A model generated the notes under the pieces. That model was not told the DNA's origin, did not search any database, and saw only the letters and a program-made list of their open reading frames with translations. A program made the position numbers and the translations under genes. DNA of 64,000 bases from Actinorugispora endophytica (GTDB lineage: Bacteria; Actinomycetota; Actinomycetes; Streptosporangiales; Streptosporangiaceae): positions 225,938-289,937 of the forward strand of contig NZ_SNYN01000001.1 in the NCBI RefSeq assembly GCF_004363075.1, in the 5' to 3' direction. Shown piece after piece: positions 1 to 64,000 of this stretch (positions are counted from its first letter, which is position 1; each line of letters begins with the position of its first letter).

Positions 1-1153
1 AGGGGAAGACTGCCTTGCGCGTCGCCTGGATGGCGCGGTCCACCGGGCTGTCCGGGTCGAAGCCCTCCTCGAACGGGGTGTAGTCGGGAACGTGGCCGTC
101 GGTCATGCGGAGCGGGGCGAACTCGCCGGTGCGCTCCCTGACGAACTCCCGCCACTCCTCGGTGGTCGACGTTCCGGGGTCGAGGGGGTGGCCCGACGCC
201 TCGGCCAGCAGGTGGGTCCAGGCGCGCGGGACCACCTGGACGAGCTCGTACCCGCCGCCGCCCAGGAGGACCCAGCGTCCGCCCGCGGTCTCCTTGGCGA
301 GCTCGTGCAGCGCGGCGTAGGTGCGGCGCTGGCCGTCCAGGCTGAGCACCAGGTTGGCCAGCGGGTCGAGCGCGTGGGTGTCGCAGCCCTGCTGGGTGAC
401 CAGGACCTCGGGCTGGAACTCGCGCAGCAGCGGCGGGACGACCGCGTGGAAGGCGCGCAGCCACAGGCTGTCGTCGGTCCCCGCGGGCAGGGCGACGTTG
501 ACCGCGTAGCCCTCGGCCTTGGGGCCGCCGATCTCCTCGGCCCGCCCGGTGCCGGGGAACAGGGTCAGCGGGGACTCGTGCAGGCTGACGGTGAGCACGC
601 GCGGGTCGTCGTAGAACGCCGTCTGCACGCCGTCGCCGTGGTGCACGTCCACGTCCACGTAGGCGACCCGCTTGGCGCCCTGCTCCAGCAGCCAGGCGAT
701 GGCCAGCGCGGCGTCGTTGTACACGCAGAAGCCCCAGGCGTTCCCGGGCATCGCGTGGTGCAGGCCCCCGGCGATGTTGGCGCCGTGCTCGGCCTCCCCG
801 GTCCACACGGCGCGCGCGGCCGCCACGGAGGCGCCTGCGACCAGCGCGGACGCCTCGTGCATGTTGGGGAAGACGGGGTTGTCCGAGGTGCCCAGGAAGT
901 AGGCGTCGTCGGGGGCCAGGGTGTGCCCGGCCCGCTTGACCGCGGCGATGTAGCCGGGGTCGTGGACGAGCTCCAGCAAGGCGTCGTCGGCGGGCTCCAC
1001 CGGCGCGAAGGAGACTCCCGGCGCGTCGAAGACGCCGAGGCTTCGGGAGAGCGCCATGGCCAGTTCGACCCGGACCGGCGCGAGCGGATGCTGCGGGCCG
1101 AAGTTGTAGCTCGTCAGTCCGTCATCCCACGCGATGCGCAGTGAGCAGCCCAT
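1..1153 (-). CDS. acuC: Acetoin utilization protein AcuC-like deacetylase (3' end beyond window)
   Basis: Class I/II histone-deacetylase-fold hydrolase, in bacteria associated with deacetylation of acetyl-CoA synthetase. The reverse frame runs open from ATG at 1153 to the window edge, giving 384 residues, close to the usual length of about 390, so only a few codons are missing. The metal and catalytic motifs are visible: GLHHAMPG, YVDVDVHHGDGVQ (zinc-ligand Asp/His), SLHESPLTLFPGTG, and a late LGGGGYE motif. A G-rich ribosome-binding stretch lies just before the start and a TACTGT box further upstream. It is the last gene of a leftward run after proC, separated from it by a strong palindromic terminator. 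Substrate specificity is inferred from the family, not shown. Confidence 0.9.
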   Translation of the reverse strand, partial: MGCSLRIAWDDGLTSYNFGPQHPLAPVRVELAMALSRSLGVFDAPGVSFAPVEPADDALLELVHDPGYIAAVKRAGHTLAPDDAYFLGTSDNPVFPNMHEASALVAGASVAAARAVWTGEAEHGANIAGGLHHAMPGNAWGFCVYNDAALAIAWLLEQGAKRVAYVDVDVHHGDGVQTAFYDDPRVLTVSLHESPLTLFPGTGRAEEIGGPKAEGYAVNVALPAGTDDSLWLRAFHAVVPPLLREFQPEVLVTQQGCDTHALDPLANLVLSLDGQRRTYAALHELAKETAGGRWVLLGGGGYELVQVVPRAWTHLLAEASGHPLDPGTSTTEEWREFVRERTGEFAPLRMTDGHVPDYTPFEEGFDPDSPVDRAIQATRKAVFP

Positions 1154-1280
1154 TCGCCCCCCCGTCAGCCGATTCCGTGTTCTGCACCACACAGTAGCCA
1201 AACCCGGCGGCGGACAGGATGCCCGGGTGAGGGACGGGCGGCCCGCCGCGCCCCCTCCTCCGCGCCACCGCACGCGGCCC

Positions 1281-1316
1281 CCGCCCCCGGGTGTCCCCGG
1301 GGACACCCGGGGGCGG
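1281..1316. terminator. Perfect 36-bp palindrome downstream of proC
   Basis: The two 18-base halves, starting CCGCCCCCGGGTGTCCCC, are exact reverse complements with no loop. It lies 54 bases past the proC stop and 128 bases before the acuC start, both leftward. The simplest reading is a rho-independent-like terminator, without a U tract as is common in high-GC actinomycetes. A DNA-level operator for acuC is an alternative. Confidence 0.6.
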
Positions 1317-1369
1317 GAGAACCACCCGTCCGGACCGCCGGGGGGCTCCCCCTGCCTGCGGGGCGGGTG

Positions 1370-2164
1370 TCACCCCTCGGAGAGCTCCCGGCTGCGGTTC
1401 CTGGCGGCCTCGATGGCGTCGGTGAACGCGGTGCGCACACCGTGCCGCTCCAGCTCGCGCACCGCGGCCGCGGTGGTTCCTCCGGGGGAGCTGACGGCCT
1501 CGCGCAGGACCACGGGGTGCTCCCCGGAGTCGCGCAGCATCGCCGCGGAGCCGGTGATGGTCTGGGTGACCAGCTTCTCGGCCGTCGTGCGCGGCATGCC
1601 CATGAGCACGCCCGCCTCGATCATCGTCTCGGCGATGAAGTAGAAGTAGGCCGGGCCCGTGCCGGACAGCGCGGTGACGGTGTCCATGTGCGCCTCCGGC
1701 ACGCGCAGCACCTCGCCCACCGAGCGGAGCAGGGACTCGGCGCGGTCCAGGTCGGCCTCCGAGGCGTGCCTCCCGGCCGCGATGGCGGTCATTCCCAGCC
1801 CCACCAGCGCGGGCGTGTTCGGCATGGCCCGCACCACCGCGATGTCGGCCGCGAGGTGCTTCTCCAGCACGGCCGTGGTGATCCCGGCGGCCACCGAGAC
1901 GACCAGGCAGTCCGCCTTGAGCGCGGGCGCGATCCCGTCCAGGAGCGCGACCATGTCCTGCGGCTTGAGCGCGAGGATGAGCGTGCCGGCCCGGGACGCG
2001 GCCTCGTCCGCGGTGACGACCTCGACTCCGTAGCGCGCGCGCAGCGCCAGCGCGTGGTCCTCGCGCGGCTCGGTGACGAGCACGTCGGCCGGGTCGTGCC
2101 CGGTGTTCAGCATTCCGGCGAGCAGGGCTTCGCCCATCTTGCCCGCTCCGATGATCGCGATCAT
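1370..2164 (-). CDS. proC: Pyrroline-5-carboxylate reductase
   Basis: Catalyses the last step of proline synthesis, NAD(P)H-dependent reduction of 1-pyrroline-5-carboxylate, in the cytoplasm. The 264-residue product begins MIAIIGAGKMGEALL, the Rossmann GxGxxG dinucleotide motif, and carries VRAMPNTPALVG and a C-terminal dimerisation/active-site segment with ALSGTGPAYF and REAVSSPGGTTAAAV, all typical of ProC. Length matches the family (about 265-275). The ATG at 2164 was preferred; an in-frame GTG three codons earlier is possible. The TetR gene and TIM-barrel gene lie upstream on the same strand, so it may be partly cotranscribed with them. Confidence 0.95.
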   Translation of the reverse strand: MIAIIGAGKMGEALLAGMLNTGHDPADVLVTEPREDHALALRARYGVEVVTADEAASRAGTLILALKPQDMVALLDGIAPALKADCLVVSVAAGITTAVLEKHLAADIAVVRAMPNTPALVGLGMTAIAAGRHASEADLDRAESLLRSVGEVLRVPEAHMDTVTALSGTGPAYFYFIAETMIEAGVLMGMPRTTAEKLVTQTITGSAAMLRDSGEHPVVLREAVSSPGGTTAAAVRELERHGVRTAFTDAIEAARNRSRELSEG

Positions 2165-2199
2165 GAAGTCCACACCTTTCCGAGGCCTCCAACGGTAGC

Positions 2200-2222
2200 G
2201 GGGCCGGGGCCGCCCCGGCCCC
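2200..2222. terminator. GC-rich hairpin between tetR and proC
   Basis: GGGGCCGGGG and CCCCGGCCCC pair around a 3-base loop in the 104-base gap between the TetR stop and the proC start. It could terminate or attenuate transcription entering proC from upstream. No U-tract is present, so function is inferred. Confidence 0.35.
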
Positions 2223-2268
2223 GGCGCCTCCTCCCCCGGCAGGGGCGGCCCCGGGCCCACCGGACCGG

Positions 2269-2853
2269 TCAGGGCCCCTTCGGCAGGTCCATCGCCAGGC
2301 GGACGGCGGGGGCGTACAGGGCCACCACGTCCTCGGGGGAGGCCGACGCCAGCGGCTCCACCCGGATGACGTAGCGCACCAGCACCATTCCGAAGAGCTG
2401 GGAGGCCACCAGGCTGGCGCGCAGCGGGCTCACTCCGAGCCTGGGGGCGATCCGCCTGAGGAGGACGTCCCCCATGAAGCCGCGGACGATGTCGGCGGCC
2501 TGCTCCGTGCCCACCGCCGAGCGGATCAGCGCCAGCATGGGGGCCTGGGTCCGCGGGTCGCCCCACACCTGGAGGAAGACCCGCAGCACCGCCTCGGCGG
2601 GGTCCTGGCCGGTGTCCAGCATGACGCGCTCCAGCACGTCGCCCGGATCGTAGGGCAGCTCCATCGCCGCGACGAAGACCTGGTCCTTGGAACCGAAGTA
2701 GTGGTGCACCAGAGCCGGGTCGACCCCGGCCCTGCGGGCGATACCGCGCACCGAGGCGCCGTTGTAGCCCTTCTCGCCGAAGTCGGCCCGGGCGGCCTGC
2801 AGGATCTCCTCCCGGGTCCGCGTCGCCCCCGGTCTCCTCCCCGTACGAGCCAT
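2269..2853 (-). CDS. TetR/AcrR family transcriptional regulator
   Basis: The 194-residue product has an N-terminal TetR helix-turn-helix (TREEILQAARADFGEKGYNG, then ARRAGVDPALVHHYFGSKD) followed by an all-helical ligand-binding domain, so it is a dimeric DNA-binding repressor of unknown ligand. The ATG at 2853 was chosen because AGGACGG precedes it and the upstream isomerase gene stops only 10 bases before; the frame stays open further upstream but that overlaps the isomerase. The tight spacing suggests cotranscription with the isomerase. The C-terminal domain resembles the TetR_C group common in actinomycetes (DUF-type), but the target genes are unknown. Confidence 0.9.
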   Translation of the reverse strand: MARTGRRPGATRTREEILQAARADFGEKGYNGASVRGIARRAGVDPALVHHYFGSKDQVFVAAMELPYDPGDVLERVMLDTGQDPAEAVLRVFLQVWGDPRTQAPMLALIRSAVGTEQAADIVRGFMGDVLLRRIAPRLGVSPLRASLVASQLFGMVLVRYVIRVEPLASASPEDVVALYAPAVRLAMDLPKGP

Positions 2854-2863
2854 GGCCGTCCTG

Positions 2864-3844
2864 TCAGGCCTCTCCGCTGACCGTGCCGTCGTCTCCGACC
2901 GAGAACACGCGCGGCTCCTCGTCGGAGGGCCGTGAGCGCATGGCGATCCGCTCGCGGCGGTCGAGGCGCCGGGCTGGCCCGGCTTCCTGCCCCCGCGCGG
3001 TCTCCGCACCGTGCCCCCGCGCGGTCTCCGCACCGTGCCCCCGCGCGGTCTCCGCGAAGTGCAACCGGGTGAAGGCCAGCGATTCGGCCAGGTCGGTCAG
3101 CCGGCCCTCGCGGTCGGACTTGCGGGTGCTGACCTCCAGCACGATCTGGCCCCGGTACCCCGTGTTGGCCAGGTGCTCCAGCAGTTCGGCGCAGGGTTGG
3201 CCGCCCCGGCCGGGGATCAGGTGCTCGTCGATGTTCTGGCCGCCGAACCCGTCGGCGAGGTGCACGTGGGAGAGCCGGCCGCCGAGCTTGTGCGCCATGT
3301 CCATGGCGTCGGAGCGCGACATCGCGGTGTGCGAGAGGTCCAGGGTGACGTCGGGGTAGTCGCGGTCCAGCGGGTTCCAGCTGGGCGCGTAGGGGACGAC
3401 TTTCCGGCCGCGCATGTGCACCTGGTACATGTTCTCGACCGCGAACTTGACGTCGGTCTCCTCCTGCATGCGCTCGATGCCGGTCTCGAACTCCTTGGCG
3501 TACTCGCGCTGCCACTTGAACGCGGGGTGCACCACGATGGTCCGGGCGTCCAGCGCCTCGGCCATCTCCTTGGACTTGACGAGCTTGGCCCAGGGGTCCC
3601 GGCCCCACACCCGCTGGGTGAAGATCAGGCACGGGGAGTGCACCGCGAGGATGGGGATCTGGTGGTAGTCCGACAGTCTGCGGAGCATGTCGACGTCCTG
3701 GCTGACCGGATCGGTGGTGACCATGACCTCGACCCCGTCGTAGCCGAGCTTGGCCGCGATCTCGAAGGCCGCGGGCGTCTTCTCCGGGTAGACCGACGCG
3801 GTCGAGAGGACGACCGGCGCGTCTGGAACCTGGATAGCGTTCAC
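2864..3844 (-). CDS. Sugar phosphate isomerase/epimerase (TIM barrel)
   Basis: Xylose-isomerase-like (AP endonuclease 2 superfamily) TIM barrel of about 275 residues, with metal-ligand-type residues in [18 protein letters not shown] and HVHLADG. Substrate is unknown. The GTG at 3844 is preferred because AGGG lies eight bases upstream; a GTG at 3853 overlaps that site. After the barrel there is a roughly 50-residue, low-complexity, basic/acidic tail that includes three 8-residue repeats ([24 protein letters not shown]). A homologue sits near proC in mycobacteria and streptomycetes, as I recall, so the barrel is conserved and the tail is the odd part. Confidence 0.88.
2990..3061. repeat. Three 24-bp in-frame tandem repeats
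   Basis: Units 2990-3013 and 3014-3037 are identical; unit 3038-3061 differs only in its last third. Each encodes eight residues ([16 protein letters not shown]) in the C-terminal tail of the TIM-barrel protein. Copy number is probably variable between strains (inference). Confidence 0.85.
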
Positions 3845-3972
3845 TTGAACCACCCTACGTGCTGTCGTAACGGAAATCCCCGCGTATCGGTCAGATGACC
3901 GTAAGCGGCGGCCGGTTCCCGGACAGGGCCTCCGAGGAGCGCGTCCGCCGGTCGCGCTCTAAGCTCGTTCGG

Positions 3973-4671
3973 GTGAACAAAGCGGTCCCCGGGGCGATTC
4001 CCAGCCCCAACATCTGGAACGACCCGAGAGCGTACGAGGCGGAGAACCGCGCCGTCGACCCGGACGGCCGGATCGAGGCCGCCATGCGCGAGATCCGCGG
4101 CTGGGACGGCGCGCACGTGCTGGACGTGGGCTGCGGCACCGGTTTCCACCTCCCCCGCTTCGCCGCCGACGCGGCCGCGGTGACGGGGGTCGAACCGCAC
4201 CGGCGGCTCGCCGACGCGGCCCGGGCCCGCGTGCGCGGCCTGCCCAACGTCGCCGTGCGCACCGGCGTCGCCCAGGACCTGCCGCTCCCCGACGCGTCGG
4301 TGGACGTGGCGCACGCCCGCTGGGCGTACTTCTTCGGCCCCGGCTGCGAGCCCGGCCTGGCCGAGCTGGGCCGGGTGATGCGGCGCGGCGGCGTCGCGTT
4401 CGTCATCGACAACGACGCCACCCGCAGCACCTTCGGCGGCTGGTTCCGCCGCTCCCTGCCGTCCTACGACCCCCGGTCCGTCGAGCGGTTCTGGGCCGGA
4501 AGGGGGTTCCGGCGGCGGTCCCTGGACATGGGCTGGCGGTTCGAGCGCCGCGAGGACTTCGAGGCGGTCGTCCGGATCGAGTTCGCCCCCGGCCTCGCCG
4601 CGGAGATCATCGCGACCCACCCGGGACTGGAGGTCGACTACGCCGTCAACCTCTGGTGGCGCGAGTACTGA
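3973..4671 (+). CDS. Class I SAM-dependent methyltransferase
   Basis: A 232-residue Rossmann-fold methyltransferase of the Methyltransf_11 type. Motif I is VLDVGCGTGFHLPRF, motif II VTGVEPH, and a post-II acidic motif lies in LPLPDASVDVAHARWAYFFGPG. The substrate is not predictable; conserved actinobacterial relatives start with a similar AIPSPNIW segment. The GTG at 3973 is chosen because TAAGCT (3960-3965) ends seven bases before it, a leaderless promoter arrangement, and because homologues begin near this point; an ATG at 3895 would add 26 residues without a ribosome-binding site. It is divergent from the isomerase gene and converges on a lipoprotein gene. Confidence 0.85.
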   Translation: MNKAVPGAIPSPNIWNDPRAYEAENRAVDPDGRIEAAMREIRGWDGAHVLDVGCGTGFHLPRFAADAAAVTGVEPHRRLADAARARVRGLPNVAVRTGVAQDLPLPDASVDVAHARWAYFFGPGCEPGLAELGRVMRRGGVAFVIDNDATRSTFGGWFRRSLPSYDPRSVERFWAGRGFRRRSLDMGWRFERREDFEAVVRIEFAPGLAAEIIATHPGLEVDYAVNLWWREY

Positions 4672-4745
4672 CCCGGCCCCGGCACCCCGGGGCCTCCGCC
4701 GGAACGGCCCTCGACGGGACGGGCGCCGTGGCGCGTCCCTCTCGG

Positions 4746-4765
4746 GGGGCGGGAGGGCCCGCCCC
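4746..4765. terminator. Hairpin between convergent genes
   Basis: GGGGCGGG and CCCGCCCC pair around a 4-base loop in the 238-base gap between the methyltransferase stop and the leftward lipoprotein stop. A short bidirectional terminator is likely. Nothing else is evident in the gap. Confidence 0.4.
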
Positions 4766-4909
4766 TGAGAAGAAGCGCGGTTCTTCCCCTCCGCCGCGGT
4801 TCCGGGGGCTCGGCGCCCCCAGCGGGGTCCGGTCGTCCGATGGTCCGTCCTTTGCCGGTCGGCTCCGGGCGGACGAGGGGGACGAGCGCGGACCCCGGGG
4901 TGGGAGCGG

Positions 4910-5593
4910 TCAGTAGCGCCCGTAGAAGCTGAGCCCCCCGTAGACGGAGGTCTCCAGGTCGTAGACGGTGACGCCGCCGTAGCCGTCGTCGGCCTCGCAG
5001 GTGATGCCGCTCTCGCCGACGGAGCCGAGCTGGTACTCGTCCATGTCGCAGGCCACGGCCTCGGAGTCGGCCTGCCAGCGCAGCGACTCCTCGGTGAACT
5101 CCCTGGACAGCGGGACCATGTCCGCGGCGTACTCGTAGCTGAAGACGTACTCGCCGCCGGTGACGTCCACCGTCCAGGTGCTGGACTGCCCGTAGACGAG
5201 GGAGGTGCAGGTGATGGTCTCGTCCGTGTCGGCGTTGGTGGCCGGGCAGTCCGCGTAGGACGCCGGGTCGAAGCTTCCGACGTACGAGCTGGCGGTGGAG
5301 AGGATCTCCCACTCGATCTGCTCGTCGGGGGTGCCCTCCGTCGGCTCGGGGGGAAGCTCGCCCTCGTCGAACTCGGGCATCTCGGCCGGGATCGGGCCGG
5401 TCCGCAGGCCCAGCCCCGCCGGGTCCGCGCTCTCGGCCGCGTCGGTGGTCTCGACGTCCAGCGGCGGCTGCTCCTGCGGGGGGAGCAGCCGCTGGGGGAA
5501 CAGCAGGCCGCACCCGGAAAGAGCGACGACGGCCCCGGCCGACGCGAGGCCGAGTGCGATGCGGGTGACGGTCTTCGACGCGGGGGGTGCCAC
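4910..5593 (-). CDS. Putative secreted lipoprotein of unknown function
   Basis: Signal peptide with a basic n-region, a hydrophobic core and lipobox VALSGC, followed by a Pro/Glu-rich linker and a roughly 130-residue acidic domain with Cys residues spaced for disulfides (ADCPATN, ITCTSL, VACDMDE, ITCEADD). No enzyme motif is visible. The GTG at 5593 is preferred over ATG at 5611, since GAGAGGA lies six bases upstream of the GTG. It is divergent from radA with a 181-base intergenic region that must hold both promoters. Anchored to the outer face of the membrane by lipidation (inference from the lipobox). Confidence 0.75.
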   Translation of the reverse strand: MAPPASKTVTRIALGLASAGAVVALSGCGLLFPQRLLPPQEQPPLDVETTDAAESADPAGLGLRTGPIPAEMPEFDEGELPPEPTEGTPDEQIEWEILSTASSYVGSFDPASYADCPATNADTDETITCTSLVYGQSSTWTVDVTGGEYVFSYEYAADMVPLSREFTEESLRWQADSEAVACDMDEYQLGSVGESGITCEADDGYGGVTVYDLETSVYGGLSFYGRY

Positions 5594-5761
5594 GGCGCGT
5601 CCTCTCTCCATGAGGAGTGCCGCGACCGCGGCCTCCAGTGTCGTTGTCTGCCCTTATGCGACTACCGGATGACTGCTCTGGTTCCGGGTTTTCCACAGGA
5701 AAATATGGAGAGATTTCCGGACTCCCCTCCGGCCGTGGGACGGAGTGTCCCCGCCAGGCGC

Positions 5762-5767
5762 TAGCGT
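5762..5767 (+). promoter_or_regulatory. Putative leaderless -10 box for radA
   Basis: TAGCGT followed by seven bases and then the ATG at 5775. This matches the spacing of actinobacterial -10 elements at leaderless genes, and no Shine-Dalgarno sequence is seen. No convincing -35 is visible. Confidence 0.45.
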
Positions 5768-5774
5768 GCGGGAT

Positions 5775-7133
5775 ATGGCGAAGGCTGCGAAGAGCTCGTT
5801 CCGGTGCACCGAGTGCGGGTGGACCACCCTGAAGTGGGTGGGCCGCTGCGGCGACTGCGGCGCGTGGGGCACCGTCGAGGAGGCCGGGGCGCCCGCGCCC
5901 GGCAGGGCCCTCGCGACCAGGGTCAGCGCGCCCGCGCTGCCCATCGCCGAGATCGACGTCGAGGCCGCGCAGGCCTCCCCCACCGGTCTGGACGAGCTGG
6001 ACCGGGTACTGGGCGGCGGCATCGTGCCCGGCGGGGTGCTGCTGCTCGCGGGCGAGCCCGGGGTGGGCAAGTCCACGCTGCTCCTGGAGGTCGCCGCGCT
6101 GTACGCGGACCTGGGCCCCGTGCTCTACATCACGGGCGAGGAGTCCGCCGGGCAGGTGCGGCTGCGCGCGGAGCGGCTCGGCGCGCTGGCTCCCAAGCTC
6201 TACCTCGCGGCCGAGAACTCGATCGGCGCCCTCGTCGCGCACGTGGACCAGATCGCGCCCCGGCTGCTGATCGTCGACTCGGTGCAGACCATGATGGCGC
6301 CCGAGGCGAGCGGCACGCCGGGCGGGACCACCCAGGTCCGCGAGGTCGCGGCCGCCCTCATCCAGCTCGCCAAGTCGCGCAACATCGCCACCGTCCTGGT
6401 CGGGCACGTCACCAAGGACGGCTCCATCGCGGGGCCGCGCGTCCTGGAGCACCTGGTCGACGTGGTGCTCCAGTTCGAGGGCGACCGGCACTCGCGGCTG
6501 CGCCTGCTGCGCGCGGTGAAGAACCGGTACGGCCCCACCGACGAGATCGGCTGCTTCGAACTCACCGACTCGGGCATCATCGGCCTGCCCGATCCGAGCG
6601 GGCTGTTCCTGACCCGCCGCAACGAGCCCGTCCCGGGCACCTGCGTCACCGTCACCCTGGAGGGCCGCCGTCCGCTGATCACCGAGGTGCAGGCGCTCGT
6701 GGCGCCCACCGCGCTGCCCCAGCCGCGCCGCGCCACCTCCGGCCTGGACTCGGCCCGCGTGGCGATGGTGATGGCGGTCCTGGAGAAGCGGGCGAACCTG
6801 CGGGTGGGCGCCTCCGACGTCTACGCCTCGACGGTCGGCGGGGTGCGTCTGGTCGAGCCCTCGGTGGACCTCGCGCTGGCCCTGGCGCTGGCCGGTTCGC
6901 ACACCGACCTCGCCCTGCCGAGCGGCATGATCGCCATCGGCGAGGTGGGCCTGGCCGGGGACGTCCGCGTCGTCAGCGGCATCCAGCGCCGCCTCCACGA
7001 GGCCCAGCGCCTGGGCTTCACCCGGGCGATCGTGCCCGCGAACACCGAGGAACCGGTCGAGGGCATCGAGACCGTCAGCGTCGAGGACCTGGGCGAAGCC
7101 CTGCGCACCGCCCTCCCGGAGCGGCGCCGCTAG
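5775..7133 (+). CDS. radA: DNA repair protein RadA (Sms)
   Basis: RecA-related ATPase that promotes branch migration in recombinational repair. The 452-residue product has all RadA hallmarks in order: an N-terminal C4 zinc finger (C11, C14, C25, C28), Walker A GEPGVGKS at 93-100, Walker B LLIVDSVQT, the RadA-specific KNRYG motif (usually KNRFG), and a C-terminal Lon-protease-like domain. The ATG at 5775 is preferred; TAGCGT ends seven bases earlier and there is no Shine-Dalgarno sequence, so the mRNA may be leaderless. In many actinomycetes disA follows radA; here the next gene is the convergent gatD, so disA is not linked. Confidence 0.97.
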   Translation: MAKAAKSSFRCTECGWTTLKWVGRCGDCGAWGTVEEAGAPAPGRALATRVSAPALPIAEIDVEAAQASPTGLDELDRVLGGGIVPGGVLLLAGEPGVGKSTLLLEVAALYADLGPVLYITGEESAGQVRLRAERLGALAPKLYLAAENSIGALVAHVDQIAPRLLIVDSVQTMMAPEASGTPGGTTQVREVAAALIQLAKSRNIATVLVGHVTKDGSIAGPRVLEHLVDVVLQFEGDRHSRLRLLRAVKNRYGPTDEIGCFELTDSGIIGLPDPSGLFLTRRNEPVPGTCVTVTLEGRRPLITEVQALVAPTALPQPRRATSGLDSARVAMVMAVLEKRANLRVGASDVYASTVGGVRLVEPSVDLALALALAGSHTDLALPSGMIAIGEVGLAGDVRVVSGIQRRLHEAQRLGFTRAIVPANTEEPVEGIETVSVEDLGEALRTALPERRR

Positions 7134-7157
7134 GGCGCGGGCCCCGGCACCCTTTTC

Positions 7158-7227
7158 TCCTGTTGATCGTGGCCTTTCCGGGGTCTCAACCGCGGTTGAG
7201 ACCCCGGAAAGGCCACGATCAACAGGA
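7158..7227. repeat. 70-bp perfect palindrome, family member 1 (probable bidirectional terminator)
   Basis: The sequence is an exact palindrome of 70 bases centred on CCGCGG, lying between the convergent stops of radA and gatD. Its arm contains GATCGTGGCCTTTCC followed by GGGGTCTCAACCG. Related but non-identical inverted repeats occur at 16427, 22011, 26337, 55776 and, degenerate, at 28499. The position between convergent genes favours a terminator acting on both strands; a mobile REP-like element is the alternative. Confidence 0.85.
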
Positions 7228-7239
7228 AGGCCGGAGGCC

Positions 7240-7953
7240 CTAGCGGAGCGCGGCGGCCAGGCGCTCCTCGTGGAGGGTCTCCCCCCACGACGGCTGGAGC
7301 GGCGGGATCTGGCCCACCCGCCAGCGCAGCAGCAGGTCGGCGAGTGCCGGGTTGCGCGGCAGCGCCGGTCCGTGCAGGTAGGTGCCGAGGATCTGGCCCT
7401 GGTAGGCGCCCTCGGTGGCGTCGTCGTTGCCGATCCCCTTGACCGTGGTCGACAGGGGGCGGGCCGACGGGCCGATCGCGGTGCGTCCCTGGTGGTTCTC
7501 GAAGCCGGTGATCCGGCCGACGCCCAGCGCCGGGTCCACGTCCGCGACGATCTCCCCGACCGCCCTGGTCTGCCCCCGGTTGCTGCGCACGTCCAGGATG
7601 CCGACGCCGGGCAGCGGGTTGGCCGCGTCGTCGCCGTAGGTCTCGCCGATGATCTGGTACCCGGCGCAGACCGCGAAGACGGCCGCGCCGCGCTCGGCCG
7701 CGCGCTTGAGGCCGCCGTCCGCGCGCAGCCGCTCCGCCGCGAGGATCTGCGGGCGGTCCTCGCCCCCGCCCAGCAGGTAGACGTCGCCCTCCACCGGCAC
7801 CGCGTCGCTGGAGTGGACGTGCACGGTCTCGGTGGGGATGCCGCGCAGTTCGGCGCGTCGGCGCAGGATCAGCACGTTGCCCTGGTCGCCGTAGGTGCTC
7901 AGCAGGTCGGGGTAGATCCAGACGATCCGCAGCCTGCTGCTGGTGTCGCTCAT
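7240..7953 (-). CDS. gatD: Lipid II isoglutaminyl synthase, glutaminase subunit GatD
   Basis: Glutamine amidotransferase subunit that supplies ammonia to MurT for amidating D-Glu of the peptidoglycan stem to D-iso-Gln. The 237-residue product is a CobB/CobQ-like class I glutaminase: nucleophile Cys96 in AVCAGYQ and catalytic His194 in GTYLHGP. The start codon lies 13 bases after the murT stop with GGGAA in between, so the two subunits form one operon, murT first. Function is well established for this pair in Gram-positive bacteria; the motif and partner make the assignment firm. A long palindrome follows the stop. Confidence 0.95.
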   Translation of the reverse strand: MSDTSSRLRIVWIYPDLLSTYGDQGNVLILRRRAELRGIPTETVHVHSSDAVPVEGDVYLLGGGEDRPQILAAERLRADGGLKRAAERGAAVFAVCAGYQIIGETYGDDAANPLPGVGILDVRSNRGQTRAVGEIVADVDPALGVGRITGFENHQGRTAIGPSARPLSTTVKGIGNDDATEGAYQGQILGTYLHGPALPRNPALADLLLRWRVGQIPPLQPSWGETLHEERLAAALR

Positions 7954-7966
7954 GGGTGTTCCCTGT

Positions 7967-9223
7967 CTACTGGACGCGGCCGTAGGCCGTGCGGATCTGC
8001 TGGAAGGCGGTGTAGTTGGCGATCACGTCGATCTTGGTGATGTCGGGCTGCTCGCTCTTGAGCCTGCCGATGACCTGGTCGACCCGGTCCACCACCTCGA
8101 AGGGAACCTCGTCGGTCTCCAGGCGCAGCGCCAGGTCGGTGCGGCGCTCGCCCATCACGAACACGCGCCGCCCGCGCAGCACCGTGTAGTCCACGTCCCA
8201 CAGCCAGGAGGTGTCCTTGCCGTCGGGGATCTGCGCGTTCACCGAGAGGATGACCGGCACGCGCGGCGGGTCCAGGACGGCGAACGACTCCAGCCACCCG
8301 GCCGGGTTCTTGGACAGCAGCAGCCGCACCTCGACCCCGCTGGTGACGATGGAGGTGTAGCGCCCGGCCACCGACTCGATCTCGCGCAGCCGCGGCAGCG
8401 CCTGCTCGGGGTGGATCCCGTAGGCGGCGGCCGTGGCCAGCGCGATCACGCCGTTGGCGCGGTTGGCGTCACCGGGGAGGTGCAGCTGGAGCCTGAACTC
8501 CTGGCCGTTGGGGTCGGTGACGGTGTCGGTCGCGTTGTTCACCGCCCACGTGGTGTCGGGCCTGCGCAGCCCGCACTCGGGGCACTCCCAGTGGGGGTCG
8601 GGATCGCGCTTGAGGTGGCCGCCGCACTCGGGGCAGCACCACGAGTCCTCCTTCCACCGCTGTCCCGCCGAGACCCAGGTGGCGTTCCGGGCGCCGAGCC
8701 CGGCCCAGGCCACCAGGGGGTCGTCGGCGTTGGCGATCACGTGCGTGTCGCTCATGGCCAGGGCGTCGCGCCACTTCTTGGCGAGCAGGTTGATCTCGGA
8801 GGCGCGGTCCATCTGGTCCCGGCTCAGGTTCATCAGCACCACGACGGCGGGAGCGGTCTCCCTGAGCACCTGCGGAAGGTACTTCTCGTCGGTCTCCAGC
8901 ACGCCGTTGCGCGCGTTGGGCCTGTTGGAGAGCGCGGTGATGTGGCCGGTCGGCATGTTCGCGCCGTGCTCGTTGGTGGCGATCTCGCCGAGCTGGCGCA
9001 GCGCCGAGGCGATCAGCCTGGTCGTCGTGGTCTTTCCGTTGGTCGCGCTGACCAGCGTGAGCCGACGGCCGCGGGCGAGCTTGGAAAGCAGGTCCGGTTC
9101 GACCTTGAGTGCGATGCGCCCCCCGATGACCGAGCCGTCCCCGCGCCCGGTGGCCCGGGACAACGAGGCCGCGCCCTTGCCCAGCGCGGCGGCCAGCTGG
9201 GCACGCAAGGGAAGTTCGCTCAT
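7967..9223 (-). CDS. murT: Lipid II isoglutaminyl synthase, ligase subunit MurT
   Basis: Mur-ligase-family ATPase that amidates the D-Glu carboxylate of lipid II together with GatD. The 418-residue product has the Mur ATP-binding motif SATNGKTTTTR, a central Mur domain, the MurT-specific four-Cys zinc ribbon (CCPECGG ... CPECG) inserted in that domain, and a C-terminal DUF1727 domain with the DVIANYTAF segment. Start ATG at 9223 gives MSELPLRAQ; an upstream in-frame start at 9235 would add four residues. Cytoplasmic, acting at the membrane on lipid II. No antibiotic-resistance role can be read from sequence. Confidence 0.95.
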   Translation of the reverse strand: MSELPLRAQLAAALGKGAASLSRATGRGDGSVIGGRIALKVEPDLLSKLARGRRLTLVSATNGKTTTTRLIASALRQLGEIATNEHGANMPTGHITALSNRPNARNGVLETDEKYLPQVLRETAPAVVVLMNLSRDQMDRASEINLLAKKWRDALAMSDTHVIANADDPLVAWAGLGARNATWVSAGQRWKEDSWCCPECGGHLKRDPDPHWECPECGLRRPDTTWAVNNATDTVTDPNGQEFRLQLHLPGDANRANGVIALATAAAYGIHPEQALPRLREIESVAGRYTSIVTSGVEVRLLLSKNPAGWLESFAVLDPPRVPVILSVNAQIPDGKDTSWLWDVDYTVLRGRRVFVMGERRTDLALRLETDEVPFEVVDRVDQVIGRLKSEQPDITKIDVIANYTAFQQIRTAYGRVQ

Positions 9224-9410
9224 TGATCCCCACAAGATTCGATGAAAGAAGTACGATGCGCCTTCGCGACAGGCGGCGGACCCAGCCTATTCCCCGCCGC
9301 CGCGCGCCGGATCCGCGCAGCGGGCGGAGCACGCCTTCTTCACACGTCCGAAACGACCGGTCGGCATCCGGACCGCGCGGCCGGGCGCGTCCACGGGTGT
9401 CCGGCGGGGG

Positions 9411-11324
9411 TCAGCCCCGCCAGTCCAGGCGCTCGGGCGGGGGGCCGATGTTGGCGGGCGGCTCCTCCTCGGGCCGGACGATCCGCTCGGGGGCCGGGTC
9501 GCCGACGGGGGTCAGGGTGGCGGTGGCCAGGGTGAGGATGCCCGGGTTGGCGTCGGCGACCACGGGTCCTCCCGACGGGGCGGGCAGGACCATGGCGGTG
9601 GGCGGCAGCTGCTGGAGGCCGTAGGTGTCCAGTCGGCGGTCGGTGAGCCGGTCCGTCCCGTCGTCGTCCACCGGGTCGTCGTTCTCGGCGGCGTGCGCCG
9701 TCGCCCTGCCCCAGGCGGTGGCCGAGCGGATGTGCCGGACGAGGTCGAGCGGGGCGATCGACCTGGCGGTGTAGCGGACCGGGACCGCCGCCGTCACGCT
9801 CTCGGCGGTGTCCGTGACGTAGCCGTCCGCGGCGCTCTCGTCCAGCGCGGTGCCGACGACCTCGGTGAGGCGGTGCACCCGGCCCCGGCTGCCGGCGCCG
9901 AGGAACGCGGCGGTCGCGGCCGCCGACCCGGCGCCGGGCTGGCGCATGACGACGGGCAGGGTCCCGTCGGCGCCCAGCCACGACAGGGCGTTCCCGTCCG
10001 TCTCCCGGTACATCAGGACCAGCCCGACCGACACCCTCTCAGCGGCGTGGACCAGGCGCTCCACCGCCCAGCCGGGCAGCGTGTCGGCCCCGCACAGCAC
10101 GATCGTGCGCGCCCACGGCCTGCCCGTCCCGCCCCTGCGCGCCCGCAGGTCCAGGAGCTCGCTGAGCGAGTCGAGGGTGTAGGTGCCGTAGGCGCGCCCG
10201 GCGAACTCCCCGGTGGAGCGGTCGGTGGCGATGATCTTGACCTGCGCGTAGGGCTCCTGCTCAGCGCGGCTGCCCAGTCCTTCGAAGGGGGTGAGCGCGC
10301 GCTGCAGGTCCGGCGCCCGCTCCATGGCCGCCGTGTCCCCGGTGAACGCCGCGCGCAGCTCCTTGCGCTCGTACTCGGACAGCAGCGCCAGGGCGGGGTC
10401 GTCCCGGGTGTCGGCCGCGCCGGGCAGGCCGAGCATGCCCAGGGCCGCGGTGACGCGCATGATCGCGGTGTCCTCGCCGAGGACGTCGAAGACCTTGACC
10501 AGGATGGTGCGGTCGGCCTCGATGTCGGCCCTGGGGTCGATGGCCAGGACCGTGGAGGCGAGGATGTCCGCCCGGTGCGCGGCGTCGAGGTCGCTGCCCA
10601 GCTTCATCCGGGGCAGGTCCGCGGGGAGCACCCACACCCTGGGGATCAGGCCGCAGCGCTGGACGAGCGAGACGAACTCCCCGGCCGCGGCGCGGCCCGA
10701 CAGGTCCACGACGGTGAGGTCTCCGCCGTCGCGGAGCCGGGCGGCCCCGATCGTGGTGAGGAGGGCGGACCAGCCCACGTTCGCGCCGCCCGTGACCACG
10801 ACCCGGCCGGTGCCCGGAGGGACCTCGACCGCGTGCCAGCGGGGCTGTGCCTCGTAGGCGCGTCTGCGGGTCTGCCACTCGGTGTACTCGGCGGCGTGCG
10901 CCTCCTGCCGCTCGCGCAGGAGGCGTCGCTTCTCCTCGAGTTCGAGGGCGCGCCTGTCCCGCTCGTCGGCGAGCCGGTCCCCCACCGCCTGGCGGCTCTG
11001 CATGAGCGCGACGACCACCGGAAGCGCCACGGCCAGGCAGGCCACCCACCCGGTGGCGGCGAGGAAGAACGGCATCGCCCCGAGCATGGCCAGCAGCACC
11101 AGGACCGTGCCGATCGCGACGAGCGCGAGGAGCACGAACAGCAGCGGGCGGTTGATGTCGGCCTCGGAGCGGCGCTGGGCCGCCACCCATTCGGCGCTGA
11201 CGTCACTGTGCTCCTCGGGGGCGGGGCGGCGCGGCGGCGGCCCCGGCGACGGTACGAGCACTTCGTGCCGCCAACCGAGCAGGGTCTTCTCCGAACGCCT
11301 TCGAACCGGTCGAACCTCGGACAC
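9411..11324 (-). CDS. Membrane protein with coiled coil and degenerate P-loop domain, unknown function
   Basis: I do not recognise a named family. The 637-residue product has a roughly 55-residue cytoplasmic N-terminus, two adjacent membrane segments (about residues 60-82 and 85-107), a charged helical stretch rich in Arg/Glu likely to form a coiled coil (about 115-155), and a large cytoplasmic region. That region contains GGANVGWSALLTT, which looks like a P-loop whose GK(T/S) has become GWS, and a later hydrophobic strand ending in CGAD. The overall pattern recalls FtsK/TraG-like membrane ATPases that lost catalysis. GTG start at 11324 has GGGAGG nine bases upstream. A repeat cluster at 11371-11432 precedes it. 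Confidence 0.7.
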   Translation of the reverse strand: MSEVRPVRRRSEKTLLGWRHEVLVPSPGPPPRRPAPEEHSDVSAEWVAAQRRSEADINRPLLFVLLALVAIGTVLVLLAMLGAMPFFLAATGWVACLAVALPVVVALMQSRQAVGDRLADERDRRALELEEKRRLLRERQEAHAAEYTEWQTRRRAYEAQPRWHAVEVPPGTGRVVVTGGANVGWSALLTTIGAARLRDGGDLTVVDLSGRAAAGEFVSLVQRCGLIPRVWVLPADLPRMKLGSDLDAAHRADILASTVLAIDPRADIEADRTILVKVFDVLGEDTAIMRVTAALGMLGLPGAADTRDDPALALLSEYERKELRAAFTGDTAAMERAPDLQRALTPFEGLGSRAEQEPYAQVKIIATDRSTGEFAGRAYGTYTLDSLSELLDLRARRGGTGRPWARTIVLCGADTLPGWAVERLVHAAERVSVGLVLMYRETDGNALSWLGADGTLPVVMRQPGAGSAAATAAFLGAGSRGRVHRLTEVVGTALDESAADGYVTDTAESVTAAVPVRYTARSIAPLDLVRHIRSATAWGRATAHAAENDDPVDDDGTDRLTDRRLDTYGLQQLPPTAMVLPAPSGGPVVADANPGILTLATATLTPVGDPAPERIVRPEEEPPANIGPPPERLDWRG

Positions 11325-11370
11325 CGCTCAGCACCTCCCACCCGGTCGCGACCAGACGGACCGGAGCAGC

Positions 11371-11432
11371 TTTCGCGTGACACGTGCGATTGTTGTCGGA
11401 CTGTGGCCATGGTGTCACGCGCTCACGCGAAA
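11371..11432. promoter_or_regulatory. Cluster of three CGCGTGA half-sites (putative operator)
   Basis: TTTCGCGTGACAC at 11371-11383 is repeated in inverse orientation as GTGTCACGCG (11412-11421) and TCACGCGAAA (11423-11432). The outer pair form a perfect 10-base inverted repeat, and the first and middle pair another. The cluster lies just upstream of the leftward membrane-protein gene and after the sigma-factor stop, so it probably binds a regulator of the membrane-protein gene. Confidence 0.45.
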
Positions 11433-11491
11433 TAAAGAGGAAGAGAACCGCGCCGGGGTTTCGCCTTCCCGAAGGTCTCGGCTTCTCGGGG

Positions 11492-13006
11492 TCAGCCCGG
11501 TTCCACGGGGCAGCTCCGGCGGGAGGCCGTTCCGCCGCCGCTCGCGGTCGATCCGTCCGGGGAGCTCGCCGTGACCGACCAGGTGACCTCGGTGTCCAGC
11601 GGGAGGCCCTCGGCGACGGCGTGCCAGCTGCCCGGTGCGCCGTCCGATGCCATGGCGACCTGCCGGGAGCCGAAGGCGCCGCTGACGGTCAGGGTCGCGG
11701 CGGACGCCTCCCCCTCGGTCAGCGCCGAGACCGCCAGGGTCCACGCCTCGGGGCAGCCGGGCCCGGTGACGTCCTGCCCGCTGGCCGAGGCCACGGCCAG
11801 CGGGACGGCCGGGGGCGCCGCGGTGCCGTCCGTCGGCTCCTCCTCGTCCTGGTCCGCCTGCTCCTCCTGGGCGGCCTGCTCGTCCTGGGGCGGCTCGGGG
11901 GCGGACGCCGGACCCGCCTCCTCGTTCCCGGTGGCGGCCGCCTCCCCGCTCCCGGCCCCGGCCGTGGGCCCGGGTTCCGGGGAGGTCTCCGCCGGTTCGG
12001 GCTCGACCGGCTCCAGCGAGACGACCGGGACCACCTCCACCTCCCCGTCTCCCAGCTCCGCGGCGAGCAGCGGCAGCGCCATCCAGCCCGACACGACCAG
12101 GACCACGATCCCGGCGGCCAGTGCCAGCACGGACGGCAGCCGCGCCGCCGGGCCGGTCCCGGCCTCGGTCTGGTCGGGGAACCCGTCGGGGCGGTAGGGG
12201 CCGGCCCGGTCCGCGAACTCGGCGTGGTGGTAGACCAGGTCCGGATCGAAGGCGTTGGCCAGCAGCTGGTCGTGCAGGAAGGCCGGGGCCGCCGCGACGG
12301 GCAGCACGCCCAGCAGCGACGCGGGCGCCGCCAGCACCGCGCGGCTGCGCTCGCAGTCCCCGCACGACGACATGTGGCGGTTGACCCGCTTGCGCCACAG
12401 CGGGGTGAACTCGCCGTTCCAGCCCTCGAGGAGGGCCCGCAGCCTCTCGCAGTCCCGGCCCCGGGTCCGGGCCACCAGCAGCGCGCCCAGGGCGCGCTCG
12501 AACTGCGCCCGCGCGGTGGACGCCACCGCGTTGGCCTGCTTGACGCCGACGCCGAGCACCGCGGCCAGCCCGGGGCCGTCGAGCTGGTGCCGCAGGGTCA
12601 GGTGGATGACCTCGTACTCGCGCGGGTTGAGCCCGTCCATCACCTCGTGCACGAGGGCGCGCAGCTCCCGGCGGTGGATGCCGGTCTCCGGGGGGTCCAG
12701 GGACTCGTCGTTCATGTCCGTCGCCTCGTCCAGCGGGGCGAACCGGCCGCGACGGCGCAGGACCCGGTGGCACTGGGAGCGGGCGATGGCGTACAGCCAG
12801 GGCCGCAGGGCGTCGGGGTCGCGCAGCTGGGCGATCCGTTCGCGGGCGATCAGGAAGGCGTCGTGCACCGCGTCGGCGGCCGCCTCCGGATCGCCGAGCA
12901 GCCGCAGGCAGTAGTCGTACAAGCGATCGGCGTACGCGCGGTACGCCTCGCTCAGCCCTTCCCTCTCGCCCGCGGCGATCGCGTGCACGATGTCTGCGTC
13001 ACGCAT
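11492..13006 (-). CDS. ECF sigma factor fused to zinc-binding anti-sigma-like and membrane-anchored extracytoplasmic domain
   Basis: The 504-residue product reads as one chain. Residues about 8-170 are an ECF sigma factor: region 2 (YADRLYDYCLRLLGDPEAAADAVHDAF, RPWLYAIARSQ) and region 4 (LNPREYEVIHLTLRHQLDGPGLAAVLGV). Then comes RHMSSCGDCERSR, the HxxxCxxC signature of zinc-binding anti-sigma domains, one membrane helix (about residue 300-320), an acidic Pro/Glu linker and a beta-rich C-terminal domain with two Cys. Fused sigma/anti-sigma/TM proteins are known among actinobacterial ECF groups such as ECF52, so this is probably a membrane-tethered sigma factor. TAGGCT ends six bases before the ATG, so the gene may be leaderless. 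Confidence 0.88.
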   Translation of the reverse strand: MRDADIVHAIAAGEREGLSEAYRAYADRLYDYCLRLLGDPEAAADAVHDAFLIARERIAQLRDPDALRPWLYAIARSQCHRVLRRRGRFAPLDEATDMNDESLDPPETGIHRRELRALVHEVMDGLNPREYEVIHLTLRHQLDGPGLAAVLGVGVKQANAVASTARAQFERALGALLVARTRGRDCERLRALLEGWNGEFTPLWRKRVNRHMSSCGDCERSRAVLAAPASLLGVLPVAAAPAFLHDQLLANAFDPDLVYHHAEFADRAGPYRPDGFPDQTEAGTGPAARLPSVLALAAGIVVLVVSGWMALPLLAAELGDGEVEVVPVVSLEPVEPEPAETSPEPGPTAGAGSGEAAATGNEEAGPASAPEPPQDEQAAQEEQADQDEEEPTDGTAAPPAVPLAVASASGQDVTGPGCPEAWTLAVSALTEGEASAATLTVSGAFGSRQVAMASDGAPGSWHAVAEGLPLDTEVTWSVTASSPDGSTASGGGTASRRSCPVEPG

Positions 13007-13012
13007 GGCCAG

Positions 13013-13018
13013 AGCCTA
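13013..13018 (-). promoter_or_regulatory. Putative leaderless -10 box for the sigma factor
   Basis: On the reverse strand TAGGCT ends six bases before the ATG at 13006, and no Shine-Dalgarno sequence lies between. The same arrangement precedes several other genes of this window. Confidence 0.4.
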
Positions 13019-13133
13019 GCCTCGCTGTCGTTTCAGGCACAGTCCCGCAATTGTCGCAGCGCGGTCGCGGAAACGGATCCCCAATTTCCGCGATCGCGCG
13101 TCGTTTCGGCGCAGCAGACCGGTTCGGGGCGGC

Positions 13134-13967
13134 TCAGGCGAGGGGGTCCCCTCCCCGCTGCTCGCGGCGGCGGGCCAGCAGCAGCCCTCCTCCGCCGACC
13201 GCGACGAGCACCGCGCCCGCGCCCGCGAGCAGCGCCAGGCCCGGACCGGTCACCGGGAGGCCGGGCCCGCCCTCGTGGGCCGGGGGTGTGCCGGGCTCGT
13301 CCCCGGGCGTGTCGCCGGGCTCGTCCCCGGGGGCGTCATCGGGGCGGCAGTCGTCGGAGACGTGGGTGAGCGGGCAGTCGGGCGAGGGGTTCACGGAGTC
13401 GTCGGGGCACTCCCCCGGCTCGCACGGTCCCGGGTCGCCGGGATCGCCGGGACCGCCGGGGTCGTCGCCGTCCGGGAGGCAGTACACGTGGTCGTTCTTG
13501 AGGTAGCAGCCGTCCTCGTCCACCTCCTGGGGGTGCTCCTCGCCCGGGCAGTACACCCACCCGTAGTCGCCGTTGTAGACGAAGCACCCGCTGTCGAGCT
13601 CGGTCCACTCGTCCTCGGGGCCGCAGGGGTCCTCGACGGTGCAGCCGTCCAGCGGCGGCTCCTCCCCGGGGTCCTCCGGTCCGCAGACGTCGACCGGGCA
13701 GGGCAGCACGAAGTCCTCGTCGCCGGCCGGGTCGGGGTCCGGGTCGGGGTCCGGGTCCGGGGTGGCGGGCGTGGTCCCCAGGTCGGGTCCGGCGGGCGGG
13801 TCCAGCCGGACCGGCGCGGACGGCTCGGCCTCGACGAGCGGACCGCCGTCCACCCGGCCGACGTCGGAGTCGGCCGCGGCGGGCGCGGCCAGGACCAGCG
13901 CGGTGAGCCCGGCGCCGAGCGTCAGGGCCCCGGCGCTCAGCGCCCGTCGGGCTAGGGAAGAGAACAT
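13134..13967 (-). CDS. Sortase-anchored Asp/Pro-rich surface protein (LPVTG motif)
   Basis: The 277-residue product has an N-terminal signal peptide (RRALSAGALTLGAGLTALVL, cut near APAAADS), a long acidic Pro/Asp/Gly region that includes a (DP)n tract, about ten Cys residues in pairs (PCPVDVCG, GCTVEDPCG, GCFVYNG, VYCPG, GCYLKN, VYCLP), and a cell-wall sorting signal: LPVTG, a hydrophobic stretch and a final RRREQR tail. It should be covalently attached to peptidoglycan by a sortase. ATG at 13967 has GAAGGAG seven bases upstream. The gene follows the leftward ECF sigma factor region upstream and is separated from it by 127 bases. Binding partner unknown. Confidence 0.85.
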   Translation of the reverse strand: MFSSLARRALSAGALTLGAGLTALVLAAPAAADSDVGRVDGGPLVEAEPSAPVRLDPPAGPDLGTTPATPDPDPDPDPDPAGDEDFVLPCPVDVCGPEDPGEEPPLDGCTVEDPCGPEDEWTELDSGCFVYNGDYGWVYCPGEEHPQEVDEDGCYLKNDHVYCLPDGDDPGGPGDPGDPGPCEPGECPDDSVNPSPDCPLTHVSDDCRPDDAPGDEPGDTPGDEPGTPPAHEGGPGLPVTGPGLALLAGAGAVLVAVGGGGLLLARRREQRGGDPLA

Positions 13968-14058
13968 GATCGCGACTCCTTCGGTGTCGGTGCTTTCTCG
14001 CGCGTGCACCGGTAAGAGCCGCGACCCTCCCCGAGGACAACGGTTTTCCCGGGTTTTT

Positions 14059-14505
14059 TCAGCGGAGTCTCCCGAGGGCGCGGCGCAGGGTGTGGAGGGC
14101 GCGGTGGAGTCGGGTGGGGCGGGTCTTGCGGGCGTAGTAGGCGGGGGTGGCGTGGGCGGGCCAGTGCTGGCCGGGGCGGTGGGTTCCGGCGGCGATGGCG
14201 CGCAGGCGGGCGATGGAGTCGGCGCGTTCGCGGTTCGCGGGGAAGTCCTCGCGGGTGGGGGTGCGGCCGGTGACGGGGTGCGGGGCGAGCGGGTCGCGCA
14301 GGCGGGGCCAGGGCAGCGGCCGCGGCGTCCGGGCGGGCGCCGGGGTCGCGGCCGGAGCAGGGACGGGGGCCGGAGGCGGGGTCCAGCCCATGGCGATCTC
14401 GGGGCGGCGGACGGCGAGGAGCCGGATGAGCGAGGCCAGTTCGGCGTCCTGCGCGGCGTCCCGGTCGGTGACCAGGAGGTCGCGGTGGGTGGTGGTCATG
14501 GTCAT
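14059..14505 (-). CDS. Hypothetical Pro/Arg-rich protein of the WhiJ-type cluster
   Basis: The 148-residue product begins MTMTTTHRDLLVTDRDAAQD, has a Pro/Ala-rich middle and an Arg-rich basic C-terminus (RLHRALHTLRRALGRLR). No domain is recognised. The start ATG is preceded by GAGAGGAA, and codon third positions are strongly GC, which supports coding. It lies immediately downstream of the RsbW-like ATPase gene on the same strand with a 174-base gap. It is probably an accessory member of the neighbouring regulatory locus, but no function can be given. Confidence 0.6.
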   Translation of the reverse strand: MTMTTTHRDLLVTDRDAAQDAELASLIRLLAVRRPEIAMGWTPPPAPVPAPAATPAPARTPRPLPWPRLRDPLAPHPVTGRTPTREDFPANRERADSIARLRAIAAGTHRPGQHWPAHATPAYYARKTRPTRLHRALHTLRRALGRLR

Positions 14506-14679
14506 GGGTGTGTTCCTCTCTCGTGCGGGTGTGCGGGGGCCGGGTGAGGGCCGGGAAGGTTCAAGGGGCGGGGGCGAGCGGGCGCGGACGGCTTACGGCC
14601 CGGGCGGGCCCGCGTGGAGGCTCGCCCCCGGAGAAGGGATGTGCGGTCCCCTCGGGTGCTGCGGGTGCTGCGGGTGCGG

Positions 14680-15141
14680 TCAGGAGTGGGGGAAGGCCGG
14701 GGGCGGGGGCTCGAAGAGCGCCCACACGGCGTGCCCGCCCTCCTCGGTCACCCAGTACCCCCAGTCGTCGGTGACCTCGGCGACCAGGCCCAGCCCCCGG
14801 AAGGCGCAGGCGTCCGGATCGGACGCCACCACGCGCGGCGCCAGCGGCCGCCGGGTGCCCGGACTCGGGCGCGGACCGCCGTCGGCGACCGACAGGAACA
14901 CCAGCCCGGTGCGCAGCGCCGACACGCTGACGGCGACCTTGCCGCCGTCGCCGCTGCGCGTGTGCCGGCAGGCGTTGCCGAACAGCTCCGACACCACCAG
15001 CTCGGCCTCGTCCACCACCCGGGAGAAGGAGGCCAGCACGGCCCGGGTCCGATGACGGACCTCCCGGCACCACACCGGCTCGCCCGGATACTCCCAGAAC
15101 TCCGACACGGCCGTCAGACGACCGAACCGGTGCCCGGCCAT
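14680..15141 (-). CDS. RsbW-like ATP-binding protein (HATPase_c_2)
   Basis: The 153-residue product is a GHKL-fold ATP-binding protein like anti-sigma kinases RsbW/SpoIIAB. The N-box is VSELFGNACRHTRSG (usually VSELVTNAVRHT) and a G1-like motif is VADGGPRPS; the later G2-box is altered to RGLGLVAEVTDDWG. Such proteins accompany WhiJ/DUF397 regulators throughout actinomycetes, as in the abaA-type loci. The ATG at 15141 overlaps the stop of a 29-residue upstream ORF (TGATG), suggesting translational coupling; a GTG one codon earlier is also possible. Kinase activity versus mere ATP binding cannot be told from sequence. Confidence 0.85.
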   Translation of the reverse strand: MAGHRFGRLTAVSEFWEYPGEPVWCREVRHRTRAVLASFSRVVDEAELVVSELFGNACRHTRSGDGGKVAVSVSALRTGLVFLSVADGGPRPSPGTRRPLAPRVVASDPDACAFRGLGLVAEVTDDWGYWVTEEGGHAVWALFEPPPPAFPHS

Positions 15142-15230
15142 CACACGACCGCCCTCAGCACAGCGACGCGGACCCGCTCAGCCAGGTCGAACAGGACCTG
15201 GGAGTCGGGAGGGGGGTTGTTCACGGACAT
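15141..15230 (-). CDS. 29-residue ORF translationally coupled to the RsbW-like gene
   Basis: The product starts MSVNNPPPDSQVLFDLAERV and ends VRVAVLRAVV, an amphipathic helix after a Pro-rich start. A strong ribosome-binding site, GCAGGAGG, lies eight bases before the ATG at 15230, and the stop overlaps the next start as TGATG. The quality of this site and the coupling argue for real translation. It could be a functional microprotein or a leader that sets ATPase translation; no family is recognised. Confidence 0.6.
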   Translation of the reverse strand: MSVNNPPPDSQVLFDLAERVRVAVLRAVV

Positions 15231-15254
15231 GGGGAAACCTCCTGCAAAACCCTT

Positions 15255-15342
15255 CCCCTAGCCAAGAGATAGGGGTATCCGGTATTGCCTTCAACACTAT
15301 GACGGGTAACTCTAGAGATCAAGATAATTTCTAGGGTTACCC
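15255..15342. promoter_or_regulatory. Divergent promoter region with two inverted repeats
   Basis: This AT-richer stretch lies between the 29-residue ORF and the divergent XRE regulator. CCCCTA (15255-15260) pairs with TAGGGG (15270-15275). GGGTAACTCTAGAGA (from 15304) pairs with TTTCTAGGGTTACCC (to 15342), with 13 of 15 positions complementary. The latter sits just upstream of the regulator start and is a good candidate for its own operator. Confidence 0.5.
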
Positions 15343-15365
15343 GGATTTTCCTGAAGGGAGATAGG

Positions 15366-16229
15366 GTGATTCGCATGAAACGGAGCTACAGCCCTACTGT
15401 CCGGCGACGTCGGATCTCTGCTCAACTACGGAAGTTCCGCAAGCAGGAGGGCCTATCGGCAGCGGCAGCAGGGGAGAAGCTGGGGTGGGCGCAACAGAAG
15501 GTCTCGAAGATCGAGAGCGGCGAGCAGAAGAGGATTCCACCAGCGGAGCTTGACGCGCTTCTTGACATCTACAAGGTCACAGACCCACAAGTTCGAGACG
15601 CCCTCCATGAGTGCGCACGGCTTGCGAAACAGCGTGGGTGGTGGACGAAGTACAAGGAGGCATTTCCCGGCGGCCTGCCAGACTTCGAGAGCGAAGCGTC
15701 GGTGATTCGGTCCTACGAGGCCCAAGTCATCCCAGGGTTACTGCAAACCCCTGACTATGCGGAAGCAGTGTTCCGCGCTTACAAGCTCCGCGAGGATGCG
15801 GAGATCAAACGACTGGTTGAAGCACGCATGGAGCGGCAGCACATTCTCAATCAGGTTGGCCCGCCTGACTTCACGGCTGTCATCGACGAGGCAGCACTGC
15901 ATCGACTGGTCGGGTCGGAGGAGGTGATGCGCATGCAGTTGCGCCACCTGACTCATATGGCGGCCCGGCACAACATCGACATCTATGTGCTGCCTTACAG
16001 AGCAGGCGCACATGCCGCAACCAGCGGAAGCTTCACGATCATGGACTTTCCGGACCCAATGGACACCAGTGTCGTTTACGTGGAAACCCCAACCTCTACC
16101 CTGTACCTCGAAGAGGACGAGGAAGTCCGGGAGTTCAACACCATGATCAGCCGTGCCCAGTCTGCGGCGCTGAGCCCCACCTTGTCCCTGAAACTTGTCG
16201 AAGAGACCATCACGTCCCTAGAAGAGTGA
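15366..16229 (+). CDS. WhiJ-type helix-turn-helix regulator (XRE HTH plus DUF5753)
   Basis: The 287-residue product has an N-terminal XRE helix-turn-helix (LRKFRKQEGLSAAAAGEKLGW then QQKVSKIESG) and a C-terminal DUF5753 ligand/partner domain (YEAQVIPGLLQTPDYAEA, VIDEAALHR, GSFTIMDFPD). This architecture is that of WhiJ and its many paralogues, which work with a DUF397 protein and an RsbW-like ATPase to control development or secondary metabolism. GTG at 15366 is used because GAAGGGAG lies five to six bases upstream; ATG at 15375 is too far. The gene is distinctly less GC-rich than its neighbours, with many A/T third positions, hinting at recent acquisition. Confidence 0.92.
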   Translation: MIRMKRSYSPTVRRRRISAQLRKFRKQEGLSAAAAGEKLGWAQQKVSKIESGEQKRIPPAELDALLDIYKVTDPQVRDALHECARLAKQRGWWTKYKEAFPGGLPDFESEASVIRSYEAQVIPGLLQTPDYAEAVFRAYKLREDAEIKRLVEARMERQHILNQVGPPDFTAVIDEAALHRLVGSEEVMRMQLRHLTHMAARHNIDIYVLPYRAGAHAATSGSFTIMDFPDPMDTSVVYVETPTSTLYLEEDEEVREFNTMISRAQSAALSPTLSLKLVEETITSLEE

Positions 16230-16420
16230 GCCGAGTGCCTGAGCAGCGAGTATGGCGGAAGAGCAGCTATAGCGGCGGACGTGAGAACTGCGTCGAGGTC
16301 GCCGACCTCCCTCTCCGCACCGCTGTCCGGGACTCCAAGCACCCCCGGGCCGGACACCTCTCCTTCACCACTCCCGAGTGGTCGGCCTTCCTCGCCGCAC
16401 TGAAAGACCGCGAGGTCTGA
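16226..16420 (+). CDS. DUF397 domain protein
   Basis: The 64-residue product has the DUF397 signature WRKSSYSGGRENCVEVADLP and a C-terminal VRDSKHP ... LSFTTPEWSAFLAALKDRE. DUF397 proteins are small partners of WhiJ-type regulators (BldB belongs to the wider family). The GTG start overlaps the regulator stop by four bases (GTGA), so the pair is translationally coupled and probably forms a complex or antagonist pair. A long palindrome follows. Confidence 0.92.
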   Translation: MSRVPEQRVWRKSSYSGGRENCVEVADLPLRTAVRDSKHPRAGHLSFTTPEWSAFLAALKDREV

Positions 16421-16426
16421 CGCTCC

Positions 16427-16515
16427 CCGGTGGGTTTCCGGCGATCTTGACGTTTTCGGGGTCTCAACCGCTTCCGAGACCCCGAAAAGGTCAAGATCAC
16501 CGGGAAACCACCGGG
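16427..16515. repeat. Long imperfect inverted repeat, family member 2
   Basis: Arms of about 39 bases flank a 10-base loop (16466-16475). The inner parts, CGTTTTCGGGGTCTC and GAGACCCCGAAAAGG, are almost perfectly paired; the outer parts carry a few mismatches. It lies between the convergent stops of the DUF397 gene and the DUF1416 gene and is probably a two-way terminator. Confidence 0.8.
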
Positions 16516-16595
16516 TGAACGCGAGAACGCCGGTGGCGACGGGGCTTTCCCCGTCGCCACCGGCGTTCAACCGCCGTGTAGGACCCTGTCCGTCG

Positions 16596-16898
16596 CTACG
16601 CCTGCACCTGGATGTCGATGACCTTGCCGACCTCGGCCGTCACCGCGAACTCGCCGGTGAAGCCCTTGGAGGCCAGCACCCGCACCTTCCAGTCGCCGTC
16701 GGCGGCGAAGAAGCGGAACGTGCCCTCGGGGCCGGTCACGACCTCGCCGACGAAGTCGTCGGACGCGCTCAGCAGACGCGCGTACGCGCTGGCGAGCGGC
16801 TGGCCGTCCCGGGTCACCGTGCCCTGGATGACCGCCTGGTTGCCGGCGTCGGCGTCGGCCAGTGCCACGCCTCCGACCGGAGCTCCGCAGGTGCTCAC
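16596..16898 (-). CDS. DUF1416 protein, rhodanese partner
   Basis: The 100-residue product begins MSTCGAPVGGVALADAD and has a transthyretin/CarboxypepD_reg-like beta-sandwich (IQGTVTRDGQPLASAYARLL, EGTFRFFAADGDWKVRVL). DUF1416 genes follow the thiosulfate sulfurtransferase gene throughout actinomycetes. The GTG start overlaps the sulfurtransferase stop by four bases (GTGA), so the two are coupled. The conserved N-terminal Cys could accept sulfur from the rhodanese (inference). Biochemical role is not established to my knowledge. Confidence 0.9.
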   Translation of the reverse strand: MSTCGAPVGGVALADADAGNQAVIQGTVTRDGQPLASAYARLLSASDDFVGEVVTGPEGTFRFFAADGDWKVRVLASKGFTGEFAVTAEVGKVIDIQVQA

Positions 16899-17734
16899 TT
16901 GGCCTCCCCCAGCTCCACCGGAACGCCGATCAGCGACCCGTACTCGGTCCAGGAACCGTCGTAGTTCTTCACGCTCGGGATGTCGAGGAGCTCGTGCAGC
17001 GCGAACCACGCGATGGACGAGCGCTCGCCGATGCGGCAGTAGGCGATGATCTCCTTGTCGAGGTCCACGCCCGCGTCCGTGTAGAGCTCCTTGAGCTCGT
17101 CCTCGGACTTGAAGGTGCCGTCCTCGTTGGCGACCTTGGCCCACGGGATGTTGCGCGCGGTGGGGATGTGGCCGGGCACCTGGGAGACCTCCTGCGGCAG
17201 GTGCGCGGGGGCCAGCAGCTTGCCGGTGAACTCGTCGGGCGAGCGCACGTCGACCAGGTCCTTGGTGCCGATCGCGGCGACGACCTCGTCGCGGAAGGCC
17301 CGGATCGAGTTGTCCTGCTCCTTGGCGGTGTAGGTGGTCCGCTCGCGCTGCGGGACCTCCTCGACCAGCTCGCGGGAGTCCAGCTCCCACTTCTTGCGGC
17401 CGCCGTCGAGCAGGCGCACGTTCTCGTGGCCGTAGAGCTTGAAGTACCAGTAGGCGTAGGCCGCGAACCAGTTGTTGTTGCCGCCGTACAGCACGACGGT
17501 GTCGTCGTTGGCGATCCCGCGCTCGGACAGCAGCTTCTCGAAGCCGGCCTTGTCGACGAAGTCGCGGCGGACCGGGTCCTGGAGGTCCTTCTTCCAGTCG
17601 ACCTTGACCGCGTTGCGGATGTGGCCCTTGTCGTAGGCCGAGGCGTCCTCGTCGACCTCGACGATGACGACACCCTCGTCGCCCAGGTGGGCCTCGACCC
17701 AGTCAGCGTCCACCAGGACGTCGGAGCGGCTCAT
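16895..17734 (-). CDS. Thiosulfate sulfurtransferase (rhodanese), CysA/SseA type
   Basis: Two-domain rhodanese of 279 residues that transfers sulfane sulfur from thiosulfate or mercaptopyruvate to acceptors. The inactive N-terminal domain ends near YGGNNNWFAAYAYW; the active C-terminal domain has the loop CRIGERSS with nucleophile Cys233. AAAAAGGAGG lies a few bases before the ATG. A cysteine-bearing leader peptide gene lies 365 bases upstream on the same strand, which suggests regulation by cysteine or charged tRNA-Cys levels. Mycobacterial relatives are called CysA2/SseA; I leave the symbol empty because the names are used inconsistently. Confidence 0.94.
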   Translation of the reverse strand: MSRSDVLVDADWVEAHLGDEGVVIVEVDEDASAYDKGHIRNAVKVDWKKDLQDPVRRDFVDKAGFEKLLSERGIANDDTVVLYGGNNNWFAAYAYWYFKLYGHENVRLLDGGRKKWELDSRELVEEVPQRERTTYTAKEQDNSIRAFRDEVVAAIGTKDLVDVRSPDEFTGKLLAPAHLPQEVSQVPGHIPTARNIPWAKVANEDGTFKSEDELKELYTDAGVDLDKEIIAYCRIGERSSIAWFALHELLDIPSVKNYDGSWTEYGSLIGVPVELGEAK

Positions 17735-18098
17735 GGGAACCTCCTTTTTCTCTTGCTGTCGTTGGTCGTCGCAAGCGTGTGGACCCGCCGGGGCGGGCCG
17801 TGGTTCCGGCACGGCACCCCGGGCGCGGCCGGTGGTGATCAGGTGTGTCTCGCGGCCTCGGCGGAAGCCGGGGGCCGCGTCGGGGGAGGCGGTGAAGCGG
17901 GGTGGCCCCGCCGGCCGCGTGTGCGGCCACGCGCTACCGGTGGGAAGAACCGCGACGGGTACGAGGGGGACGGCGGCAGCGGTGAAGCGCTGCCCCGGGG
18001 ATCGACCTGCATCGTGGGTTCCCAGCTGCGTGAGCGGTGCGAGAAGGGGGTGAGGGCGGCGGCCGGGGACCGGGCCGAGCGCGCGAAGGCGGTCCGCT
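17735..18098 (-). other. Long leader between the Cys leader peptide and the rhodanese gene
   Basis: This 364-base stretch contains no convincing gene. Read leftward it is very GC-rich and can form several competing hairpins, as expected of an attenuator region downstream of a leader ORF, but I cannot single out a terminator/antiterminator pair by eye. Confidence 0.4.
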
Positions 18099-18188
18099 CT
18101 AACAGGCAGCGTGACAGAGCGCGGTGGCGACGCGGCAGAAGTCGACCGCGCGTCGCTTCGTCAAAAGCGCCTCTGTCAGGGAAGTCAC
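18099..18188 (-). CDS. Cysteine-containing regulatory leader peptide
   Basis: A 29-residue ORF from GTG 18188 to TAG 18099 reads MTSLTEALLTKRRAV then DFCRVATALCHAAC. The RRAVDFCRVATALC core matches the actinobacterial putative leader peptide family, usually of the form RRxVDLxRVxSAxC, found upstream of sulfur-assimilation and rhodanese genes. Three Cys codons lie near its end. Known actinobacterial Cys-rich leader ORFs control downstream genes by ribosome stalling at low cysteine; that mode is inferred here. The target is the rhodanese/DUF1416 operon, in the same orientation. Unlike many relatives the downstream gap is long (364 bases). Confidence 0.8.
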   Translation of the reverse strand: MTSLTEALLTKRRAVDFCRVATALCHAAC

Positions 18189-18299
18189 GAGAGTGATGTT
18201 ACGTGGTCGCGAACACGATGTCACGGGTGGGGTGCTTCACAATCCGATTGAAACCGACCGTTTCGCTTGGTTTTCACTCCGCGTGACCGCCGCTCCGCG

Positions 18300-18617
18300 T
18301 CAGAGGACCGTGCCCAGCGCCGCGATGACGGCGGGCTTGGTGGGCGGGCCGTCGGCGCGGGTGGCGACGCGCCCCTCCGCGTCCAGCACCAGGACGGTGG
18401 GCGTGCGCAGGACGTCCAGGCGCCGGACCAGGTCGAGGTGGGACTCCGCGTCGATCTCGACGTACTCGACGCCGTCCAGCATGGCGCCGACCTCTCCGAG
18501 GACCCGGCGGGCGGCCCGGCAGGGCTGGCAGAAGGCCGTGGAGAACTGCACGAGCGTGGCCCGCTCCCCCAGCGGCCCGCCGAGGTCCGCCGCCGTCAGT
18601 ACGAGCGTGTCCGACAT
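18300..18617 (-). CDS. Thioredoxin-family protein
   Basis: The 105-residue thioredoxin fold has the redox motif CQPC (Cys30, Cys33) in STAFCQPCRAARR, and the cis-Pro in RTPTVLVLD. Canonical thioredoxins have WCGPC, so the Trp-Cys-Gly-Pro is altered and substrate preference may differ. Cytoplasmic; no signal peptide. It stands alone between the DUF2993 gene and the leader-peptide locus. Disulfide reductase or thiol-transfer function is inferred from the motif. Confidence 0.9.
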   Translation of the reverse strand: MSDTLVLTAADLGGPLGERATLVQFSTAFCQPCRAARRVLGEVGAMLDGVEYVEIDAESHLDLVRRLDVLRTPTVLVLDAEGRVATRADGPPTKPAVIAALGTVL

Positions 18618-18666
18618 CCGCGCCTCCTTGCTCCCGGTCCCCGAGCGGAGCGCCCGGAACCCGCCA

Positions 18667-18741
18667 CCCGGCCGCCGCGTTCGCCGAACGGGCCCGGCGA
18701 ACGCGGCGGCCGGGGGCGCGGCGGGTCCCGCCGCGCCCCCG
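18667..18741. terminator. Two overlapping strong hairpins downstream of the DUF2993 gene
   Basis: Stem 1 pairs 18667-18685 with 18696-18714, 19 perfect base pairs with a 10-base loop. Stem 2 pairs 18711-18725 with 18727-18741, 15 perfect pairs. The stems share 18711-18714, so their outer ends compete. They lie after the DUF2993 stop and before the thioredoxin start, both leftward, and most likely form a double terminator. Confidence 0.65.
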
Positions 18742-18771
18742 GCCGACCGTGCCGGGCCCGTTCGGACACCA

Positions 18772-19458
18772 CTACCCGTTCTGGGCCCCGACGATGGGGA
18801 CGTCGGTCCCGGCCGCCGTGGCCTGGATGCCGTTGGGCAGCAGCTCCACCTCGGTGACCTTCAGGTCGAAGGGCAGCCGGGGCAGCTGCACCGACGGAGC
18901 CAGCATGGACTCCGCCCAGCTCATCGGGATGATCGCCTCACCCAGCTGGACGTCGGACGGCGTGACCGTCAGGACGTCGTCCTCCACCGAGATCTGGAAC
19001 TCGCTGGAGACCGAGACGCTGAAGCCCTGATAGGCGAGGTCTCCGGAGATACGGGGCTTCCCGTCCTCGGTCTCGATCACCACACCCGGGGGCAGCCGCT
19101 TCTGGAGCTCGCTGTAGGGCAGCAGCACCGTCCCCTCGACCTCTCCGGCCGTCACGCTGGGCGTCGACAGCAGGTCCATGAGCGGCGCCTCGACGCTCCG
19201 CAGCGTCACGTCGACCCGGTCCACCTGGACCTCCTCGACGGTCATCGCGCCGGTGACCACGTGGATCTCGGCGTACTCCCCGCCGACGGCCTGGTTTAGG
19301 AAGGGGAATCCCCCGATCGTGACCTCGGGCTCGGTGGTCATTCCGTACTGCTGGGCGATCCGCTTGGCGATCTCGGTCTCCGCCGCGTAGTGGGATCCCC
19401 GATCCGCGGCCACCAGTAGGACCAGCAGAAAAATCAAGAAGACGAGGAACTTTCGCAT
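18772..19458 (-). CDS. DUF2993 (LmeA-like) membrane-anchored protein
   Basis: The 228-residue product starts with a membrane anchor or signal (RKFLVFLIFLLVLLVAADR) followed by a DUF2993 domain (ETEIAKRIAQQYGMTTEPEV, then VTIGGFPFLNQAVGGEYAEI), a fold related to lipid-binding TULIP/LolA-like proteins. The mycobacterial member LmeA takes part in mannan elongation for lipomannan; that role need not apply here. ATG at 19458 is chosen because it starts the hydrophobic segment. It is followed by a double terminator. Extracytoplasmic location is inferred from the N-terminal segment. Confidence 0.88.
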   Translation of the reverse strand: MRKFLVFLIFLLVLLVAADRGSHYAAETEIAKRIAQQYGMTTEPEVTIGGFPFLNQAVGGEYAEIHVVTGAMTVEEVQVDRVDVTLRSVEAPLMDLLSTPSVTAGEVEGTVLLPYSELQKRLPPGVVIETEDGKPRISGDLAYQGFSVSVSSEFQISVEDDVLTVTPSDVQLGEAIIPMSWAESMLAPSVQLPRLPFDLKVTEVELLPNGIQATAAGTDVPIVGAQNG

Positions 19459-19737
19459 CGGGCTTCCAGCACACTCCCGTAGATCTGGCGAGTCGCGTGG
19501 CTCGTACGAGCGCACCGGACCCCGGACACCTCTGGATCGTGGCGTGTGGACCGCTCCGGAACCGCGACCACCCGGGGGTGCCCGCGCCGTCGGCGCGTTC
19601 GGACGGCCGACCTGGACGGACCGGGTCGGCGGACGCCGACCCCGGTTTGTCCACATGCCACGCCCTAGGAGATTACTTCAGCCACCCGGTTGTTCCGGTT
19701 TTGTGGTGGAGTCTCCCAGTGAAAATTGAGGAACGGT

Positions 19738-20928
19738 TCACTGTCGCGGCATCAGCATGTCCGCGAGGTTGTCGGTGGCCGACGCCCCCGACAGCGCCAG
19801 TTCGATGACGTTGGTCGCCACGACGTGCACGGCGCGGCGGCGCGCGAAGTCGACGACGTACGGCTGCTGCTCGTGCTCCTCGAAGGCCAGCTGGTCGCGG
19901 TAGATCGCGTAGACGATGCGCTGGAGCGGCGCCCTGGGCACGGTGTGGCAGGCGAACAGGAGCGTGTCGGGCTCGTTGCGGCCCACCTCGTCGACGACCT
20001 CCTCCGCGCACTCGTCGAAGGCCGCCGCGTGGCCGTCCGCCAGCGTGTAGATGGTGATGATCCCGTGCAGCTTCGGGGACCTGCTCCGGGACCGGGTCAC
20101 CGGCTCGTCGTCATAGTCGGCAGCTCGCCGCCTGCGTCGCACCGGCTCCTCCTTCTCGACGGGGTCGTCGTCTTCGTCGTAGTCGTCGTAGTCGTCGTGA
20201 TCCGGGTCAGCGTCGTCGTCGTGATCGCCGCCGCGCCGCCTGCCCCTGCGGCGCCCTCCGCCGCGTCCGCGCGGCGGGGCCGCCGCCCACACCACCGCGC
20301 CCCAGAGCGCGGCGACCGCGCCGATCAGCATGAGCTGGCCCAGCGAACCGAGCCCCAGCCGACTGACGACGACCTCCAGCAGCGCCGCCAGCGCGACGAG
20401 CCCCAGGACGGACAGCTCGCGCCGCGCCCCCTCCGGGTCGTCGCCCATCCGGCGCGCCACCGTGATCGCCGCGGCCAGCAGAGCCGCCCCCACGAACACG
20501 TGCACGAGCGTGAGCGCGCCCGTCGGAACCACGTCGTAGTGGTCGCCCAGCGCGGGATAACCCGTGTCGTAGCGGCCGCGGAGCCGGTCCATGACGAGGA
20601 CCACCAGGGGGACCACGGTCAGCGTGGTGACCACCAGGCGGACGCCGAAGCGCGCCCTGGGCGAGTCCACGGCGTACTCGACCGCTCCCCACGCCAGGAG
20701 CAGCGGCCCCAGGAGGCCGACCCCGATGTGGAAGATCCGGAAGGTGACGTTGGAGAAATCCAGGAGCGCGGCGGGGAAGGCCGCGCTGAGCGCGACGGTC
20801 ACCGCTGCCGCGGAGCCCACCCAGATGCCCGCGGCGAACCCCGGGCTCCGGTAGGCACGCGCGCTGAGCGCCGCGGTGGCGATCCAAGCCACCAGGGCGC
20901 CGACGAATGCAAGTCCTACCTCGACCAT
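19738..20928 (-). CDS. Multi-spanning membrane protein fused to an antibiotic-biosynthesis-monooxygenase-like (ABM) domain
   Basis: The 396-residue product has about seven membrane segments in residues 1-225, an Arg/Gly-rich then Asp/Tyr-rich cytoplasmic linker of about 70 residues (many DDYDDYDE-like blocks, followed by basic blocks), and a C-terminal domain of about 95 residues (IITIYTLADGHAAAFDECAEE ... LLFACHTVP ... YAIYRDQLAFEEHEQQPYV) with the ABM dimeric ferredoxin-like pattern. The ABM fold usually occurs as small cytosolic quinol-monooxygenase-like proteins, so the membrane fusion is unusual. Function unknown. The gene stands alone, transcribed leftward, opposite to the HAD phosphatase. 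Confidence 0.82.
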   Translation of the reverse strand: MVEVGLAFVGALVAWIATAALSARAYRSPGFAAGIWVGSAAAVTVALSAAFPAALLDFSNVTFRIFHIGVGLLGPLLLAWGAVEYAVDSPRARFGVRLVVTTLTVVPLVVLVMDRLRGRYDTGYPALGDHYDVVPTGALTLVHVFVGAALLAAAITVARRMGDDPEGARRELSVLGLVALAALLEVVVSRLGLGSLGQLMLIGAVAALWGAVVWAAAPPRGRGGGRRRGRRRGGDHDDDADPDHDDYDDYDEDDDPVEKEEPVRRRRRAADYDDEPVTRSRSRSPKLHGIITIYTLADGHAAAFDECAEEVVDEVGRNEPDTLLFACHTVPRAPLQRIVYAIYRDQLAFEEHEQQPYVVDFARRRAVHVVATNVIELALSGASATDNLADMLMPRQ

Positions 20929-21102
20929 CCCGATAATGATGCTGCACTTTCAGCCCAGAACGCGCATTCGGTCCGGCCTCCCCCTCCTCCACCGAAGGTG
21001 ATCATGCTGGCATTAGGGCTATTGCCAGCCAGAAGATGTGACTTACCTCACTCCATGTCATTCCTCGTTCCGGAGACGTGAGAACCTCGGTGCTCCGGGC
21101 CG

Positions 21103-21108
21103 TAGGCT
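21103..21108 (+). promoter_or_regulatory. Putative leaderless -10 box for the HAD phosphatase
   Basis: TAGGCT ends six bases before the ATG at 21115 and no ribosome-binding site is present. The same hexamer and spacing recur upstream of mshD (38444) and the TAXI gene (59289). Confidence 0.45.
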
Positions 21109-21114
21109 CGGACC

Positions 21115-21996
21115 ATGTGGGGCCATCTCCGAGACCGTGACCACGGCCGCGCCGCGCTCGCCGGAGAGGCGTCCGCCGCCGCGGCCGAAGCCCTCCTTCG
21201 TTCGGAAGGCGCGCCCGAACACCCCGGACGCACCAGAAGCGCCGCCTTCTTCGACGTGGACAACACCCTCATGCGGGGCGCGTCGATCTACCACTTCGCC
21301 CGCGGCCTGGCCGCGCGCGACCTGTTCACCACGCGCGACCTGCTCCGCTTCGGCTGGGGCCAGATGATCTTCCGGATCAGCGGCACCGAGCAGCCCGACC
21401 ACATCAACGCCGCGCGCGAGGCCGCCCTGGCGTTCGTGGCCGGGCACAAGGTCGACGACCTGGTCACACTGTGCGAGGAGATCTACGACGACTCCATGGC
21501 CTCCCGCATCTGGGAGGGCGCGCGCGTCCTGGTGCAGCGGCACCTCAACGCCGGGCAGCGGGTCTGGCTGGTCACCGCGACACCCGTGGAACTCGCCGAC
21601 ATCATCAAGCGCCGCCTGGGCCTGAGCGGGGCGCTGGGCACGGTCGCCGAGTCGGTGGACGGCGTGTACACGGGCCGCCTGGTGGGCGACCTGCTGCACG
21701 GCCCCGCCAAGGCCCAGGCGGTGCGCGCGCTCGCCAAGCTGGAGGACCTCGACCTGTCCGCCTGCACGGCCTACAGCGACTCCTACAACGACCTCCCGCT
21801 GCTGTCCGCCGTGGGGCACCCCAACGCGGTCAACCCGGACGACGACCTCCAGGGGTACGCGGCCGCGCACGGCTGGCCCGTGCACGACTTCCGCAGGCAC
21901 CGCAGAGCCCTCACCGTGGGCCTCCCCGCCGCCGTCGCGGGCGCGGTGGCGGGCGGCGTGGCGGTCGGGGTCCTCCGCAGGCGCAGACGGTTCTAG
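21115..21996 (+). CDS. HAD-IB family phosphatase, SerB-like
   Basis: The 293-residue product has HAD motif I as FFDVDNTLMRG, motif II in WLVTATPVEL, and motif III/IV in AYSDSYNDLPLL, with a helical cap of the IB subclass. It resembles SerB1-type phosphatases of actinobacteria (phosphoserine phosphatase-like), but other phosphomonoester substrates are possible. The C-terminal 30 residues include a hydrophobic, Gly/Ala/Val-rich helix followed by RRRRR, possibly a membrane anchor. It converges with the acyltransferase gene across a long inverted repeat. A homologue of this gene lies close to the acyltransferase and SDR homologues in mycobacteria, as I recall. Confidence 0.9.
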   Translation: MWGHLRDRDHGRAALAGEASAAAAEALLRSEGAPEHPGRTRSAAFFDVDNTLMRGASIYHFARGLAARDLFTTRDLLRFGWGQMIFRISGTEQPDHINAAREAALAFVAGHKVDDLVTLCEEIYDDSMASRIWEGARVLVQRHLNAGQRVWLVTATPVELADIIKRRLGLSGALGTVAESVDGVYTGRLVGDLLHGPAKAQAVRALAKLEDLDLSACTAYSDSYNDLPLLSAVGHPNAVNPDDDLQGYAAAHGWPVHDFRRHRRALTVGLPAAVAGAVAGGVAVGVLRRRRRF

Positions 21997-22010
21997 CCCC
22001 CTTCGTGGTT

Positions 22011-22088
22011 CTCCCCCGCTGGTCGTGACCTTCTCGGGGGCTCGGATGCGGTCGAGACCTCGAGAAGGTCACGACCAGCGGGGGGGAG
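22011..22088. repeat. Long inverted repeat, family member 3
   Basis: Arms of about 30 bases beginning CCCCCGCTGGTCGTGACC pair with GGTCACGACCAGCGGGGG around a short loop. It lies between the convergent stops of the HAD phosphatase and acyltransferase genes. The CTTCTCG core pairs with CGAGAAG, replacing the TTTTCGG/CCGAAAA pairs of other copies, so base pairing is kept despite sequence change. Confidence 0.8.
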
Positions 22089-22103
22089 GGCGGGCGCGGA
22101 ACG

Positions 22104-23066
22104 CTAGAACGGGTCTCCGCGTTCGACCACCAACCGGTCCAGTGTCCGCTGGACGATCTCGCGCACCTCGTCTCCCACCTCGAAGACCACGCCCGGGTCG
22201 TCGGCCGCCTCGGGCTCGTGGCGGTCGGTGCCGACGGGGGCGCCGAACTCGATGATCCACCTCGTGGGCAGCGGGAGCAGGCCGACCGGGCCGAAGAGGG
22301 GGAAGCCCGGGGTGACCGGGAAGTACGGGAGCTTCAGCAGCCGGGCCAGGGCCTTCAGGTCCGCGATCTTGGGGTAGATCTCCTCCGCGCCGACGATGGC
22401 GCACGGGATGATCGGCGATCGGGTGCGCACGGCCGTGGAGACGTAGCCTCCGCGTCCGAACCTCTGGAGGCGGTAGCGCTCGCTGAACGGTTTCCCCAGG
22501 CCCTTGTAGCCCTCGGGGAACACCCCCACCAGCTCGCCCCTGCCCAGCAGCCGCTCCGCGTCCTCCGAGGCGGCCAGGGTGTACCCCGCTTTGCGGGCGA
22601 GGTGGGACAGCACCGGGGTCTCGAACACCAGGTCGGCCGCCAGGGTCCGGAGCCTGCGCGCGGCCCGGTGGTGGTCGCGCAGCGCCACCTGGAGCATGAG
22701 CGCGTCGAAGGGCAGCACGCCCGAGTGGTTCGACACCAGGAGGGCGCGACCGGTGTCCGGGACGTTCGAGAGGCCGCGCAGCTCGATCCGGAACCAGTAC
22801 TCGTACCAGAGCCGCATCAGCGGTATGAGGACGTTCCCGGTGAGCTCGTCGTCGTAGCCGAAGTCGTCCACCTGGTAGTCGCCGTCGAGCCTCCGCTCGC
22901 AGAACTCCAGGAACCCGGCGAAGGACCCCGAACGGGCGTCCCGCCGGGTCCCGGCGTCCTCCGACCCCGCCGGCGACCCGCCCCGCCGGTCCCGGGGGAC
23001 CAGCGGCAGCACCGGGGCCAGTCCGCGCTCCTCCTCCACCGGGCGGACCGCGTCATCGCCGGGCAT
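22104..23066 (-). CDS. PlsC-like acyltransferase
   Basis: Membrane-associated glycerolipid acyltransferase of the LPLAT superfamily. The product (320 residues from ATG 23066) has the block I motif SNHSGVLPFDALM, block III GVFPEGYKGLGKPF, and a later IIPCAIVGAEE motif. In this actinobacterial subgroup the His-Asp spacing is longer than the usual HxxxxD. The start is uncertain: ATG 23126 has no ribosome-binding site, TTG 23072 has GAGGAG eight bases upstream, and ATG 23066 lies just after. It is downstream of the SDR gene in the same orientation, an arrangement kept in mycobacteria. Acyl acceptor unknown. Confidence 0.85.
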   Translation of the reverse strand: MPGDDAVRPVEEERGLAPVLPLVPRDRRGGSPAGSEDAGTRRDARSGSFAGFLEFCERRLDGDYQVDDFGYDDELTGNVLIPLMRLWYEYWFRIELRGLSNVPDTGRALLVSNHSGVLPFDALMLQVALRDHHRAARRLRTLAADLVFETPVLSHLARKAGYTLAASEDAERLLGRGELVGVFPEGYKGLGKPFSERYRLQRFGRGGYVSTAVRTRSPIIPCAIVGAEEIYPKIADLKALARLLKLPYFPVTPGFPLFGPVGLLPLPTRWIIEFGAPVGTDRHEPEAADDPGVVFEVGDEVREIVQRTLDRLVVERGDPF

Positions 23067-23162
23067 CGTCAAGGCGCCCACTCCTCTCCCCCGGTCCGGC
23101 GGGCGGCCGGACAGTGGAACCGTCATTATTTCGTGACAGTGCCGGAAAAGGGAAAACAGCGG

Positions 23163-24164
23163 TCAGACGCGACGCGGCGGACGGTTCCGCCGGGCGCGGC
23201 CCGAACGGGCGCCGTGCGCGGTCCCGCGCTCGGCCACGTAGGCGTCGAACGCCTCCTGCGAGGTGTAGGCGGGCGACCAGTCCAGGGCGCGCTCCAGCTT
23301 GCTGGAGTCGAGCACCCGGCCGTAGCACAGCAGCCGCAGCTGCTCGGGGGAGTAGTCGAGCCGCCCCCTGCGCGCGAGGCTGCCGAGCATCTTCAGACCG
23401 CGCTCGGGCACCGGCATCTCGGGGCGCCCGGCGCGGCGCAGGCACTGCGACAGCGGCATCGCGCCCGGCGCGGCCACGTTGAAGACGCCGTCGCGCTCGG
23501 CGAGCGCCATGCGGCGGATGACCTCGACGCCGTCGTCCTCGTGGATGAACTGCATGCGCGGGTCGTAGCCCATCACGGTGGGCACCAGGCGCAGCCCGAA
23601 GTAGCGGGTCAGCGGGGTCTCCACCGAGGGGCCCATGAGGTTGGCGAAGCGCAGGACCGCGATGGACAGGTCCGGCCGTCGGCGGGCCAGCCCCCGCACG
23701 TACCGCTCGAGTTCGACGGCGTCCTTGGCGTAGCCCGAGCGCGGCGCGTCCCGTGCCTCCAGGTCCTCGGTGTACAGAGCCGGATCGCGCGAGGACGAGC
23801 CGTAGACCGCGGCCGTGGAGCGCACGACCAGGCGGCGCACCGTGCTGGAGCTCTGGCAGGCCGCCAGCAGCTGCATCGTGCCGAGGACGTTGTTCTCCTT
23901 CATCTTCGCCCTGCCGCCGACCGCCGAGGGCGTGGCGACCAGGCTGAGGTGAAGGACGGTGTCGGCACCCGAGTCCCTGACGACCGCGCCGACGCTGCCG
24001 TCGTGGAGTTCGGCCTTGACGAACTCGGTCCGCCCCAACGGGCGGTCGGGCGCCGCGGAGTCGACGCCGATGATCCGATCGATACCGGGGTCCGCCTGCA
24101 GGGCCTCGGCGACCCTGCCTCCCACCTGGCGGGAGACTCCGGTGACGAGCACGACGCGGGCCAT
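23163..24164 (-). CDS. NAD-dependent epimerase/dehydratase-family (extended SDR) protein
   Basis: The 333-residue product has the N-terminal NAD-binding motif VLVTGVSRQVGGRVAEAL, an acidic strand end in IIGVDSAAP, VRSTAAVYG (the catalytic Ser/Thr strand) and an extended C-terminal substrate domain. The usual YxxxK active site reads GYAKDAVELE, so there is a Tyr but no Lys four residues on; a Lys is at +2. It may bind nucleotide without normal redox catalysis. AAGGAGG precedes the ATG. It lies between the bS22 gene and the acyltransferase gene, same strand, and probably forms an operon with the latter. Confidence 0.85.
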   Translation of the reverse strand: MARVVLVTGVSRQVGGRVAEALQADPGIDRIIGVDSAAPDRPLGRTEFVKAELHDGSVGAVVRDSGADTVLHLSLVATPSAVGGRAKMKENNVLGTMQLLAACQSSSTVRRLVVRSTAAVYGSSSRDPALYTEDLEARDAPRSGYAKDAVELERYVRGLARRRPDLSIAVLRFANLMGPSVETPLTRYFGLRLVPTVMGYDPRMQFIHEDDGVEVIRRMALAERDGVFNVAAPGAMPLSQCLRRAGRPEMPVPERGLKMLGSLARRGRLDYSPEQLRLLCYGRVLDSSKLERALDWSPAYTSQEAFDAYVAERGTAHGARSGRARRNRPPRRV

Positions 24165-24278
24165 GGCGACGCGCCTCCTTCCGCGTGCGGAGAAAGAAAG
24201 GTGTCTCCGCGCCGATCGCGAAACCGCCGCGCCTGACGGCGGAAGGCCGGATCTCGCGATGCGTCCGCGGAGAGACGC

Positions 24279-24377
24279 CTACTTCTTGTTGCGGCGCGCG
24301 ATGCGGGTCTTCTTGAGCAGCTTGCGGTGCTTCTTCTTCGCCATGCGCTTGCGGCGCTTCTTGATGACAGAACCCAT
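24279..24377 (-). CDS. Small ribosomal protein bS22 (AURKAIP1/COX24 domain)
   Basis: A 32-residue, strongly basic protein that begins [20 protein letters not shown] and ends RIARRNKK. This is the actinobacterial bS22 protein, seen at the small-subunit decoding region in mycobacterial ribosomes. GAGGTGA lies a few bases before the ATG at 24377. It sits just upstream of the SDR gene, as in mycobacteria. Length and sequence fit the family exactly. Confidence 0.95.
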
Positions 24378-24619
24378 AAGGATCACCTCGGTTGACAGGT
24401 CGAAAAGAGACACGACGGCGGAATCGCTGAGCGTGGGGGCTCGACTCGCCGTCTTGCGCGCCCGGCGACGCGCACACGGCGCGGCCCGACAGCAGGGACG
24501 ATCCGCCTCGACCGAGGCGGCACCCGAACAACCAGCCTACCCTCTCCACCCGTCCGTCGAACGCAGCGTCCCCGTTCCGGGGGTCGCCGACCGTCGTCCG
24601 CCGCGGGCTCCCGGCCGGT

Positions 24620-25255
24620 CTAGGCCCCGGGGACGGAGGGGCCGCCGGTGTACAGGGACCCGGCGGGTTCGGTGTAGGAGACGCTGACCAGCTGCTCCTC
24701 CAGGAAGGTCAGCGAGGTGACGCTGGCGAGGTTGCACTGGCGGCGGTCCGGGCGGTGCCACAGGCGCTGCTTCTCGGCGGCGCGGCGGGCCATCCAGATC
24801 GGGAGCTGGTGGCTGACGCAGACGGCCTCGCGCCCCCACGCCTCCTTCCGCACGCTCCGGATCACCTCGGTCATGCGCTCCACGATCTTGCTGTACGGCT
24901 CGCCCCAGGACGGCTGGAAGGGGTTGTACAGCCTGCCCCAGGTGCGCGGGTCCGCGACCGAACGGGAGCTGAACGCCTTGCCCTCGAAGCGGTTCCCGGC
25001 CTCCAGCAGCCGCGCGTCGAGGTGGACCGGGAGGCCGAACCCGGTCGAGACCGGCTCGGCGGTCTCCTGCGCGCGCTCCAGCGGGGAGGAGTACAGCACC
25101 GCGAGGTCCCGGCCCGAGAACCACTTCGCCGCGAGTTCGGCCATCTGGTGTCCGCGCTCGCTGAGGTGGAAGTCGGGCAGCCTCCCGTAGAGGATGCCGT
25201 TCGGGTTGTGCACCTCTCCGTGGCGCAGCAGGTGGACAACGGTGGTCGTGGTCAT
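24620..25255 (-). CDS. Histidine phosphatase superfamily protein
   Basis: Phosphoglycerate-mutase-like phosphatase of 211 residues. Catalytic RHGE motif is in HLLRHGEVHNPNGILYG, the second Arg in YSSPLERAQETA, a Glu in LLEAGNRFEGKAF, and the second catalytic His in CVSHQLPIWMARR. A glycolytic mutase is less likely than a broad-specificity phosphatase, given length and lack of mutase-specific motifs. It is transcribed leftward after the LysR gene with a 34-base gap. In mycobacteria a homologue lies next to hemL; here LysR stands between the two. Confidence 0.92.
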   Translation of the reverse strand: MTTTTVVHLLRHGEVHNPNGILYGRLPDFHLSERGHQMAELAAKWFSGRDLAVLYSSPLERAQETAEPVSTGFGLPVHLDARLLEAGNRFEGKAFSSRSVADPRTWGRLYNPFQPSWGEPYSKIVERMTEVIRSVRKEAWGREAVCVSHQLPIWMARRAAEKQRLWHRPDRRQCNLASVTSLTFLEEQLVSVSYTEPAGSLYTGGPSVPGA

Positions 25256-25289
25256 CGTGCGGGACCGTTTCCCTTCCGGTTCTTCCCGG

Positions 25290-26243
25290 CTACTTCGCGC
25301 CGTCGGGCTGGTGGGAGGGGACGAGAACCTGTCCCGCTCCCTCCCCCACCGTATCGACCGCTCCGCGCAGCGCCGTCACCATGGCCTGCACAGCGGGCCG
25401 GCGCCCGGCCTCGGCGCGCCACACCACGTAGATGTGCCGCACCAGGCGCGGCCGGACCGGAATGGTGACCACGCCCGGTTCCAGGAGGCCGCGGCCGAGC
25501 CGGGGCAGGACCGCCACCCCGATCCCCGCGGCGACCAGGGCCAGCTGGGTCGGGTACTCCAGCGAGAAGTGCGCGATCCTGGGTTCGACACCGCCGTTGC
25601 GCAGCGTGTGGCAGAGCCAGGCGTGGCAGATGTCGCCGGGCGGGGCGCCCACCCAGGTGTCCTCGGCCAGGTCGGTGAAGGCCAGCGAGCTCCGCCCGGC
25701 CAGCGGGTGCGAGGACGGCACCGCGACCTCGGCCGGGTCGTCCAGCAGGTGGAGCTTCTCCAGACCCTCGGGGAAGGGCAGCGGCGAGTTCTGCCAGTCC
25801 TGGACGACGGCGAGGTCGAAGTCGCCGCGCAGGACCTGCGGGAGCGCGACCTTGGGGTCGCACTCGTGCAGTTCCGCGGTGAGCTGGGGATGGACGGCGG
25901 CGATGTCGCGCAGCACGTGCGGCATGATGCCGCGCGCGGCGGTGGCGAAGGCGGCGACCTTGATCTTGCCCACGACGCTGCCGCGCTGCGCCTCCAGGTC
26001 CGCCTCCGCCTCGGCGACGAGGCTGAGGATGCGCTCGGCATGGCCGACCAGCAGCAGCGCGGCGTCCGTGAGCCGGACCCCGCGCCCGCTGCGCTCCAGG
26101 AGCCGGGAGGAGGTCTCCCGCTCCAGCTTGGCGATCTGCTGGGAGACCGCGGACGTGGTGATCCCCAGGACTTCGGCGGCCGCGCTCACCGAGCCGTACT
26201 CGGCGATCGCGTTGAGCGCCCTTAATCGATCGAGGTCGAGCAT
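25290..26243 (-). CDS. LysR family transcriptional regulator
   Basis: The 317-residue product has the N-terminal LysR winged helix (LDRLRALNAIAEYGSVSAAAEVLGI then TTSAVSQQIAKLERE) and a periplasmic-binding-protein-like effector domain (VGKIKVAAFATAARGIMPHVL onward). Effector and targets are unknown. It lies upstream of the histidine phosphatase gene on the same strand and may control it or itself. Upstream, past a 93-base gap, is one copy of the long inverted-repeat family that follows hemL. The start region is AT-richer (AAAGATCTCTTTAACAG), a plausible promoter/operator. Confidence 0.93.
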   Translation of the reverse strand: MLDLDRLRALNAIAEYGSVSAAAEVLGITTSAVSQQIAKLERETSSRLLERSGRGVRLTDAALLLVGHAERILSLVAEAEADLEAQRGSVVGKIKVAAFATAARGIMPHVLRDIAAVHPQLTAELHECDPKVALPQVLRGDFDLAVVQDWQNSPLPFPEGLEKLHLLDDPAEVAVPSSHPLAGRSSLAFTDLAEDTWVGAPPGDICHAWLCHTLRNGGVEPRIAHFSLEYPTQLALVAAGIGVAVLPRLGRGLLEPGVVTIPVRPRLVRHIYVVWRAEAGRRPAVQAMVTALRGAVDTVGEGAGQVLVPSHQPDGAK

Positions 26244-26336
26244 TGCACCATCGTAAAGATCTCTTTAACAGTGGGCCAGAGAAATGGGTAGCCCGACTGA
26301 CCAGCGACAGAAAAGTTACCTCGCGGACAGGGCCGT

Positions 26337-26400
26337 CGGTGATCTTGACCTTTTCGGGGTCTCAGAGACGGTTGAGACCCCGAAAAGGTCAAGATCACCG
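26337..26400. repeat. Long inverted repeat, family member 4 (perfect 28-bp stem)
   Basis: Positions 26337-26364 and 26373-26400 are exact reverse complements around an 8-base loop (GAGACGGT). The stem contains GATCTTGACCTTTTCGGGG. It follows the leftward hemL stop and precedes the LysR start on the same strand, so it is the only copy not between convergent genes. It probably terminates hemL transcription from the left and could block antisense reading from the other side. Confidence 0.85.
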
Positions 26401-26454
26401 GGAGGAACGGACATCGTGGGCGCGGCCCCGACCCTCACCCGCGCCGGAGACTCC

Positions 26455-27747
26455 CTAGCCCGCCCGCGCCGCGGCCTTCGCGGCGGCGGGAAGGGCGGAG
26501 ACGACCCGGTCCAGGGCGGCGTCGTCGTGCGCGGCGGAGAAGAACCACGCCTCGAACGCCGCCGGCGGCAGGTAGACGCCCTGCTCCAGCATCGCGTTGA
26601 AGAACGCCGCGAACCGGGCGGTGTCCTGGGCGCGGGCGCCGTCGAAGTCGGTGACCTCCGCGTCGGTGAAGAACACCGTGAACAGGCTGCCGCCGTGCTG
26701 GACGCGGTGCGGCACTCCGGCGGCGGCCAGCTCCTCGGACACGGCCGCCGAGACGCGCGCGGCGGCGCTGTCGATGCGCGCGTACACCTCGGGGGTCGCG
26801 TTGCGCAGCGTGGCCAGGCCCGCGGCGGTGGCCAGCGGGTTCCCCGACAGCGTGCCCGCCTGGTAGACCGGGCCGCCGGGGCTGAGCTGGTCCATGATGT
26901 CGGCGCGGCCGCCGAACGCGGCGGCGGGCAGGCCGCCTCCCATGACCTTGCCGAAGGTCATGAGGTCGGGGGTGACGCCCTCCAGTCCGAACCAGCCGGA
27001 CGGACCGACCCGGAAGCCGGTGAGGACCTCGTCCAGGACGAGCAGCGCGCCGTACCGGGCGGTGATCTCCTTCAGCCTGGCGTTGAAGCCGTTCCGGGGC
27101 GGCACGACGCCCATGTTGGCGGGGCACGCCTCGGCGATGACGCAGGCGATCTCGTCGCCGGCCCCGGCGAAGGCCGCCTCGACCGCGGCGATGTCGTTGT
27201 AGGGCAGCACGATGGTGTCGGCCGCGCTCGCGCCGGTGACACCGGGAGTGTCGGGCAGTCCGAAGGTGGCGACGCCGGACCCCGCCGCGGCCAGCAGCGC
27301 GTCCACGTGGCCGTGGTAGTTGCCCGCGAACTTGACCACCTTGGCGCGGCCGGTGGCCCCGCGGGCCAGCCGGATCGCGGACATGGTCGCCTCCGTGCCG
27401 GAGTTGACCAGGCGGACCTTCTCGACCGGCGCGCGGGCGGTGATCTCCTCGGCGAGCTCGACCTCCCCGGGGGTCGGCGCGCCGTAGGAGGTGCCCTTGG
27501 CGGCGGCCTCGGTCAGCGCCTCGACGACCGCGGGGTGCGCGTGCCCCAGGATCAGCGGCCCCCACGAGCAGATGAGGTCCACGTAGGTGTTCCCGTCGAC
27601 GTCGGTGAGGTAGGCCCCCTTGCCCGACGCCATGAACGGCGGCGTCCCCCCGACGGCCCCGAAGGCCCGGACCGGTGAGTTCACTCCGCCGGGAACCTTG
27701 GCGGAAGCGCGTTCGAACAGCTCGCGTGATGTCTGATGAGTACCCAC
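26455..27747 (-). CDS. hemL: Glutamate-1-semialdehyde 2,1-aminomutase
   Basis: PLP enzyme that converts glutamate-1-semialdehyde into 5-aminolevulinate, the second step of the C5 tetrapyrrole pathway begun by hemA of this window. The 430-residue product has [16 protein letters not shown], the PLP phosphate site [10 protein letters not shown], the Asp of [10 protein letters not shown], and catalytic Lys267 in TFGKVMGGG. Length matches the family. The GTG at 27747 is preceded by CACACT ending six bases upstream, with no ribosome-binding site, so the message may be leaderless. It is transcribed separately from hemABCD, divergently from rraA. Confidence 0.97.
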
Positions 27748-27858
27748 GGTCCCAGTGTGTCAGCTGTCCCCGGACGCGCGCGCCGGGGTGCGGTGGCCGC
27801 GCCGCGGGCCGGTGGATAGCTTGTACCGCACCTGATCGCCGACCGGGAGGAGCCCGCC

Positions 27859-28359
27859 ATGTCCGACGCGTCCGAGGTGTTCGCCACCGCCGACCTGATC
27901 GACGCCCACGGCGACTCGATCGCGAGCTGCGAGACGCAGTTCCGCCAGTTCGGCGCCCGCGCCGCCTTCCACGGGCCGATCCGGACCGTCAAGTGCCACG
28001 AGGACAACGCGCTGGTCCGGGAGCTGCTCAACCAGCCGGGGGAGGGGCGCGTCCTGGTCGTGGACGGCGGCGGCTCGCTGCGCTCGGCCCTGATGGGCGA
28101 CATGATCGCCGGGTCCGCCGCGGCCAACGGCTGGTCCGGGGTGGTGATCAACGGCGCGGTGCGCGACGTGGCGGAGCTGGCCGGGCTGGCGCTGGGGGTC
28201 AAGGCCCTCGGCTCCAACCCGCGCAAGTCCGCCAAGGCCGGCGCGGGCGTGGTCGACGAGCCGGTGGCCTTCGGCCAGGTGGTGTTCACCCCGGGCGCGT
28301 GGCTGTACAGCGACGCGGACGGCATCGTGGTGGCCGGGAGGGAGCTTCCCAGGCCCTGA
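27859..28359 (+). CDS. rraA: RraA family protein (HMG aldolase / RNase E inhibitor fold)
   Basis: The 166-residue product matches Rra[30 protein letters not shown], the acid cluster [19 protein letters not shown], and [32 protein letters not shown] with the G-x-R-D motif of the metal-dependent 4-hydroxy-4-methyl-2-oxoglutarate aldolase class. In E. coli RraA binds RNase E; in actinobacteria the role could be either aldolase or RNase inhibition. GGGAGGAG stands just before the ATG and TAGCTT further upstream may be the -10. It is a single gene between hemL and a PrimPol-like gene. Confidence 0.92.
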
Positions 28360-28498
28360 CCGGGCGCGGGGTGCTTCGGCGTCGGGAATCCGCCGGCCGG
28401 ACCGCCGCGGTGTTCTCGTGCCCGGCACGGCGGCGAGGCGGCGACGGCGGGCGGGACCACGCGGAAAGGGCCGGTTCACGGTCCTCACCGGGAACCTA

Positions 28499-28562
28499 CC
28501 GATGATCGTGGGCTTTCTGCCCGCTTCGGGGCCCGGAAGGGGCGGAAAGTCCGTGATCGCCA
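28499..28562. repeat. Degenerate long inverted repeat, family member 5
   Basis: GATGATCGTGGGCTTTC pairs imperfectly with GAAAGTCCGTGATCGCC around an altered centre (TCGGGGCCCGGAAG). It has the same position as the other copies, between the convergent rraA and PrimPol-like genes. Several mismatches and a lost GGGTCTC core suggest decay of an older copy. The rest of 28360-28632 holds nothing recognisable. Confidence 0.6.
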
Positions 28563-28632
28563 CAAGCGAGGACAGAACCAGGCCCCGAGCGGCCCCGTCC
28601 GGCAGAGCCCGAACCCCCCCGTGCCGGGGGCG

Positions 28633-29304
28633 CTACCCCGCCTTCGGCTCCTCGCACACGTCGACCAGGACGGCCAGGACGGCGATCGGGTCCGGGAGTT
28701 CGACGCCGTCCGCTCCCCGGGACGGCGGGCGGATCCAGTCCACCCGGCCGCCCGAGGGCAGCGTCGACGGCGGGGCCGGGACGTAGCTGTTGCGGCAGTG
28801 CCAGCGCAGGCCGGGGCTGTCCGCCACCGTCTCGGGAACGCAGTCGAGGTGGCAGGACCACCACTCGTCCTCGTCCGCCGGGGAGCGGGTGGCGACGAAG
28901 AAGAGGTAGCGCCGCGCGTCCACGGCGGCGACGGGGCCGGCGGGCAGGCCCGCCCTGTCCATCTGGGCCATGGCCGACACCCCGGCCTCCGCGGGGACGT
29001 CGAAGACGTCGAAGACGCGCCCGGTCGGCAGGATGACGTTCGCGTCGGGTTCGGCGCCCCACCAGCGGGTGATGACGGCGGGGTCGGTTCCGGCCTCCAT
29101 CGCCCAGGCCGCGGACATCGGGTGCGCGCCCGGGTCCGGGCAGCCCATGCGGTCGCAGGCGCACGAGCGCGGCCCCACCGGGTCGGGGTGGGCGCCCCGG
29201 CACACCGGCCAGCCGAGCGCGGCGTACTCCAGCGCGGCGTCGACCATCCCGACCGGGTTCCGGCGGCGCCGCCGCCTGCTCCTACCACTCAATACGTCGA
29301 CCAT
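28633..29304 (-). CDS. PrimPol-type (bifunctional primase/polymerase N-terminal domain) protein
   Basis: The 223-residue product resembles the stand-alone prim-pol domain proteins of actinomycetes: DAALEYAALGWPVCRGAHP, a Cys-rich segment (CACDRMGCPDPGAHP) that could bind zinc, ITRWWGAEPDANVILPTGR, and VFDVPAEAG. The catalytic Asp/Glu of true prim-pols are not obvious, and helicase or C-terminal primase domains are absent. Related proteins occur near housekeeping genes rather than in plasmids, so this may be a chromosomal regulator or nucleotide-binding protein. The first ~19 residues (SRRRRRRN) may be a late start; an in-frame ATG lies at residue 20. Confidence 0.75.
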   Translation of the reverse strand: MVDVLSGRSRRRRRRNPVGMVDAALEYAALGWPVCRGAHPDPVGPRSCACDRMGCPDPGAHPMSAAWAMEAGTDPAVITRWWGAEPDANVILPTGRVFDVFDVPAEAGVSAMAQMDRAGLPAGPVAAVDARRYLFFVATRSPADEDEWWSCHLDCVPETVADSPGLRWHCRNSYVPAPPSTLPSGGRVDWIRPPSRGADGVELPDPIAVLAVLVDVCEEPKAG

Positions 29305-29444
29305 GGGTGCCCCCTCGCGATCATGCCCGTTGACGGACGCTCCGCGGGTGCGGCGGACCGGTCAGGGCCGCCCGCGGAGCGTCGATGCCGTTCTTCCCGC
29401 TCCCGGCGAAGCCGCCCGGCCCGGGGAGCGCCCCCTCCGCCCGG

Positions 29445-30428
29445 CTACCGGAGCAGTCCCGCGGCCTCCGTCGCCCAGTAGGTGAGGATCTGCCGCGCGC
29501 CCGCCCTCCGGTAGGACGTGAGGGTCTCCACGATGGCCCGCTCGCGCTCCAGCCAGCCGTTCCGCGCCGCCGCCTCAACCATCGCGTACTCACCGCTGAC
29601 CTGGTAGGCCGACACGGGGACCCGCACGGATTCGGCGACCTTCGCCACGATGTCGAGGTAGGCGAGTCCGGGTTTGACCATCACCATGTCGGCGCCCTCG
29701 GCCAGGTCGAGTTCGACCTCGCGCAGCGCCTCCAGGGCGTTGGCGGGGTCCTGCTGGTAGCTGGACCGGTCGCCGAACTGCGGGGCGCACTCGGCGGCGT
29801 CGCGGAACGGCCCGTAGAACGCCGAGGCGTACTTGGCCGCGTACGACAGGATCGCCACGTCGGTGTACCCGGCCCGGTCCAGCGCGGTGCGGATCGCTCC
29901 CACCTGGCCGTCCATCATCCCGCTGGGGGCGACCACGGCCACCCCCGCGGCGGCCTGGGCCACCGCGATGGAGCCGTAGCGCTCCAGGGTCGCGTCGTTG
30001 TCGACCCCGCCCGTGTCGGTGAGCAGTCCGCAGTGCCCGTGCGAGGTGTACTCGTCCAGGCACAGGTCGGTCATCAGCACGGTGTCGTCGCCCAGGTCCG
30101 AGGCGAGGTCCCGCAGCGCCAGCTGCACGATCCCCTCGGGGTCGTCGGCGGAGGAGCCCCGCTCGTCCTTGGACTCCGGGATCCCGAACAGCATGATCCC
30201 GCCGACGCCCGCCGCGACCGCCTCGTGCGCGCTCTTGCGCAGGCTCTCGCGGGTGTGCTGGTACACCCCGGGCATGGACCCGATCGGGTTCGGCGAGTCG
30301 ATGCCCTCCTTGACGAACATCGGCAGGACGAGGTCCTCGGGCCGGACCCGCGTCTCGGCGACCAACCGCCGCATCGCGGGCGTGGTGCGCAGTCGGCGCG
30401 GTCGGGCCACCGGGAAACGGGCGGTCAT
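29445..30428 (-). CDS. hemB: Delta-aminolevulinic acid dehydratase (porphobilinogen synthase)
   Basis: Condenses two 5-aminolevulinate molecules into porphobilinogen. The 327-residue product has RPRRLRTTPAMRRLVAETRV, the metal/active-site region MTDLCLDEYTSHGHCG, the first Schiff-base Lys in SYAAKYASAFYGPFR, and the catalytic Lys motif MVKPGLAYLD. Length is typical. It is the last gene of the rex-hemA-hemC-hemD-hemB run, starting 13 bases after the hemD stop. Cytoplasmic homo-octamer in known family members. Confidence 0.97.
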   Translation of the reverse strand: MTARFPVARPRRLRTTPAMRRLVAETRVRPEDLVLPMFVKEGIDSPNPIGSMPGVYQHTRESLRKSAHEAVAAGVGGIMLFGIPESKDERGSSADDPEGIVQLALRDLASDLGDDTVLMTDLCLDEYTSHGHCGLLTDTGGVDNDATLERYGSIAVAQAAAGVAVVAPSGMMDGQVGAIRTALDRAGYTDVAILSYAAKYASAFYGPFRDAAECAPQFGDRSSYQQDPANALEALREVELDLAEGADMVMVKPGLAYLDIVAKVAESVRVPVSAYQVSGEYAMVEAAARNGWLERERAIVETLTSYRRAGARQILTYWATEAAGLLR

Positions 30429-30441
30429 GGCGGACTTCCCC

Positions 30442-32133
30442 CTACTGGATCATTGTCTTGCGGCGGCGGCCGCGGCGCTTCTGGCTGGGACGCAGGACGG
30501 GTTTCCCCGCGTCGACCGCGGCCCGGCGCTGTGCCGCACCGTACTCCGAAAGCGCCTCGGCGAGGGCGGAAACCGAGGTTCTGGGCGCGACGACGTCCAC
30601 GCGCAGCCCGAACTCCTCGGCGGTCTTGGCGGTCTCGGGGCCGATCACGGCGATGACCGTGGTGGCGTGCGGCTTGCCGGCGATGCCGACGAGGTTGCGG
30701 ACCGTGGAGGACGAGGTGAACAGCACCGCGTCGAAGCCGCCGCCCTTGATGGCCTCGCGGATCGGCGCGGGCGGCGGGGCCGCGCGCACGGTGCGGTAGG
30801 CGGTGACGTCGTCCACCTCCCAGCCGAGCTTGGCCGCACCCTCGGCGAGGGTCTCGGTGGCGATGTCGGCGCGCGGCAGCAGGACGCGCTCGATCGGGTC
30901 GATCTCGGCGTCGTAGGGCGGCCACACGTCGACGAGCCCGGCGCCGGACTGGTTGTGCGGGGGCGGCTGGAGGTCGGGCTGGATGCCGAACGCCACCAGC
31001 GCGGCGGCGGTCTGCTCGCCCACGGCCGCGACCTTGACCCCGGCGAAGGCGCGCGCGTCCAGGCCGTAGTCCTCGAGCCGCTCGCGGATGGCCCTGACCG
31101 CGTTGACGGAGGTGAACGCCACCCACTGGTAGCGGCCGGTGACCAGTCCGCGCACGGCCCGCTCCATCTGCTGCGGGGTGCGGGGCGGCTCCACCGAGAT
31201 GGTGGGGACCTCCTCGGGCACCGCGCCGTAGCCGCGCAGCTGCTCGGACAGGGAGGCGGCCTGCTCCCGGGTGCGCGGCACCAGGACCCGCCAGCCGAAC
31301 AGGGGCTTGGTCTCGAACCAGGACAGCCGCCGCTGGCTGCGCGCGCCCTCGCCGACGACGAGCAGGGCGGGGCGGGTGACCGTGTGGCCCTTGGCGTCGG
31401 CGGCCTTGAGGTCGGCCGTCAACCGGGACAGCGTCGAGGCGACGGTCGTCTGCTCGGTGGTGGTGCCCATGCGGGTGACGGCGACCGGCGTGGTGTCGCC
31501 GCGCCCGCCCGCGACGAGGGACTTGCAGATCCGGTCGATGCCGGGCCCGTTCGCCCCGGGGTCGTCCTCGCCGGGCGCGTCGGGGAACATGACGACGAGG
31601 GTGGCGTCGCTCTGGGCGGCGCCCGCCCAGTCGGCCCCGGCGTCCCTGGCGTCGATCACACGGACCTCGTTGACGCCCTCGGGCATCAGCGGCAGGCCCG
31701 CGTAGGCGGGGACGGCGGTGATCGAGGAGAGCCCGGGCGCGACCTCGTACTCGACGCCCGCCTCGAGGGCGGCGTCGGCGAGGTCGGCGCCCCGGCAGCC
31801 GAACAGCGGGTCCCCGCTGTACAGCCGCACCACCCGGCGGCCCTCGGCGGCCTGCGCGACCGCGAACGCGTCGGCGTCGCCCCCGCACTCGTCGGGGTCG
31901 ACGACCCTGGCGTCCGGGCGGCAGTGGCGCAGCAGGGCCTGGCGGTGCCTGGCCAGCGCGGGTCCGGGCTCGCGGAGCGTGATGACGACGTCGGCCCGCC
32001 CCAGCAGCGCGGCGGCCCGCAGCGTCAGCAGCTCGGCGTCGCCCGGCCCGGCTCCGACCAGCGCGATGTGGCCGGCGGCCGGCTCGGCGGATCTCTCCGG
32101 CCCGGCCACCCGGTTCTCAGTCTGCGGGTCCAA
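30442..32133 (-). CDS. hemD: Uroporphyrinogen-III C-methyltransferase/synthase fusion (HemD with N-terminal SUMT-like domain)
   Basis: The 563-residue product has an N-terminal SUMT-like (CobA) tetrapyrrole methyltransferase domain to about residue 260 (GHIALVGAGPGDAELLTLRAA, RLYSGDPLFGCRG) and a C-terminal HemD domain from about 270 (VLVPRTREQAASLSEQLRGYG, VAFTSVNAVRAI, LFTSSSTVRNL). HemD cyclises hydroxymethylbilane to uroporphyrinogen III; the methyltransferase half directs flux to precorrin-2 if active. The fusion is common in actinobacteria. The TTG at 32133 is used because GAGGAG lies five bases upstream. The final ~40 residues are basic. Confidence 0.93.
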   Translation of the reverse strand: MDPQTENRVAGPERSAEPAAGHIALVGAGPGDAELLTLRAAALLGRADVVITLREPGPALARHRQALLRHCRPDARVVDPDECGGDADAFAVAQAAEGRRVVRLYSGDPLFGCRGADLADAALEAGVEYEVAPGLSSITAVPAYAGLPLMPEGVNEVRVIDARDAGADWAGAAQSDATLVVMFPDAPGEDDPGANGPGIDRICKSLVAGGRGDTTPVAVTRMGTTTEQTTVASTLSRLTADLKAADAKGHTVTRPALLVVGEGARSQRRLSWFETKPLFGWRVLVPRTREQAASLSEQLRGYGAVPEEVPTISVEPPRTPQQMERAVRGLVTGRYQWVAFTSVNAVRAIRERLEDYGLDARAFAGVKVAAVGEQTAAALVAFGIQPDLQPPPHNQSGAGLVDVWPPYDAEIDPIERVLLPRADIATETLAEGAAKLGWEVDDVTAYRTVRAAPPPAPIREAIKGGGFDAVLFTSSSTVRNLVGIAGKPHATTVIAVIGPETAKTAEEFGLRVDVVAPRTSVSALAEALSEYGAAQRRAAVDAGKPVLRPSQKRRGRRRKTMIQ

Positions 32134-32187
32134 CTTCGCTCCTCTTTCTCACCTGTTCGCGTCCCGTGTGCGCGGTGGGACCGCTGT

Positions 32188-33147
32188 TCAGGTCTCCCTG
32201 CCCGTCGCGGCGTCGGCCACGATCCGGTCTGCTCCGGCCGCGATCATCTCGCGTGCGAGCGCTCGGCCGAGTTCCGCGGCGTCGCGGACCCCGTCGGCGG
32301 TCGCGGCCGCCTCGGCGGTGCGCTCCATGCGCACCGACTGGGTGCCGTCGGTGGACACCACGGCGGCGCGCAGCCGGAGCAGCCCCTCGGCGGTGAACTC
32401 GGCGTAGGCGCCGACGGGGGCCGCGCATCCGGCCTCCAGCTCGGCCAGGACGACGCGCTCGGCGGTGACCGCGGCGCGGGTCGCCGGGTGGTCGACGGCG
32501 GAGAGGTAGCCCAGCGCGCCCTCGGCGTCGGCCAGGCGGCACTCCACGGCGAGCGCGCCCTGCCCGGGGGCGGGCAGCATCTGCTCCGGCTCGAACACGT
32601 CGGTGACGTCGTCGAGGCGGCCCACTCGGCGGAGGCCGGCGTGGGCCAGGACCACCGCGTCGAGCTCGCCCGAGGCGACCTTGCCCAGGCGGGTCTCGGC
32701 GTTGCCCCGGATCGGCACGTACCGCAGGTCGGGGCGGAGCGTGGTGAGCTGGGCGACGCGGCGCGGCGACCCGGTGCCGACCGCGGCCCCCGCGGGCAGG
32801 TCGGCGAACTTCAGCCCGTCGCGGGCGCACAGCGCGTCGCGCGGGTCGTCCCGCTCGGTGACGGCCGCCAGGACGAGCCCGTCGGCGGGCGCGGTGGGCA
32901 GGTCCTTGAGCGAGTGCACGGCGAACTCGACGCCGCCGTCGAGCAGCTCGTCGCGCAGCGCGTTGACGAAGACGCCGGTGCCGCCCAGCTGGGTCAGGTG
33001 CGCCTTGGTGACGTCGCCGAAGCTGGTGATGAGGACCAGCTCGACCGGAACCCCGGTCCGCTCGGTGATGGCGTCGGCGACCATCCGGGACTGGTTGGTG
33101 GCCATGGTGCTGCGGCGTGTGCCGAGACGCGCCGGTGCCGGAGTCAT
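32188..33147 (-). CDS. hemC: Hydroxymethylbilane synthase (porphobilinogen deaminase)
   Basis: Polymerises four porphobilinogen molecules into hydroxymethylbilane. The 319-residue product has LGTRRSTMATNQSRMVAD, the active-site Asp loop VHSLKDLPT, the RRVAQL/IRGNAETRL substrate-arm Arg motifs and the cofactor-binding Cys in ELEAGCAAPVGAYAEF. The ATG at 33147 lies one base after the hemA stop (TGACATG), with GAGGAG inside the hemA end, so translation is coupled. The gene is part of the rex-hem operon. Confidence 0.97.
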   Translation of the reverse strand: MTPAPARLGTRRSTMATNQSRMVADAITERTGVPVELVLITSFGDVTKAHLTQLGGTGVFVNALRDELLDGGVEFAVHSLKDLPTAPADGLVLAAVTERDDPRDALCARDGLKFADLPAGAAVGTGSPRRVAQLTTLRPDLRYVPIRGNAETRLGKVASGELDAVVLAHAGLRRVGRLDDVTDVFEPEQMLPAPGQGALAVECRLADAEGALGYLSAVDHPATRAAVTAERVVLAELEAGCAAPVGAYAEFTAEGLLRLRAAVVSTDGTQSVRMERTAEAAATADGVRDAAELGRALAREMIAAGADRIVADAATGRET

Positions 33148-33148
33148 G

Positions 33149-34606
33149 TCACATCTCCTCGCCGACCGCGGGGCCGGTCCTGGCGACCGCGTCGGGAATC
33201 TTGGGGTCGAGATCGAACAGTTCGCGCAGCGCCGCCTCGTAGGCGCCCCCGTCGGGGCCGGCGGCGAGCTGCTTGACCTTCACGGTCGGCTGGTGCAGGA
33301 GCTTGTCGACGACACGGCGCACGGCGTGCGTGATCTCGCCCCGCGTCCTGTCGTCGAGGTCGGGCAGGCGCCCGTGCAGCCGCGCCATCTCGGTCTCCAC
33401 GACCAACTGGGCCTTGCTGCGCAGCGCGACCACCGTGGGGGCGACGCGCTCGGCGCGGCGCACCGTCTCGTACTCCGCCACCTCCTCGTCGACGATCCCG
33501 CGCACCGCGGAGATGTCGGCGACCCGCCCCGTGGTCTCCGCGGGCTCCTCGGCCACGGCCGTGCGCAGGGAGTCGATGTCGACGAGGAAGACGCCGGGCA
33601 GGTCCCGGACGCCCGGGTCGATGTCGTGCGGCATCGCCAGGTCGAGGAAGACCAGCGGGCGGCCGGGGCGTCCCTCGACGGCGGCGGCGACCTCCTCGGC
33701 GGTGAGGACGAGCCCCTGCGCGCCGGTGCAGGAGATGACCAGGTCGACCTCCGGGAGGTGGGCGGCGGCCTCCTCGAACGGCACGGCGGTGCTGCGGATC
33801 TCGTCGTAGGCCTCGGTGAGGCACTCGGCCAGCCGCGCGGCGCGGTCGAAGGTGCGGTTCGCCACGACGACCGCGGCGGCGCCCTGCCGGGCGACGGTGT
33901 TGGCGGACAGCGCGCTCATGGAGCCGGCGCCGAGCACCATGACGCGGCGGCCGGCGAGGGGGCGCGGGCACGGCAGCGCCGCCTCGACCTCCTCCGCGAG
34001 CCCCTGGTGCGCGGCGTCCACGGGGCAGCGGGCCTCCGGCCCCGCGGTCCCGGACAGCGCGTCCGGGGCGGCGGGCAGGTGCCGTCCGGCGACGGCCAGG
34101 CCGAAGGTGACCATGTCGGCGCCGGCCTGGTCGAGGTGGGTCTCGGTGTGCGCGCGCTTGCCGACGCGCAGGGCCCGTTGGCCCAGGTCGTTGAGGACCC
34201 GGCCGAGGGCCCCGCTGTGCTGGGCGTCCTTGAGGGAGTTGCGGACCTGGCCGAGGATCTGGCCCTCGCCCACGACCATGGAGTCGAGGCCGCACGCGAC
34301 GGAGAACAGGTGCTGGACCGCGCGCTCCTCGTAGTGCACGTAGAGGTGCCGGGTGAGTTCGCCCAGCGGGACGCCGGTGTGCCAGGAGAGCAGCTCGGAG
34401 ATCGCGGCCACACCCGGGTGGAACTGGTCGACGTCCGCGTAGACCTCCACGCGGTTGCACGTGGCGACCATCATCACCTCGTTGACCGGGGCCGTGCCGA
34501 CCATCTCCGACATCGCCTTCAGGCGCGCCTCGCCGCTCAACGCGACGCGCTCGAGCAGCGCCACGGGCGAGCTCCGATGGCTCAGCCCAAGGGCGAGGAC
34601 ACTCAT
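33149..34606 (-). CDS. hemA: Glutamyl-tRNA reductase
   Basis: First enzyme of C5 tetrapyrrole synthesis: NADPH-dependent reduction of Glu-tRNA to glutamate-1-semialdehyde. From the ATG at 34606 the catalytic Cys is residue 50 in VATCNRVEVYADV, the standard position. Further motifs are GLDSMVVGEGQILGQVR and the NADPH site VMVLGAGSMSALSA. The GTG at 34612 overlaps the ribosome-binding GGAG, so the ATG is preferred. Length 485 residues includes an Ala/Pro-rich insertion (LPAAPDALSGTAG) between domains. It follows rex by 96 bases. Confidence 0.97.
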   Translation of the reverse strand: MSVLALGLSHRSSPVALLERVALSGEARLKAMSEMVGTAPVNEVMMVATCNRVEVYADVDQFHPGVAAISELLSWHTGVPLGELTRHLYVHYEERAVQHLFSVACGLDSMVVGEGQILGQVRNSLKDAQHSGALGRVLNDLGQRALRVGKRAHTETHLDQAGADMVTFGLAVAGRHLPAAPDALSGTAGPEARCPVDAAHQGLAEEVEAALPCPRPLAGRRVMVLGAGSMSALSANTVARQGAAAVVVANRTFDRAARLAECLTEAYDEIRSTAVPFEEAAAHLPEVDLVISCTGAQGLVLTAEEVAAAVEGRPGRPLVFLDLAMPHDIDPGVRDLPGVFLVDIDSLRTAVAEEPAETTGRVADISAVRGIVDEEVAEYETVRRAERVAPTVVALRSKAQLVVETEMARLHGRLPDLDDRTRGEITHAVRRVVDKLLHQPTVKVKQLAAGPDGGAYEAALRELFDLDPKIPDAVARTGPAVGEEM

Positions 34607-34702
34607 CCGCACTCCAATGCAGGCACGTTTGCGACACTTCGTTGTTCCGCCGGCGCGCGTTCGCCTCCGCGCGCCCCCCGGCCGTCCGTTCCGGACACGT
34701 TC

Positions 34703-35395
34703 TCAGACCTCCAGGGCGTCGGCCCATCCGGGCCCCCGCCGTCCCACGGCCTTCCGCTGCTCGTGGAAGGCGAGGATCTGGAGCTCGATGGACAGATCGA
34801 CCTTACGCACATCCACGTGTTCCGGCACATTGAGGACCACGGGGGCGAAGTTCAGGATGCTTCCGACCCCCGCGCCAACGCAGCGGTCGCACACCCCCTG
34901 CGCCGCCGCGGCCGGGGTGGCGATGACCCCTATGGACACCTTCTCGTCGGAGACAACGTCCTCCAGCTCGTCGATATGCCGCACGGACAGGCCGGCCACC
35001 TCGCGCCCCACCGTCTTCGGATCCGCGTCCAGCAGCGCCGCGATCCTGAAGCCGCGGGTCCCGAACCCCCCGTAGTCGGCCAGCGCGCGCCCCAGGTTGC
35101 CCGCGCCGATGATGGCCACGGACCAGTCCTGGGTGAGACCAAGCTCACGGGAGATCTGGTAGATGAGGTACTCGACGTCGTACCCCACCCCCCGCGTTCC
35201 GTACGAGCCCAGGTGGGAGAGGTCCTTGCGCAGTTTCGCGGAGTTGACCCCGGCCACCGACGCGAGCTCCTCGGACGACACCGTGGGCGTCCCCCGTTCA
35301 CTCAGGCCGTGCAGCGCGCGGAGGTACAGCGGGAGCCTCGCGACTGTCGCCTCCGGGATTCCCCTCTCCCGAGGCCGTGGTGTCCGGCTGGTCAC
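34703..35395 (-). CDS. rex: Redox-sensing transcriptional repressor Rex
   Basis: Rex senses the NADH/NAD+ ratio and represses respiratory and heme genes when NAD+ is plentiful. The 230-residue product (GTG 35395, AGGAGC about nine bases upstream) has the N-terminal winged helix GIPEATVARLPLYLRAL ... SSEELASVAGVNSAKLRKDLSHLGSYGTRGVGY and the Rossmann motif IIGAGNLGRALADYGGF. A longer TTG start at 35488 is less likely since homologues begin near GIPEATV. A Rex-type operator lies at 35530, consistent with autoregulation of the rex-hemACD operon as described in Streptomyces coelicolor. Confidence 0.96.
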   Translation of the reverse strand: MTSRTPRPRERGIPEATVARLPLYLRALHGLSERGTPTVSSEELASVAGVNSAKLRKDLSHLGSYGTRGVGYDVEYLIYQISRELGLTQDWSVAIIGAGNLGRALADYGGFGTRGFRIAALLDADPKTVGREVAGLSVRHIDELEDVVSDEKVSIGVIATPAAAAQGVCDRCVGAGVGSILNFAPVVLNVPEHVDVRKVDLSIELQILAFHEQRKAVGRRGPGWADALEV

Positions 35396-35529
35396 AGGTG
35401 TGCGCTCCTGGGCGACGTCGGCGTTATGGGTCTTCTCCGGCCGGTCGGGGTTCGATGATCCCCTATGACGGTGCCTGTTGTCTGTCAAGCCCCACAGCCG
35501 GAAAAGATTTTGACCACTAGGTTACGCCC

Positions 35530-35547
35530 TTGTGAAAGCGCGCACAA
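35530..35547. promoter_or_regulatory. Rex operator (ROP)
   Basis: TTGTGAAAGCGCGCACAA matches the Rex consensus TTGTGAAnnnnTTCACAA in both conserved outer arms (TTGTG and CACAA); the inner TT of the right arm is CG. It lies 135 bases upstream of the rex start, between rex and the glutaredoxin gene, where autoregulation is expected. Confidence 0.7.
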
Positions 35548-35597
35548 AGTGGGTGCCGCTTTCACGTGCCGCAACATCGCGCGCGAGCGCCGCCGCC

Positions 35598-35873
35598 CTA
35601 CCCCAGGGCCTCCCTCAACCGCTTCTCGCTCACCCTCCAGAAGTCGTGCTGCTCCCCGTCGACGAAGGTCACCGGGATCTTCTCCCAGTACTCCTCCTTC
35701 TCCTCCGGGTCCGCCACGGTGATGTCCCGGACCTCGTAGCGCACGCCCAGGTCGGCGCAGACCCGCCCGATCACGGCCAGCGCCTCGTCGCACAGATGGC
35801 ATCCCGGTTTGCCCAGCATCGTGACGACGTGAGGATTCTCACCGGCTTCCCGACCCACCGGCCGACTTCCCAT
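35598..35873 (-). CDS. Glutaredoxin-like protein
   Basis: The 91-residue thioredoxin-fold protein has the redox motif CHLC in LGKPGCHLCDEALAVIG and the cis-Pro region IPVTFVDGEQ. Mycobacteria and streptomycetes carry such a gene just upstream of rex/hemA. ATG at 35873 has GGAGAGGAGG upstream. The conserved placement suggests a shared redox theme with Rex. Partner thiol (mycothiol or mycoredoxin cycle) is not evident from sequence. Confidence 0.9.
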   Translation of the reverse strand: MGSRPVGREAGENPHVVTMLGKPGCHLCDEALAVIGRVCADLGVRYEVRDITVADPEEKEEYWEKIPVTFVDGEQHDFWRVSEKRLREALG

Positions 35874-35920
35874 CGGCCCTCCTCTCCACTCCCGGCGCCC
35901 GGCCTCCGGGCGCCGCCGCG

Positions 35921-36181
35921 TCACCCTCCCGCGAACGGGGGCAGGACCTCCACCGTCCACCCCTCGGACAGCTCCACCCCCTCGTGCGGGCGCCTTCCCA
36001 CCGGGATCTCTCCCACCAGAAAGGACGAACGCTCCAAAACCCTGAGCAATTCGGCGTTTCCCGCGTGCCTCTCCCGAACCCGTCCCAGAAGCTCCGCCAG
36101 AGTCCCCGCGTCGAAGGACTCCTCGGCCCGGCCCGCGGCGTCCTTGGCCGCCGCCCAGTACCTGATGGTTCCGATCGTCAT
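35921..36181 (-). CDS. MoaD/ThiS-like sulfur-carrier protein
   Basis: The 86-residue ubiquitin-fold protein begins MTIGTIRYWAAAKDAAGRA and ends PPFAGG, the C-terminal Gly-Gly that is adenylated and thiocarboxylated in MoaD/ThiS proteins. A similar gene sits beside glnR in S. coelicolor, as I recall. It is divergent from glnR with a 106-base gap and upstream of the glutaredoxin gene. Whether it serves molybdopterin synthesis is unproven: no other moa gene is in the window. Confidence 0.88.
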   Translation of the reverse strand: MTIGTIRYWAAAKDAAGRAEESFDAGTLAELLGRVRERHAGNAELLRVLERSSFLVGEIPVGRRPHEGVELSEGWTVEVLPPFAGG

Positions 36182-36287
36182 CGATTGATTATCCTTGTGT
36201 TCATTCGGAGGCAATTTCCAAAGCATTCTCACCGGGGGCAACGGCGCCTTCGAACAGCCGCGTTCCGCGGGCGACGGGAAGAGGCGC

Positions 36288-37046
36288 ATGAGCCACCTTC
36301 TGCTGCTGACCAACTCCAACCAACCGTCCGACCACGTCCTGCCCGCCCTGGGCCTGCTCCTGCACTCGGTGCGGATCGCCCCGGCGGAGGCGAGCGCGCT
36401 GCTCTCCCCCGGGAACGACCGTACGGCGGGCCTACCGGTGGACGCGATCCTGGTGGACGCGCGCACCGACCTCGCGTCGGTGCGCAACCTGTGCCGCCTG
36501 CTGAACACGACCGGCCTGGACTGCCCGCTCATCCCGGTCCTCACCGAGGGCGGGGTCGCCGCGCTCACCCCGGACTGGCAGGTGACGGACTTCCTGCTCA
36601 CCTCCGCCGGCCCCGCCGAGGTCGAGGCCCGGCTGCGGCTCTCCATCGGCCAGGCCGACACCGCGTCCGACGACCCCGACGAGATCCGCCGCGGCGACCT
36701 CACCATCGACGAGGCCACCTATATCGCACGGCTGCGCGGACGGATCCTGGACCTCACCTTCAAGGAGTTCGAGCTCCTGAAGTTCCTCGCGCAGCACCCC
36801 GGCCGCGTCTTCACCCGCGCCCAGCTGCTGCAGGAGGTGTGGGGCTACGACTACTTCGGCGGCACCCGCACCATCGACGTGCACGTGCGGCGGCTGCGCG
36901 CCAAGCTCGGCAGCGAGTACGAGTCCCTGATCGGGACCGTGCGCAACGTCGGCTACCGCTTCGTCCCGGACCCCGCCTCCAAGGCCGCCAGCGAAGAGGC
37001 GGCGCGCCGCGTGGAGGCCCCCGAGCAGCTCACCCGCAAGAGCTGA
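36288..37046 (+). CDS. glnR: Nitrogen-response regulator GlnR
   Basis: OmpR-type orphan response regulator that controls nitrogen assimilation genes (glnA, amtB, and others) in actinomycetes. The 252-residue product has the atypical receiver start [27 protein letters not shown], characteristic of GlnR, and a winged-helix domain ([63 protein letters not shown]). ATG at 36288 has GGGAAGAGG upstream; the longer ATG at 36195 is not supported by homologues. The atypical acidic pocket implies phosphorylation-independent dimerisation (established for GlnR). It is a single gene with its own terminator. Confidence 0.95.
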
Positions 37047-37346
37047 CCGCGGGCCGCGTCGCCGACGGAGGCCCCGTTCGGCCGGAGGGCCCTCATCAGC
37101 CCCTGGCGACCGGTCGGAGCCGCGCGGCCGGTCGGGTGGCCCCGGCCCGGGAGGACCACCCGGCCGGCCCCGCGCGCACGGGGGCGACCTCGCTGTTATC
37201 GGATGGTCACCGAGGGGTCGTCATCCGGGACCGGAACATCTAGGATGCTGGAGAGGCCCCGTGTGACCGACCCCACCGAGACCGGTCGCGTCGCGGGTGC
37301 CCGGACCGATCCGCGCCAAGGCGTCCCATCGAGGAGGATCGCCCTC
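37047..37346. other. Intergenic region after glnR
   Basis: This 300-base gap has a hairpin (see terminator) and a GC-rich stretch with no coding signal. The ribosome-binding site of the next gene lies at its end (GAGGAGG at 37331-37337). Nothing else is recognised. Confidence 0.5.
37126..37169. terminator. Hairpin downstream of glnR
   Basis: GGCCGGTCGGGTGG (37126-37139) pairs with CCACCCGGCCGGCC (37156-37169), 13 of 14 positions, around a 16-base loop. A terminator for glnR is likely. Confidence 0.5.
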
Positions 37347-38405
37347 ATGCCGAGAGAAAAGGACGCCGTCGCGTCCAGATCTCCGCTGCGGGGATGGGCC
37401 GGAATCCCCCTGGGCGCGGTGTTCATCGGCTGCACCATGATCCCGGCGTCGCCCGCGCTCGCCGACGGCCCCGTCCTCTCCCTGGGCCTGAAGGGAGACC
37501 AGGTCGAGCCCGGGGACCGGTTCGAGCTCCCGCTGCTGGTCGGCAACGAACTCGACGGGACCGACATCGCCATCACCGGCGTGTCCGTGACCGACTCCCC
37601 GGACGTCCCGGACCTGAGCGTCTCGGAGCTGCCCGAGGTCCTGGAGGCGGGGACCACCGCGGCGGCCGACATCACCGGCACGGCCCCCAGTCCCGTCCCC
37701 GTCGAGGTCGCGGTCCTGATCTCGTACGAGTACGGGGTTCCGGTGGACTGCCCCGATCCCTCCCCCTCGGCCGAACCGAGCGGTTCGGCCTCTCCCGACG
37801 CCTCCCCCGACCAGGAGCCGCCGGAGGAGTCGTGCGAGGAGACCCGCACGGGAACGGCCCAGATCTCGGCGGACGTGACGGTGGCCCGGCCCGTCCCGAC
37901 GCCCCCGCCCACCCCCGCGCCCACCGGCTCCGAGTCCGGCTCGCCCGGCGGCGCGCCCCCGGGGAACGGGCAGTCCACGTCCCCGGACGGCGGCGGCTCC
38001 CCTGCCCCGACGTCCGTCAGGTCCTCGCGCCCGTCGAGCCCCCGGGGCCCGTCCACCGCCTCGGGCAGCCCCGTCACGCGCCGTCCCGCCGCTCCGAGCA
38101 GTCCGGTGACGACAGGATCCTCCTCCCGGCCGGACCTGCCGAGCGGCCCCGCCGACCTGCCGTCGCTCCCGGTCCCCTCCGACGACGGGTACGCCGACCT
38201 CCCCATGGTGACCCCGGGCGAGGGGGAGAACGGGACCGCCGCCCCCGTCGCGCAGGAGGCCCGGGCGGTGCGCGGCTCCATCACCCCCGCCATCCTGCTG
38301 GGGTTCCTGGTTCTCCTGCTGCTGCTCTCCGCCCCGCTGGCCCCGGTGCGGCGGGTCCGCGTGAGCGGCGCCTACGTCGGCCGCCGCCGCAAGCGCGGGG
38401 GCTGA
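37347..38405 (+). CDS. Secreted, membrane-anchored Pro/Ser-rich protein
   Basis: The 352-residue product has an N-terminal signal (WAGIPLGAVFIGCTMIPASPALADG, cut near ALA-DG), a globular beta-type domain of about 110 residues (KGDQVEPGDRFELPLLVGNELDGTD ... TGTAQISADVTVA), a Pro/Ser/Thr-rich linker of about 130 residues and a C-terminal membrane helix with a basic tail (ITPAILLGFLVLLLLLSAPL, then RRVRV). No sortase motif is present. The globular part may be a bacterial-Ig-like domain. ATG at 37347 has GAGGAGG nine bases upstream. Function unknown; it is exposed on the cell surface. Confidence 0.82.
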   Translation: MPREKDAVASRSPLRGWAGIPLGAVFIGCTMIPASPALADGPVLSLGLKGDQVEPGDRFELPLLVGNELDGTDIAITGVSVTDSPDVPDLSVSELPEVLEAGTTAAADITGTAPSPVPVEVAVLISYEYGVPVDCPDPSPSAEPSGSASPDASPDQEPPEESCEETRTGTAQISADVTVARPVPTPPPTPAPTGSESGSPGGAPPGNGQSTSPDGGGSPAPTSVRSSRPSSPRGPSTASGSPVTRRPAAPSSPVTTGSSSRPDLPSGPADLPSLPVPSDDGYADLPMVTPGEGENGTAAPVAQEARAVRGSITPAILLGFLVLLLLLSAPLAPVRRVRVSGAYVGRRRKRGG

Positions 38406-38443
38406 ACCCGGGGCGTCCCCGGACTCCGGTCCGGCCGCGAACG

Positions 38444-38449
38444 TAGGCT
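38444..38449 (+). promoter_or_regulatory. Putative leaderless -10 box for mshD
   Basis: TAGGCT ends six bases before the ATG at 38456, with no ribosome-binding site. Confidence 0.45.
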
Positions 38450-38455
38450 CGCACC

Positions 38456-39424
38456 ATGAGCCACATCCTCACCACCGACGTGCTCGACCCCGGCCAGGTC
38501 GACGCCGTGCTCGCGCTGGCCGAGGCCGCGCGGGCCGCGGACGGGGTCGACGCCCTGTCGGAGCAGACCCTGCTGCGGGTGCGCCACGGCGCTCCGCTCG
38601 GAACCACCCGTTTCCACCTGCTGCACGAAGAGGCCGACGGGGGGCCGCTGCTGGGCGGCTTCGCGTTCGCCGCGGTCACTCCGGACGAGCCGGACGCGGC
38701 CGAGCTGGTCGTGGCCCCGTCCCTGCGCCGCCGCGGTCTGGGGCGGCTGCTGCTGGACGACCTCCTGGCCAACGCCAGCGCGCGCGGGCTGCGGCTCTGG
38801 GCGCACGGCCGGCTCGACGGCGCGCGGGCGCTGGCCGCCTCGGCCGGGCTGGAGCAGGTGCGCGGGCTGCTGAAGATGCGGCTGCCGCTGCGCGCGGTCG
38901 GCGGGTCCCCGCCCCCCGGGCTGTCCGAGCCCCGGCTGTCACCGGAGGTGGCCGAGAGCCTGGAGATCCGGGCCTTCCGGGTCGGCGCGGACGAGCGGGA
39001 GTGGCTGCGCGCCAACGCCCGCGCCTTCGCCGACCACCCCGAACAGGGCGGCATGACACTGGCCGACCTGCGCCAGCGGCAGGAGGAGGAGTGGTTCGAC
39101 CCCGACGGCTTCTTCGTCGCGGCCGACCTCCGCAGCGGTCGGATCGCGGGGTACCACTGGACCAAGACGCACGCCGACGGCGCGGGACTGACCGACGGCG
39201 AACCGGTGGGCGAGGTCTACGTGGTGGGGGTGGACCCCGCGTGGCAGGGAAGCGGGCTGGGCCGGGCGCTGACCCTGACCGGCCTGCGCCATCTGCGCGA
39301 CCGCGGCCTTCCGTGGGTGCTGCTGTACGTGGACGAGGAGAACCGGACCGCGGTGCGGCTGTACGAGTCCCTGGGCTTCGGACTCTGGGCCGCCGACGTC
39401 ATGTACGCCCGGCCCGAGAAGTAG
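38456..39424 (+). CDS. mshD: Mycothiol synthase
   Basis: Acetylates Cys-GlcN-Ins to give mycothiol, the low-molecular-weight thiol of actinobacteria. The 322-residue product has two tandem GNAT domains: an N-terminal one with VVAPSLRRRGLGRLLLDDLL and a C-terminal, active one with VVGVDPAWQGSGLGRALTLTG and LYVDEENRTAVRLYESLGF, the acetyl-CoA-binding pyrophosphate loop. Length is typical (about 300-320). TAGGCT ends six bases before the ATG. In S. coelicolor mshD lies between glnR and pstS, as here. Confidence 0.96.
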   Translation: MSHILTTDVLDPGQVDAVLALAEAARAADGVDALSEQTLLRVRHGAPLGTTRFHLLHEEADGGPLLGGFAFAAVTPDEPDAAELVVAPSLRRRGLGRLLLDDLLANASARGLRLWAHGRLDGARALAASAGLEQVRGLLKMRLPLRAVGGSPPPGLSEPRLSPEVAESLEIRAFRVGADEREWLRANARAFADHPEQGGMTLADLRQRQEEEWFDPDGFFVAADLRSGRIAGYHWTKTHADGAGLTDGEPVGEVYVVGVDPAWQGSGLGRALTLTGLRHLRDRGLPWVLLYVDEENRTAVRLYESLGFGLWAADVMYARPEK

Positions 39425-39705
39425 CCCTTCCCCTGTCCCGTGATCGATAACCCTCGGGCGCTACCGGCCTACTGAGAGGCATAAGCGCAGCTCAAATACG
39501 GACAAAAACCTCAAATTGGACGCGGTTCACCTGTTCGACACCGGTGGGCCGCGTTCCTTTCCGCGACACTCATCCTGTCGTTCACCATTCGTTCACCCTC
39601 TCTGGTATGGCTGGCCACCTGGGCTCTCTACCTTCGGTTCCGGCGGGTTCGAGTAGGTCGTTCCCCCGCACAGGTGACAAAGTCCAGAGGAAGGACCCCG
39701 GGGCT
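39425..39705 (+). promoter_or_regulatory. pstS promoter region
   Basis: This 281-base region is AT-richer at its start (CTCAAATACGGACAAAAACC) and holds the PHO box described separately. A further single GTTCACC at 39525-39531 may be part of a weaker upstream site. No other gene is seen. Confidence 0.7.
39580..39601 (+). promoter_or_regulatory. PHO box (PhoP-binding direct repeats)
   Basis: GTTCACCATTC is followed directly by GTTCACCCTCT, two 11-base direct repeats with the GTTCACC core that defines PHO boxes in Streptomyces. It lies 105 bases before the pstS start. Activation of pstSCAB by PhoP under phosphate limitation is expected. Confidence 0.85.
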
Positions 39706-40824
39706 GTGAAGCTCTCTAGGTACGGCCAGATTGCGGGCGCGACTCTCGCCGGCGCCCTCGCGCTCACTGCCTGCGGCAGCGACGACCCCACAGGCGCGGG
39801 AGACGACGCCTCCGCGGCGCCCGCGGGCAGCGTCGAGTGCGTCGACGGCGGCGGCACGCTCGCCGGCGCCGGCGCCAGCTCGCAGGAGAACGCGATGGCC
39901 GCGTGGGTCGCCGGTTACACCGGCGCCTGCGAAGGCGCCACCGTGAACTACGACTCGGTGGGCTCCGGTGCCGGGCGCTCCCAGTTCATCGAGGGCGCGG
40001 TGGCCTTCGCGGGTTCCGACGCCGCCATGGACGAGGAGGAGACCGCGCAGGCCGCCGAGCGCTGCGCCTCCGAGGTCGTGCACCTGCCCGGCTACATCAG
40101 CCCGATCGCCGTCGTCTTCAACCTCGAGGGCGTCGACTCGCTGAACATGCAGCCCGAGGTCATCGCGGGGATCTTCAACCAGGAGATCACCAAGTGGAAC
40201 GACGAGGCGATCGCCGCTGACAACCCCGACGTCGAGCTTCCCGACACCGACATCGTCCCGGTGAACCGCTCCGACGAGTCCGGCACCACCGAGAACTTCG
40301 TCGAGTACCTGTCCGCGGCCGCTCCCGACGCCTGGCCGCACGAGGTCAGCGGCGACTGGCCGATCGAGCCCGTCGAGGCCGCCCAGGGCTCCTCCGGCGT
40401 CGTCTCCGCGGTCCAGGGCGGAACCGGCACCATCGGCTACGTCGACGCCTCCCACGCCGCCGAGTTCGGCACCGTCTCCGTCGGCGTCGGCGAGGAGTTC
40501 GTCCCCTACAGCCCCGAGGCCGCCGCCGCGATCGTCGACTCCGCCGCCCCGCGCGAGGGCAACACCGAGAACGACCTCGCCGTCACCCTCGACTACGCCA
40601 CCGACGAGGCCGGGGTCTACCCGATCGTCCTGGTCAGCTACGAGATCGTCTGCATGGAGTACGCCGAGCAGGCCGACGCCGACCTGGTGAAGAGCTTCAT
40701 CGGCTACGTCACCAGCGAGGAGGGCCAGCAGGCCTCCGCCGACGAGACCGGCTCCGCGCCGCTCTCCGAGGGCACCCGCGAGAAGATCCAGGCCACGCTG
40801 GACAAGATCCAGGTCGCGAGCTGA
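39706..40824 (+). CDS. pstS: Phosphate ABC transporter substrate-binding lipoprotein
   Basis: High-affinity phosphate-binding protein. The 372-residue product has a lipoprotein signal (GATLAGALALTAC, lipid on Cys23), then PBP fold with GGTLAGAGASSQENAMAAW, the phosphate-binding SGTTENFVEYL and the family motif GAGRSQFIEGAVAFAGSDA. GTG at 39706 is used because it begins the signal peptide; AGAGGAAGG lies about 14-22 bases upstream, a rather loose site. It is followed by a 339-base gap with hairpins before pstC, which would allow the usual excess of PstS. Confidence 0.95.
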   Translation: MKLSRYGQIAGATLAGALALTACGSDDPTGAGDDASAAPAGSVECVDGGGTLAGAGASSQENAMAAWVAGYTGACEGATVNYDSVGSGAGRSQFIEGAVAFAGSDAAMDEEETAQAAERCASEVVHLPGYISPIAVVFNLEGVDSLNMQPEVIAGIFNQEITKWNDEAIAADNPDVELPDTDIVPVNRSDESGTTENFVEYLSAAAPDAWPHEVSGDWPIEPVEAAQGSSGVVSAVQGGTGTIGYVDASHAAEFGTVSVGVGEEFVPYSPEAAAAIVDSAAPREGNTENDLAVTLDYATDEAGVYPIVLVSYEIVCMEYAEQADADLVKSFIGYVTSEEGQQASADETGSAPLSEGTREKIQATLDKIQVAS

Positions 40825-40845
40825 TCAGCGCTACACCGAACGCCA

Positions 40846-40886
40846 CAAGGGTAGGGATCCACCGACAGGGGTGGGCCCTGCCCTTG
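40846..40886 (+). terminator. Intra-operon hairpin after pstS
   Basis: CAAGGGTAGGGATCCACC (40846-40863) pairs, with one bulge, with GGTGGGCCCTGCCCTTG (from 40870). A second hairpin of nine pairs lies at 40920-40945 (CCGGGCGTG with CACGCCCGG). Partial termination here would raise the ratio of PstS to the membrane subunits (inference). Confidence 0.55.
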
Positions 40887-41163
40887 GGGCGTATGGCCGT
40901 CCTCCTCGTGGAGCCCGCACCGGGCGTGAGCACCACCACGCCCGGCGTCCTCCGCGGCAACGGAGAACCCTGGAACGCCTGCCACACCCCCGCGAAGGAA
41001 CCGCACGTCAGGGGTGGGACCAGCGCTGAACCCCGAGGCGCGTTCCGGGCCGCTCCGAGCAAGCTCCACAATGTAACAGGCCCCGTCACCGCCTGTCAGG
41101 GAAACCGCGAACAGGAACACTCCCCCGGCGGCGAATCTTGAACCATCTGGACCGGAGTCTCAC
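40887..41163 (+). other. Rest of the pstS-pstC intergenic region
   Basis: No coding signal is convincing. The second hairpin (40920-40945) and, further on, a less GC-rich stretch near CACAATGTAACAGGCC are present; a secondary promoter for pstCAB could lie there but no PHO box is seen. Confidence 0.35.
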
Positions 41164-42126
41164 ATGACCACCACGGACCCGTCTACGACGGCCCACGTGC
41201 CGCGGGGCAAGCGTCGTATCGGCGACGTCGTCTTCGCCAACAGCGCGCGGGGATCGGGAATCCTGATCCTCGTGATCCTGGCGGGCGTCGCGGCCTTCCT
41301 CGTCGCGCAGTCCTTCGACTCGCTGACCGCGAACACCGCGAACTTCCTCACCACCAGCGAATGGGACGCCAACACCCGGGAGGCGCCCGCGTTCGGCGTG
41401 CTCGCCCTGGCGTTCGGCACCGTGCTCGGGGCGGCGATCGCGCTCGTCCTCGCCACCCCCGTCGCGATCGGCATCGCCCTGTTCATCGTCTACTACGCCC
41501 CGCGCCGCATCGCCGCGGTCCTGGGCTACCTGGTGGACCTGCTCGCGGCGATCCCCAGCGTCGTCTACGGCCTGTGGGGCATCGGCTGGCTCGTCGTGCA
41601 GCTGGCGCCCTTCTACACCTGGCTGGAGACGTACTTCGGCTGGTTCCCGCTCTTCGCGGGCCCGGTCTCCACGACGGGTCGGACCATGCTCAGCGCCGGA
41701 ATCGTGCTCGCGGTCATGATCCTGCCGATCATCACCGCCATGTCGCGCGACGTCTTCCTCCAGGTCCCGCAGTCGCACCGGGAGGCGGCCCTCGCCCTCG
41801 GCGCCACCCGCTGGGAGATGATCCGCATGGCGGTGATCCCGTTCGGCCGCCCCGGCATCATCGGCGGCGCGATGCTCGGCCTGGGCCGCGCCCTCGGCGA
41901 GACCATGGCCGTGGCCATGATCCTGTCCCCCTCCCTCGTCGTCTCCTGGTTCCTGCTGCAGAGCGGGAACCAGACGATCGCCGCCCACATCGCCCTCCAG
42001 TACCCCGAGGCCACCGGCTACGGCGTCTCGGCGCTGATCGCCGCCGGTCTGGTGCTCTTCGCCATCACCCTCCTCGTGAACATGGCAGCGCGCTTCGTCG
42101 TCTCCCGCCGCAAGGAGTTCGCGTAA
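41164..42126 (+). CDS. pstC: Phosphate ABC transporter permease PstC
   Basis: One of two membrane subunits of the Pst importer. The 320-residue product has about six membrane helices in a BPD_transp_1 domain and the EAA loop EAALALGATRWEMIRMAVIPFGRPGIIGG that contacts PstB. The typical N-terminal cytosolic stretch (KRRIGDVVFANSARGSG) precedes the first helix. pstA follows directly with no gap (stop TAA then ATG). Confidence 0.96.
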   Translation: MTTTDPSTTAHVPRGKRRIGDVVFANSARGSGILILVILAGVAAFLVAQSFDSLTANTANFLTTSEWDANTREAPAFGVLALAFGTVLGAAIALVLATPVAIGIALFIVYYAPRRIAAVLGYLVDLLAAIPSVVYGLWGIGWLVVQLAPFYTWLETYFGWFPLFAGPVSTTGRTMLSAGIVLAVMILPIITAMSRDVFLQVPQSHREAALALGATRWEMIRMAVIPFGRPGIIGGAMLGLGRALGETMAVAMILSPSLVVSWFLLQSGNQTIAAHIALQYPEATGYGVSALIAAGLVLFAITLLVNMAARFVVSRRKEFA

Positions 42127-43218
42127 ATGTCCGCCCCTACGCAACTGTCCGAACCCATCGCCGAGGACGCCCGGATGGCCGCACCGAACACCCTCTCCCT
42201 CGGCGGGTCCCTGCCCAGGTTCACGCCGCCGGTGACGCTGGCCGTCCTCCTGCTGGTGTCGGCGGGCGCGCTGTTCCTCCTCGACGCGTGGAACCCGGCG
42301 GTACTGGTGATCGTCACCGCCGTCGCCTACATGGTCGTCATCACGCTCGCCTCGGTGATCGTGGAGAACAGCCGCAAGGCCAAGGACCGCCTGGTCACCG
42401 CCGTCGTCTACGTCTGCTTCGGCATCGCCATGGTGCCGCTGGTCTCGTTGCTGTGGACGGTCCTGGCCGAGGGCATCGTCCGGCTGGACGGCTACTTCCT
42501 CAGCGTCTCCATGAACGGGGTCACCCCGAGCATGGACGCGGGCGGCGCCTACCACGCCGTCCTCGGCACGCTCGTCATCACCGGGATCGCCGCGCTGATC
42601 TCGGTCCCGATCGGCCTGATGACCGCCATCTACCTGGTGGAGTACGGCCGGGGCCGCCTCAAGACCGCCATCACGTTCTTCGTCGACGTCATGACCGGCA
42701 TCCCCTCCATCGTGGCCGGGCTGTTCGTCGTGGCGCTGTGGATCATGATCTTCGGGCCGGGCGAGACCAACGGCCTGGCCGGCGCGATCTCGCTGTCGGT
42801 GCTGATGATCCCGGTGGTCGTCCGCTCCTGCGAGGAGATGCTGCGGCTGGTCCCCAACGAGCTGCGGGAGGCCTCCTACGCGCTGGGCGTGCCCAAGTGG
42901 CTGACCGTGCTCAAGGTGGTCCTGCCGACCGCGATCGCGGGGATCACCACCGGCATCATGCTGGCCCTGGCCCGCGTCATCGGTGAGACCGCGCCCCTCA
43001 TCCTCACCGCGGGCTCCTCCGCGGTCGCCATCAACGCCAACCCCGTCGAGGGACAGATGATGAGCCTTCCGGTGTTCATCTACTCGCAGGTCCGGATGGG
43101 CGGCGCCATCAACTACGAGCGGGCCTGGGCCGCGGCGCTGACGCTGATCGCCATCGTGATGCTGCTGTTCTTCGTCGCCCGGCTGGTCTCACGCTTCTTC
43201 GCGCCCAAGGCGCGCTAG
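42127..43218 (+). CDS. pstA: Phosphate ABC transporter permease PstA
   Basis: Second membrane subunit of the Pst importer. The 363-residue product has an N-terminal extension with two helices ([16 protein letters not shown] and further) and the core permease with EAA loop [29 protein letters not shown]. The extended N-terminus is common in actinobacteria. It abuts pstC and precedes pstB by 38 bases. Confidence 0.95.
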
Positions 43219-43256
43219 TACCTCCCTCTCCACGAAACACGGTCTTAGGAAACACA

Positions 43257-44036
43257 GTGGCCAAACGAATCGACGTCTCCGGACTGCACGTCTACTACGG
43301 CGACTTCCTCGCCGTGGAGGACGTCTCGATGACCATCGAGCCCCGATCGGTGACCGCCTTCATCGGCTCCTCGGGCTGCGGCAAGTCGACCTTCCTGCGC
43401 ACCCTCAACCGCATGCACGAGGTGACCCCCGGCGCCCGCGTCCAGGGCAAGGTCCTGCTCGACGACCAGGACGTCTACGGCTCCGAGGTGGACCCGGTGG
43501 CGGTGCGCCGCGAGGTCGGCATGGTGTTCCAGCGGCCCAACCCGTTCCCGACCATGTCGATCTACGACAACGTCATCGCGGGCGCGAAGCTGAACAACCA
43601 GCGACTGAACAAGTCCGCGGCCGACGACCTGGTGGAGCGCTCGCTGCGCGGCGCGAACCTCTGGGAGGAGGTCAAGGACCGCCTCGGCCGCCCCGGCGCG
43701 GGCCTGTCCGGCGGCCAGCAGCAGCGCCTGTGCATCGCGCGCGCCATCGCCGTGGAGCCCAGCGTCCTGCTCATGGACGAGCCCTGCTCGGCCCTGGACC
43801 CCATCTCCACGCTGGCGATCGAGGACCTGATCTCCGAGCTGAAGGAGAACTACACGATCGTCATCGTCACGCACAACATGCAGCAGGCCGCCCGGGTCAG
43901 CGACGTGACCGCGTTCTTCAACCTCGCGGGCACCGGCAAGCCGGGCAAGCTCATCGAGATGGGCGAGACGAACAAGATCTTCACCAAGCCGGAGAAGAAG
44001 GAGACCGAGAACTACATCACCGGCCGCTTCGGATAG
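43257..44036 (+). CDS. pstB: Phosphate ABC transporter ATPase PstB
   Basis: ATP-binding subunit of the phosphate importer, 259 residues. Walker A is GSSGCGKS, Q-loop [17 protein letters not shown], signature [14 protein letters not shown], Walker [13 protein letters not shown] and the switch His in [17 protein letters not shown] at 43257 is the start; AGG lies about eight bases upstream. It ends the pstSCAB operon before a strong hairpin. Confidence 0.97.
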
Positions 44037-44054
44037 GCCGGGGCCTCCTCGCAA

Positions 44055-44092
44055 CGGAGGCGGCGGCGGGCGACGGCCCGCCGCCGCCTCCG
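44055..44092. terminator. Bidirectional terminator between pstB and pit
   Basis: CGGAGGCGGCGGCGGG (44055-44070) and CCCGCCGCCGCCTCCG (44077-44092) form a perfect 16-base-pair stem with a 6-base loop in the 70-base gap of convergent genes. This copy does not belong to the GGGGTCTC-containing family. Confidence 0.75.
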
Positions 44093-44106
44093 GCGTTTCC
44101 GGGGAC

Positions 44107-45108
44107 TCACAGGCCCAGCAGGACCGCCAGGCCGTAGACGCCGGCGCCGATGAGCGCCGTGGCGGGAACGGTGCAGAGCCAGACCAGGACGATGTCCCAG
44201 GCCACCCCCCAGCGCACCGCCGACAGCCTCCGGGTGGCGCCCACTCCCACGATCGCCGAGGTGGTCGTGTGGGTGCTGGAGATCGGCACCTGCCAGATGA
44301 ACGAGGTCGCCCCCGTGATGACCGAGACGGTGAGCTCGACGGCGAAGCCCTTGGGCGGGTCGAGCTGGATCACCCGGTGGCCCAGGGTGCGCATGATCCG
44401 CCAGCCCCCGGTGGCCGTGCCCAGCGACATCGCCGCCGCGGCGGACACCACCACCCACGCGGGAAGGTCGTAGTCGCTCTGGTAGCCGGTGGTGACCAGG
44501 GCCAGGACGACGACGCCCATCGTCTTCTGCGCGTCCTGGAGCCCGTTGCCGAGCGACATCGCGGCCGCCGAGACGCTCTGGGCGAGCTTGAACCGGCGGC
44601 CCGCCGAGCGCGGGTTGGCGTTGCGGAAGACCCACATGATCGTCAGCATGACGAGGTAGCCGAGCAGGCCGCCGACCAGCGGGGACAGCGCCATGGGGAG
44701 CAGGAAGCTGGTCCCCACGCCGCCCCATTCGATGGTCGCCGCCGAGGCCAGCCCCGCGCCCAGCAGACCGCCGACGAGCGCGTGCGAGGCGGACGAGGGC
44801 ATGCCCCGGTACCAGGTGAGGAGGTTCCAGGCGACGGCGCCGCACAACGCGGCGAACAGCACCACGAGCCCGTCGTGGCCGCCGGGCGGGGTGATGATGT
44901 TCTGCCCGATGGTGCGGGCCACCCCCTCGCCGAGGAAGGCGCCCAGGAGGTTCATCAGGGTCGCCAGGGCGACCGCGGCCCGGGGCGTGAGCGCCCGGGT
45001 CGAGATCGAGGTGGCGATCGTGTGGGCGGCGTCGTGGAAGCCGTTGGTGAACGCGAATACCAGCGCCGCTGCCACGACAGCGAGCAGGGCCGGTTCTAAG
45101 GGAGGCAC
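44107..45108 (-). CDS. pit: Low-affinity inorganic phosphate transporter, PiT family
   Basis: Cation-coupled phosphate symporter with about ten membrane segments, 333 residues. The PiT signature appears twice: FAFTNGFHDAAHTIATSISTRAL at the N-terminus and, in the second half, SLGNGLQDAQKTMGVV; SSASHALVGGLLGA and SSTHTTTSAIVGVG are the inverted-repeat core. It is downstream of the DUF47 gene (30-base gap), its usual chaperone or regulator. It converges on pstB, so both phosphate systems are together. Confidence 0.95.
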   Translation of the reverse strand: MPPLEPALLAVVAAALVFAFTNGFHDAAHTIATSISTRALTPRAAVALATLMNLLGAFLGEGVARTIGQNIITPPGGHDGLVVLFAALCGAVAWNLLTWYRGMPSSASHALVGGLLGAGLASAATIEWGGVGTSFLLPMALSPLVGGLLGYLVMLTIMWVFRNANPRSAGRRFKLAQSVSAAAMSLGNGLQDAQKTMGVVVLALVTTGYQSDYDLPAWVVVSAAAAMSLGTATGGWRIMRTLGHRVIQLDPPKGFAVELTVSVITGATSFIWQVPISSTHTTTSAIVGVGATRRLSAVRWGVAWDIVLVWLCTVPATALIGAGVYGLAVLLGL

Positions 45109-45138
45109 GATAGCTCTTCGAGTCGGCGGGGCCGCGGC

Positions 45139-45756
45139 TCAGGATTCCTTGACCGCGATGCTCTCGACGGTGTTGGCCACGTGCTCGAAGGCGTCCGCGG
45201 CGGTCTCCAGCTCCTCGATGACGTCCTTGAGTTTGAGCACGGTCAACGCGTCGTACTCCCCACTGAACAGGTGCGCCAGAAGGCGCCGGTAGATCTGGTC
45301 CGCCTGGTTCTCCAGCCGGTTGATCTCGATCCAGTAACCGGTCAGGTCCTTCAGGGAGCGCAGTCTCGGCATGGCCTCGGCGGTCAGCTCCGCCGCGCGC
45401 TCCAGTACCTCGACCTGGTCGATGATGCCCTTCGGCAGGCGGTCCAACCTGTACAGCCCGATGAGGTCCACCGCGGCGTCCATGGAGTCCATGACGTCGT
45501 CAAGACAGGAGGCCAGCCGGTAGATGTCCTCCCGGTCGAACGGGGTGACGAAGCTCTCGTTGAGCCGGCGCATGATCGCGTGGGTGCGCTCGTCCCCCGT
45601 CTGCTCGCAGGCCCGCATCTTCTCGGTGATGGCTTCTCTGTCGGCGTCTTCACTGATGAGTTCCACCAGCAGCCGTGAGGCTATGACCAGGTTGTTCGCG
45701 GAGTCCGCGAACATCTCGTAGTAGCTGTCATCGCGTGGAGTCAGGCGAAGACGCAC
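45139..45756 (-). CDS. DUF47 (PhoU-like) Pit accessory protein
   Basis: The 205-residue all-helical protein starts MRLRLTPRDDSYYEMFADSAN and contains the acid-rich helices of PhoU-like proteins (CEQTGDERTHAIMRRLNESFVTPFDREDIYRLASCLDDVMDSMD). DUF47 proteins are encoded with Pit transporters and are thought to regulate them. GTG at 45756 has GGGAGA six bases upstream and matches homologues; a longer frame exists but lacks a site. First gene of the DUF47-pit operon. Confidence 0.93.
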   Translation of the reverse strand: MRLRLTPRDDSYYEMFADSANNLVIASRLLVELISEDADREAITEKMRACEQTGDERTHAIMRRLNESFVTPFDREDIYRLASCLDDVMDSMDAAVDLIGLYRLDRLPKGIIDQVEVLERAAELTAEAMPRLRSLKDLTGYWIEINRLENQADQIYRRLLAHLFSGEYDALTVLKLKDVIEELETAADAFEHVANTVESIAVKES

Positions 45757-46392
45757 ATCTTTCTCCCGTGGAATGCGGTAAGGCTCGTTGTCCGTCTGGG
45801 CTGTTCGGACCCTGGTCCCGCGGAAGGCCCCTCCCTTTTGGGCGCGACCGCGCCGCACCCCCCTCCATCGACGCGGGGTGCGTCACTCGATGTTCATCTT
45901 TGACCACCCCGGCAAACCGCCGAATGCCGACGTAGTGGAGCAATCATCCTAACCTTCCCCCCTCGCCGTGCGAGGTGGGACGGGAGGATCGGCCGGTCGG
46001 CCGCTCTTCGGAGGCGGTGTGCGTGAACGGAACCCGAATCAGCGAGGAACACCCGACTGCGGACGGTCCGCCACCCCTGCTCCATCGTTCCGACATGCAG
46101 ACTTAACTTACTATCCACTCCCGGTTTCCCCAATGACCAAAATCGGGGGGTTCCCGTCACCGTCCGGCCTCCCTCCCGCGGGCCGATCGTTTCAAGATCG
46201 TGATGCCCCCGGCTCGTCGCCGCCTCCCCTGCCGGCCCCGCCCGGGACCGGACGACCGAGGTTCTCAGACGCCGCGTCGCGCCGGGGCGGCCGGGTGGGC
46301 CCTACCGCTCCGGAGGCGATCCGGAGGGGTCCCGGCCGAGGACGGTCCGGGAAGCCCGCGCGACCGACGAAAAGCTCAGTAGGGTCGACGGT
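45757..46392. other. Divergent intergenic region, DUF47-pit and SCP2-like promoters
   Basis: No gene is supported in these 636 bases. A TAGGAT hexamer on the reverse strand (45946-45951) could be the -10 of DUF47-pit. An AT-richer pocket (CAGACTTAACTTACTATCC) lies near 46096. A lone GTTCACG on the reverse strand near 46020 falls short of a PHO box. TAGGGT (46380-46385) is the probable -10 of the SCP2-like gene. Confidence 0.5.
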
Positions 46393-46893
46393 GTGCCATC
46401 CAAGCCCACTGCGGCGCAGCGTCGGTACGCGGCGCTGCGTTCCGCGCTCGACGACCAGCTCGCCGCGCTCGGCGAGGCCCCCCACTCCGGACCGGACCGG
46501 CCCGCCCCGGTCCTGGAGGCCTGCGCCCGCGCGGTGCTGCTCGCCCGGGAGCGGGGCCGCGAACCGCAGCGGGCCGCCCTCAAGGCCGTGGTCCGCGGCA
46601 GCCTCGCCGAACTCGCCGAACGCTTCCCCGGGCACGCCCTGGAGGTCCGCGTCCCTCCGTACGGGGCCGTGCAGTGCCTGGAGGGCCCGAGGCACACCCG
46701 GGGCACACCGCCGGGCGTGGTGGAGACCGACCCGCTGACCTGGACCGCCCTGGCCGCGGGGGAGCTCGGCTGGGCCGAGGCCGCGGACACGCACCGCGTC
46801 TCGGCCAGCGGGGTCCGCGCCGACCTGTCTCCGCTGCTGCCGCTGTGGCCGCCCGGTCCCCCGCGTGACCCGGGCCCCGGGAACAGCCGATAA
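46393..46893 (+). CDS. Sterol carrier (SCP2)-like family protein
   Basis: The 166-residue product has the pattern of actinobacterial sterol-carrier-family proteins encoded beside purF: helical N-terminus (AAQRRYAALRSALDDQLAAL), RAALKAVVRGSLAELAERFPG, a beta stretch VEVRVPPYGAVQCLEGPRHTRG with TDPLTWTALA and a C-terminal helix. It could bind a small hydrophobic ligand (inference). GTG at 46393 follows TAGGGT with seven bases between, so it may be leaderless. The purF -10 hexamer (TAAGCT) begins at its stop codon. Confidence 0.82.
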   Translation: MPSKPTAAQRRYAALRSALDDQLAALGEAPHSGPDRPAPVLEACARAVLLARERGREPQRAALKAVVRGSLAELAERFPGHALEVRVPPYGAVQCLEGPRHTRGTPPGVVETDPLTWTALAAGELGWAEAADTHRVSASGVRADLSPLLPLWPPGPPRDPGPGNSR

Positions 46894-46896
46894 GCT
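46891..46896 (+). promoter_or_regulatory. Putative leaderless -10 box for purF
   Basis: TAAGCT begins with the TAA stop of the previous gene and ends seven bases before the GTG at 46904. No ribosome-binding site is visible. Confidence 0.45.
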
Positions 46897-46903
46897 GGAT
46901 CAC

Positions 46904-48379
46904 GTGTCGCAATCCGACGGCCGGCTCAGCATGGACATCGATCCCCTGGAACGCGGACCGCAGGACGCCTGCGGAGTGTTCGGGGTCTGGGCTCCCGGCG
47001 AAGAAGTCAGCAAGCTCACCTACTTCGGCCTCTACGCTTTGCAGCACCGCGGTCAGGAGTCCGCGGGCATCGCCCTCAGTGACGGCGAACGCATCGTCGT
47101 ATACAAGGACATGGGACTCGTCTCCCAGGTATTCAACGAGGCGACCCTCGAATCCCTCAAGGGGCATCTGGCCATCGGCCACTGCCGCTACTCCACCACC
47201 GGGTCCCCGGTGTGGGAGAACGCACAACCGACCTTCTACAGCGCGCGTGAGGGCGGCCTGGCCCTGGGCCACAACGGCAACCTCATCAACACGCCCGAGC
47301 TCGCGGCGATGCTCCCCTCGGACCAGCTGTCGGCGACCACGGACACCGAGGTCCTGACCAGCCTGCTGGCCGTCAATCCGGACCGCACCACCGAGGAAGC
47401 CGCCATGGAGCTGCTTCCCCTGGTCAAGGGCGCTTTCTCGCTCGTTTTCATGGACGAGGACACGCTGTACGCCGCCCGCGACCCGCAGGGCATCCGCCCG
47501 CTGGTGCTGGGTCGGCTGGACAGCGGGTGGGTGGTCGCCAGCGAGACCGCCGCCCTGGACATCGTCGGCGCCACCGTGGTGCGCGAGGTCGAGCCCGGCG
47601 AGCTTCTCGTCATCAACGCCGACGGCGTGTCCTCCCGGCGGTTCGCTCCCGCGGAGCCCAAGGGCTGCCTGTTCGAGTACGTCTACCTGGCCCGTCCCGA
47701 CACCACCATCGCCGGGCGCAACGTCAACAGCACCCGCGTCGAGGTGGGGCGCCGCCTGGCCAAGGAGCACCCGGCCGAGGCCGACATCGTCATCCCGGTC
47801 CCCGAGTCCGGCACGCCCGCCGCGGTCGGCTACGCCGAGGGCAGCGGGATCCCGTTCGCCCAGGGGCTCGTCAAGAACTCCTACGTGGGCCGCACCTTCA
47901 TCCAGCCCAGCCAGACCCTGCGCCAGCTCGGCATCCGGCTCAAGCTGAACCCGCTGCGCGAGGTCATCGCGGGCAAGCGGCTGGTCGTCGTGGACGACTC
48001 GATCGTGCGCGGTAACACCCAGCGCGCGCTGGTGCGGATGCTGCGCGAGGCCGGCGCCGCCGAGGTGCACGTGCGCATCTCCAGTCCGCCGGTCATGTGG
48101 CCCTGCTACTACGGCATCGACTTCGCCACGAAGGCCGAGCTGATCGCGGGCAACCTCTCCACCGAGGAGATCCGCCGGTCCATCGACGCCGACTCCCTCG
48201 CCTTCATCACCCTGGACGAGTTGGTCTCGGCCACCGAGGTGCGCAAGGACCGGCTCTGCCGGGCCTGCTTCGACGGCGTCTACCCGGTCGAGGTGGACGA
48301 GGACTCCCGCGGAAAGTACCTGCTGGAGAAGTCCTGCGGCACGCCCAGAAGCGTGTCGCTGCCCACGTCCGCGCAGTAA
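46904..48379 (+). CDS. purF: Amidophosphoribosyltransferase
   Basis: First committed step of purine synthesis: PRPP plus glutamine to phosphoribosylamine. From GTG 46904 the product is 491 residues. A 22-residue propeptide ends before Cys23 (GPQDACGVFGVW), the N-terminal nucleophile of the class II glutaminase. The phosphoribosyltransferase domain has the PRPP motif VVVDDSIVRGNTQ. Two Cys of the Fe-S type are in DRLCRACFDGVYP. The start aligns with the S. coelicolor protein as I recall it. It is followed by purM after 79 bases. Confidence 0.96.
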   Translation: MSQSDGRLSMDIDPLERGPQDACGVFGVWAPGEEVSKLTYFGLYALQHRGQESAGIALSDGERIVVYKDMGLVSQVFNEATLESLKGHLAIGHCRYSTTGSPVWENAQPTFYSAREGGLALGHNGNLINTPELAAMLPSDQLSATTDTEVLTSLLAVNPDRTTEEAAMELLPLVKGAFSLVFMDEDTLYAARDPQGIRPLVLGRLDSGWVVASETAALDIVGATVVREVEPGELLVINADGVSSRRFAPAEPKGCLFEYVYLARPDTTIAGRNVNSTRVEVGRRLAKEHPAEADIVIPVPESGTPAAVGYAEGSGIPFAQGLVKNSYVGRTFIQPSQTLRQLGIRLKLNPLREVIAGKRLVVVDDSIVRGNTQRALVRMLREAGAAEVHVRISSPPVMWPCYYGIDFATKAELIAGNLSTEEIRRSIDADSLAFITLDELVSATEVRKDRLCRACFDGVYPVEVDEDSRGKYLLEKSCGTPRSVSLPTSAQ

Positions 48380-48458
48380 GTCCTCGCGCTCCCGGTCCGG
48401 TCGCGGAACGGCCGGACCGCAGTCGGATCGCGGTTCCACCACAGAAGAGGTTTTTCGC

Positions 48459-49514
48459 GTGTCAGAGGGTGCCACTACCACCCCGGCGTACGCCGCCGCA
48501 GGTGTCGACATCGCCGCCGGCGAGCGTGCGGTCGAGTTGATGAAGAAGCACGTGGCGCGTACTCGCAGGCCCGAGCTCGTCACCGACGCCAGCGGGTTCG
48601 CCGGGCTGTTCCGGCTCGACCCCGCCAAGTACACCGCCCCGGTGCTGGCCACCTCCACCGACGGGGTGGGCACCAAGGTGCTGCTCGCCCAGGCCATGGG
48701 CCGGCACGACACGATCGGCATCGACCTGGTCGGGATGGTCGTGGACGACCTCGTGGTCAGCGGCGCCGAGCCGCTGTTCATGACCGACTACATCGCCTGC
48801 GGCTCGGTCGTGCCCGAGCGCATCGCCGAGATCGTGGGCGGGATCGCCGAGGGCTGCCACCAGGCGGGATGCGCGCTGATCGGCGGCGAGACCGCCGAGC
48901 ACCCCGGAGCCATGGGCCCGGACGAGTACGACCTGGCGGGCGCGGGCACCGGCATCGTCGAGGCCGACGCGATCCTGGGGCCCGACCGGGTCCGGCCGGG
49001 CGACACGGTCATCGCGATGGCCTCGTCCGGACCGCACTCCAACGGCTACTCGCTGATCCGGCACATCGTCGACCGGGCCGGGCTGGACCTGGCCGCGGAG
49101 GTGCCCGAACTGGGCGGCGTCCTCGGGGAGGTCCTGCTCACCCCGACCAAGGTGTACGCCAAGGACTGCCTGGCACTCGTCGAGGCGGCCGAGGTGCACG
49201 CGTTCTCGCACGTCACCGGTGGCGGACTCGCCTCGAACCTGGCCAGGTCCCTCCCGGACTCGGTGGACGCCCTCCTGGACCGCGCCACCTGGCGGCCCGA
49301 CCCCGTCTTCGGGTACCTGGCCGCGCGGGGCGGGATCTCGCGCGAGGACATGGAGGCCACGTTCAACATGGGCGTGGGCATGGTCGCGATCGTCGCCGCG
49401 GACTCCGCCGAGCGCGCGCTCTCCACGCTGGCCGAACGGAACGTGCGGGCCTGGACCATGGGAACGGTCACACCGGGGACGGGACGGGCCGTCCTCGAGG
49501 GGGACCACCAGTAG
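48459..49514 (+). CDS. purM: Phosphoribosylformylglycinamidine cyclo-ligase
   Basis: AIR synthetase, fifth step of purine synthesis. The 351-residue product has TYAAAGVDIAAGERAVELMK (N-terminal motif, here starting PAYAAAGVDI), LATSTDGVGTKVLLAQ, and the ATP-binding ALIGGETAEHPG; C-terminal GGGLASNLARSLP. GTG at 48459 with AGAAGAGG upstream. Cotranscribed with purF. A strong terminator follows the stop. Confidence 0.97.
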   Translation: MSEGATTTPAYAAAGVDIAAGERAVELMKKHVARTRRPELVTDASGFAGLFRLDPAKYTAPVLATSTDGVGTKVLLAQAMGRHDTIGIDLVGMVVDDLVVSGAEPLFMTDYIACGSVVPERIAEIVGGIAEGCHQAGCALIGGETAEHPGAMGPDEYDLAGAGTGIVEADAILGPDRVRPGDTVIAMASSGPHSNGYSLIRHIVDRAGLDLAAEVPELGGVLGEVLLTPTKVYAKDCLALVEAAEVHAFSHVTGGGLASNLARSLPDSVDALLDRATWRPDPVFGYLAARGGISREDMEATFNMGVGMVAIVAADSAERALSTLAERNVRAWTMGTVTPGTGRAVLEGDHQ

Positions 49515-49523
49515 GCGGACATG

Positions 49524-49578
49524 CGAAACCGGGGCCTCTCAGTGAGAGAGCCCCGGGTTTCGACGCCCCGTTTCGGGG
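49524..49578. terminator. Terminator after purM (two hairpins)
   Basis: CGAAACCGGGG (49524-49534) pairs with CCCCGGGTTTCG (49551-49562), with an inner CTCTC/GAGAG stem; a second short hairpin (CCCCG TTT CGGGG) is at 49566-49578. A rightward terminator for the purF-purM unit; DUF3073 converges from the right. Confidence 0.7.
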
Positions 49579-49713
49579 TTCCCTGTCGTTCGCCTTCGGG
49601 CACGAAACCGTCCGTCCGGTCCACTGGCGTGGGCCGCAAGGAGCGTGTCCGTGTTCGCCGACGAACCCGGTTGAGCGGATTTATGCAGCTTGTCGACGGT
49701 AAAGCTCGATAGA

Positions 49714-49977
49714 TCAGCGGCGGTCCGAATCGGATCCGTCCCCCGCGGACTTGTCACCACCCGCGTACTTGTCTGCGTAGTCCGCGTAACGGTCGACCAG
49801 GTCGTCGTAAGGGTCTTCGTATGGGTCGTCCGGTGGCCCCGAAGGCTCCGTCACCGACACATCTTCCTCAGCGACACCCAGCTCTGACCGAAGCCGATCC
49901 AGATCAGTACCACCGGCGCTGTACTTCAACCGCCGGGCGACCTTCTGCTGCTTGGCCTTGGCTCGGCCGCGCCCCAT
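49714..49977 (-). CDS. DUF3073 protein
   Basis: The 87-residue protein has the invariant N-terminus MGRGRAKAKQQKVARRLKYS, basic and likely nucleic-acid-binding, and an acidic Asp/Tyr-rich C-terminus (DDPYEDPYDDLVDRYADYADKY). DUF3073 is restricted to actinobacteria and lies next to purM in Streptomyces. GAGGGGG precedes the ATG. Function unknown; it could act in RNA or ribosome binding (speculation). Confidence 0.93.
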   Translation of the reverse strand: MGRGRAKAKQQKVARRLKYSAGGTDLDRLRSELGVAEEDVSVTEPSGPPDDPYEDPYDDLVDRYADYADKYAGGDKSAGDGSDSDRR

Positions 49978-50487
49978 TGGCTCGACCCCCTCAACGATTG
50001 GGTTCTCACAAACCCCAGTTCACTAGCAAAAACCGCAATGCCGGGCTGGCGGCCGTCACCGCACTGACGACGAACGCCAGCTTACGTACGGATACAACCG
50101 TACCCGGTTCAGAGCCGACCTGCCTACGCCGCCCGTCCCTAACCCGGGCGTGCCTCACCACATCGACGCGGACACCGACAACCTCCGGCGTCCCTCTCGA
50201 CGGCCCGGCCCACCCCTGCGCACCCGCGCCCGTCTCCCGTCACGAGGCGCACGTCGCAGCCCCGTGACGCTCGTTCCGGCGAGTGCCACGCACACGCTAC
50301 CGCCTCCTCCGCGCTCTCCCACCCCCGGCGTGCCCTGGGACGGGTCCCGGGGCACGCGCCCCCGAGCGGAACCCTCCACCGCCCGGATGCGGAGCGTCAC
50401 GGCCCGGGGCGGGCGGAGTGTCCTCCCGGTTCCGGCCGATCGCGCGGAACCCTCCGCACCGCGCCGGTTCTGTGCCACCATGCGAAC
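49978..50487. other. Intergenic region between DUF3073 and the following gene
   Basis: These 510 bases contain the DUF3073 promoter at their left side and no convincing gene. A 6-base inverted repeat, GTACGG ATACAA CCGTAC at 50086-50103, looks like an operator. The right end has CACCAT ending six bases before the next start. Confidence 0.45.
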
Positions 50488-51423
50488 GTGTTCCCCTACA
50501 CGGCCTATCTCCGCCTGTACCAGCCGCTCGTGGCGTTCTCCAGCCGGGAGCGGGAGCACTGGAGGGCCTACGCGAACTCACCGCACCGTCCCCGGCGGGT
50601 CGACGCGATGGCGGTCGAGCACGCCGAGAGCCTCGCCCGGCTGACCGCCGACCCGCCGGTCGTGGTTCCCCCGGGTGAGAGCCGCGACGCCTACGTGCGG
50701 CGCGTCGGCGACGAGCTGTTCGTCTGCCCCTGGCAGTCCCGGCTGCGCTCCTGGATCGCCTTCACGGCGTTCCGCGCCTCGACGTCCGAGCAGGTGAGCA
50801 GGGCGTTCGTCCCCGAACCGGTCGCGAGGGAGACGGAGCGCGACTTCGAGCGCTGGCGCCGGCGCACCGGACCGGCCCAGCCGCAGATCCTGACGAGCAC
50901 CTGGGAGGTGCCGCCGGCCTGGTTCGTGCCGTTCGACACGAGTGAGCGCTGCCTCGTGCTGGGACCGAGCCGGAACGCCACCCGCGGCGAGACCGATTCC
51001 CGGTTCTCCGCCCACCTGGGCGGTGCCGGGCTGCCGGGCGAGGCGGCGCTCCCCCCGCCCGAGCACGCCCAGCCCCGCGCCCTGCTGTACGTCGCCGGGA
51101 TGTCCGACGTGCGCGCGCGCCTGGAACGCGCCGTACGGCTGCTGAGCGGGGTCTCCGCGGCCCATTCCTCGATCCTGTACAACGTGGAGCGGCTGGAGGA
51201 CTGGGCGGGCTCCCTGGCCCATCCCCGCGCGCTCCTGGAGCTCGACTACGGCGGCCTGGTGCACCTGCTGGACGACGACGCGCTGCGCGCGGACCACTCG
51301 GTGGCCGAGACCTCCGCCGTGCTCACCGGCCTGGAGGCGGACCGCCCGGAGGTCGTCAAGGCGATGCGCGCGCGCCTGCGGCGGCGCTGGGACGCGGTGC
51401 GCGCGCTCCGACACGCCAACTGA
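50488..51423 (+). CDS. Conserved actinobacterial hypothetical protein
   Basis: The 311-residue product starts MFPYTAYLRLYQPLVAFSSRE and has no transmembrane segment or recognised catalytic motif. It is rich in Arg/Glu helices and shows FVCPWQSRLRSWIAFTAFRAST and LYVAGMSDVRARLERAVRLL segments. In S. coelicolor a similar protein lies between the purM/DUF3073 genes and bldC, as I recall, so it is a conserved neighbour. GTG at 50488 follows CACCAT by six bases. Function unknown. Confidence 0.8.
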   Translation: MFPYTAYLRLYQPLVAFSSREREHWRAYANSPHRPRRVDAMAVEHAESLARLTADPPVVVPPGESRDAYVRRVGDELFVCPWQSRLRSWIAFTAFRASTSEQVSRAFVPEPVARETERDFERWRRRTGPAQPQILTSTWEVPPAWFVPFDTSERCLVLGPSRNATRGETDSRFSAHLGGAGLPGEAALPPPEHAQPRALLYVAGMSDVRARLERAVRLLSGVSAAHSSILYNVERLEDWAGSLAHPRALLELDYGGLVHLLDDDALRADHSVAETSAVLTGLEADRPEVVKAMRARLRRRWDAVRALRHAN

Positions 51424-51618
51424 CGGCCCGCGCGCCGGCCCTGTCGGGTACCCGGCGGGGAACCTGGTCTACCAGGTTTCTTCGGATGTGTTTCCGGTTT
51501 TCGCACGGGTAGGGACGGGATAGGTCCGGACGAGCTACACAGTTGACATCAACTTTGCCGAAATTGGGCATACCATCCGATAGATATCGACATAGACTGT
51601 GTTGAGACTGTTACAGAG

Positions 51619-51633
51619 TGCACTCTGCGTAAC
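51619..51633 (+). promoter_or_regulatory. BldD-like binding site 1 upstream of bldC
   Basis: TGCACTCTGCGTAAC agrees with nine of the ten fixed positions of the BldD consensus nTnACnCWGnGTnAn, missing only the T at position 2. It lies 446 bases upstream of the bldC start. BldD is known to bind the bldC promoter region in Streptomyces. Confidence 0.5.
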
Positions 51634-51962
51634 CAAGAAACCCGCGCCACGAAGCGGATCCGCGTGGCGCACAAGAGTCGCCGACCCTGGTCGGCGCCAA
51701 TAACGACCGCTCCGGCCGTGCCGCCGAAAACAGCTGGTGGACGGACCGACGCCGCAACCCTCCCCCGGGTGGGACCCCGTTTGAGTCCGCGTCGCCCTAA
51801 CACTTTCGGCCCGCCGGATCGAGAAAAACAGGGCCGGAGAACGAAGTTTTGACCGAATACGCCACATGCCACTAAACGTGTCGCTAGAATCACTCAGCGT
51901 GACCCGTCGCATGTGCGACTTTGGAGCTCCCATCCAACAAAGTCGCGTTAAGTGGTCGCGCA

Positions 51963-51977
51963 ATCACCTCGGGTGAT
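51963..51977 (+). promoter_or_regulatory. BldD-like binding site 2 upstream of bldC
   Basis: ATCACCTCGGGTGAT is a perfect six-base inverted repeat with a 3-base spacer and fits eight of ten fixed positions of the BldD consensus. It lies 102 bases upstream of the bldC start, probably in the leader or core promoter. Confidence 0.45.
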
Positions 51978-52078
51978 GCCAATATATAGACCTAAGGGCA
52001 ATATTGGACATCCGGGCCAAGTGCCAGGATTGAAGTCTCAAGGATCGGCACACAGATCCAGGAGGAGAGGCCGTACAC

Positions 52079-52282
52079 ATGTCAACTCGCACGCCCGAGG
52101 CGGAGCCCCTGTTGACCCCTGCCGAGGTCGCCACCATGTTCCGCGTGGACCCCAAGACCGTCACGCGCTGGGCGAAGGCCGGCAAGCTGACCTCGATTCG
52201 GACGCTGGGTGGCCACCGCCGTTACCGTGAGACCGAAGTCCGCGCGCTCCTGGCCGGTATCCCCAGCCAGCGCAGCGAGTAG
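52079..52282 (+). CDS. bldC: Developmental regulator BldC (MerR-like DNA-binding protein)
   Basis: The 67-residue product contains only a MerR-type winged helix-turn-helix: PLLTPAEVATMFRVDPKTVTRWAKAGKLTSIRTLGGHRRYRETEV. BldC is a small cooperative DNA-binding protein that delays sporulation in Streptomyces and controls antibiotic genes; mycobacteria have a close homologue. CAGGAGGAGAGG precedes the ATG closely. It is followed by a hairpin terminator. Identity is firm because sequence and length match the family closely. Confidence 0.96.
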   Translation: MSTRTPEAEPLLTPAEVATMFRVDPKTVTRWAKAGKLTSIRTLGGHRRYRETEVRALLAGIPSQRSE

Positions 52283-52336
52283 CCTCCCTCGACCCGCTCC
52301 TAGTCCGGCGGGATAACGGGGGGCCGTCCGACACAT

Positions 52337-52370
52337 GAAGGCGGGGCGCCCGAACAGGCGGCCCGCCTTC
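52337..52370. terminator. Terminator after bldC
   Basis: GAAGGCGGG (52337-52345) pairs with CCCGCCTTC (52362-52370), with further pairing inside. It lies between the convergent bldC and DUF1232 stops. Confidence 0.65.
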
Positions 52371-52407
52371 GGCGTGCGGTGCGTTCCGGAAGGCGCCCCT
52401 CCGGAGG

Positions 52408-52770
52408 TCAGGACACCACGTGCCCCTCGACGTAGTCGGTGCCGACGCGCTCCCAGTCGATGAAGCGCTCGGTCTCGCCCATCAGCGCGGCGGTCAGCCA
52501 GACCGCCACGCCCACGTCGTCGGCGACGCCCAGGAACGGGACGAAGAGCTCGGGGACGAAGTCGACGGGGGACGCGATGTAGGCCAGCGCCACCACGAAC
52601 AGCGCGATCCGGGACCCGGACAGTTCCTGGTAGTGGCCGCGGAACCGGGCCCCGAACATGCGCGGGAGGGCCTTGACCCGGGCCAGGACGGACGGCTTGC
52701 CCTCCTGGGTGCTCTCGTGGACCATCTGCCAGGCGGCGGCGCCGGCAGCGGCGCGGTTGGACTTGCGCAT
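52408..52770 (-). CDS. DUF1232 (YkvA-like) membrane protein
   Basis: The 120-residue protein has the DUF1232 core GSRIALFVVALAYIASPVDFVPELFVPFLGVADDVGVAVWLT, two membrane segments with the conserved SPxDxxPE motif. ATG at 52770 has GAGGTGA five bases upstream. Function unknown. The gene stands alone, convergent with bldC. Confidence 0.9.
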   Translation of the reverse strand: MRKSNRAAAGAAAWQMVHESTQEGKPSVLARVKALPRMFGARFRGHYQELSGSRIALFVVALAYIASPVDFVPELFVPFLGVADDVGVAVWLTAALMGETERFIDWERVGTDYVEGHVVS

Positions 52771-53002
52771 TCGCTTCACCTCGACACTGATCGGTGCGCT
52801 CGGGAACGCTCCGAGTGCTTCTTGCGATATGACGCGTTCCCCGACGTTTCTGTTCCCACCGACCGCGCGGTTATTCGGGAAGGCCGTGAGATCCTCCTCC
52901 CGCGTTCCACCGGAGGCGCGTTCCGAGGCGGATGTGACGTAGGTTGTTACGCGGACCGTTTCCGGCCGTTCCGTCCCGAACACCGTCAGCCTGGGGGGAA
53001 GC

Positions 53003-53866
53003 ATTCCCAGTCACCGCCCGTCCAGGCCTCGCGGCCCCGTCCGCCCGCTCGCGGTGGCGGCCGGACTGCTTCTGGCGACCTCGTGCGGGGTCGCGCTTCC
53101 CGGCGAGCCCCGCCCCGAACCCGGGGCCACCGCGACGCTGCCCGGCCCCGGCGGGGGCACCGCCCCGGACGGCGGATCCGCCGCGCCCTCCGTCGCGGAC
53201 CTGCCGCTGGCCGGCAGGGTCGTGCTCATCGATCCCGGCCACAACGGCGGCAACGTCGACGCGTCGGACGAGATCAACCGGCAGGTGCCCGCGGGGCCCG
53301 AGACGAAGGCCTGCGACACGGTGGGCGCCTCGACCGACGACGGCTATCCCGAGCACGAGTTCAACTGGGACCTGTCGCTGCGGGTGCGCGACTACCTGAC
53401 GGCGGAGGGCGCCGAGGTGGTGCTGACCCGCGAGGACGACGAGAGCGTCGGGCCCTGCGTGAACGAGCGCGCCGAGATCGGCAACGAGGCGGACGCGGAC
53501 GCGGCGGTCTCCATCCACGCCGACGGCGCCTCGGCGGGCGTCCGGGGCTTCCACGTGATCGCGCCGGGCGAGGTGACCGGTTTCACCGAGCCCATCCTGG
53601 AATCCTCCTACCTCCTGGCCGAGGACCTGCGGGACGAGTTCCACGAGGTGACCGGCCAGCCGTACTCCGACTACCTGGGCGAGGAGGGCATCGACGTGCG
53701 CACCGACCTGGGCGGCCTGAACATGTCCACCGTCCCGAAGGTCTTCCTCGAGGTCGGGAACATGCGCAACCCCTCCGACGCGGAGAACCTGACCGACCCG
53801 GAGTGGCGCGACCTGGCCGCCGAGGGCATCGCCGCGGGCCTGTCCCGCTATCTGGAACGGGACTGA
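53003..53866 (+). CDS. N-acetylmuramoyl-L-alanine amidase (Amidase_3) lipoprotein
   Basis: Zinc-dependent peptidoglycan amidase that cuts the amide between MurNAc and L-Ala. The catalytic domain has VVLIDPGHNGGN (Zn His), FNWDLSLRVRDYL, VVLTREDD, VSIHADG (Zn His) and VFLEVGNMRN (catalytic Glu). A lipoprotein signal (RPSRPRGPVRPLAV then AAGLLLATSC) needs residues upstream of the only standard start, GTG 53054, which has no ribosome-binding site. The frame is open back to a stop at 52940, and GGGGGGAAGC followed by ATT (53003) suggests an ATT start; the coordinate used here is that hypothesis. The conservative start is 53054. Confidence 0.85.
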   Translation: MPSHRPSRPRGPVRPLAVAAGLLLATSCGVALPGEPRPEPGATATLPGPGGGTAPDGGSAAPSVADLPLAGRVVLIDPGHNGGNVDASDEINRQVPAGPETKACDTVGASTDDGYPEHEFNWDLSLRVRDYLTAEGAEVVLTREDDESVGPCVNERAEIGNEADADAAVSIHADGASAGVRGFHVIAPGEVTGFTEPILESSYLLAEDLRDEFHEVTGQPYSDYLGEEGIDVRTDLGGLNMSTVPKVFLEVGNMRNPSDAENLTDPEWRDLAAEGIAAGLSRYLERD

Positions 53867-54044
53867 ACCGGAGGCGGCCGGCGGCGCGCGCCCGCGCCGC
53901 CATCGCTTCGTGAACGCCGCGCACCCATCGGAGGCCCGCTCCGGCCCCCGATGATCCGGACGCGCACCGCCTCGCCACCCGCCGCGGACGCTCCCGGAAC
54001 ACGCCCCACGACCTGCCAGTGTGGTGCCGGTCACCTTCGATCGG

Positions 54045-54050
54045 CACAAT
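54045..54050 (+). promoter_or_regulatory. Putative leaderless -10 box for the DivIVA-repeat gene
   Basis: CACAAT ends six bases before the ATG at 54057 and no ribosome-binding site is present. Confidence 0.35.
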
Positions 54051-54056
54051 GTTGCC

Positions 54057-54686
54057 ATGCCACTGACGGCCAGTGATGTCCACAACAAGCGGTTCAACAC
54101 CTCCCGCCTTCGCCCCGGCTACGTCCAGGAGGACGTGGACGCCCTGCTGCGCAGGGTCGAAAGCACACTCTCGGCGCTCGAGCAGGGCGCGCGCCCCGGG
54201 GGGCTCATCACCGCCTCCGACGTGATGGGGTCGCACTTCCGGACGACCATGGTGCGTCCCGGCTACGACGAGGAGGAGGTCGACACCTTCCTCGACGAGG
54301 TCGCCGAGGCCCTGCGCGCGCGGGGCCTGTACGCGTCGGAGGCGCGGACCGGAAAGCACAGCCCCGAGTACTTCCGGCAGAACGCGCCCCCCGAACCGGC
54401 CCCCTCCCCCGGGATGCGTCCCGAGGACGTCCGGGACAAGGGCTTCACCACCACCCGGCTGCGCGCGGGCTACGCCGAGGAGGAGGTCGACGAATTCCTG
54501 GACCGGGCCGAGGCCACCATCGCGGCCCTGGTCTCCGGGAACCGGGAGGAAGCCTCCCTGACCGCCTCGGAGGTGCGCGCCGTCCAGTTCTCCGGCACCC
54601 GCCTGCGCACGGGCTACGCCGAGGAGGAGGTGGACGACTTCCTCGACGAACTGGCCGACGAACTGGAGCGCTACGGGCTCTCCTAG
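54057..54686 (+). CDS. Protein with four DivIVA-type membrane-targeting motifs
   Basis: The 209-residue product consists of four copies of a 35-40 residue unit: LTASDVHNKRFNTSRLRPGY, ITASDVMGSHFRTTMVRPGY, MRPEDVRDKGFTTTRLRAGY and LTASEVRAVQFSGTRLRTGY, each followed by an (E)EEVDxFLD helix. Each unit resembles the N-terminal lipid-binding DivIVA domain (crossed-loop plus coiled coil), repeated without the long coiled-coil tail. It may bind curved membrane or oligomerise. The stop TAG overlaps the convergent TetR stop by four bases (CTAG). Confidence 0.88.
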   Translation: MPLTASDVHNKRFNTSRLRPGYVQEDVDALLRRVESTLSALEQGARPGGLITASDVMGSHFRTTMVRPGYDEEEVDTFLDEVAEALRARGLYASEARTGKHSPEYFRQNAPPEPAPSPGMRPEDVRDKGFTTTRLRAGYAEEEVDEFLDRAEATIAALVSGNREEASLTASEVRAVQFSGTRLRTGYAEEEVDDFLDELADELERYGLS

Positions 54687-55285
54687 GGCGTGCGCAGACT
54701 GGCCAGCAGCAGGTCGGCGTAGTAGGCGCCGACCTGGGCACCGGACAGCTCCCCCTCCGCGCGGTACCACATGCCCAGGTGGTGGACGGCACCGAAGTAC
54801 TGGTTGACGACGATGTCGGCCGGGACCCCGTCCTGGAAGGCGCCCTCGCGCACTCCCTCCTCGATCAGCGAGCGGAAGAGCTCGTGGTACCTGCGGCGCT
54901 CCTTGCGCACCTCGCTCTGGCGGCCGGGGGAGAGCATGTGCAGCGAGCGGAAGAAGATGAGCGTGTCGTCGAGGTTCTCCACGGTGGTCATGACGACGTC
55001 CGCGGCCGCCTCGTGCAGCCGGTCGGCCACGGAGCCGCCGTTCCCGGCGATCTCGGCGAGCCGGGCCATCTGCATGGTCAGCACCCGCTCGTAGACCGCG
55101 TAGAGCAGGTCGTCCTTCGACGTGAAGTAGTGGTACATCGCGCCTTTGGTGACCCCCGCGGCCTCCACCAGTTCCTGGACCGAGGTCCGCTCGAAGCCGC
55201 GTTCGGCGAACAGGCGGGTGGCCTCCGCGAGAAGCCGATCCGGCACCGAGGGGGTGACCGTCTTCGGCTCGACCGGCTTCGTCAT
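54683..55285 (-). CDS. TetR family transcriptional regulator (fatty-acid/PaaR-like)
   Basis: The 200-residue product has the TetR helix-turn-helix (LLAEATRLFAERGFERTSV then QELVEAAGVTKGAMYHYFTSKDDLL) and a helical C-terminal domain. The upstream palindrome ATACCGGTCGGTCT overlaps its -35 region, so autorepression is likely; similar ACCGACCGGT sites bind FadR/PaaR-type regulators of acyl-CoA metabolism in actinobacteria. Its targets here are unknown because no acyl-CoA gene is adjacent. The gene converges with the DivIVA-repeat gene. Confidence 0.92.
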   Translation of the reverse strand: MTKPVEPKTVTPSVPDRLLAEATRLFAERGFERTSVQELVEAAGVTKGAMYHYFTSKDDLLYAVYERVLTMQMARLAEIAGNGGSVADRLHEAAADVVMTTVENLDDTLIFFRSLHMLSPGRQSEVRKERRRYHELFRSLIEEGVREGAFQDGVPADIVVNQYFGAVHHLGMWYRAEGELSGAQVGAYYADLLLASLRTP

Positions 55286-55376
55286 GTGTCCTGCCTCCAG
55301 CGTTGGCGGTGCGTCCGCGAGAGCCGCCGGGGCCGTGCGGCCCCGGTGCGAACGCTCCTAGAATAGGCCACCTGGC

Positions 55377-55390
55377 ATACCGGTCGGTCT
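55377..55390 (-). promoter_or_regulatory. Putative autoregulatory operator of TetR
   Basis: ATACCGGTCGGTCT is an imperfect palindrome (ATACCG gt CGGTCT). On the reverse strand TATTCT (55360-55365) is a plausible -10, 17 bases downstream of the ACCGAC -35 that lies inside the palindrome. Confidence 0.5.
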
Positions 55391-55500
55391 GTGGCGTTCG
55401 CCGCGGCACACGGGACACGCGGGCCCGGCCGGGCGACGGCTCCCCGCCGGGGATCTAGGGTGGAAGGACTCCGACGGCCCCGGTGCGAACGTTTGTTCGA

Positions 55501-55506
55501 TAAGGT
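55501..55506 (+). promoter_or_regulatory. Putative leaderless -10 box for the DUF6504-like gene
   Basis: TAAGGT ends six bases before the GTG at 55513 and no ribosome-binding site lies between. Confidence 0.4.
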
Positions 55507-55512
55507 GCGCGG

Positions 55513-55770
55513 GTGAGTCTCTACAACGAACGGATCGACGTCCGATCGACCAACGGAGGGCACCCCGCCCTGTTCTCCTGGCGCGGCGCGGTGTACCGGG
55601 TGCGGCGCGTCATCGGCACCTGGGACGGCGGCGGCCCCGCCTCCCCCGGAACCACCGGGGTCCGGCTGGTCCGGGTCGCGGCAGAGTCCGAGCAGGGCCG
55701 GTCCAACATCGCCGACATCACCTTGGACACCGCGACGAACGACTGGACGATACGCCGCCTCTGGGACTGA
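55513..55770 (+). CDS. Small conserved protein (DUF6504-like)
   Basis: The 85-residue product MSLYNERIDVRSTNGGHPAL continues with LFSWRGAVYRVRRVIGTWDGG and ends in DWTIRRLWD. The FxWRGxxYxVxxVxxxW pattern is that of the DUF6504 family in actinobacteria. Beta-rich fold; no known catalytic residue. It is transcribed alone, and a long inverted repeat follows. Family assignment is tentative. Confidence 0.7.
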   Translation: MSLYNERIDVRSTNGGHPALFSWRGAVYRVRRVIGTWDGGGPASPGTTGVRLVRVAAESEQGRSNIADITLDTATNDWTIRRLWD

Positions 55771-55775
55771 CCCCT

Positions 55776-55843
55776 CCCGCCGGTCCCGCCCTCTCCGGGG
55801 TCTCGACCGCCCTCGAGACCCCGGAGAGGGCGAGACCGGCGGG
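55776..55843. repeat. Long inverted repeat, family member 6
   Basis: 31-base arms (55776-55806 and 55813-55843) with one mismatch flank a 6-base loop. The stem includes CTCTCCGGGGTCTCGA and TCGAGACCCCGGAGAG. It lies between the convergent DUF6504-like and YigZ genes. Confidence 0.85.
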
Positions 55844-55849
55844 AAAACG

Positions 55850-56476
55850 CTAGGGCGCGATCTCGACCTCGACGGTCATGTCGTCCTGCTCCTCGCACAC
55901 GGCCCGGCCTCCGGTGAGCTCGGCGACCCAGGCCCCGAACTCCGCCGGGGCGAGCCCGTCCAGTGCCACGTCCACCTGGACGTCGGCCTCGTAGCGCACG
56001 TCCAGGACCCGGTGGCGCGAGTCCCGCAGGTCGCTCTCCAGCCGTCCGGCCCACTGGTAGTCGGCGAGCACCGTGACCACCGGCAGCGAGCGCCGCTCCA
56101 GCAGCCCGACCTCGTCGACCGCGGCCGCCACCGCGTTGCCGTAGGCCCGGATCAGTCCGCCCGCCCCGAGCTTGATCCCGCCGAAGTAGCGGGTCACCAC
56201 CGCGACGGTGTCCGTGATCCCGCGGTGCCGGAGGACCTCGAGCATCGGCACCCCGGCCGTCCCCGAGGGCTCCCCGTCGTCGCTGGAGCGCTGCACCCGG
56301 CCGTCCCCGCCCAGCACGTAGGCGGTGCAGTTGTGGGTGGCGTTCCAGTGCAGCCTGCGCCGCTCGGCGATGAACGCGCGCGCCGCGTCCTCGTCCGTCA
56401 CCCGCGCGAGCGCGCAGAGGAACCGGGACTTCCTGATGTCGAGCTCGTGCTCGCCGTCGCGTCTGATCGTTCTCAT
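55850..56476 (-). CDS. YigZ/IMPACT family protein
   Basis: The 208-residue product has the UPF0029 (Impact) N-terminal domain with the signature RSSDDGEPSGTAGVPML and VVTRYFGGIKLGAGGLIRAYG, and a C-terminal DUF1949-like domain (SLPVVTVLADYQWAGRLESDL). Related proteins bind ribosome-associated factors or nucleic acids; the bacterial role is unclear. ATG at 56476 begins MRTIRRDGEHELDIRKSRF, in line with homologues. It converges on the DUF6504-like gene. Confidence 0.93.
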   Translation of the reverse strand: MRTIRRDGEHELDIRKSRFLCALARVTDEDAARAFIAERRRLHWNATHNCTAYVLGGDGRVQRSSDDGEPSGTAGVPMLEVLRHRGITDTVAVVTRYFGGIKLGAGGLIRAYGNAVAAAVDEVGLLERRSLPVVTVLADYQWAGRLESDLRDSRHRVLDVRYEADVQVDVALDGLAPAEFGAWVAELTGGRAVCEEQDDMTVEVEIAP

Positions 56477-56829
56477 GGCCGAACCCGATGGTACGCGCCG
56501 GTCCGCGCGGAGCCGTTCCGGCACCGCAGCGTATACACCCGCTTTCACCGTGCCACGAACCAAACAGGGCCCTATGACCCGATCCGGCCAAAAAGCCACA
56601 GAAGCGAACTTAGAACACACTCGAAGCAACAAACCTTTTCGAGTGGGGCAAAGCGGCTCCCTCTCCTCGAAACGACCACCGACGGCGAAGCCGTTCCACG
56701 GAGAAGCCGGGAGGCGAAGTGTCTGATGTCATGATCACCGGATCATCCGAACACAGACGCGCCACCACGGCCTCGCGGAGCACCCCCGTTCCGGTCTCCT
56801 CCCGCGCTTCCACGAAAGGCCCTTCCGGC
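56477..56829. other. Divergent region upstream of the duplicated lipoprotein
   Basis: These 353 bases hold no supported gene. They contain an 8-base inverted repeat with a 12-base spacer (CACTCGAA 56618-56625, TTCGAGTG 56638-56645) in an AT-richer stretch, and ATGATC/GATCAT at 56731-56746. Either could be an operator for the YigZ or lipoprotein gene. Confidence 0.4.
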
Positions 56830-57570
56830 ATGTCCCAAGACCTCCGCACCAGAATCGCCGTCCCCCTCGCCGCAGGGCTCCTGCTCCTCGGAGCCACCGC
56901 CTGCTTCGACCAGTCGGAGCCGTCGAACACCCCCTCCGGAACCTCCTCCGGAGCCGAGGATCCCGGGGGGATCGAGGGGGGTGTCAGCGGGACCTTCGAG
57001 GGCGAGGTCTCCTACCTCGCCCCGGGCGAGCTCATCGTCAACGACCAGGCGTTCCACGTCACCGAGGACACCGAGGTCTACGCCGGGTACTACGCCTGCG
57101 TCCCCGAAGGCGAACCCGCCCTGACCAACGACGACCCCGGCTACCACGAGTGCACCCCCGAGGAGTACGAGCGCGAGATCGAACAGGGCGTGGTCAGCCT
57201 CGCCACGGTCATCGTCGAGGGCGGCGTCGCCGTCGACATCACCGAGTACTCGGCCGAGGGCCAGGACACCCCGCAGGGCGGGATCGAGGGGGGTGTCAGC
57301 GGGACCTTCAGCGGCGAGGTCATCCACCTCGCCCCGGGCGAGCTCATCGTCAACGACCAGGCGTTCTACATCAGCGAGGACACCGAGGTCTACGCCGGGT
57401 ACCACGCCTGCGTCCCCGAGGGCCAGCCCGCCCTGACCGACGACGACCCCGGCTACCACGAGTGCGCCCCCGAGGAGTACGAGCGCGAGATCGAACAGGG
57501 CGTGGTCAGCCTCGCCACGGTCATCGTCGAGAACGGCGTCGCCGTCGACATCACCGAGTACAGCGACTGA
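56830..57570 (+). CDS. Lipoprotein with two near-identical tandem repeats
   Basis: The 246-residue product has a lipoprotein signal (IAVPLAAGLLLLGATAC) and, after a Ser/Thr-rich linker, two copies of one domain (about residues 47-150 and 151-246). Each copy reads SGTFxGEVxxLAPGELIVNDQAF, TEDTEVYAGYxACVPEG, DDPGYHECxPEEYEREIEQG and VVSLATVIVExGVAVDITEY, with two Cys that could form a disulfide. No known family. An internal duplication at DNA level (312-base period) is recent because most codons are identical. Anchored outside the membrane. Confidence 0.85.
   Translation: MSQDLRTRIAVPLAAGLLLLGATACFDQSEPSNTPSGTSSGAEDPGGIEGGVSGTFEGEVSYLAPGELIVNDQAFHVTEDTEVYAGYYACVPEGEPALTNDDPGYHECTPEEYEREIEQGVVSLATVIVEGGVAVDITEYSAEGQDTPQGGIEGGVSGTFSGEVIHLAPGELIVNDQAFYISEDTEVYAGYHACVPEGQPALTDDDPGYHECAPEEYEREIEQGVVSLATVIVENGVAVDITEYSD
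56968..57570 (+). repeat. 312-bp direct tandem duplication within the lipoprotein gene
   Basis: Unit 1 spans 56968-57279 and unit 2 57280-57570, both starting GGGATCGAGGGGGGTGTC. Long blocks are identical, including synonymous positions, e.g. in the stretch encoding EEYEREIEQGVVSLATVIVE. The second copy stops 21 bases earlier relative to the first. Confidence 0.9.
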
Positions 57571-57586
57571 CGCCCCCCGGACACCG

Positions 57587-57617
57587 CTGACCGGCCCGTA
57601 CCGAACGGGCCGGTCAG
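57587..57617. terminator. Terminator between convergent lipoprotein and dctA
   Basis: CTGACCGGCCCGT (57587-57599) pairs exactly with ACGGGCCGGTCAG (57605-57617) around a 5-base loop, between convergent stops. Confidence 0.7.
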
Positions 57618-57652
57618 TCCTGTCTCGGGGCCCCGCCCCGGGGCCGCGGCGG

Positions 57653-59104
57653 TTACCGCGCCGGGACGGGCTCCTCCTCCCGGCTCTCGGCGCCGTCGTC
57701 CGCGCCCCGCTCGGGGTCCGCCCCAGCGGGCTCCGCGTCCTTCTCGGCGTCGTAGGCCATCAGGGCGTCCATGTCGATGGCGTTGGGGTTGTCCAGGACG
57801 TGGGCGAGCCGCTCGCGGTCGAGCCCGCCGGTCCACCGGGCGATCACCAGCGTCCCCACACCGTTGCCGATCAGGTTGGTGATCGCGCGCGCCTCGGACA
57901 TGAAGCGGTCGATGCCCACGATGAGCGCGATGCCCGCCAGCGGGATGACGTCGCCGAACGCGGCCAGGGAGGCGGCCAGCGTGACCAGCCCCGCGCCGCT
58001 CACGCCCGCGGCGCCCTTGCTGGACAGCAGCATGAAGAGCAGCAGCCCGATCTGGGTCCAGACCGAGACGTCCGAGCCGGTGGCCTGGGCGATGAAGATC
58101 GCGCCCATGGTCAGGTAGATGGCGGTGCCGTCGAGGTTGAAGGAGTAGCCGGTCGGGATGGTGAGGCCGACCACCGACTTCCTGACGCCCGCCGCCTCCA
58201 GCTTGACCATCATGCGCGGGAGCACGGACTCGCTGGAGGAGGTGCCGAGCACGATCAGCAGCTCGTCGCGGATCAGGCGCAGGAACTTGAACAGGCTGAA
58301 CCCGGTGGCCATGCTGACCAGGCCGAGGAAGAGGACGATGAACAGCACGCAGGTGGCGTAGAAGCTGAGCATGAAGTAGGCGAGGCTGGTCAGGACCTGG
58401 CCACCGTACTCGCCGATGGTGAAGGCCATGCCGCCGAACGCGCCGACCGGGGCCACGTACATGACGATCTTGATGACGCCGAACATGATGTGCGACATCG
58501 TGTCCAGGGCCCGCACGGCGGGCTCGCCGCGGCGGCCGAGCATCGTCAGCGCGCAGGCCACGAGGACCGCCAGCACCAGCACCTGGATGAGCTGGCCGTC
58601 CACGAACGCGGAGAAGAACGAGTCCGGGACGACGTGCAGGATGAAGCCGGAGACTCCCCCGCCCTCGGTGGTGGCGGCGGCGTCGATCGTCTCGGCGGCG
58701 TCGGCCTCGTCGAAGGACAGGTTCAGTCCCGTGCCCGGACGCATGATGTTCACGGTGACCAGGCCGATCGCCAGGGCGACGACGGTGGTGGCGGTGAAGT
58801 AGACCAGGGTCCGCAGGGCCAGGCCGCCCGCCTTGGCCAGGTTGCCCAGTCCGGCGATGCCGACGACGACGGTGCAGAAGATCGTGGGGGCGATGACGAC
58901 CTTCACCAGCTTGATGAAGAGGTCGGCGAGCCACTTCATCTGGGAGCCCTGGGCCGGGAACAGAAGCCCCACCAGGATGCCCAGGGCGATACCGACCAGC
59001 ACCCAGAAGTACAGCTGCCGGTAGACGGGCTTGCGGCGTTCTGCCTGCTCCGCGGCGCCGGACGGTCCGGTGCCAGGAGCGGCTGGGCGTTTGAAGAGCG
59101 GCAC
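57653..59104 (-). CDS. dctA: Dicarboxylate:cation symporter (DctA, DAACS family)
   Basis: Secondary transporter of C4-dicarboxylates or acidic amino acids. The 483-residue product has about eight helices and two re-entrant hairpins, with the family motifs TSSSESVLPRMM (HP1 serine-rich), PTGYSFNLDGTAIYLTMG (TM7 NLDGT) and SSKGAAGVSGAGLVTLAASL (HP2). GTG at 59104 has AGGAGG six bases upstream; a longer frame lacks a site. The acidic C-tail (EPAGADPERGADDG) is unusual. It lies next to the divergent TAXI-type binding protein and a sensor kinase/regulator pair. Confidence 0.93.
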   Translation of the reverse strand: MPLFKRPAAPGTGPSGAAEQAERRKPVYRQLYFWVLVGIALGILVGLLFPAQGSQMKWLADLFIKLVKVVIAPTIFCTVVVGIAGLGNLAKAGGLALRTLVYFTATTVVALAIGLVTVNIMRPGTGLNLSFDEADAAETIDAAATTEGGGVSGFILHVVPDSFFSAFVDGQLIQVLVLAVLVACALTMLGRRGEPAVRALDTMSHIMFGVIKIVMYVAPVGAFGGMAFTIGEYGGQVLTSLAYFMLSFYATCVLFIVLFLGLVSMATGFSLFKFLRLIRDELLIVLGTSSSESVLPRMMVKLEAAGVRKSVVGLTIPTGYSFNLDGTAIYLTMGAIFIAQATGSDVSVWTQIGLLLFMLLSSKGAAGVSGAGLVTLAASLAAFGDVIPLAGIALIVGIDRFMSEARAITNLIGNGVGTLVIARWTGGLDRERLAHVLDNPNAIDMDALMAYDAEKDAEPAGADPERGADDGAESREEEPVPAR

Positions 59105-59288
59105 CTCGGGCCTCCTGAGGGGTGTGGTGTGCGGGGAGTCACACGACTGTCGCCGCGATGCGGTTTCACAGACAAGACACACCACCGAAACTTCAGATTC
59201 GTCTGACATTTCGCTCCGCTTCGTGACCGTGCGTCGCCCTGTGTGACCTCCGTCTCGTGCGCCCGGTCACGGCGGCGGGCCGCGAGCG

Positions 59289-59294
59289 TAGGCT
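59289..59294 (+). promoter_or_regulatory. Putative leaderless -10 box for the TAXI gene
   Basis: TAGGCT ends six bases before the GTG at 59301; no ribosome-binding site lies between. Confidence 0.45.
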
Positions 59295-59300
59295 GCGAAC

Positions 59301-60233
59301 GTGGTCGGAACTCCCCTCGTCACCCGTCGCGCCGCCCTGCTGGGCGGCCTCGCGGTGCTGGCCGGATGCGGGGGCGACCCGGCGCCCTCCCCGGCCCGGC
59401 TGCGGATCGCCACCGGCCCGCCGGGCGCGGTGTTCCGGGAGATCGGAGCGGCGCTGGCCTCGGTGCTGGCCGCCCGGCTGCCGCGCACCGACGTGGTCGC
59501 CGCAGACACCGCGGCCTCCCAGGAGAACCTGCGGCTGCTGCGCGAGGGCGACGCCGACATCGCCTTCGCGAGCCTGGACTCGGTGATCGGCGCGGACGGC
59601 GAGCCACCGCCGTGGGCCCGCGCCCTGGGCCGGGTCTACGACAGCCACCTGCACCTGGTGGTGCTCGCCGACTCCCCCGTCGACGACTACTCCGACCTGG
59701 CCGACCTCCCCGTGTCGCTGGGCGCCAAGGAGTCGGGCACCGAGTTCACCGTGCGGCGCCTGCTGGAGCTGACCGGCCTGGACGCCGAGGTGGTCCAGCT
59801 CGACCAGGCGACCTCCGCGCGGGCCCTGGCGGACGGCGAGATCGACGCGCTGTTCTCGCTCACCGGCATCCCCACCCCGGCGGTGCTGGACCTCGTCCGG
59901 GACCACCACGTCCGCTTCATCCCGCTCACCGACCAGGCGGCCGCGCTCGTGGACTCCGCCCCCGGCTCCTACGTCCCGGCGACCATCCCCGCCACGACCT
60001 ACCCCGGTGTCCCGCCGTCCAGCACGGTCGCCGTGCCCAACCTGCTGCTGTGCCGCGCCGACCTGGCCGACGACGTCGCCGAACTGGTCACCGGCGTGGT
60101 CTTCACCGAGTCCCGGACGATCGCGGCGGACCGCCCCGAGGCCGCGCACATCAACGTCCGCACCGGCATCGCCACCGGCCCGGTCCCCCTGCACCCGGGT
60201 TCGGAGCGCTGGTTCCGAGCCGCCAAGAAGTGA
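59301..60233 (+). CDS. TAXI family solute-binding lipoprotein
   Basis: The 310-residue product is a TRAP-associated extracytoplasmic immunogenic (TAXI) binding protein: lipobox LAVLAGC, then RIATGPPGAVFREIGAALASVL, VAADTAASQENLRLLREGDADIAFASLDSV and the aspartate-rich RALADGEIDALFSLTGIPT. TAXI proteins normally deliver ligand to TRAP permeases (DctQM), but no TRAP permease is in the window. Beside a histidine kinase it may act as a sensory co-receptor, or deliver substrate to DctA (inference). Divergent from dctA. Confidence 0.9.
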   Translation: MVGTPLVTRRAALLGGLAVLAGCGGDPAPSPARLRIATGPPGAVFREIGAALASVLAARLPRTDVVAADTAASQENLRLLREGDADIAFASLDSVIGADGEPPPWARALGRVYDSHLHLVVLADSPVDDYSDLADLPVSLGAKESGTEFTVRRLLELTGLDAEVVQLDQATSARALADGEIDALFSLTGIPTPAVLDLVRDHHVRFIPLTDQAAALVDSAPGSYVPATIPATTYPGVPPSSTVAVPNLLLCRADLADDVAELVTGVVFTESRTIAADRPEAAHINVRTGIATGPVPLHPGSERWFRAAKK

Positions 60234-60287
60234 GAAGCGGACTCCCGCCGGGCCACGGCCCTCCGCCGACGACCTAGGCTCGGAGGC

Positions 60288-60806
60288 ATGTCCACACCCC
60301 CTTTCATCCTGGAACTGCGCGAGCACGTGGGGCACCGGCTGCTGTGCCTGATCGGAGTGACCGCGGTGGTCATCGACACCGACGAGCGCATCCTGCTGCA
60401 CCGCCGCGCCGACGACGGGCGCTGGTCCACCCCGGGCGGCATCGTGGAGCCCGGCGAGCAGCCCGCCGCCGCGCTGGTCCGCGAGATCGAGGAGGAGACG
60501 GACCTGCGCGTGCTGCCCGAGGCACTGGTCAGCGCCGTGATGGAGGCTCCGCACACCTACCCCAACCAGGACCGCGTGCAGTTCCTGGACCTCACCTTCC
60601 GCTGCCGCCCGGTCAGCGGCAGCGCCCGCGTCAACGACGACGAGTCCCTGGACGTGCGCTGGTTCGACTACTCGGATCTCCCCGCGATGGACGAGCGCAT
60701 CATGCGCCGCATCGACCACGCCCGGGAGGGCGCGGTCGGCTGGTTCGACCCGCACAGCACCGGGCCGTGGACGCCCGGGGTCAGTCCGCTGCCTCCGGCA
60801 GCCTGA
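60288..60806 (+). CDS. Nudix hydrolase
   Basis: The 172-residue product has the Nudix box GGIVEPGEQPAAALVREIEEE with the terminal G replaced by TD, acting on nucleoside-diphosphate-linked substrates. The N-terminus ELREHVGHRLLCLIGVTAVVIDTDERILLHRRADDGRW and the C-terminal ESLDVRWFDYSDLPAM are typical. TAGGCT ends seven bases before the ATG. Its last 26 bases overlap the convergent histidine kinase gene. Confidence 0.92.
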   Translation: MSTPPFILELREHVGHRLLCLIGVTAVVIDTDERILLHRRADDGRWSTPGGIVEPGEQPAAALVREIEEETDLRVLPEALVSAVMEAPHTYPNQDRVQFLDLTFRCRPVSGSARVNDDESLDVRWFDYSDLPAMDERIMRRIDHAREGAVGWFDPHSTGPWTPGVSPLPPAA

Positions 60807-62172
60807 TGAGCACGGCCAGGCCGTAGCCCCAGGCGGTGGGCAGCCCCGGTTCCAGGCGCAGTTCACCGCCCGCGTCCTGCACCAGTTCGGCGCAGATGGC
60901 CAGGCCCAGGCCGGTTCCCACGGTGTTCTGGTGCTTGGGCGCCCGCCAGAAGCGCCCCAGCGCCTGGACGCGCTCCTCCGTGTCCAGGCCGACGCCGTCG
61001 TCGGCGACGGACAGCTCCACCCGGACTCCCGGGCGGGCGCGCAGCAGCACCCGCGTCCCGCCGGAGAGGCGGATGGCGTTGCTCACCAGCTCGTCCAGGA
61101 CGCCGCCGAGCCCTCCGGGCGGTTCGAGCAGCCGCAGGCCCGGCGGGATCCGCGTCTCCAGGGTCATGCCCTTCTCCGCGCACAGGGCCCGCCAGCGCTC
61201 CAGCCGGGTGTCCAGCACCGTGTCCAGCGCGACGGGCTCCGCCCTGCCGAAGCTCTCCAGGCGGGTGGCCGCGAGCAGCGCGTTGAGCATGCGGTGCATC
61301 GCCTTGGCCTCCTCCACCGCGTCGTCGTAGGCCTCGCGGGCGGCGGGGTCGGTGAGGTACGGTTCCAGGTTCTCCACGGCCAGGCGCAGGCTCGCCAGCG
61401 GGTTGCGCAGCTGGTGCGAGGCGTCGGAGACGAACGCCCGCTGGCGGCTCAGGGAGCGCTCCACCACGTCCACCATCGCGTTGAAGGACGCGGCGAGGCT
61501 GCGCAGCTCGGGCGGTCCGCCCACCTCGTCGGCGCGCACCGAGAGGTCGCCGTCGGTGATCGTGGCGGCGGCCTCGTCGAGGCGGCGCACCGGGCGCAGC
61601 ACCCACCGCGACACCGGCCAGGCCACCGCGGCCAGCGCGGTCAGCGGCAGCAGTCCGCCCAGGCCCAGCCACCCCCAGCTGGCCAGGATCCGCGAGCGGA
61701 GCCCGTCCGTGGGCGAGACCAGCAGCAGCACCCCCATCACCTCGCTGTCCCGGCCGATCGGCTCGGCGAGGACGAGCGGTTCGGACCTCCACGGCCACAC
61801 CGCCGTCGGGGGCTCGGGGCGGAACCCGGCGAGCGCCGCGGCGAGAACGGTTCCCGTGGCGGGGTCCGCGAGCACGTCCACCAGTTCGCGCGCCGACCCC
61901 GAGGACAGCAGCACCTCACCCGCCGGGTCGAGCAGCGCCACGGGGATGCCGTAGAGCTCCTCGTAGCGGCGCAGCTCCATGTGCAGCGCCTCGGTGCGCT
62001 CGGTGTCCAGCGCGGTGGCCGCCAGCGAGGCGAACCGGCCGATGTCGTTGAGCCGGTCGACGTAGACCTCCTGGGTCTCCTGCTGGGCCACGACCGTGGT
62101 CAGCGGCAGGCCGAGCGCTGTGACCAGGACGAAGGCCAGCGGAAGGAGGATCGCGAGGAGGCGGCGCAGCAT
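60781..62172 (-). CDS. Two-component sensor histidine kinase
   Basis: The 463-residue product has a first membrane helix (LLAILLPLAFVLVTALGL), an extracytoplasmic sensor of about 130 residues, a second helix (WLGLGGLLPLTALAAVAW), a HAMP domain (RPVRRLDEAAATITDGDLSVR), the phospho-accepting H253 in VSDASHQLRNPLASLRLAVEN, and a HATPase with N-box VSNAIRLSGG, G1 VADDGVGLD and G2 GTGLGLAICAEL. It pairs with the response regulator upstream (10-base gap). Its sensor domain, next to TAXI and dctA, points to sensing organic acids (inference). Confidence 0.95.
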   Translation of the reverse strand: MLRRLLAILLPLAFVLVTALGLPLTTVVAQQETQEVYVDRLNDIGRFASLAATALDTERTEALHMELRRYEELYGIPVALLDPAGEVLLSSGSARELVDVLADPATGTVLAAALAGFRPEPPTAVWPWRSEPLVLAEPIGRDSEVMGVLLLVSPTDGLRSRILASWGWLGLGGLLPLTALAAVAWPVSRWVLRPVRRLDEAAATITDGDLSVRADEVGGPPELRSLAASFNAMVDVVERSLSRQRAFVSDASHQLRNPLASLRLAVENLEPYLTDPAAREAYDDAVEEAKAMHRMLNALLAATRLESFGRAEPVALDTVLDTRLERWRALCAEKGMTLETRIPPGLRLLEPPGGLGGVLDELVSNAIRLSGGTRVLLRARPGVRVELSVADDGVGLDTEERVQALGRFWRAPKHQNTVGTGLGLAICAELVQDAGGELRLEPGLPTAWGYGLAVLIRLPEAAD

Positions 62173-62182
62173 CGTCGGCCCG

Positions 62183-62860
62183 TCAGTCCGGTTCCGTGCG
62201 GGCCAGGAGCCGGTAGCCCACGCCCCGGGTGGTCTGGATGCGCACCGCGGAGCCGAGCTTGCCGCGCAGGGCGGCGATGTGGGTGTCCAGCGTGCGCGAG
62301 GAGGACTCCCAGGAGGCGCCCCACACCTGGTCGAGGATGGAGTCCCGGCTGACCACCGCGGGCGCGCGTCCGGCGAGCAGGGCCAGCAGGTCGAACTCCT
62401 TGCGGGTGAGGGGGAGCGCCGCCTCGTCGAGCCTGGCCTCGCGCGCCTCGACGTCCACGGTGAGCGGGCCCACGCGCAGCGCCGGCTCGGGGCCGGCCCC
62501 GGCCCGCGCCGTCCGGGTGCGGCGCAGCACGGCGTCGATCCGCGCCAGCAGTTCGGCGATCCCGAACGGCTTGACCACGTAGTCGTCGGCCCCCGATCGC
62601 AGCCCGCGCACCCGCTCGCGCTCCTCGGCCCGGGCCGTGACCGCGATGATGGCGACCGCGGGGCGCTCGCGGAGCCTGCGCAGCAGGTCGATGCCGTCGG
62701 CGTCGGGCAGCCCGAGGTCGAGCAGCACGACGTCCGCCGCGGGCGCCCTCAGCGCGGCCTCGGCGGTGGCCACCCGGTTCACCTCATAGGACGCGTTGCG
62801 CAGCGCGGTGACCAGCCCCCGCGCGACGCGGTCGTCGTCCTCCACCACGAGTATGCGCAT
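62183..62860 (-). CDS. OmpR/PhoB-family response regulator
   Basis: The 225-residue product has a receiver domain (ILVVEDDDRVARGLV, phospho-acceptor Asp48 in VVLLDLGLPDADG, Thr in AVTARAEE, Lys in DDYVVKPFG) and a Trans_Reg_C winged helix (LTRKEFDLLALLAGRAPAVV, SRTLDTHIAALRGKLG, RGVGYRLL). It is first in the regulator-kinase operon. Candidate targets are dctA and the TAXI gene nearby. Confidence 0.95.
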   Translation of the reverse strand: MRILVVEDDDRVARGLVTALRNASYEVNRVATAEAALRAPAADVVLLDLGLPDADGIDLLRRLRERPAVAIIAVTARAEERERVRGLRSGADDYVVKPFGIAELLARIDAVLRRTRTARAGAGPEPALRVGPLTVDVEAREARLDEAALPLTRKEFDLLALLAGRAPAVVSRDSILDQVWGASWESSSRTLDTHIAALRGKLGSAVRIQTTRGVGYRLLARTEPD

Positions 62861-62897
62861 CGCAGAACATCGTAGGACCAGTGGACGCGCCGGCCGG

Positions 62898-63380
62898 TCA
62901 GCCCGGCAGGTTCTCCTCGATCACGCTGATGATCTGGTGGTCCTCGGGCTGGACGCGGGGCCGGAAGCGGTCCAGGACCCGGCCGCCGGGGGCCACCAGG
63001 AACTTCTCGAAGTTCCACTCGACGTCCCCGGCCAGCCCCCGCGAGTCGCGGGCCTTGGTGAGCTCGGCGTAGAGGGGATGCCGATTGGGGCCGTTGACCT
63101 CGGTCTTCTCCAGCAGGGGGAAGCTGATCCCGTAGGTCATGGCGCAGAAGAGGCGGATCTCCTCCGCTGTTCCCGGCTCCTGGCCGGCGAACTGGTCGCA
63201 GGGCACCCCGATCACGGAGAAGCCCCGGTAGGCGTACCCCTCCTGGAGTCGCTCCAGACCGCTGTACTGGGGGGTGTTACCGCACTTGGAGGCCACGTTG
63301 ACGATCATCAGCAACTGGTCCTGCGGCAACCGGAACGGCTCACCTTCCAGGGAGCGCAATTCGCTCTGATAAATCCTCAT
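62898..63380 (-). CDS. Glutathione peroxidase family protein (Cys type)
   Basis: Thiol peroxidase of 160 residues. The peroxidatic residue is Cys33, not selenocysteine, in VNVASKCGNTPQYSGLE; other motifs are GVPCDQFAGQEPGTAEEI and WNFEKFLVAPGGRVLDRF. Actinomycetes lack glutathione, so the reductant is probably thioredoxin or mycothiol (inference). ATG at 63380 is chosen for the family start MRIYQSELRSLEGEPF. Stand-alone gene. Confidence 0.93.
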   Translation of the reverse strand: MRIYQSELRSLEGEPFRLPQDQLLMIVNVASKCGNTPQYSGLERLQEGYAYRGFSVIGVPCDQFAGQEPGTAEEIRLFCAMTYGISFPLLEKTEVNGPNRHPLYAELTKARDSRGLAGDVEWNFEKFLVAPGGRVLDRFRPRVQPEDHQIISVIEENLPG

Positions 63381-63534
63381 GGCACCGGAGCCTAACCCGC
63401 GCGACCCCGCACCATGGGTATTCGGTCCGCGCGGGTACCCACGGTGACGACACGGGCAGGTCTCGTGGTCGGTCCCGCCCGCGGGACCTAGGATCTCCCT
63501 ATCAGACACGTCGTTCGAGGGGGTTTCAGGGGAC

Positions 63535-64000
63535 ATGCGCAGCGGGCAGCGAGGCTCTCGGGCGCTGGCGACCGGCGCGGCCCTGCTGCTCGCCGCCACC
63601 GCCTGCGCCGACACCCCCGAACCGGCTCCGGAACCGACCACGCCGCAGCCGCCGCCCACGGTGTACGAGGGCGAGGTCCCGCCCGGCCTGGCCGAGGAGC
63701 CGCTGCGCTTCCTGCACGGCGGCGAGAGCCCCGGCCAGGAGATCCTCGCCGACCCCCTGGGCGTACGCATCCAGGCGGTCGGCGACGCCTTCCTGATCAG
63801 CTCCAACAGCGAGGAGCGGCACCTGCTGCAGGGCGCCGGCGACGGGCGGCTCCTGTGGGAGGGCGCCTCCCGGGTGGAGCGCTTCACCCGGGACGGCTCC
63901 GGCTCGGACGTGTTCGAGGTGAGCACGAGCGACGGCGACGCGAGCGTCCGGACGGTCCTGGACCAGACCGGCGAGCGGGTGTGGACCGGGACGGACCCGC
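63535..64000 (+). CDS. Lipoprotein, partial (PQQ-like propeller suspected)
   Basis: The visible 155 residues begin MRSGQRGSRALATGAALLLA and carry the lipobox LLAATAC, then a Pro/Thr-rich linker (EPAPEPTTPQPPPTVYEG) and a domain with GDAFLISSNSEERHLLQGAGDGRLLWEG and LDQTGERVWTG repeats, suggestive of a PQQ-like beta-propeller. It runs off the window end. TAGGAT (63490-63495) may be its -10 and AGGGGAC precedes the ATG. Confidence 0.8.
   Translation, partial: MRSGQRGSRALATGAALLLAATACADTPEPAPEPTTPQPPPTVYEGEVPPGLAEEPLRFLHGGESPGQEILADPLGVRIQAVGDAFLISSNSEERHLLQGAGDGRLLWEGASRVERFTRDGSGSDVFEVSTSDGDASVRTVLDQTGERVWTGTDP

Follow-up and report, generated by a model that had tools for sequence, protein, structure and literature searches.

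A repetitive extragenic palindrome family with long stems, positioned behind genes in Actinorugispora endophytica

Repeated palindromes and U-poor transcript ends in bacteria

The best-known small mobile palindromes of bacteria are the REP elements, for which RAYT is the proposed mover. According to the available part of one account (PMC3733652), REP elements form high-copy, extragenic, lineage-specific palindrome families with complementary stem changes between subfamilies, and they lie mostly downstream of genes, between unidirectional or convergent genes. Their stems measure 5-13 bp in the GTAG type and 8-9 bp in the CGTC type, and CGTC REPs have no known transposase (PMC3733652). Long hairpins behind genes are also found at the transcript ends of Streptomyces. 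In the accessible portion of PMC8780764, the 3' ends of S. avermitilis are palindromic and GC-rich and as a rule lack a poly-U tail, roughly one in four being U-rich, and the U-lacking ends are weaker, with folding energies like those of random intergenic positions. Streptomyces terminators are reported to have the longest hairpins, with covariation, and the A-tracts of two-way terminators to be virtually absent there (PMC12207403, available text); many Streptomyces ends may be due to Rho-dependent termination or to RNA processing, as far as the available parts of both papers go (PMC8780764, PMC12207403). Here we describe a palindrome comparable with REP elements but much longer, which has multiplied in a host where no Y1 transposase was detected, in a phylum whose reported 3' ends often lack U-tracts (PMC8780764, in part).

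Structure, copy number and pairing of the hairpins

We analysed a window of 64,000 nt, by which we mean the whole stretch C1:225938-289937 of the 5.25-Mb, 44-contig host genome (72% GC), with gene positions from a home-made caller, trained on the host and used for the other genomes below as well. A sequence-only reading had listed six palindromes in it, sharing a core of the form GATCnTGACCTTTTCGG followed by GGTCTC. Five of the six do form one family, here family A, but the sixth, at 28499, belongs to a sibling class without the core; moreover, the core with GGTCTC is exact only at 26337 and on the 3' arm of 16427, the copies at 7158, 22011 and 55776 having 2 to 5 changes per arm. The copy at 7158-7227, to which no strand is assigned, is identical to its reverse complement throughout its 70 bases, the exact palindrome that had been claimed, and stands between a gene with AAA_25, Zn_ribbon_LapB and Lon_C domains (5745-7133, plus strand), which we take to be RadA-like, and a CobB/CobQ-type amidotransferase gene (7240-7953, minus strand). 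At 16427-16515 (plus) the hairpin has an extended foot (GGTTTCC/GGAAACC) and separates an HTH_31/DUF5753 gene (15366-16229, plus) from a DUF1416 gene (16596-17390, minus); an adjoining, unrelated hairpin with a perfect 20-bp stem occupies 16525-16568 in the same convergent gap. The copy at 22011-22088 (minus) lies between a HAD hydrolase gene (21115-21996, plus) and an acyltransferase gene (22104-23126, minus). That at 26337-26400 (minus), which follows a class-III aminotransferase gene (26455-27747, minus) in a tandem gap, is the commonest exact type, with at least eight identical 64-nt places among 40 candidates scored. The fifth copy, at 55776-55843 (plus), lies between a weak ORF (55513-55770, plus; an 85-aa prediction) and a UPF0029 gene (55850-56476, minus) and is the most diverged of the five, with 46 of 66 consensus matches. 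The sibling hairpin at 28499-28562 (no strand assigned), between an RraA-like gene (27859-28359, plus) and a predicted gene (28633-29247, minus), was put in class D (inner stem GGGCTTTCTGCCCG) by reading it against class D hairpins and is absent from that class list itself. The earlier placing of five of the six between convergent genes agrees with the predicted genes, the tandem gap at 26337 being the exception.

The five longest inverted-repeat arms in the window (28-40 nt, in a scan for arms of at least 20 nt at most 40 nt apart) are those of the five family A copies, whose MFE runs from -55 to -72 kcal/mol with folding z-scores of -10 to -16. The hairpin at 28499 falls outside the longest-arm list, yet its predicted fold is a hairpin (-39 kcal/mol, z -4). 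With up to two mismatches, TTTCGGGGTCTC occurs 14 times in the window, compared with a mean of 6.2 and a maximum of 13 in shuffles. Membership of an Rfam family was rejected, since the whole window gave no match above gathering score; five matches at 26200-26500 were far below gathering, and four of them were microRNA hairpins.

How large is the family? A palindrome scan without sequence guidance covered 1.095 Mb (C1 1-915000 and C4 1-180000) and returned 54 palindromes on C1 and 14 on C4 with a net arm length of at least 22. The core motif with up to four changes, a loose rule that lets in a few outliers, labelled 49 of these 68 as family A. A consensus scan (at least 40 of 66 matches) found 59 copies in the same 1.095 Mb, which extrapolates to about 280 in the genome. 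In a covariance-model search of the whole genome, all 150 candidates scored, out of 10,985 at first look, fell below E 1e-9, and they represent at least 147 distinct places, three places being matched on both strands. There are therefore many copies beyond the six first listed. The unit is a 66-nt hairpin with a 28-bp stem, a 10-nt loop and occasionally a longer foot, and each position of the loop's ACCG is conserved in at least 90% of the 51 aligned copies.

The alignment of these 51 copies (A1) has no gaps and takes in all of the 59 except 56417, 62490, 401708 and five copies that repeat others exactly or nearly so. In its stem 97.0% of cells are paired, against 89.1% in shuffles and 33-54% in slid controls; double changes occur at 16 of the 28 pairs, with 116 doubly changed cells against 37 in shuffles, although some double changes mark subfamilies, so that not all are separate events and the events may be few. 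The earlier observation that the arms stay complementary as the sequence drifts therefore extends from a handful of copies to 51. Mismatched pairs among 55 copies, omitting four hits in which fewer than 20 of the 28 pairs are in register (C1 56417, 62490, 401708 and 517389), comprise 27 G-T, 25 A-C and 13 others in 1540 cells, and on the transcribed strand of tandem copies 4 GU, 10 AC and 5 others. As G-T is not preferred over A-C, the pairing is kept but nothing marks it as kept in the form of RNA. The sequence-only reading had proposed selection on a hairpin, and this stands as far as the preserved pairing goes; the selection itself does not follow from it, because the same pairing would result if template switching within the palindrome corrected one arm from the other, or if palindromic master copies were copied, with no selection on structure. 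We lean against this account of the pairing, which is compatible with the other readings below, but consider it a substantial possibility. The 55 copies carry 307 stem differences from the majority sequence and only 65 mismatched pairs, and both the near equality of G-T and A-C and the subfamily-marking double changes fit it as well. However, mismatches accumulate with the divergence of copies (Spearman 0.59), so any arm correction is incomplete.

Position behind genes, gain in the host lineage and sibling hairpins

Like REP elements, family A reaches a high copy number in extragenic DNA: all 59 copies in the 1.095 Mb fall outside predicted genes, although genes cover about 80% of the sequence. 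Thirty-five copies are in convergent gaps, 20 in tandem gaps and four in divergent gaps. The convergent count compares with a mean of 9.9 and a maximum of 22 in 2000 runs of random intergenic insertion, so the enrichment between convergent genes that the sequence-only reading implied is real, and family A is present in 35 of 176 convergent gaps. Fifty-five copies have a gene 3' end as a neighbour; the median distance to the nearest one is 19 nt, and 45 of the 55 are within 50 nt of it (null 9.4, maximum 20). Of the tandem copies, 18 of 20 are nearer the 3' end. Near-consensus copies are convergent in 5 of 13 cases and diverged copies in 30 of 46 (Fisher p 0.11), and as the convergent share of near-consensus copies is not significantly lower, retention at convergent sites is not supported. 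Regular chromosomal spacing and strand bias were rejected, since spacing on C1 fits an exponential (KS p 0.43) and the strands hold 24 copies each. The longest stretch of the examined part of C1 without family A is about 98 kb (C1:638557-736699), and the overall spacing is still random-like.

Are these hairpins terminators? A stable GC-rich hairpin close behind a stop codon is what a canonical terminator has, and the position fits the bidirectional terminator that had been suggested. However, a U-tract (at least five T in 12 nt) follows on none of the 118 sides of family A copies, where T averages 0.57 and purines 8.6 in 12 nt, and a canonical intrinsic (Rho-independent) terminator was rejected on this ground; nor does the pairing bear an RNA signature, and several relatives lack a strong hairpin at the same gaps, which suggests that the hairpin was not needed there ancestrally. 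The host's other convergent gaps resemble those with family A in this respect: in those of up to 400 nt without it, the stem score reaches 10 or higher in 62 of 125, and five or more T in 12 nt occur on 3 of the 124 sides of these 62. Since Streptomyces 3' ends are reported to lie at stable U-poor hairpins, a two-way end without U residues is plausible for family A, and from its position and structure we infer that the hairpin is probably such an end.

A quick tree of the RadA-like protein places the host, the one genome of its genus in the comparison set, in the Nocardiopsidaceae, in one clade with Thermobifida fusca, G053, G085 and G023. The core pattern has no exact match in 84,980 species genomes, a collection from which the host and very near records may be absent. 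Comparison with G053 covered 360 kb, with 158 reciprocal best hits (median identity 79%) and 105 shared adjacent gene pairs. Eight gene pairs that hold family A in the host, two of them (56417 and 62490) with poorly paired copies, are conserved in G053, and family A is present there at none of the eight; an unrelated hairpin with a stem score of 11-17 occupies three of the counterpart gaps, and in the other five no stem score exceeds 8. Gap lengths in G053 and the host are, for example, 8 versus 88 nt and 31 versus 402 nt. At three of the eight host sites (62490, 74428 and 207277) the flanks are repeated elsewhere in the genome, which suggests that a larger mosaic was gained there. Palindromes with a net arm of at least 22 number 2 in 360 kb of G053 (5.6 per Mb), compared with 59 per Mb on C1 of the host.

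Other gaps tell the same way. The DUF6542 gap measures 4-17 nt, with a best stem score of 4-8, in the four of 20 relatives that have a similar neighbour by C-terminal sequence, compared with 88 nt and 30 in the host. The DUF4245 gene is present in 43 of 61 genomes, and its locus was read in 29 relatives. Thirteen of these keep a small facing gene, presumably xseB, within 160 nt, and the best stem scores of their gaps are 3-6 versus 27 in the host; a fourteenth keeps the facing gene at 859 nt and is not among the folded gaps. Downstream of the radA-like gene, whatever the neighbour, the best palindrome has a net stem of 7-14 (16 of 80 named loci), and covariance model R1, run on 37 of the 80, gave only two short, weak matches. 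Family A copies were gained in the host lineage, the distance between the host and G053 leaving loss in G053 possible site by site. Empty sites in relatives, as at the eight G053 gaps and the DUF6542 and DUF4245 gaps, are a feature of transposable elements. No target-site duplication was recognised by eye in the flanks, and the relatives are too diverged to place junctions.

Family A also belongs to a wider group in the class Actinomycetia, in which a foot stem of about CCGnTGATCnTGAC, the size and the gene-end position are kept while the inner stem differs between lineages. The covariance model matches 8 of 150 genomes of the family at E 1e-8 or better, host included, with at most 34 candidates scored per genome and rough R1 E-values. 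Two genomes of genus g9 (G101 and G072) have hairpin families of their own, in which most members measure 66 nt, the inner stems differ and the feet read, for example, CCGnTGATCTTGAC or GCGTTGATCTCGGC; G008, also of g9, has no covariance-model match. Sibling loci within the host's own family are convergent in 15, tandem in 12 and divergent in 4 of 31 cases, some lying hundreds of nt from gene ends, and the DUF6542 gap of G075 and G021, which has a different neighbour gene, holds their own sibling hairpins (TTGATCTCGGnGATATC).

A class-wide search with the foot pattern and a free spacer of 30-46, which fixes foot identity by construction, matched 12 of 394 genomes, and the backward pattern had no match among those listed. 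The host has 101 matches, three genomes of family f14 have 18 (G201), 16 (G252) and 13 (G262), G085 of the Thermobifida clade has 7, and seven others have 1-2, which may be chance (G055, G162, G182, G256, G279, G345 and G475); two matches in low-count genomes (L195 and L196) are inside predicted genes. Among the places listed, the first five each in G201, G252, G262 and G085, each genome mostly keeps to a single inner stem, and the hairpins measure 57-58 nt in total where 50-66 was allowed. Gene context was read for 22 sibling copies in six genomes, a set without one G262 place and those of G055, G182, G256, G279 and G475: 10 are convergent, 11 tandem and one divergent, none is inside a predicted gene, and the 21 with a gene 3' end lie at a median of 8 nt from it. 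The G085 copy that was checked pairs poorly in register in its inner part (7 of 26). Flanking genes of sibling loci map to few family A sites. No exact foot-pattern match was found in viral contigs, and the consensus had no plasmid match, so that these searches gave no hint of carriage by phages or plasmids.

The host itself has 22 further hairpins with the same foot and a different inner stem. At C1:401708, C1:592847 and C1:766193, a hairpin with the shared foot stands behind each of three paralogous gene 3' ends, whose flanks are 88-93% identical. Two of these hairpins belong to family A, and the third differs in its inner stem; a fourth such flank is in L068:17184. Outside the window, at C1:305840-306105 (L026), a class D hairpin lies within a MITE-like interspersed repeat of about 260 bp, whose ends look inverted by eye (GGAACCTYCGGCGCGGGGGTG); the repeat has 97 BLAST pieces, many partial, in the DNA examined and shares flanks with some family A copies.

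Candidate explanations and comparison with known systems

On balance, we think it probable that family A is a REP-like, non-autonomous palindromic repeat that has recently multiplied, that lands behind stop codons and that likely forms a two-way transcript end without a U-tract. Its spread as a repeat is well supported. An enzyme acting in trans would recognise the foot stem and move the element; it is presumably not a Y1 transposase, because none was found in the host and seven other carriers. Copies would land a few to a few tens of nt behind stop codons, best between convergent genes, where the hairpin would end or protect transcripts from one or both sides without a U-tract, as may the host's other convergent-gap hairpins. 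Copies would be held at gene ends because a strong hairpin stops or trims transcripts arriving from either side. Against this reading, five of the eight G053 gaps and the 13 DUF4245 gaps manage without a strong hairpin, G-T mismatches are not favoured over A-C, and sibling loci in the host's own family are placed less regularly. The weaker U-lacking ends of S. avermitilis and the near absence of A-tracts in Streptomyces also count partly against a two-way end. If it is right, the many copies and their empty counterparts offer a natural, repeated comparison by which to judge if a hairpin alone can terminate transcripts in GC-rich bacteria, and they point to a further mobilising enzyme that could be traced by the foot motif.

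A broader version of this reading involves SbcCD, which removes long palindromes in E. coli (available part of PMC3733652). SbcD (TIGR00619) scores above cut-off in G053, G101 and G021, has only partial, sub-cut-off matches in the host and G085, and has none in G201 and G252. The best host match is an Mre11-like phosphoesterase adjoining an AAA_27 protein without SbcC or SbcD features (C5:246000-256500, L305), whereas in G053, with some ten times fewer long palindromes per Mb, SbcD- and SbcC-like proteins are adjacent (C1:552000-562000, L307). Judging from a genome-wide search for SbcD, with SbcC assessed from the neighbours at those loci, the palindrome-rich host appears to lack the canonical SbcCD nuclease. 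The link between SbcCD and palindromes is loose, since G101 and G021 have both SbcD and hairpins. It is conceivable, though we regard it as doubtful, that Actinomycetia harbour a superfamily of self-spreading two-way transcript ends, in which a non-RAYT enzyme reads the foot CCGnTGATCnTGAC and inserts right behind stops, inner stems are lineage-specific, and bursts occur in lineages without SbcCD.

The plainest rival, unlikely in our judgement but one to be taken seriously, holds that family A consists of purely selfish palindromic repeats with no gene-end role, persisting behind stops through least harm or insertion preference. Such repeats would account for the many relatives that manage without a strong hairpin at the same gaps, for an orientation that is random, with 9 tandem-gap copies in the direction of the genes and 11 against it and with 24 copies each way along C1, and for mismatches without an RNA-type bias. 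They fit less well with the divergent gaps, which have the longest median length (254 nt without the element) yet hold only 4 of the 59 copies, with the crowding of copies near stops even in long tandem gaps, and with the unrelated U-less hairpins at the same position in other convergent gaps and in three of the eight G053 counterparts.

Could the copies instead be ordinary bidirectional terminators kept by descent and alike through function only? Stable hairpins between convergent genes are what this would predict, but it is an improbable account of at least eight identical 64-nt places, of a core without a match elsewhere and of hairpins that lack a U-tract, and the empty sites contradict it: G053 shares none of the eight, and the orthologous DUF4245 and DUF6542 gaps lack the element. 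Distinctly improbable, too, is a role as binding sites for a protein, whether chromosome-organising or another DNA-binding one, that recognises the inverted TGATCnTGAC foot. The foot stem is kept across genera while the inner stem changes, the class-wide search being itself conditioned on the foot, and the pairing shows no RNA bias; however, random spacing on C1 without strand bias, the scarcity of long palindromes in G053 and a gene-end position that is unneeded for such a role all argue against it.

That the copies are true REP/BIME elements moved by RAYT, a Y1 tyrosine transposase, is highly improbable despite their copy number, lineage-specific families and extragenic position downstream of genes (as in the available part of PMC3733652), because no Y1 match was found in the host, the tags occur at chance level and the 28-bp stem is far beyond 5-13 bp; membership was rejected on these three grounds. 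The Y1 transposase profile (PF01797) has no match in 8 of 10 carriers (the host G000, G085, G101, G072, G201, G252, G262 and G345) or in G053, and it matches in carriers G021 and G075; of 14 named genomes, the profile control matched 5. Within 12 nt of an end, GTAG and CTAC occur in one copy each of the 59 (2.2 and 2.5 expected by chance), and CGTC and GACG in 11 and 7 (10.3 expected for each). The REP-like spread suggested by the sequence-only reading survives in the lineage-specific gain and the empty sites, and not in a GTAG or CGTC tag, a short stem or a RAYT-type transposase.

Our literature search, which reached few subscription journals and no preprints, found no description of this repeat, and the matches listed for the foot sequence were unrelated by title; the available part of the RepRanger study (PMC12306157) gives counts for three Actinomycetota genomes, none of them for this family. 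Among described systems, the U-poor hairpin ends of Streptomyces are alike in being long, stable hairpins behind genes with few or no Us and with covariation, but in the accessible text they are not described as one repeated sequence (PMC8780764, PMC12207403), whereas family A recurs in 35 of 176 convergent gaps and is missing from G053. Enterobacterial MITEs and RU elements resemble it as short, interspersed inverted-repeat structures (PMC2229807 and PMC2759123, in part), but family A is almost all stem, and no resident transposon with matching ends was identified and no target duplication recognised by eye. Compared with REP elements, whose stems are shorter, family A has a 28-bp stem, no foot tag and no Y1 transposase in the host, and its foot stem is common to families of Actinomycetia. 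It is nevertheless like them in copy number, in extragenic position behind genes and in forming lineage-specific families with complementary stem changes, and although not a REP proper and not found described, it is a variant of the repetitive extragenic palindrome kind.
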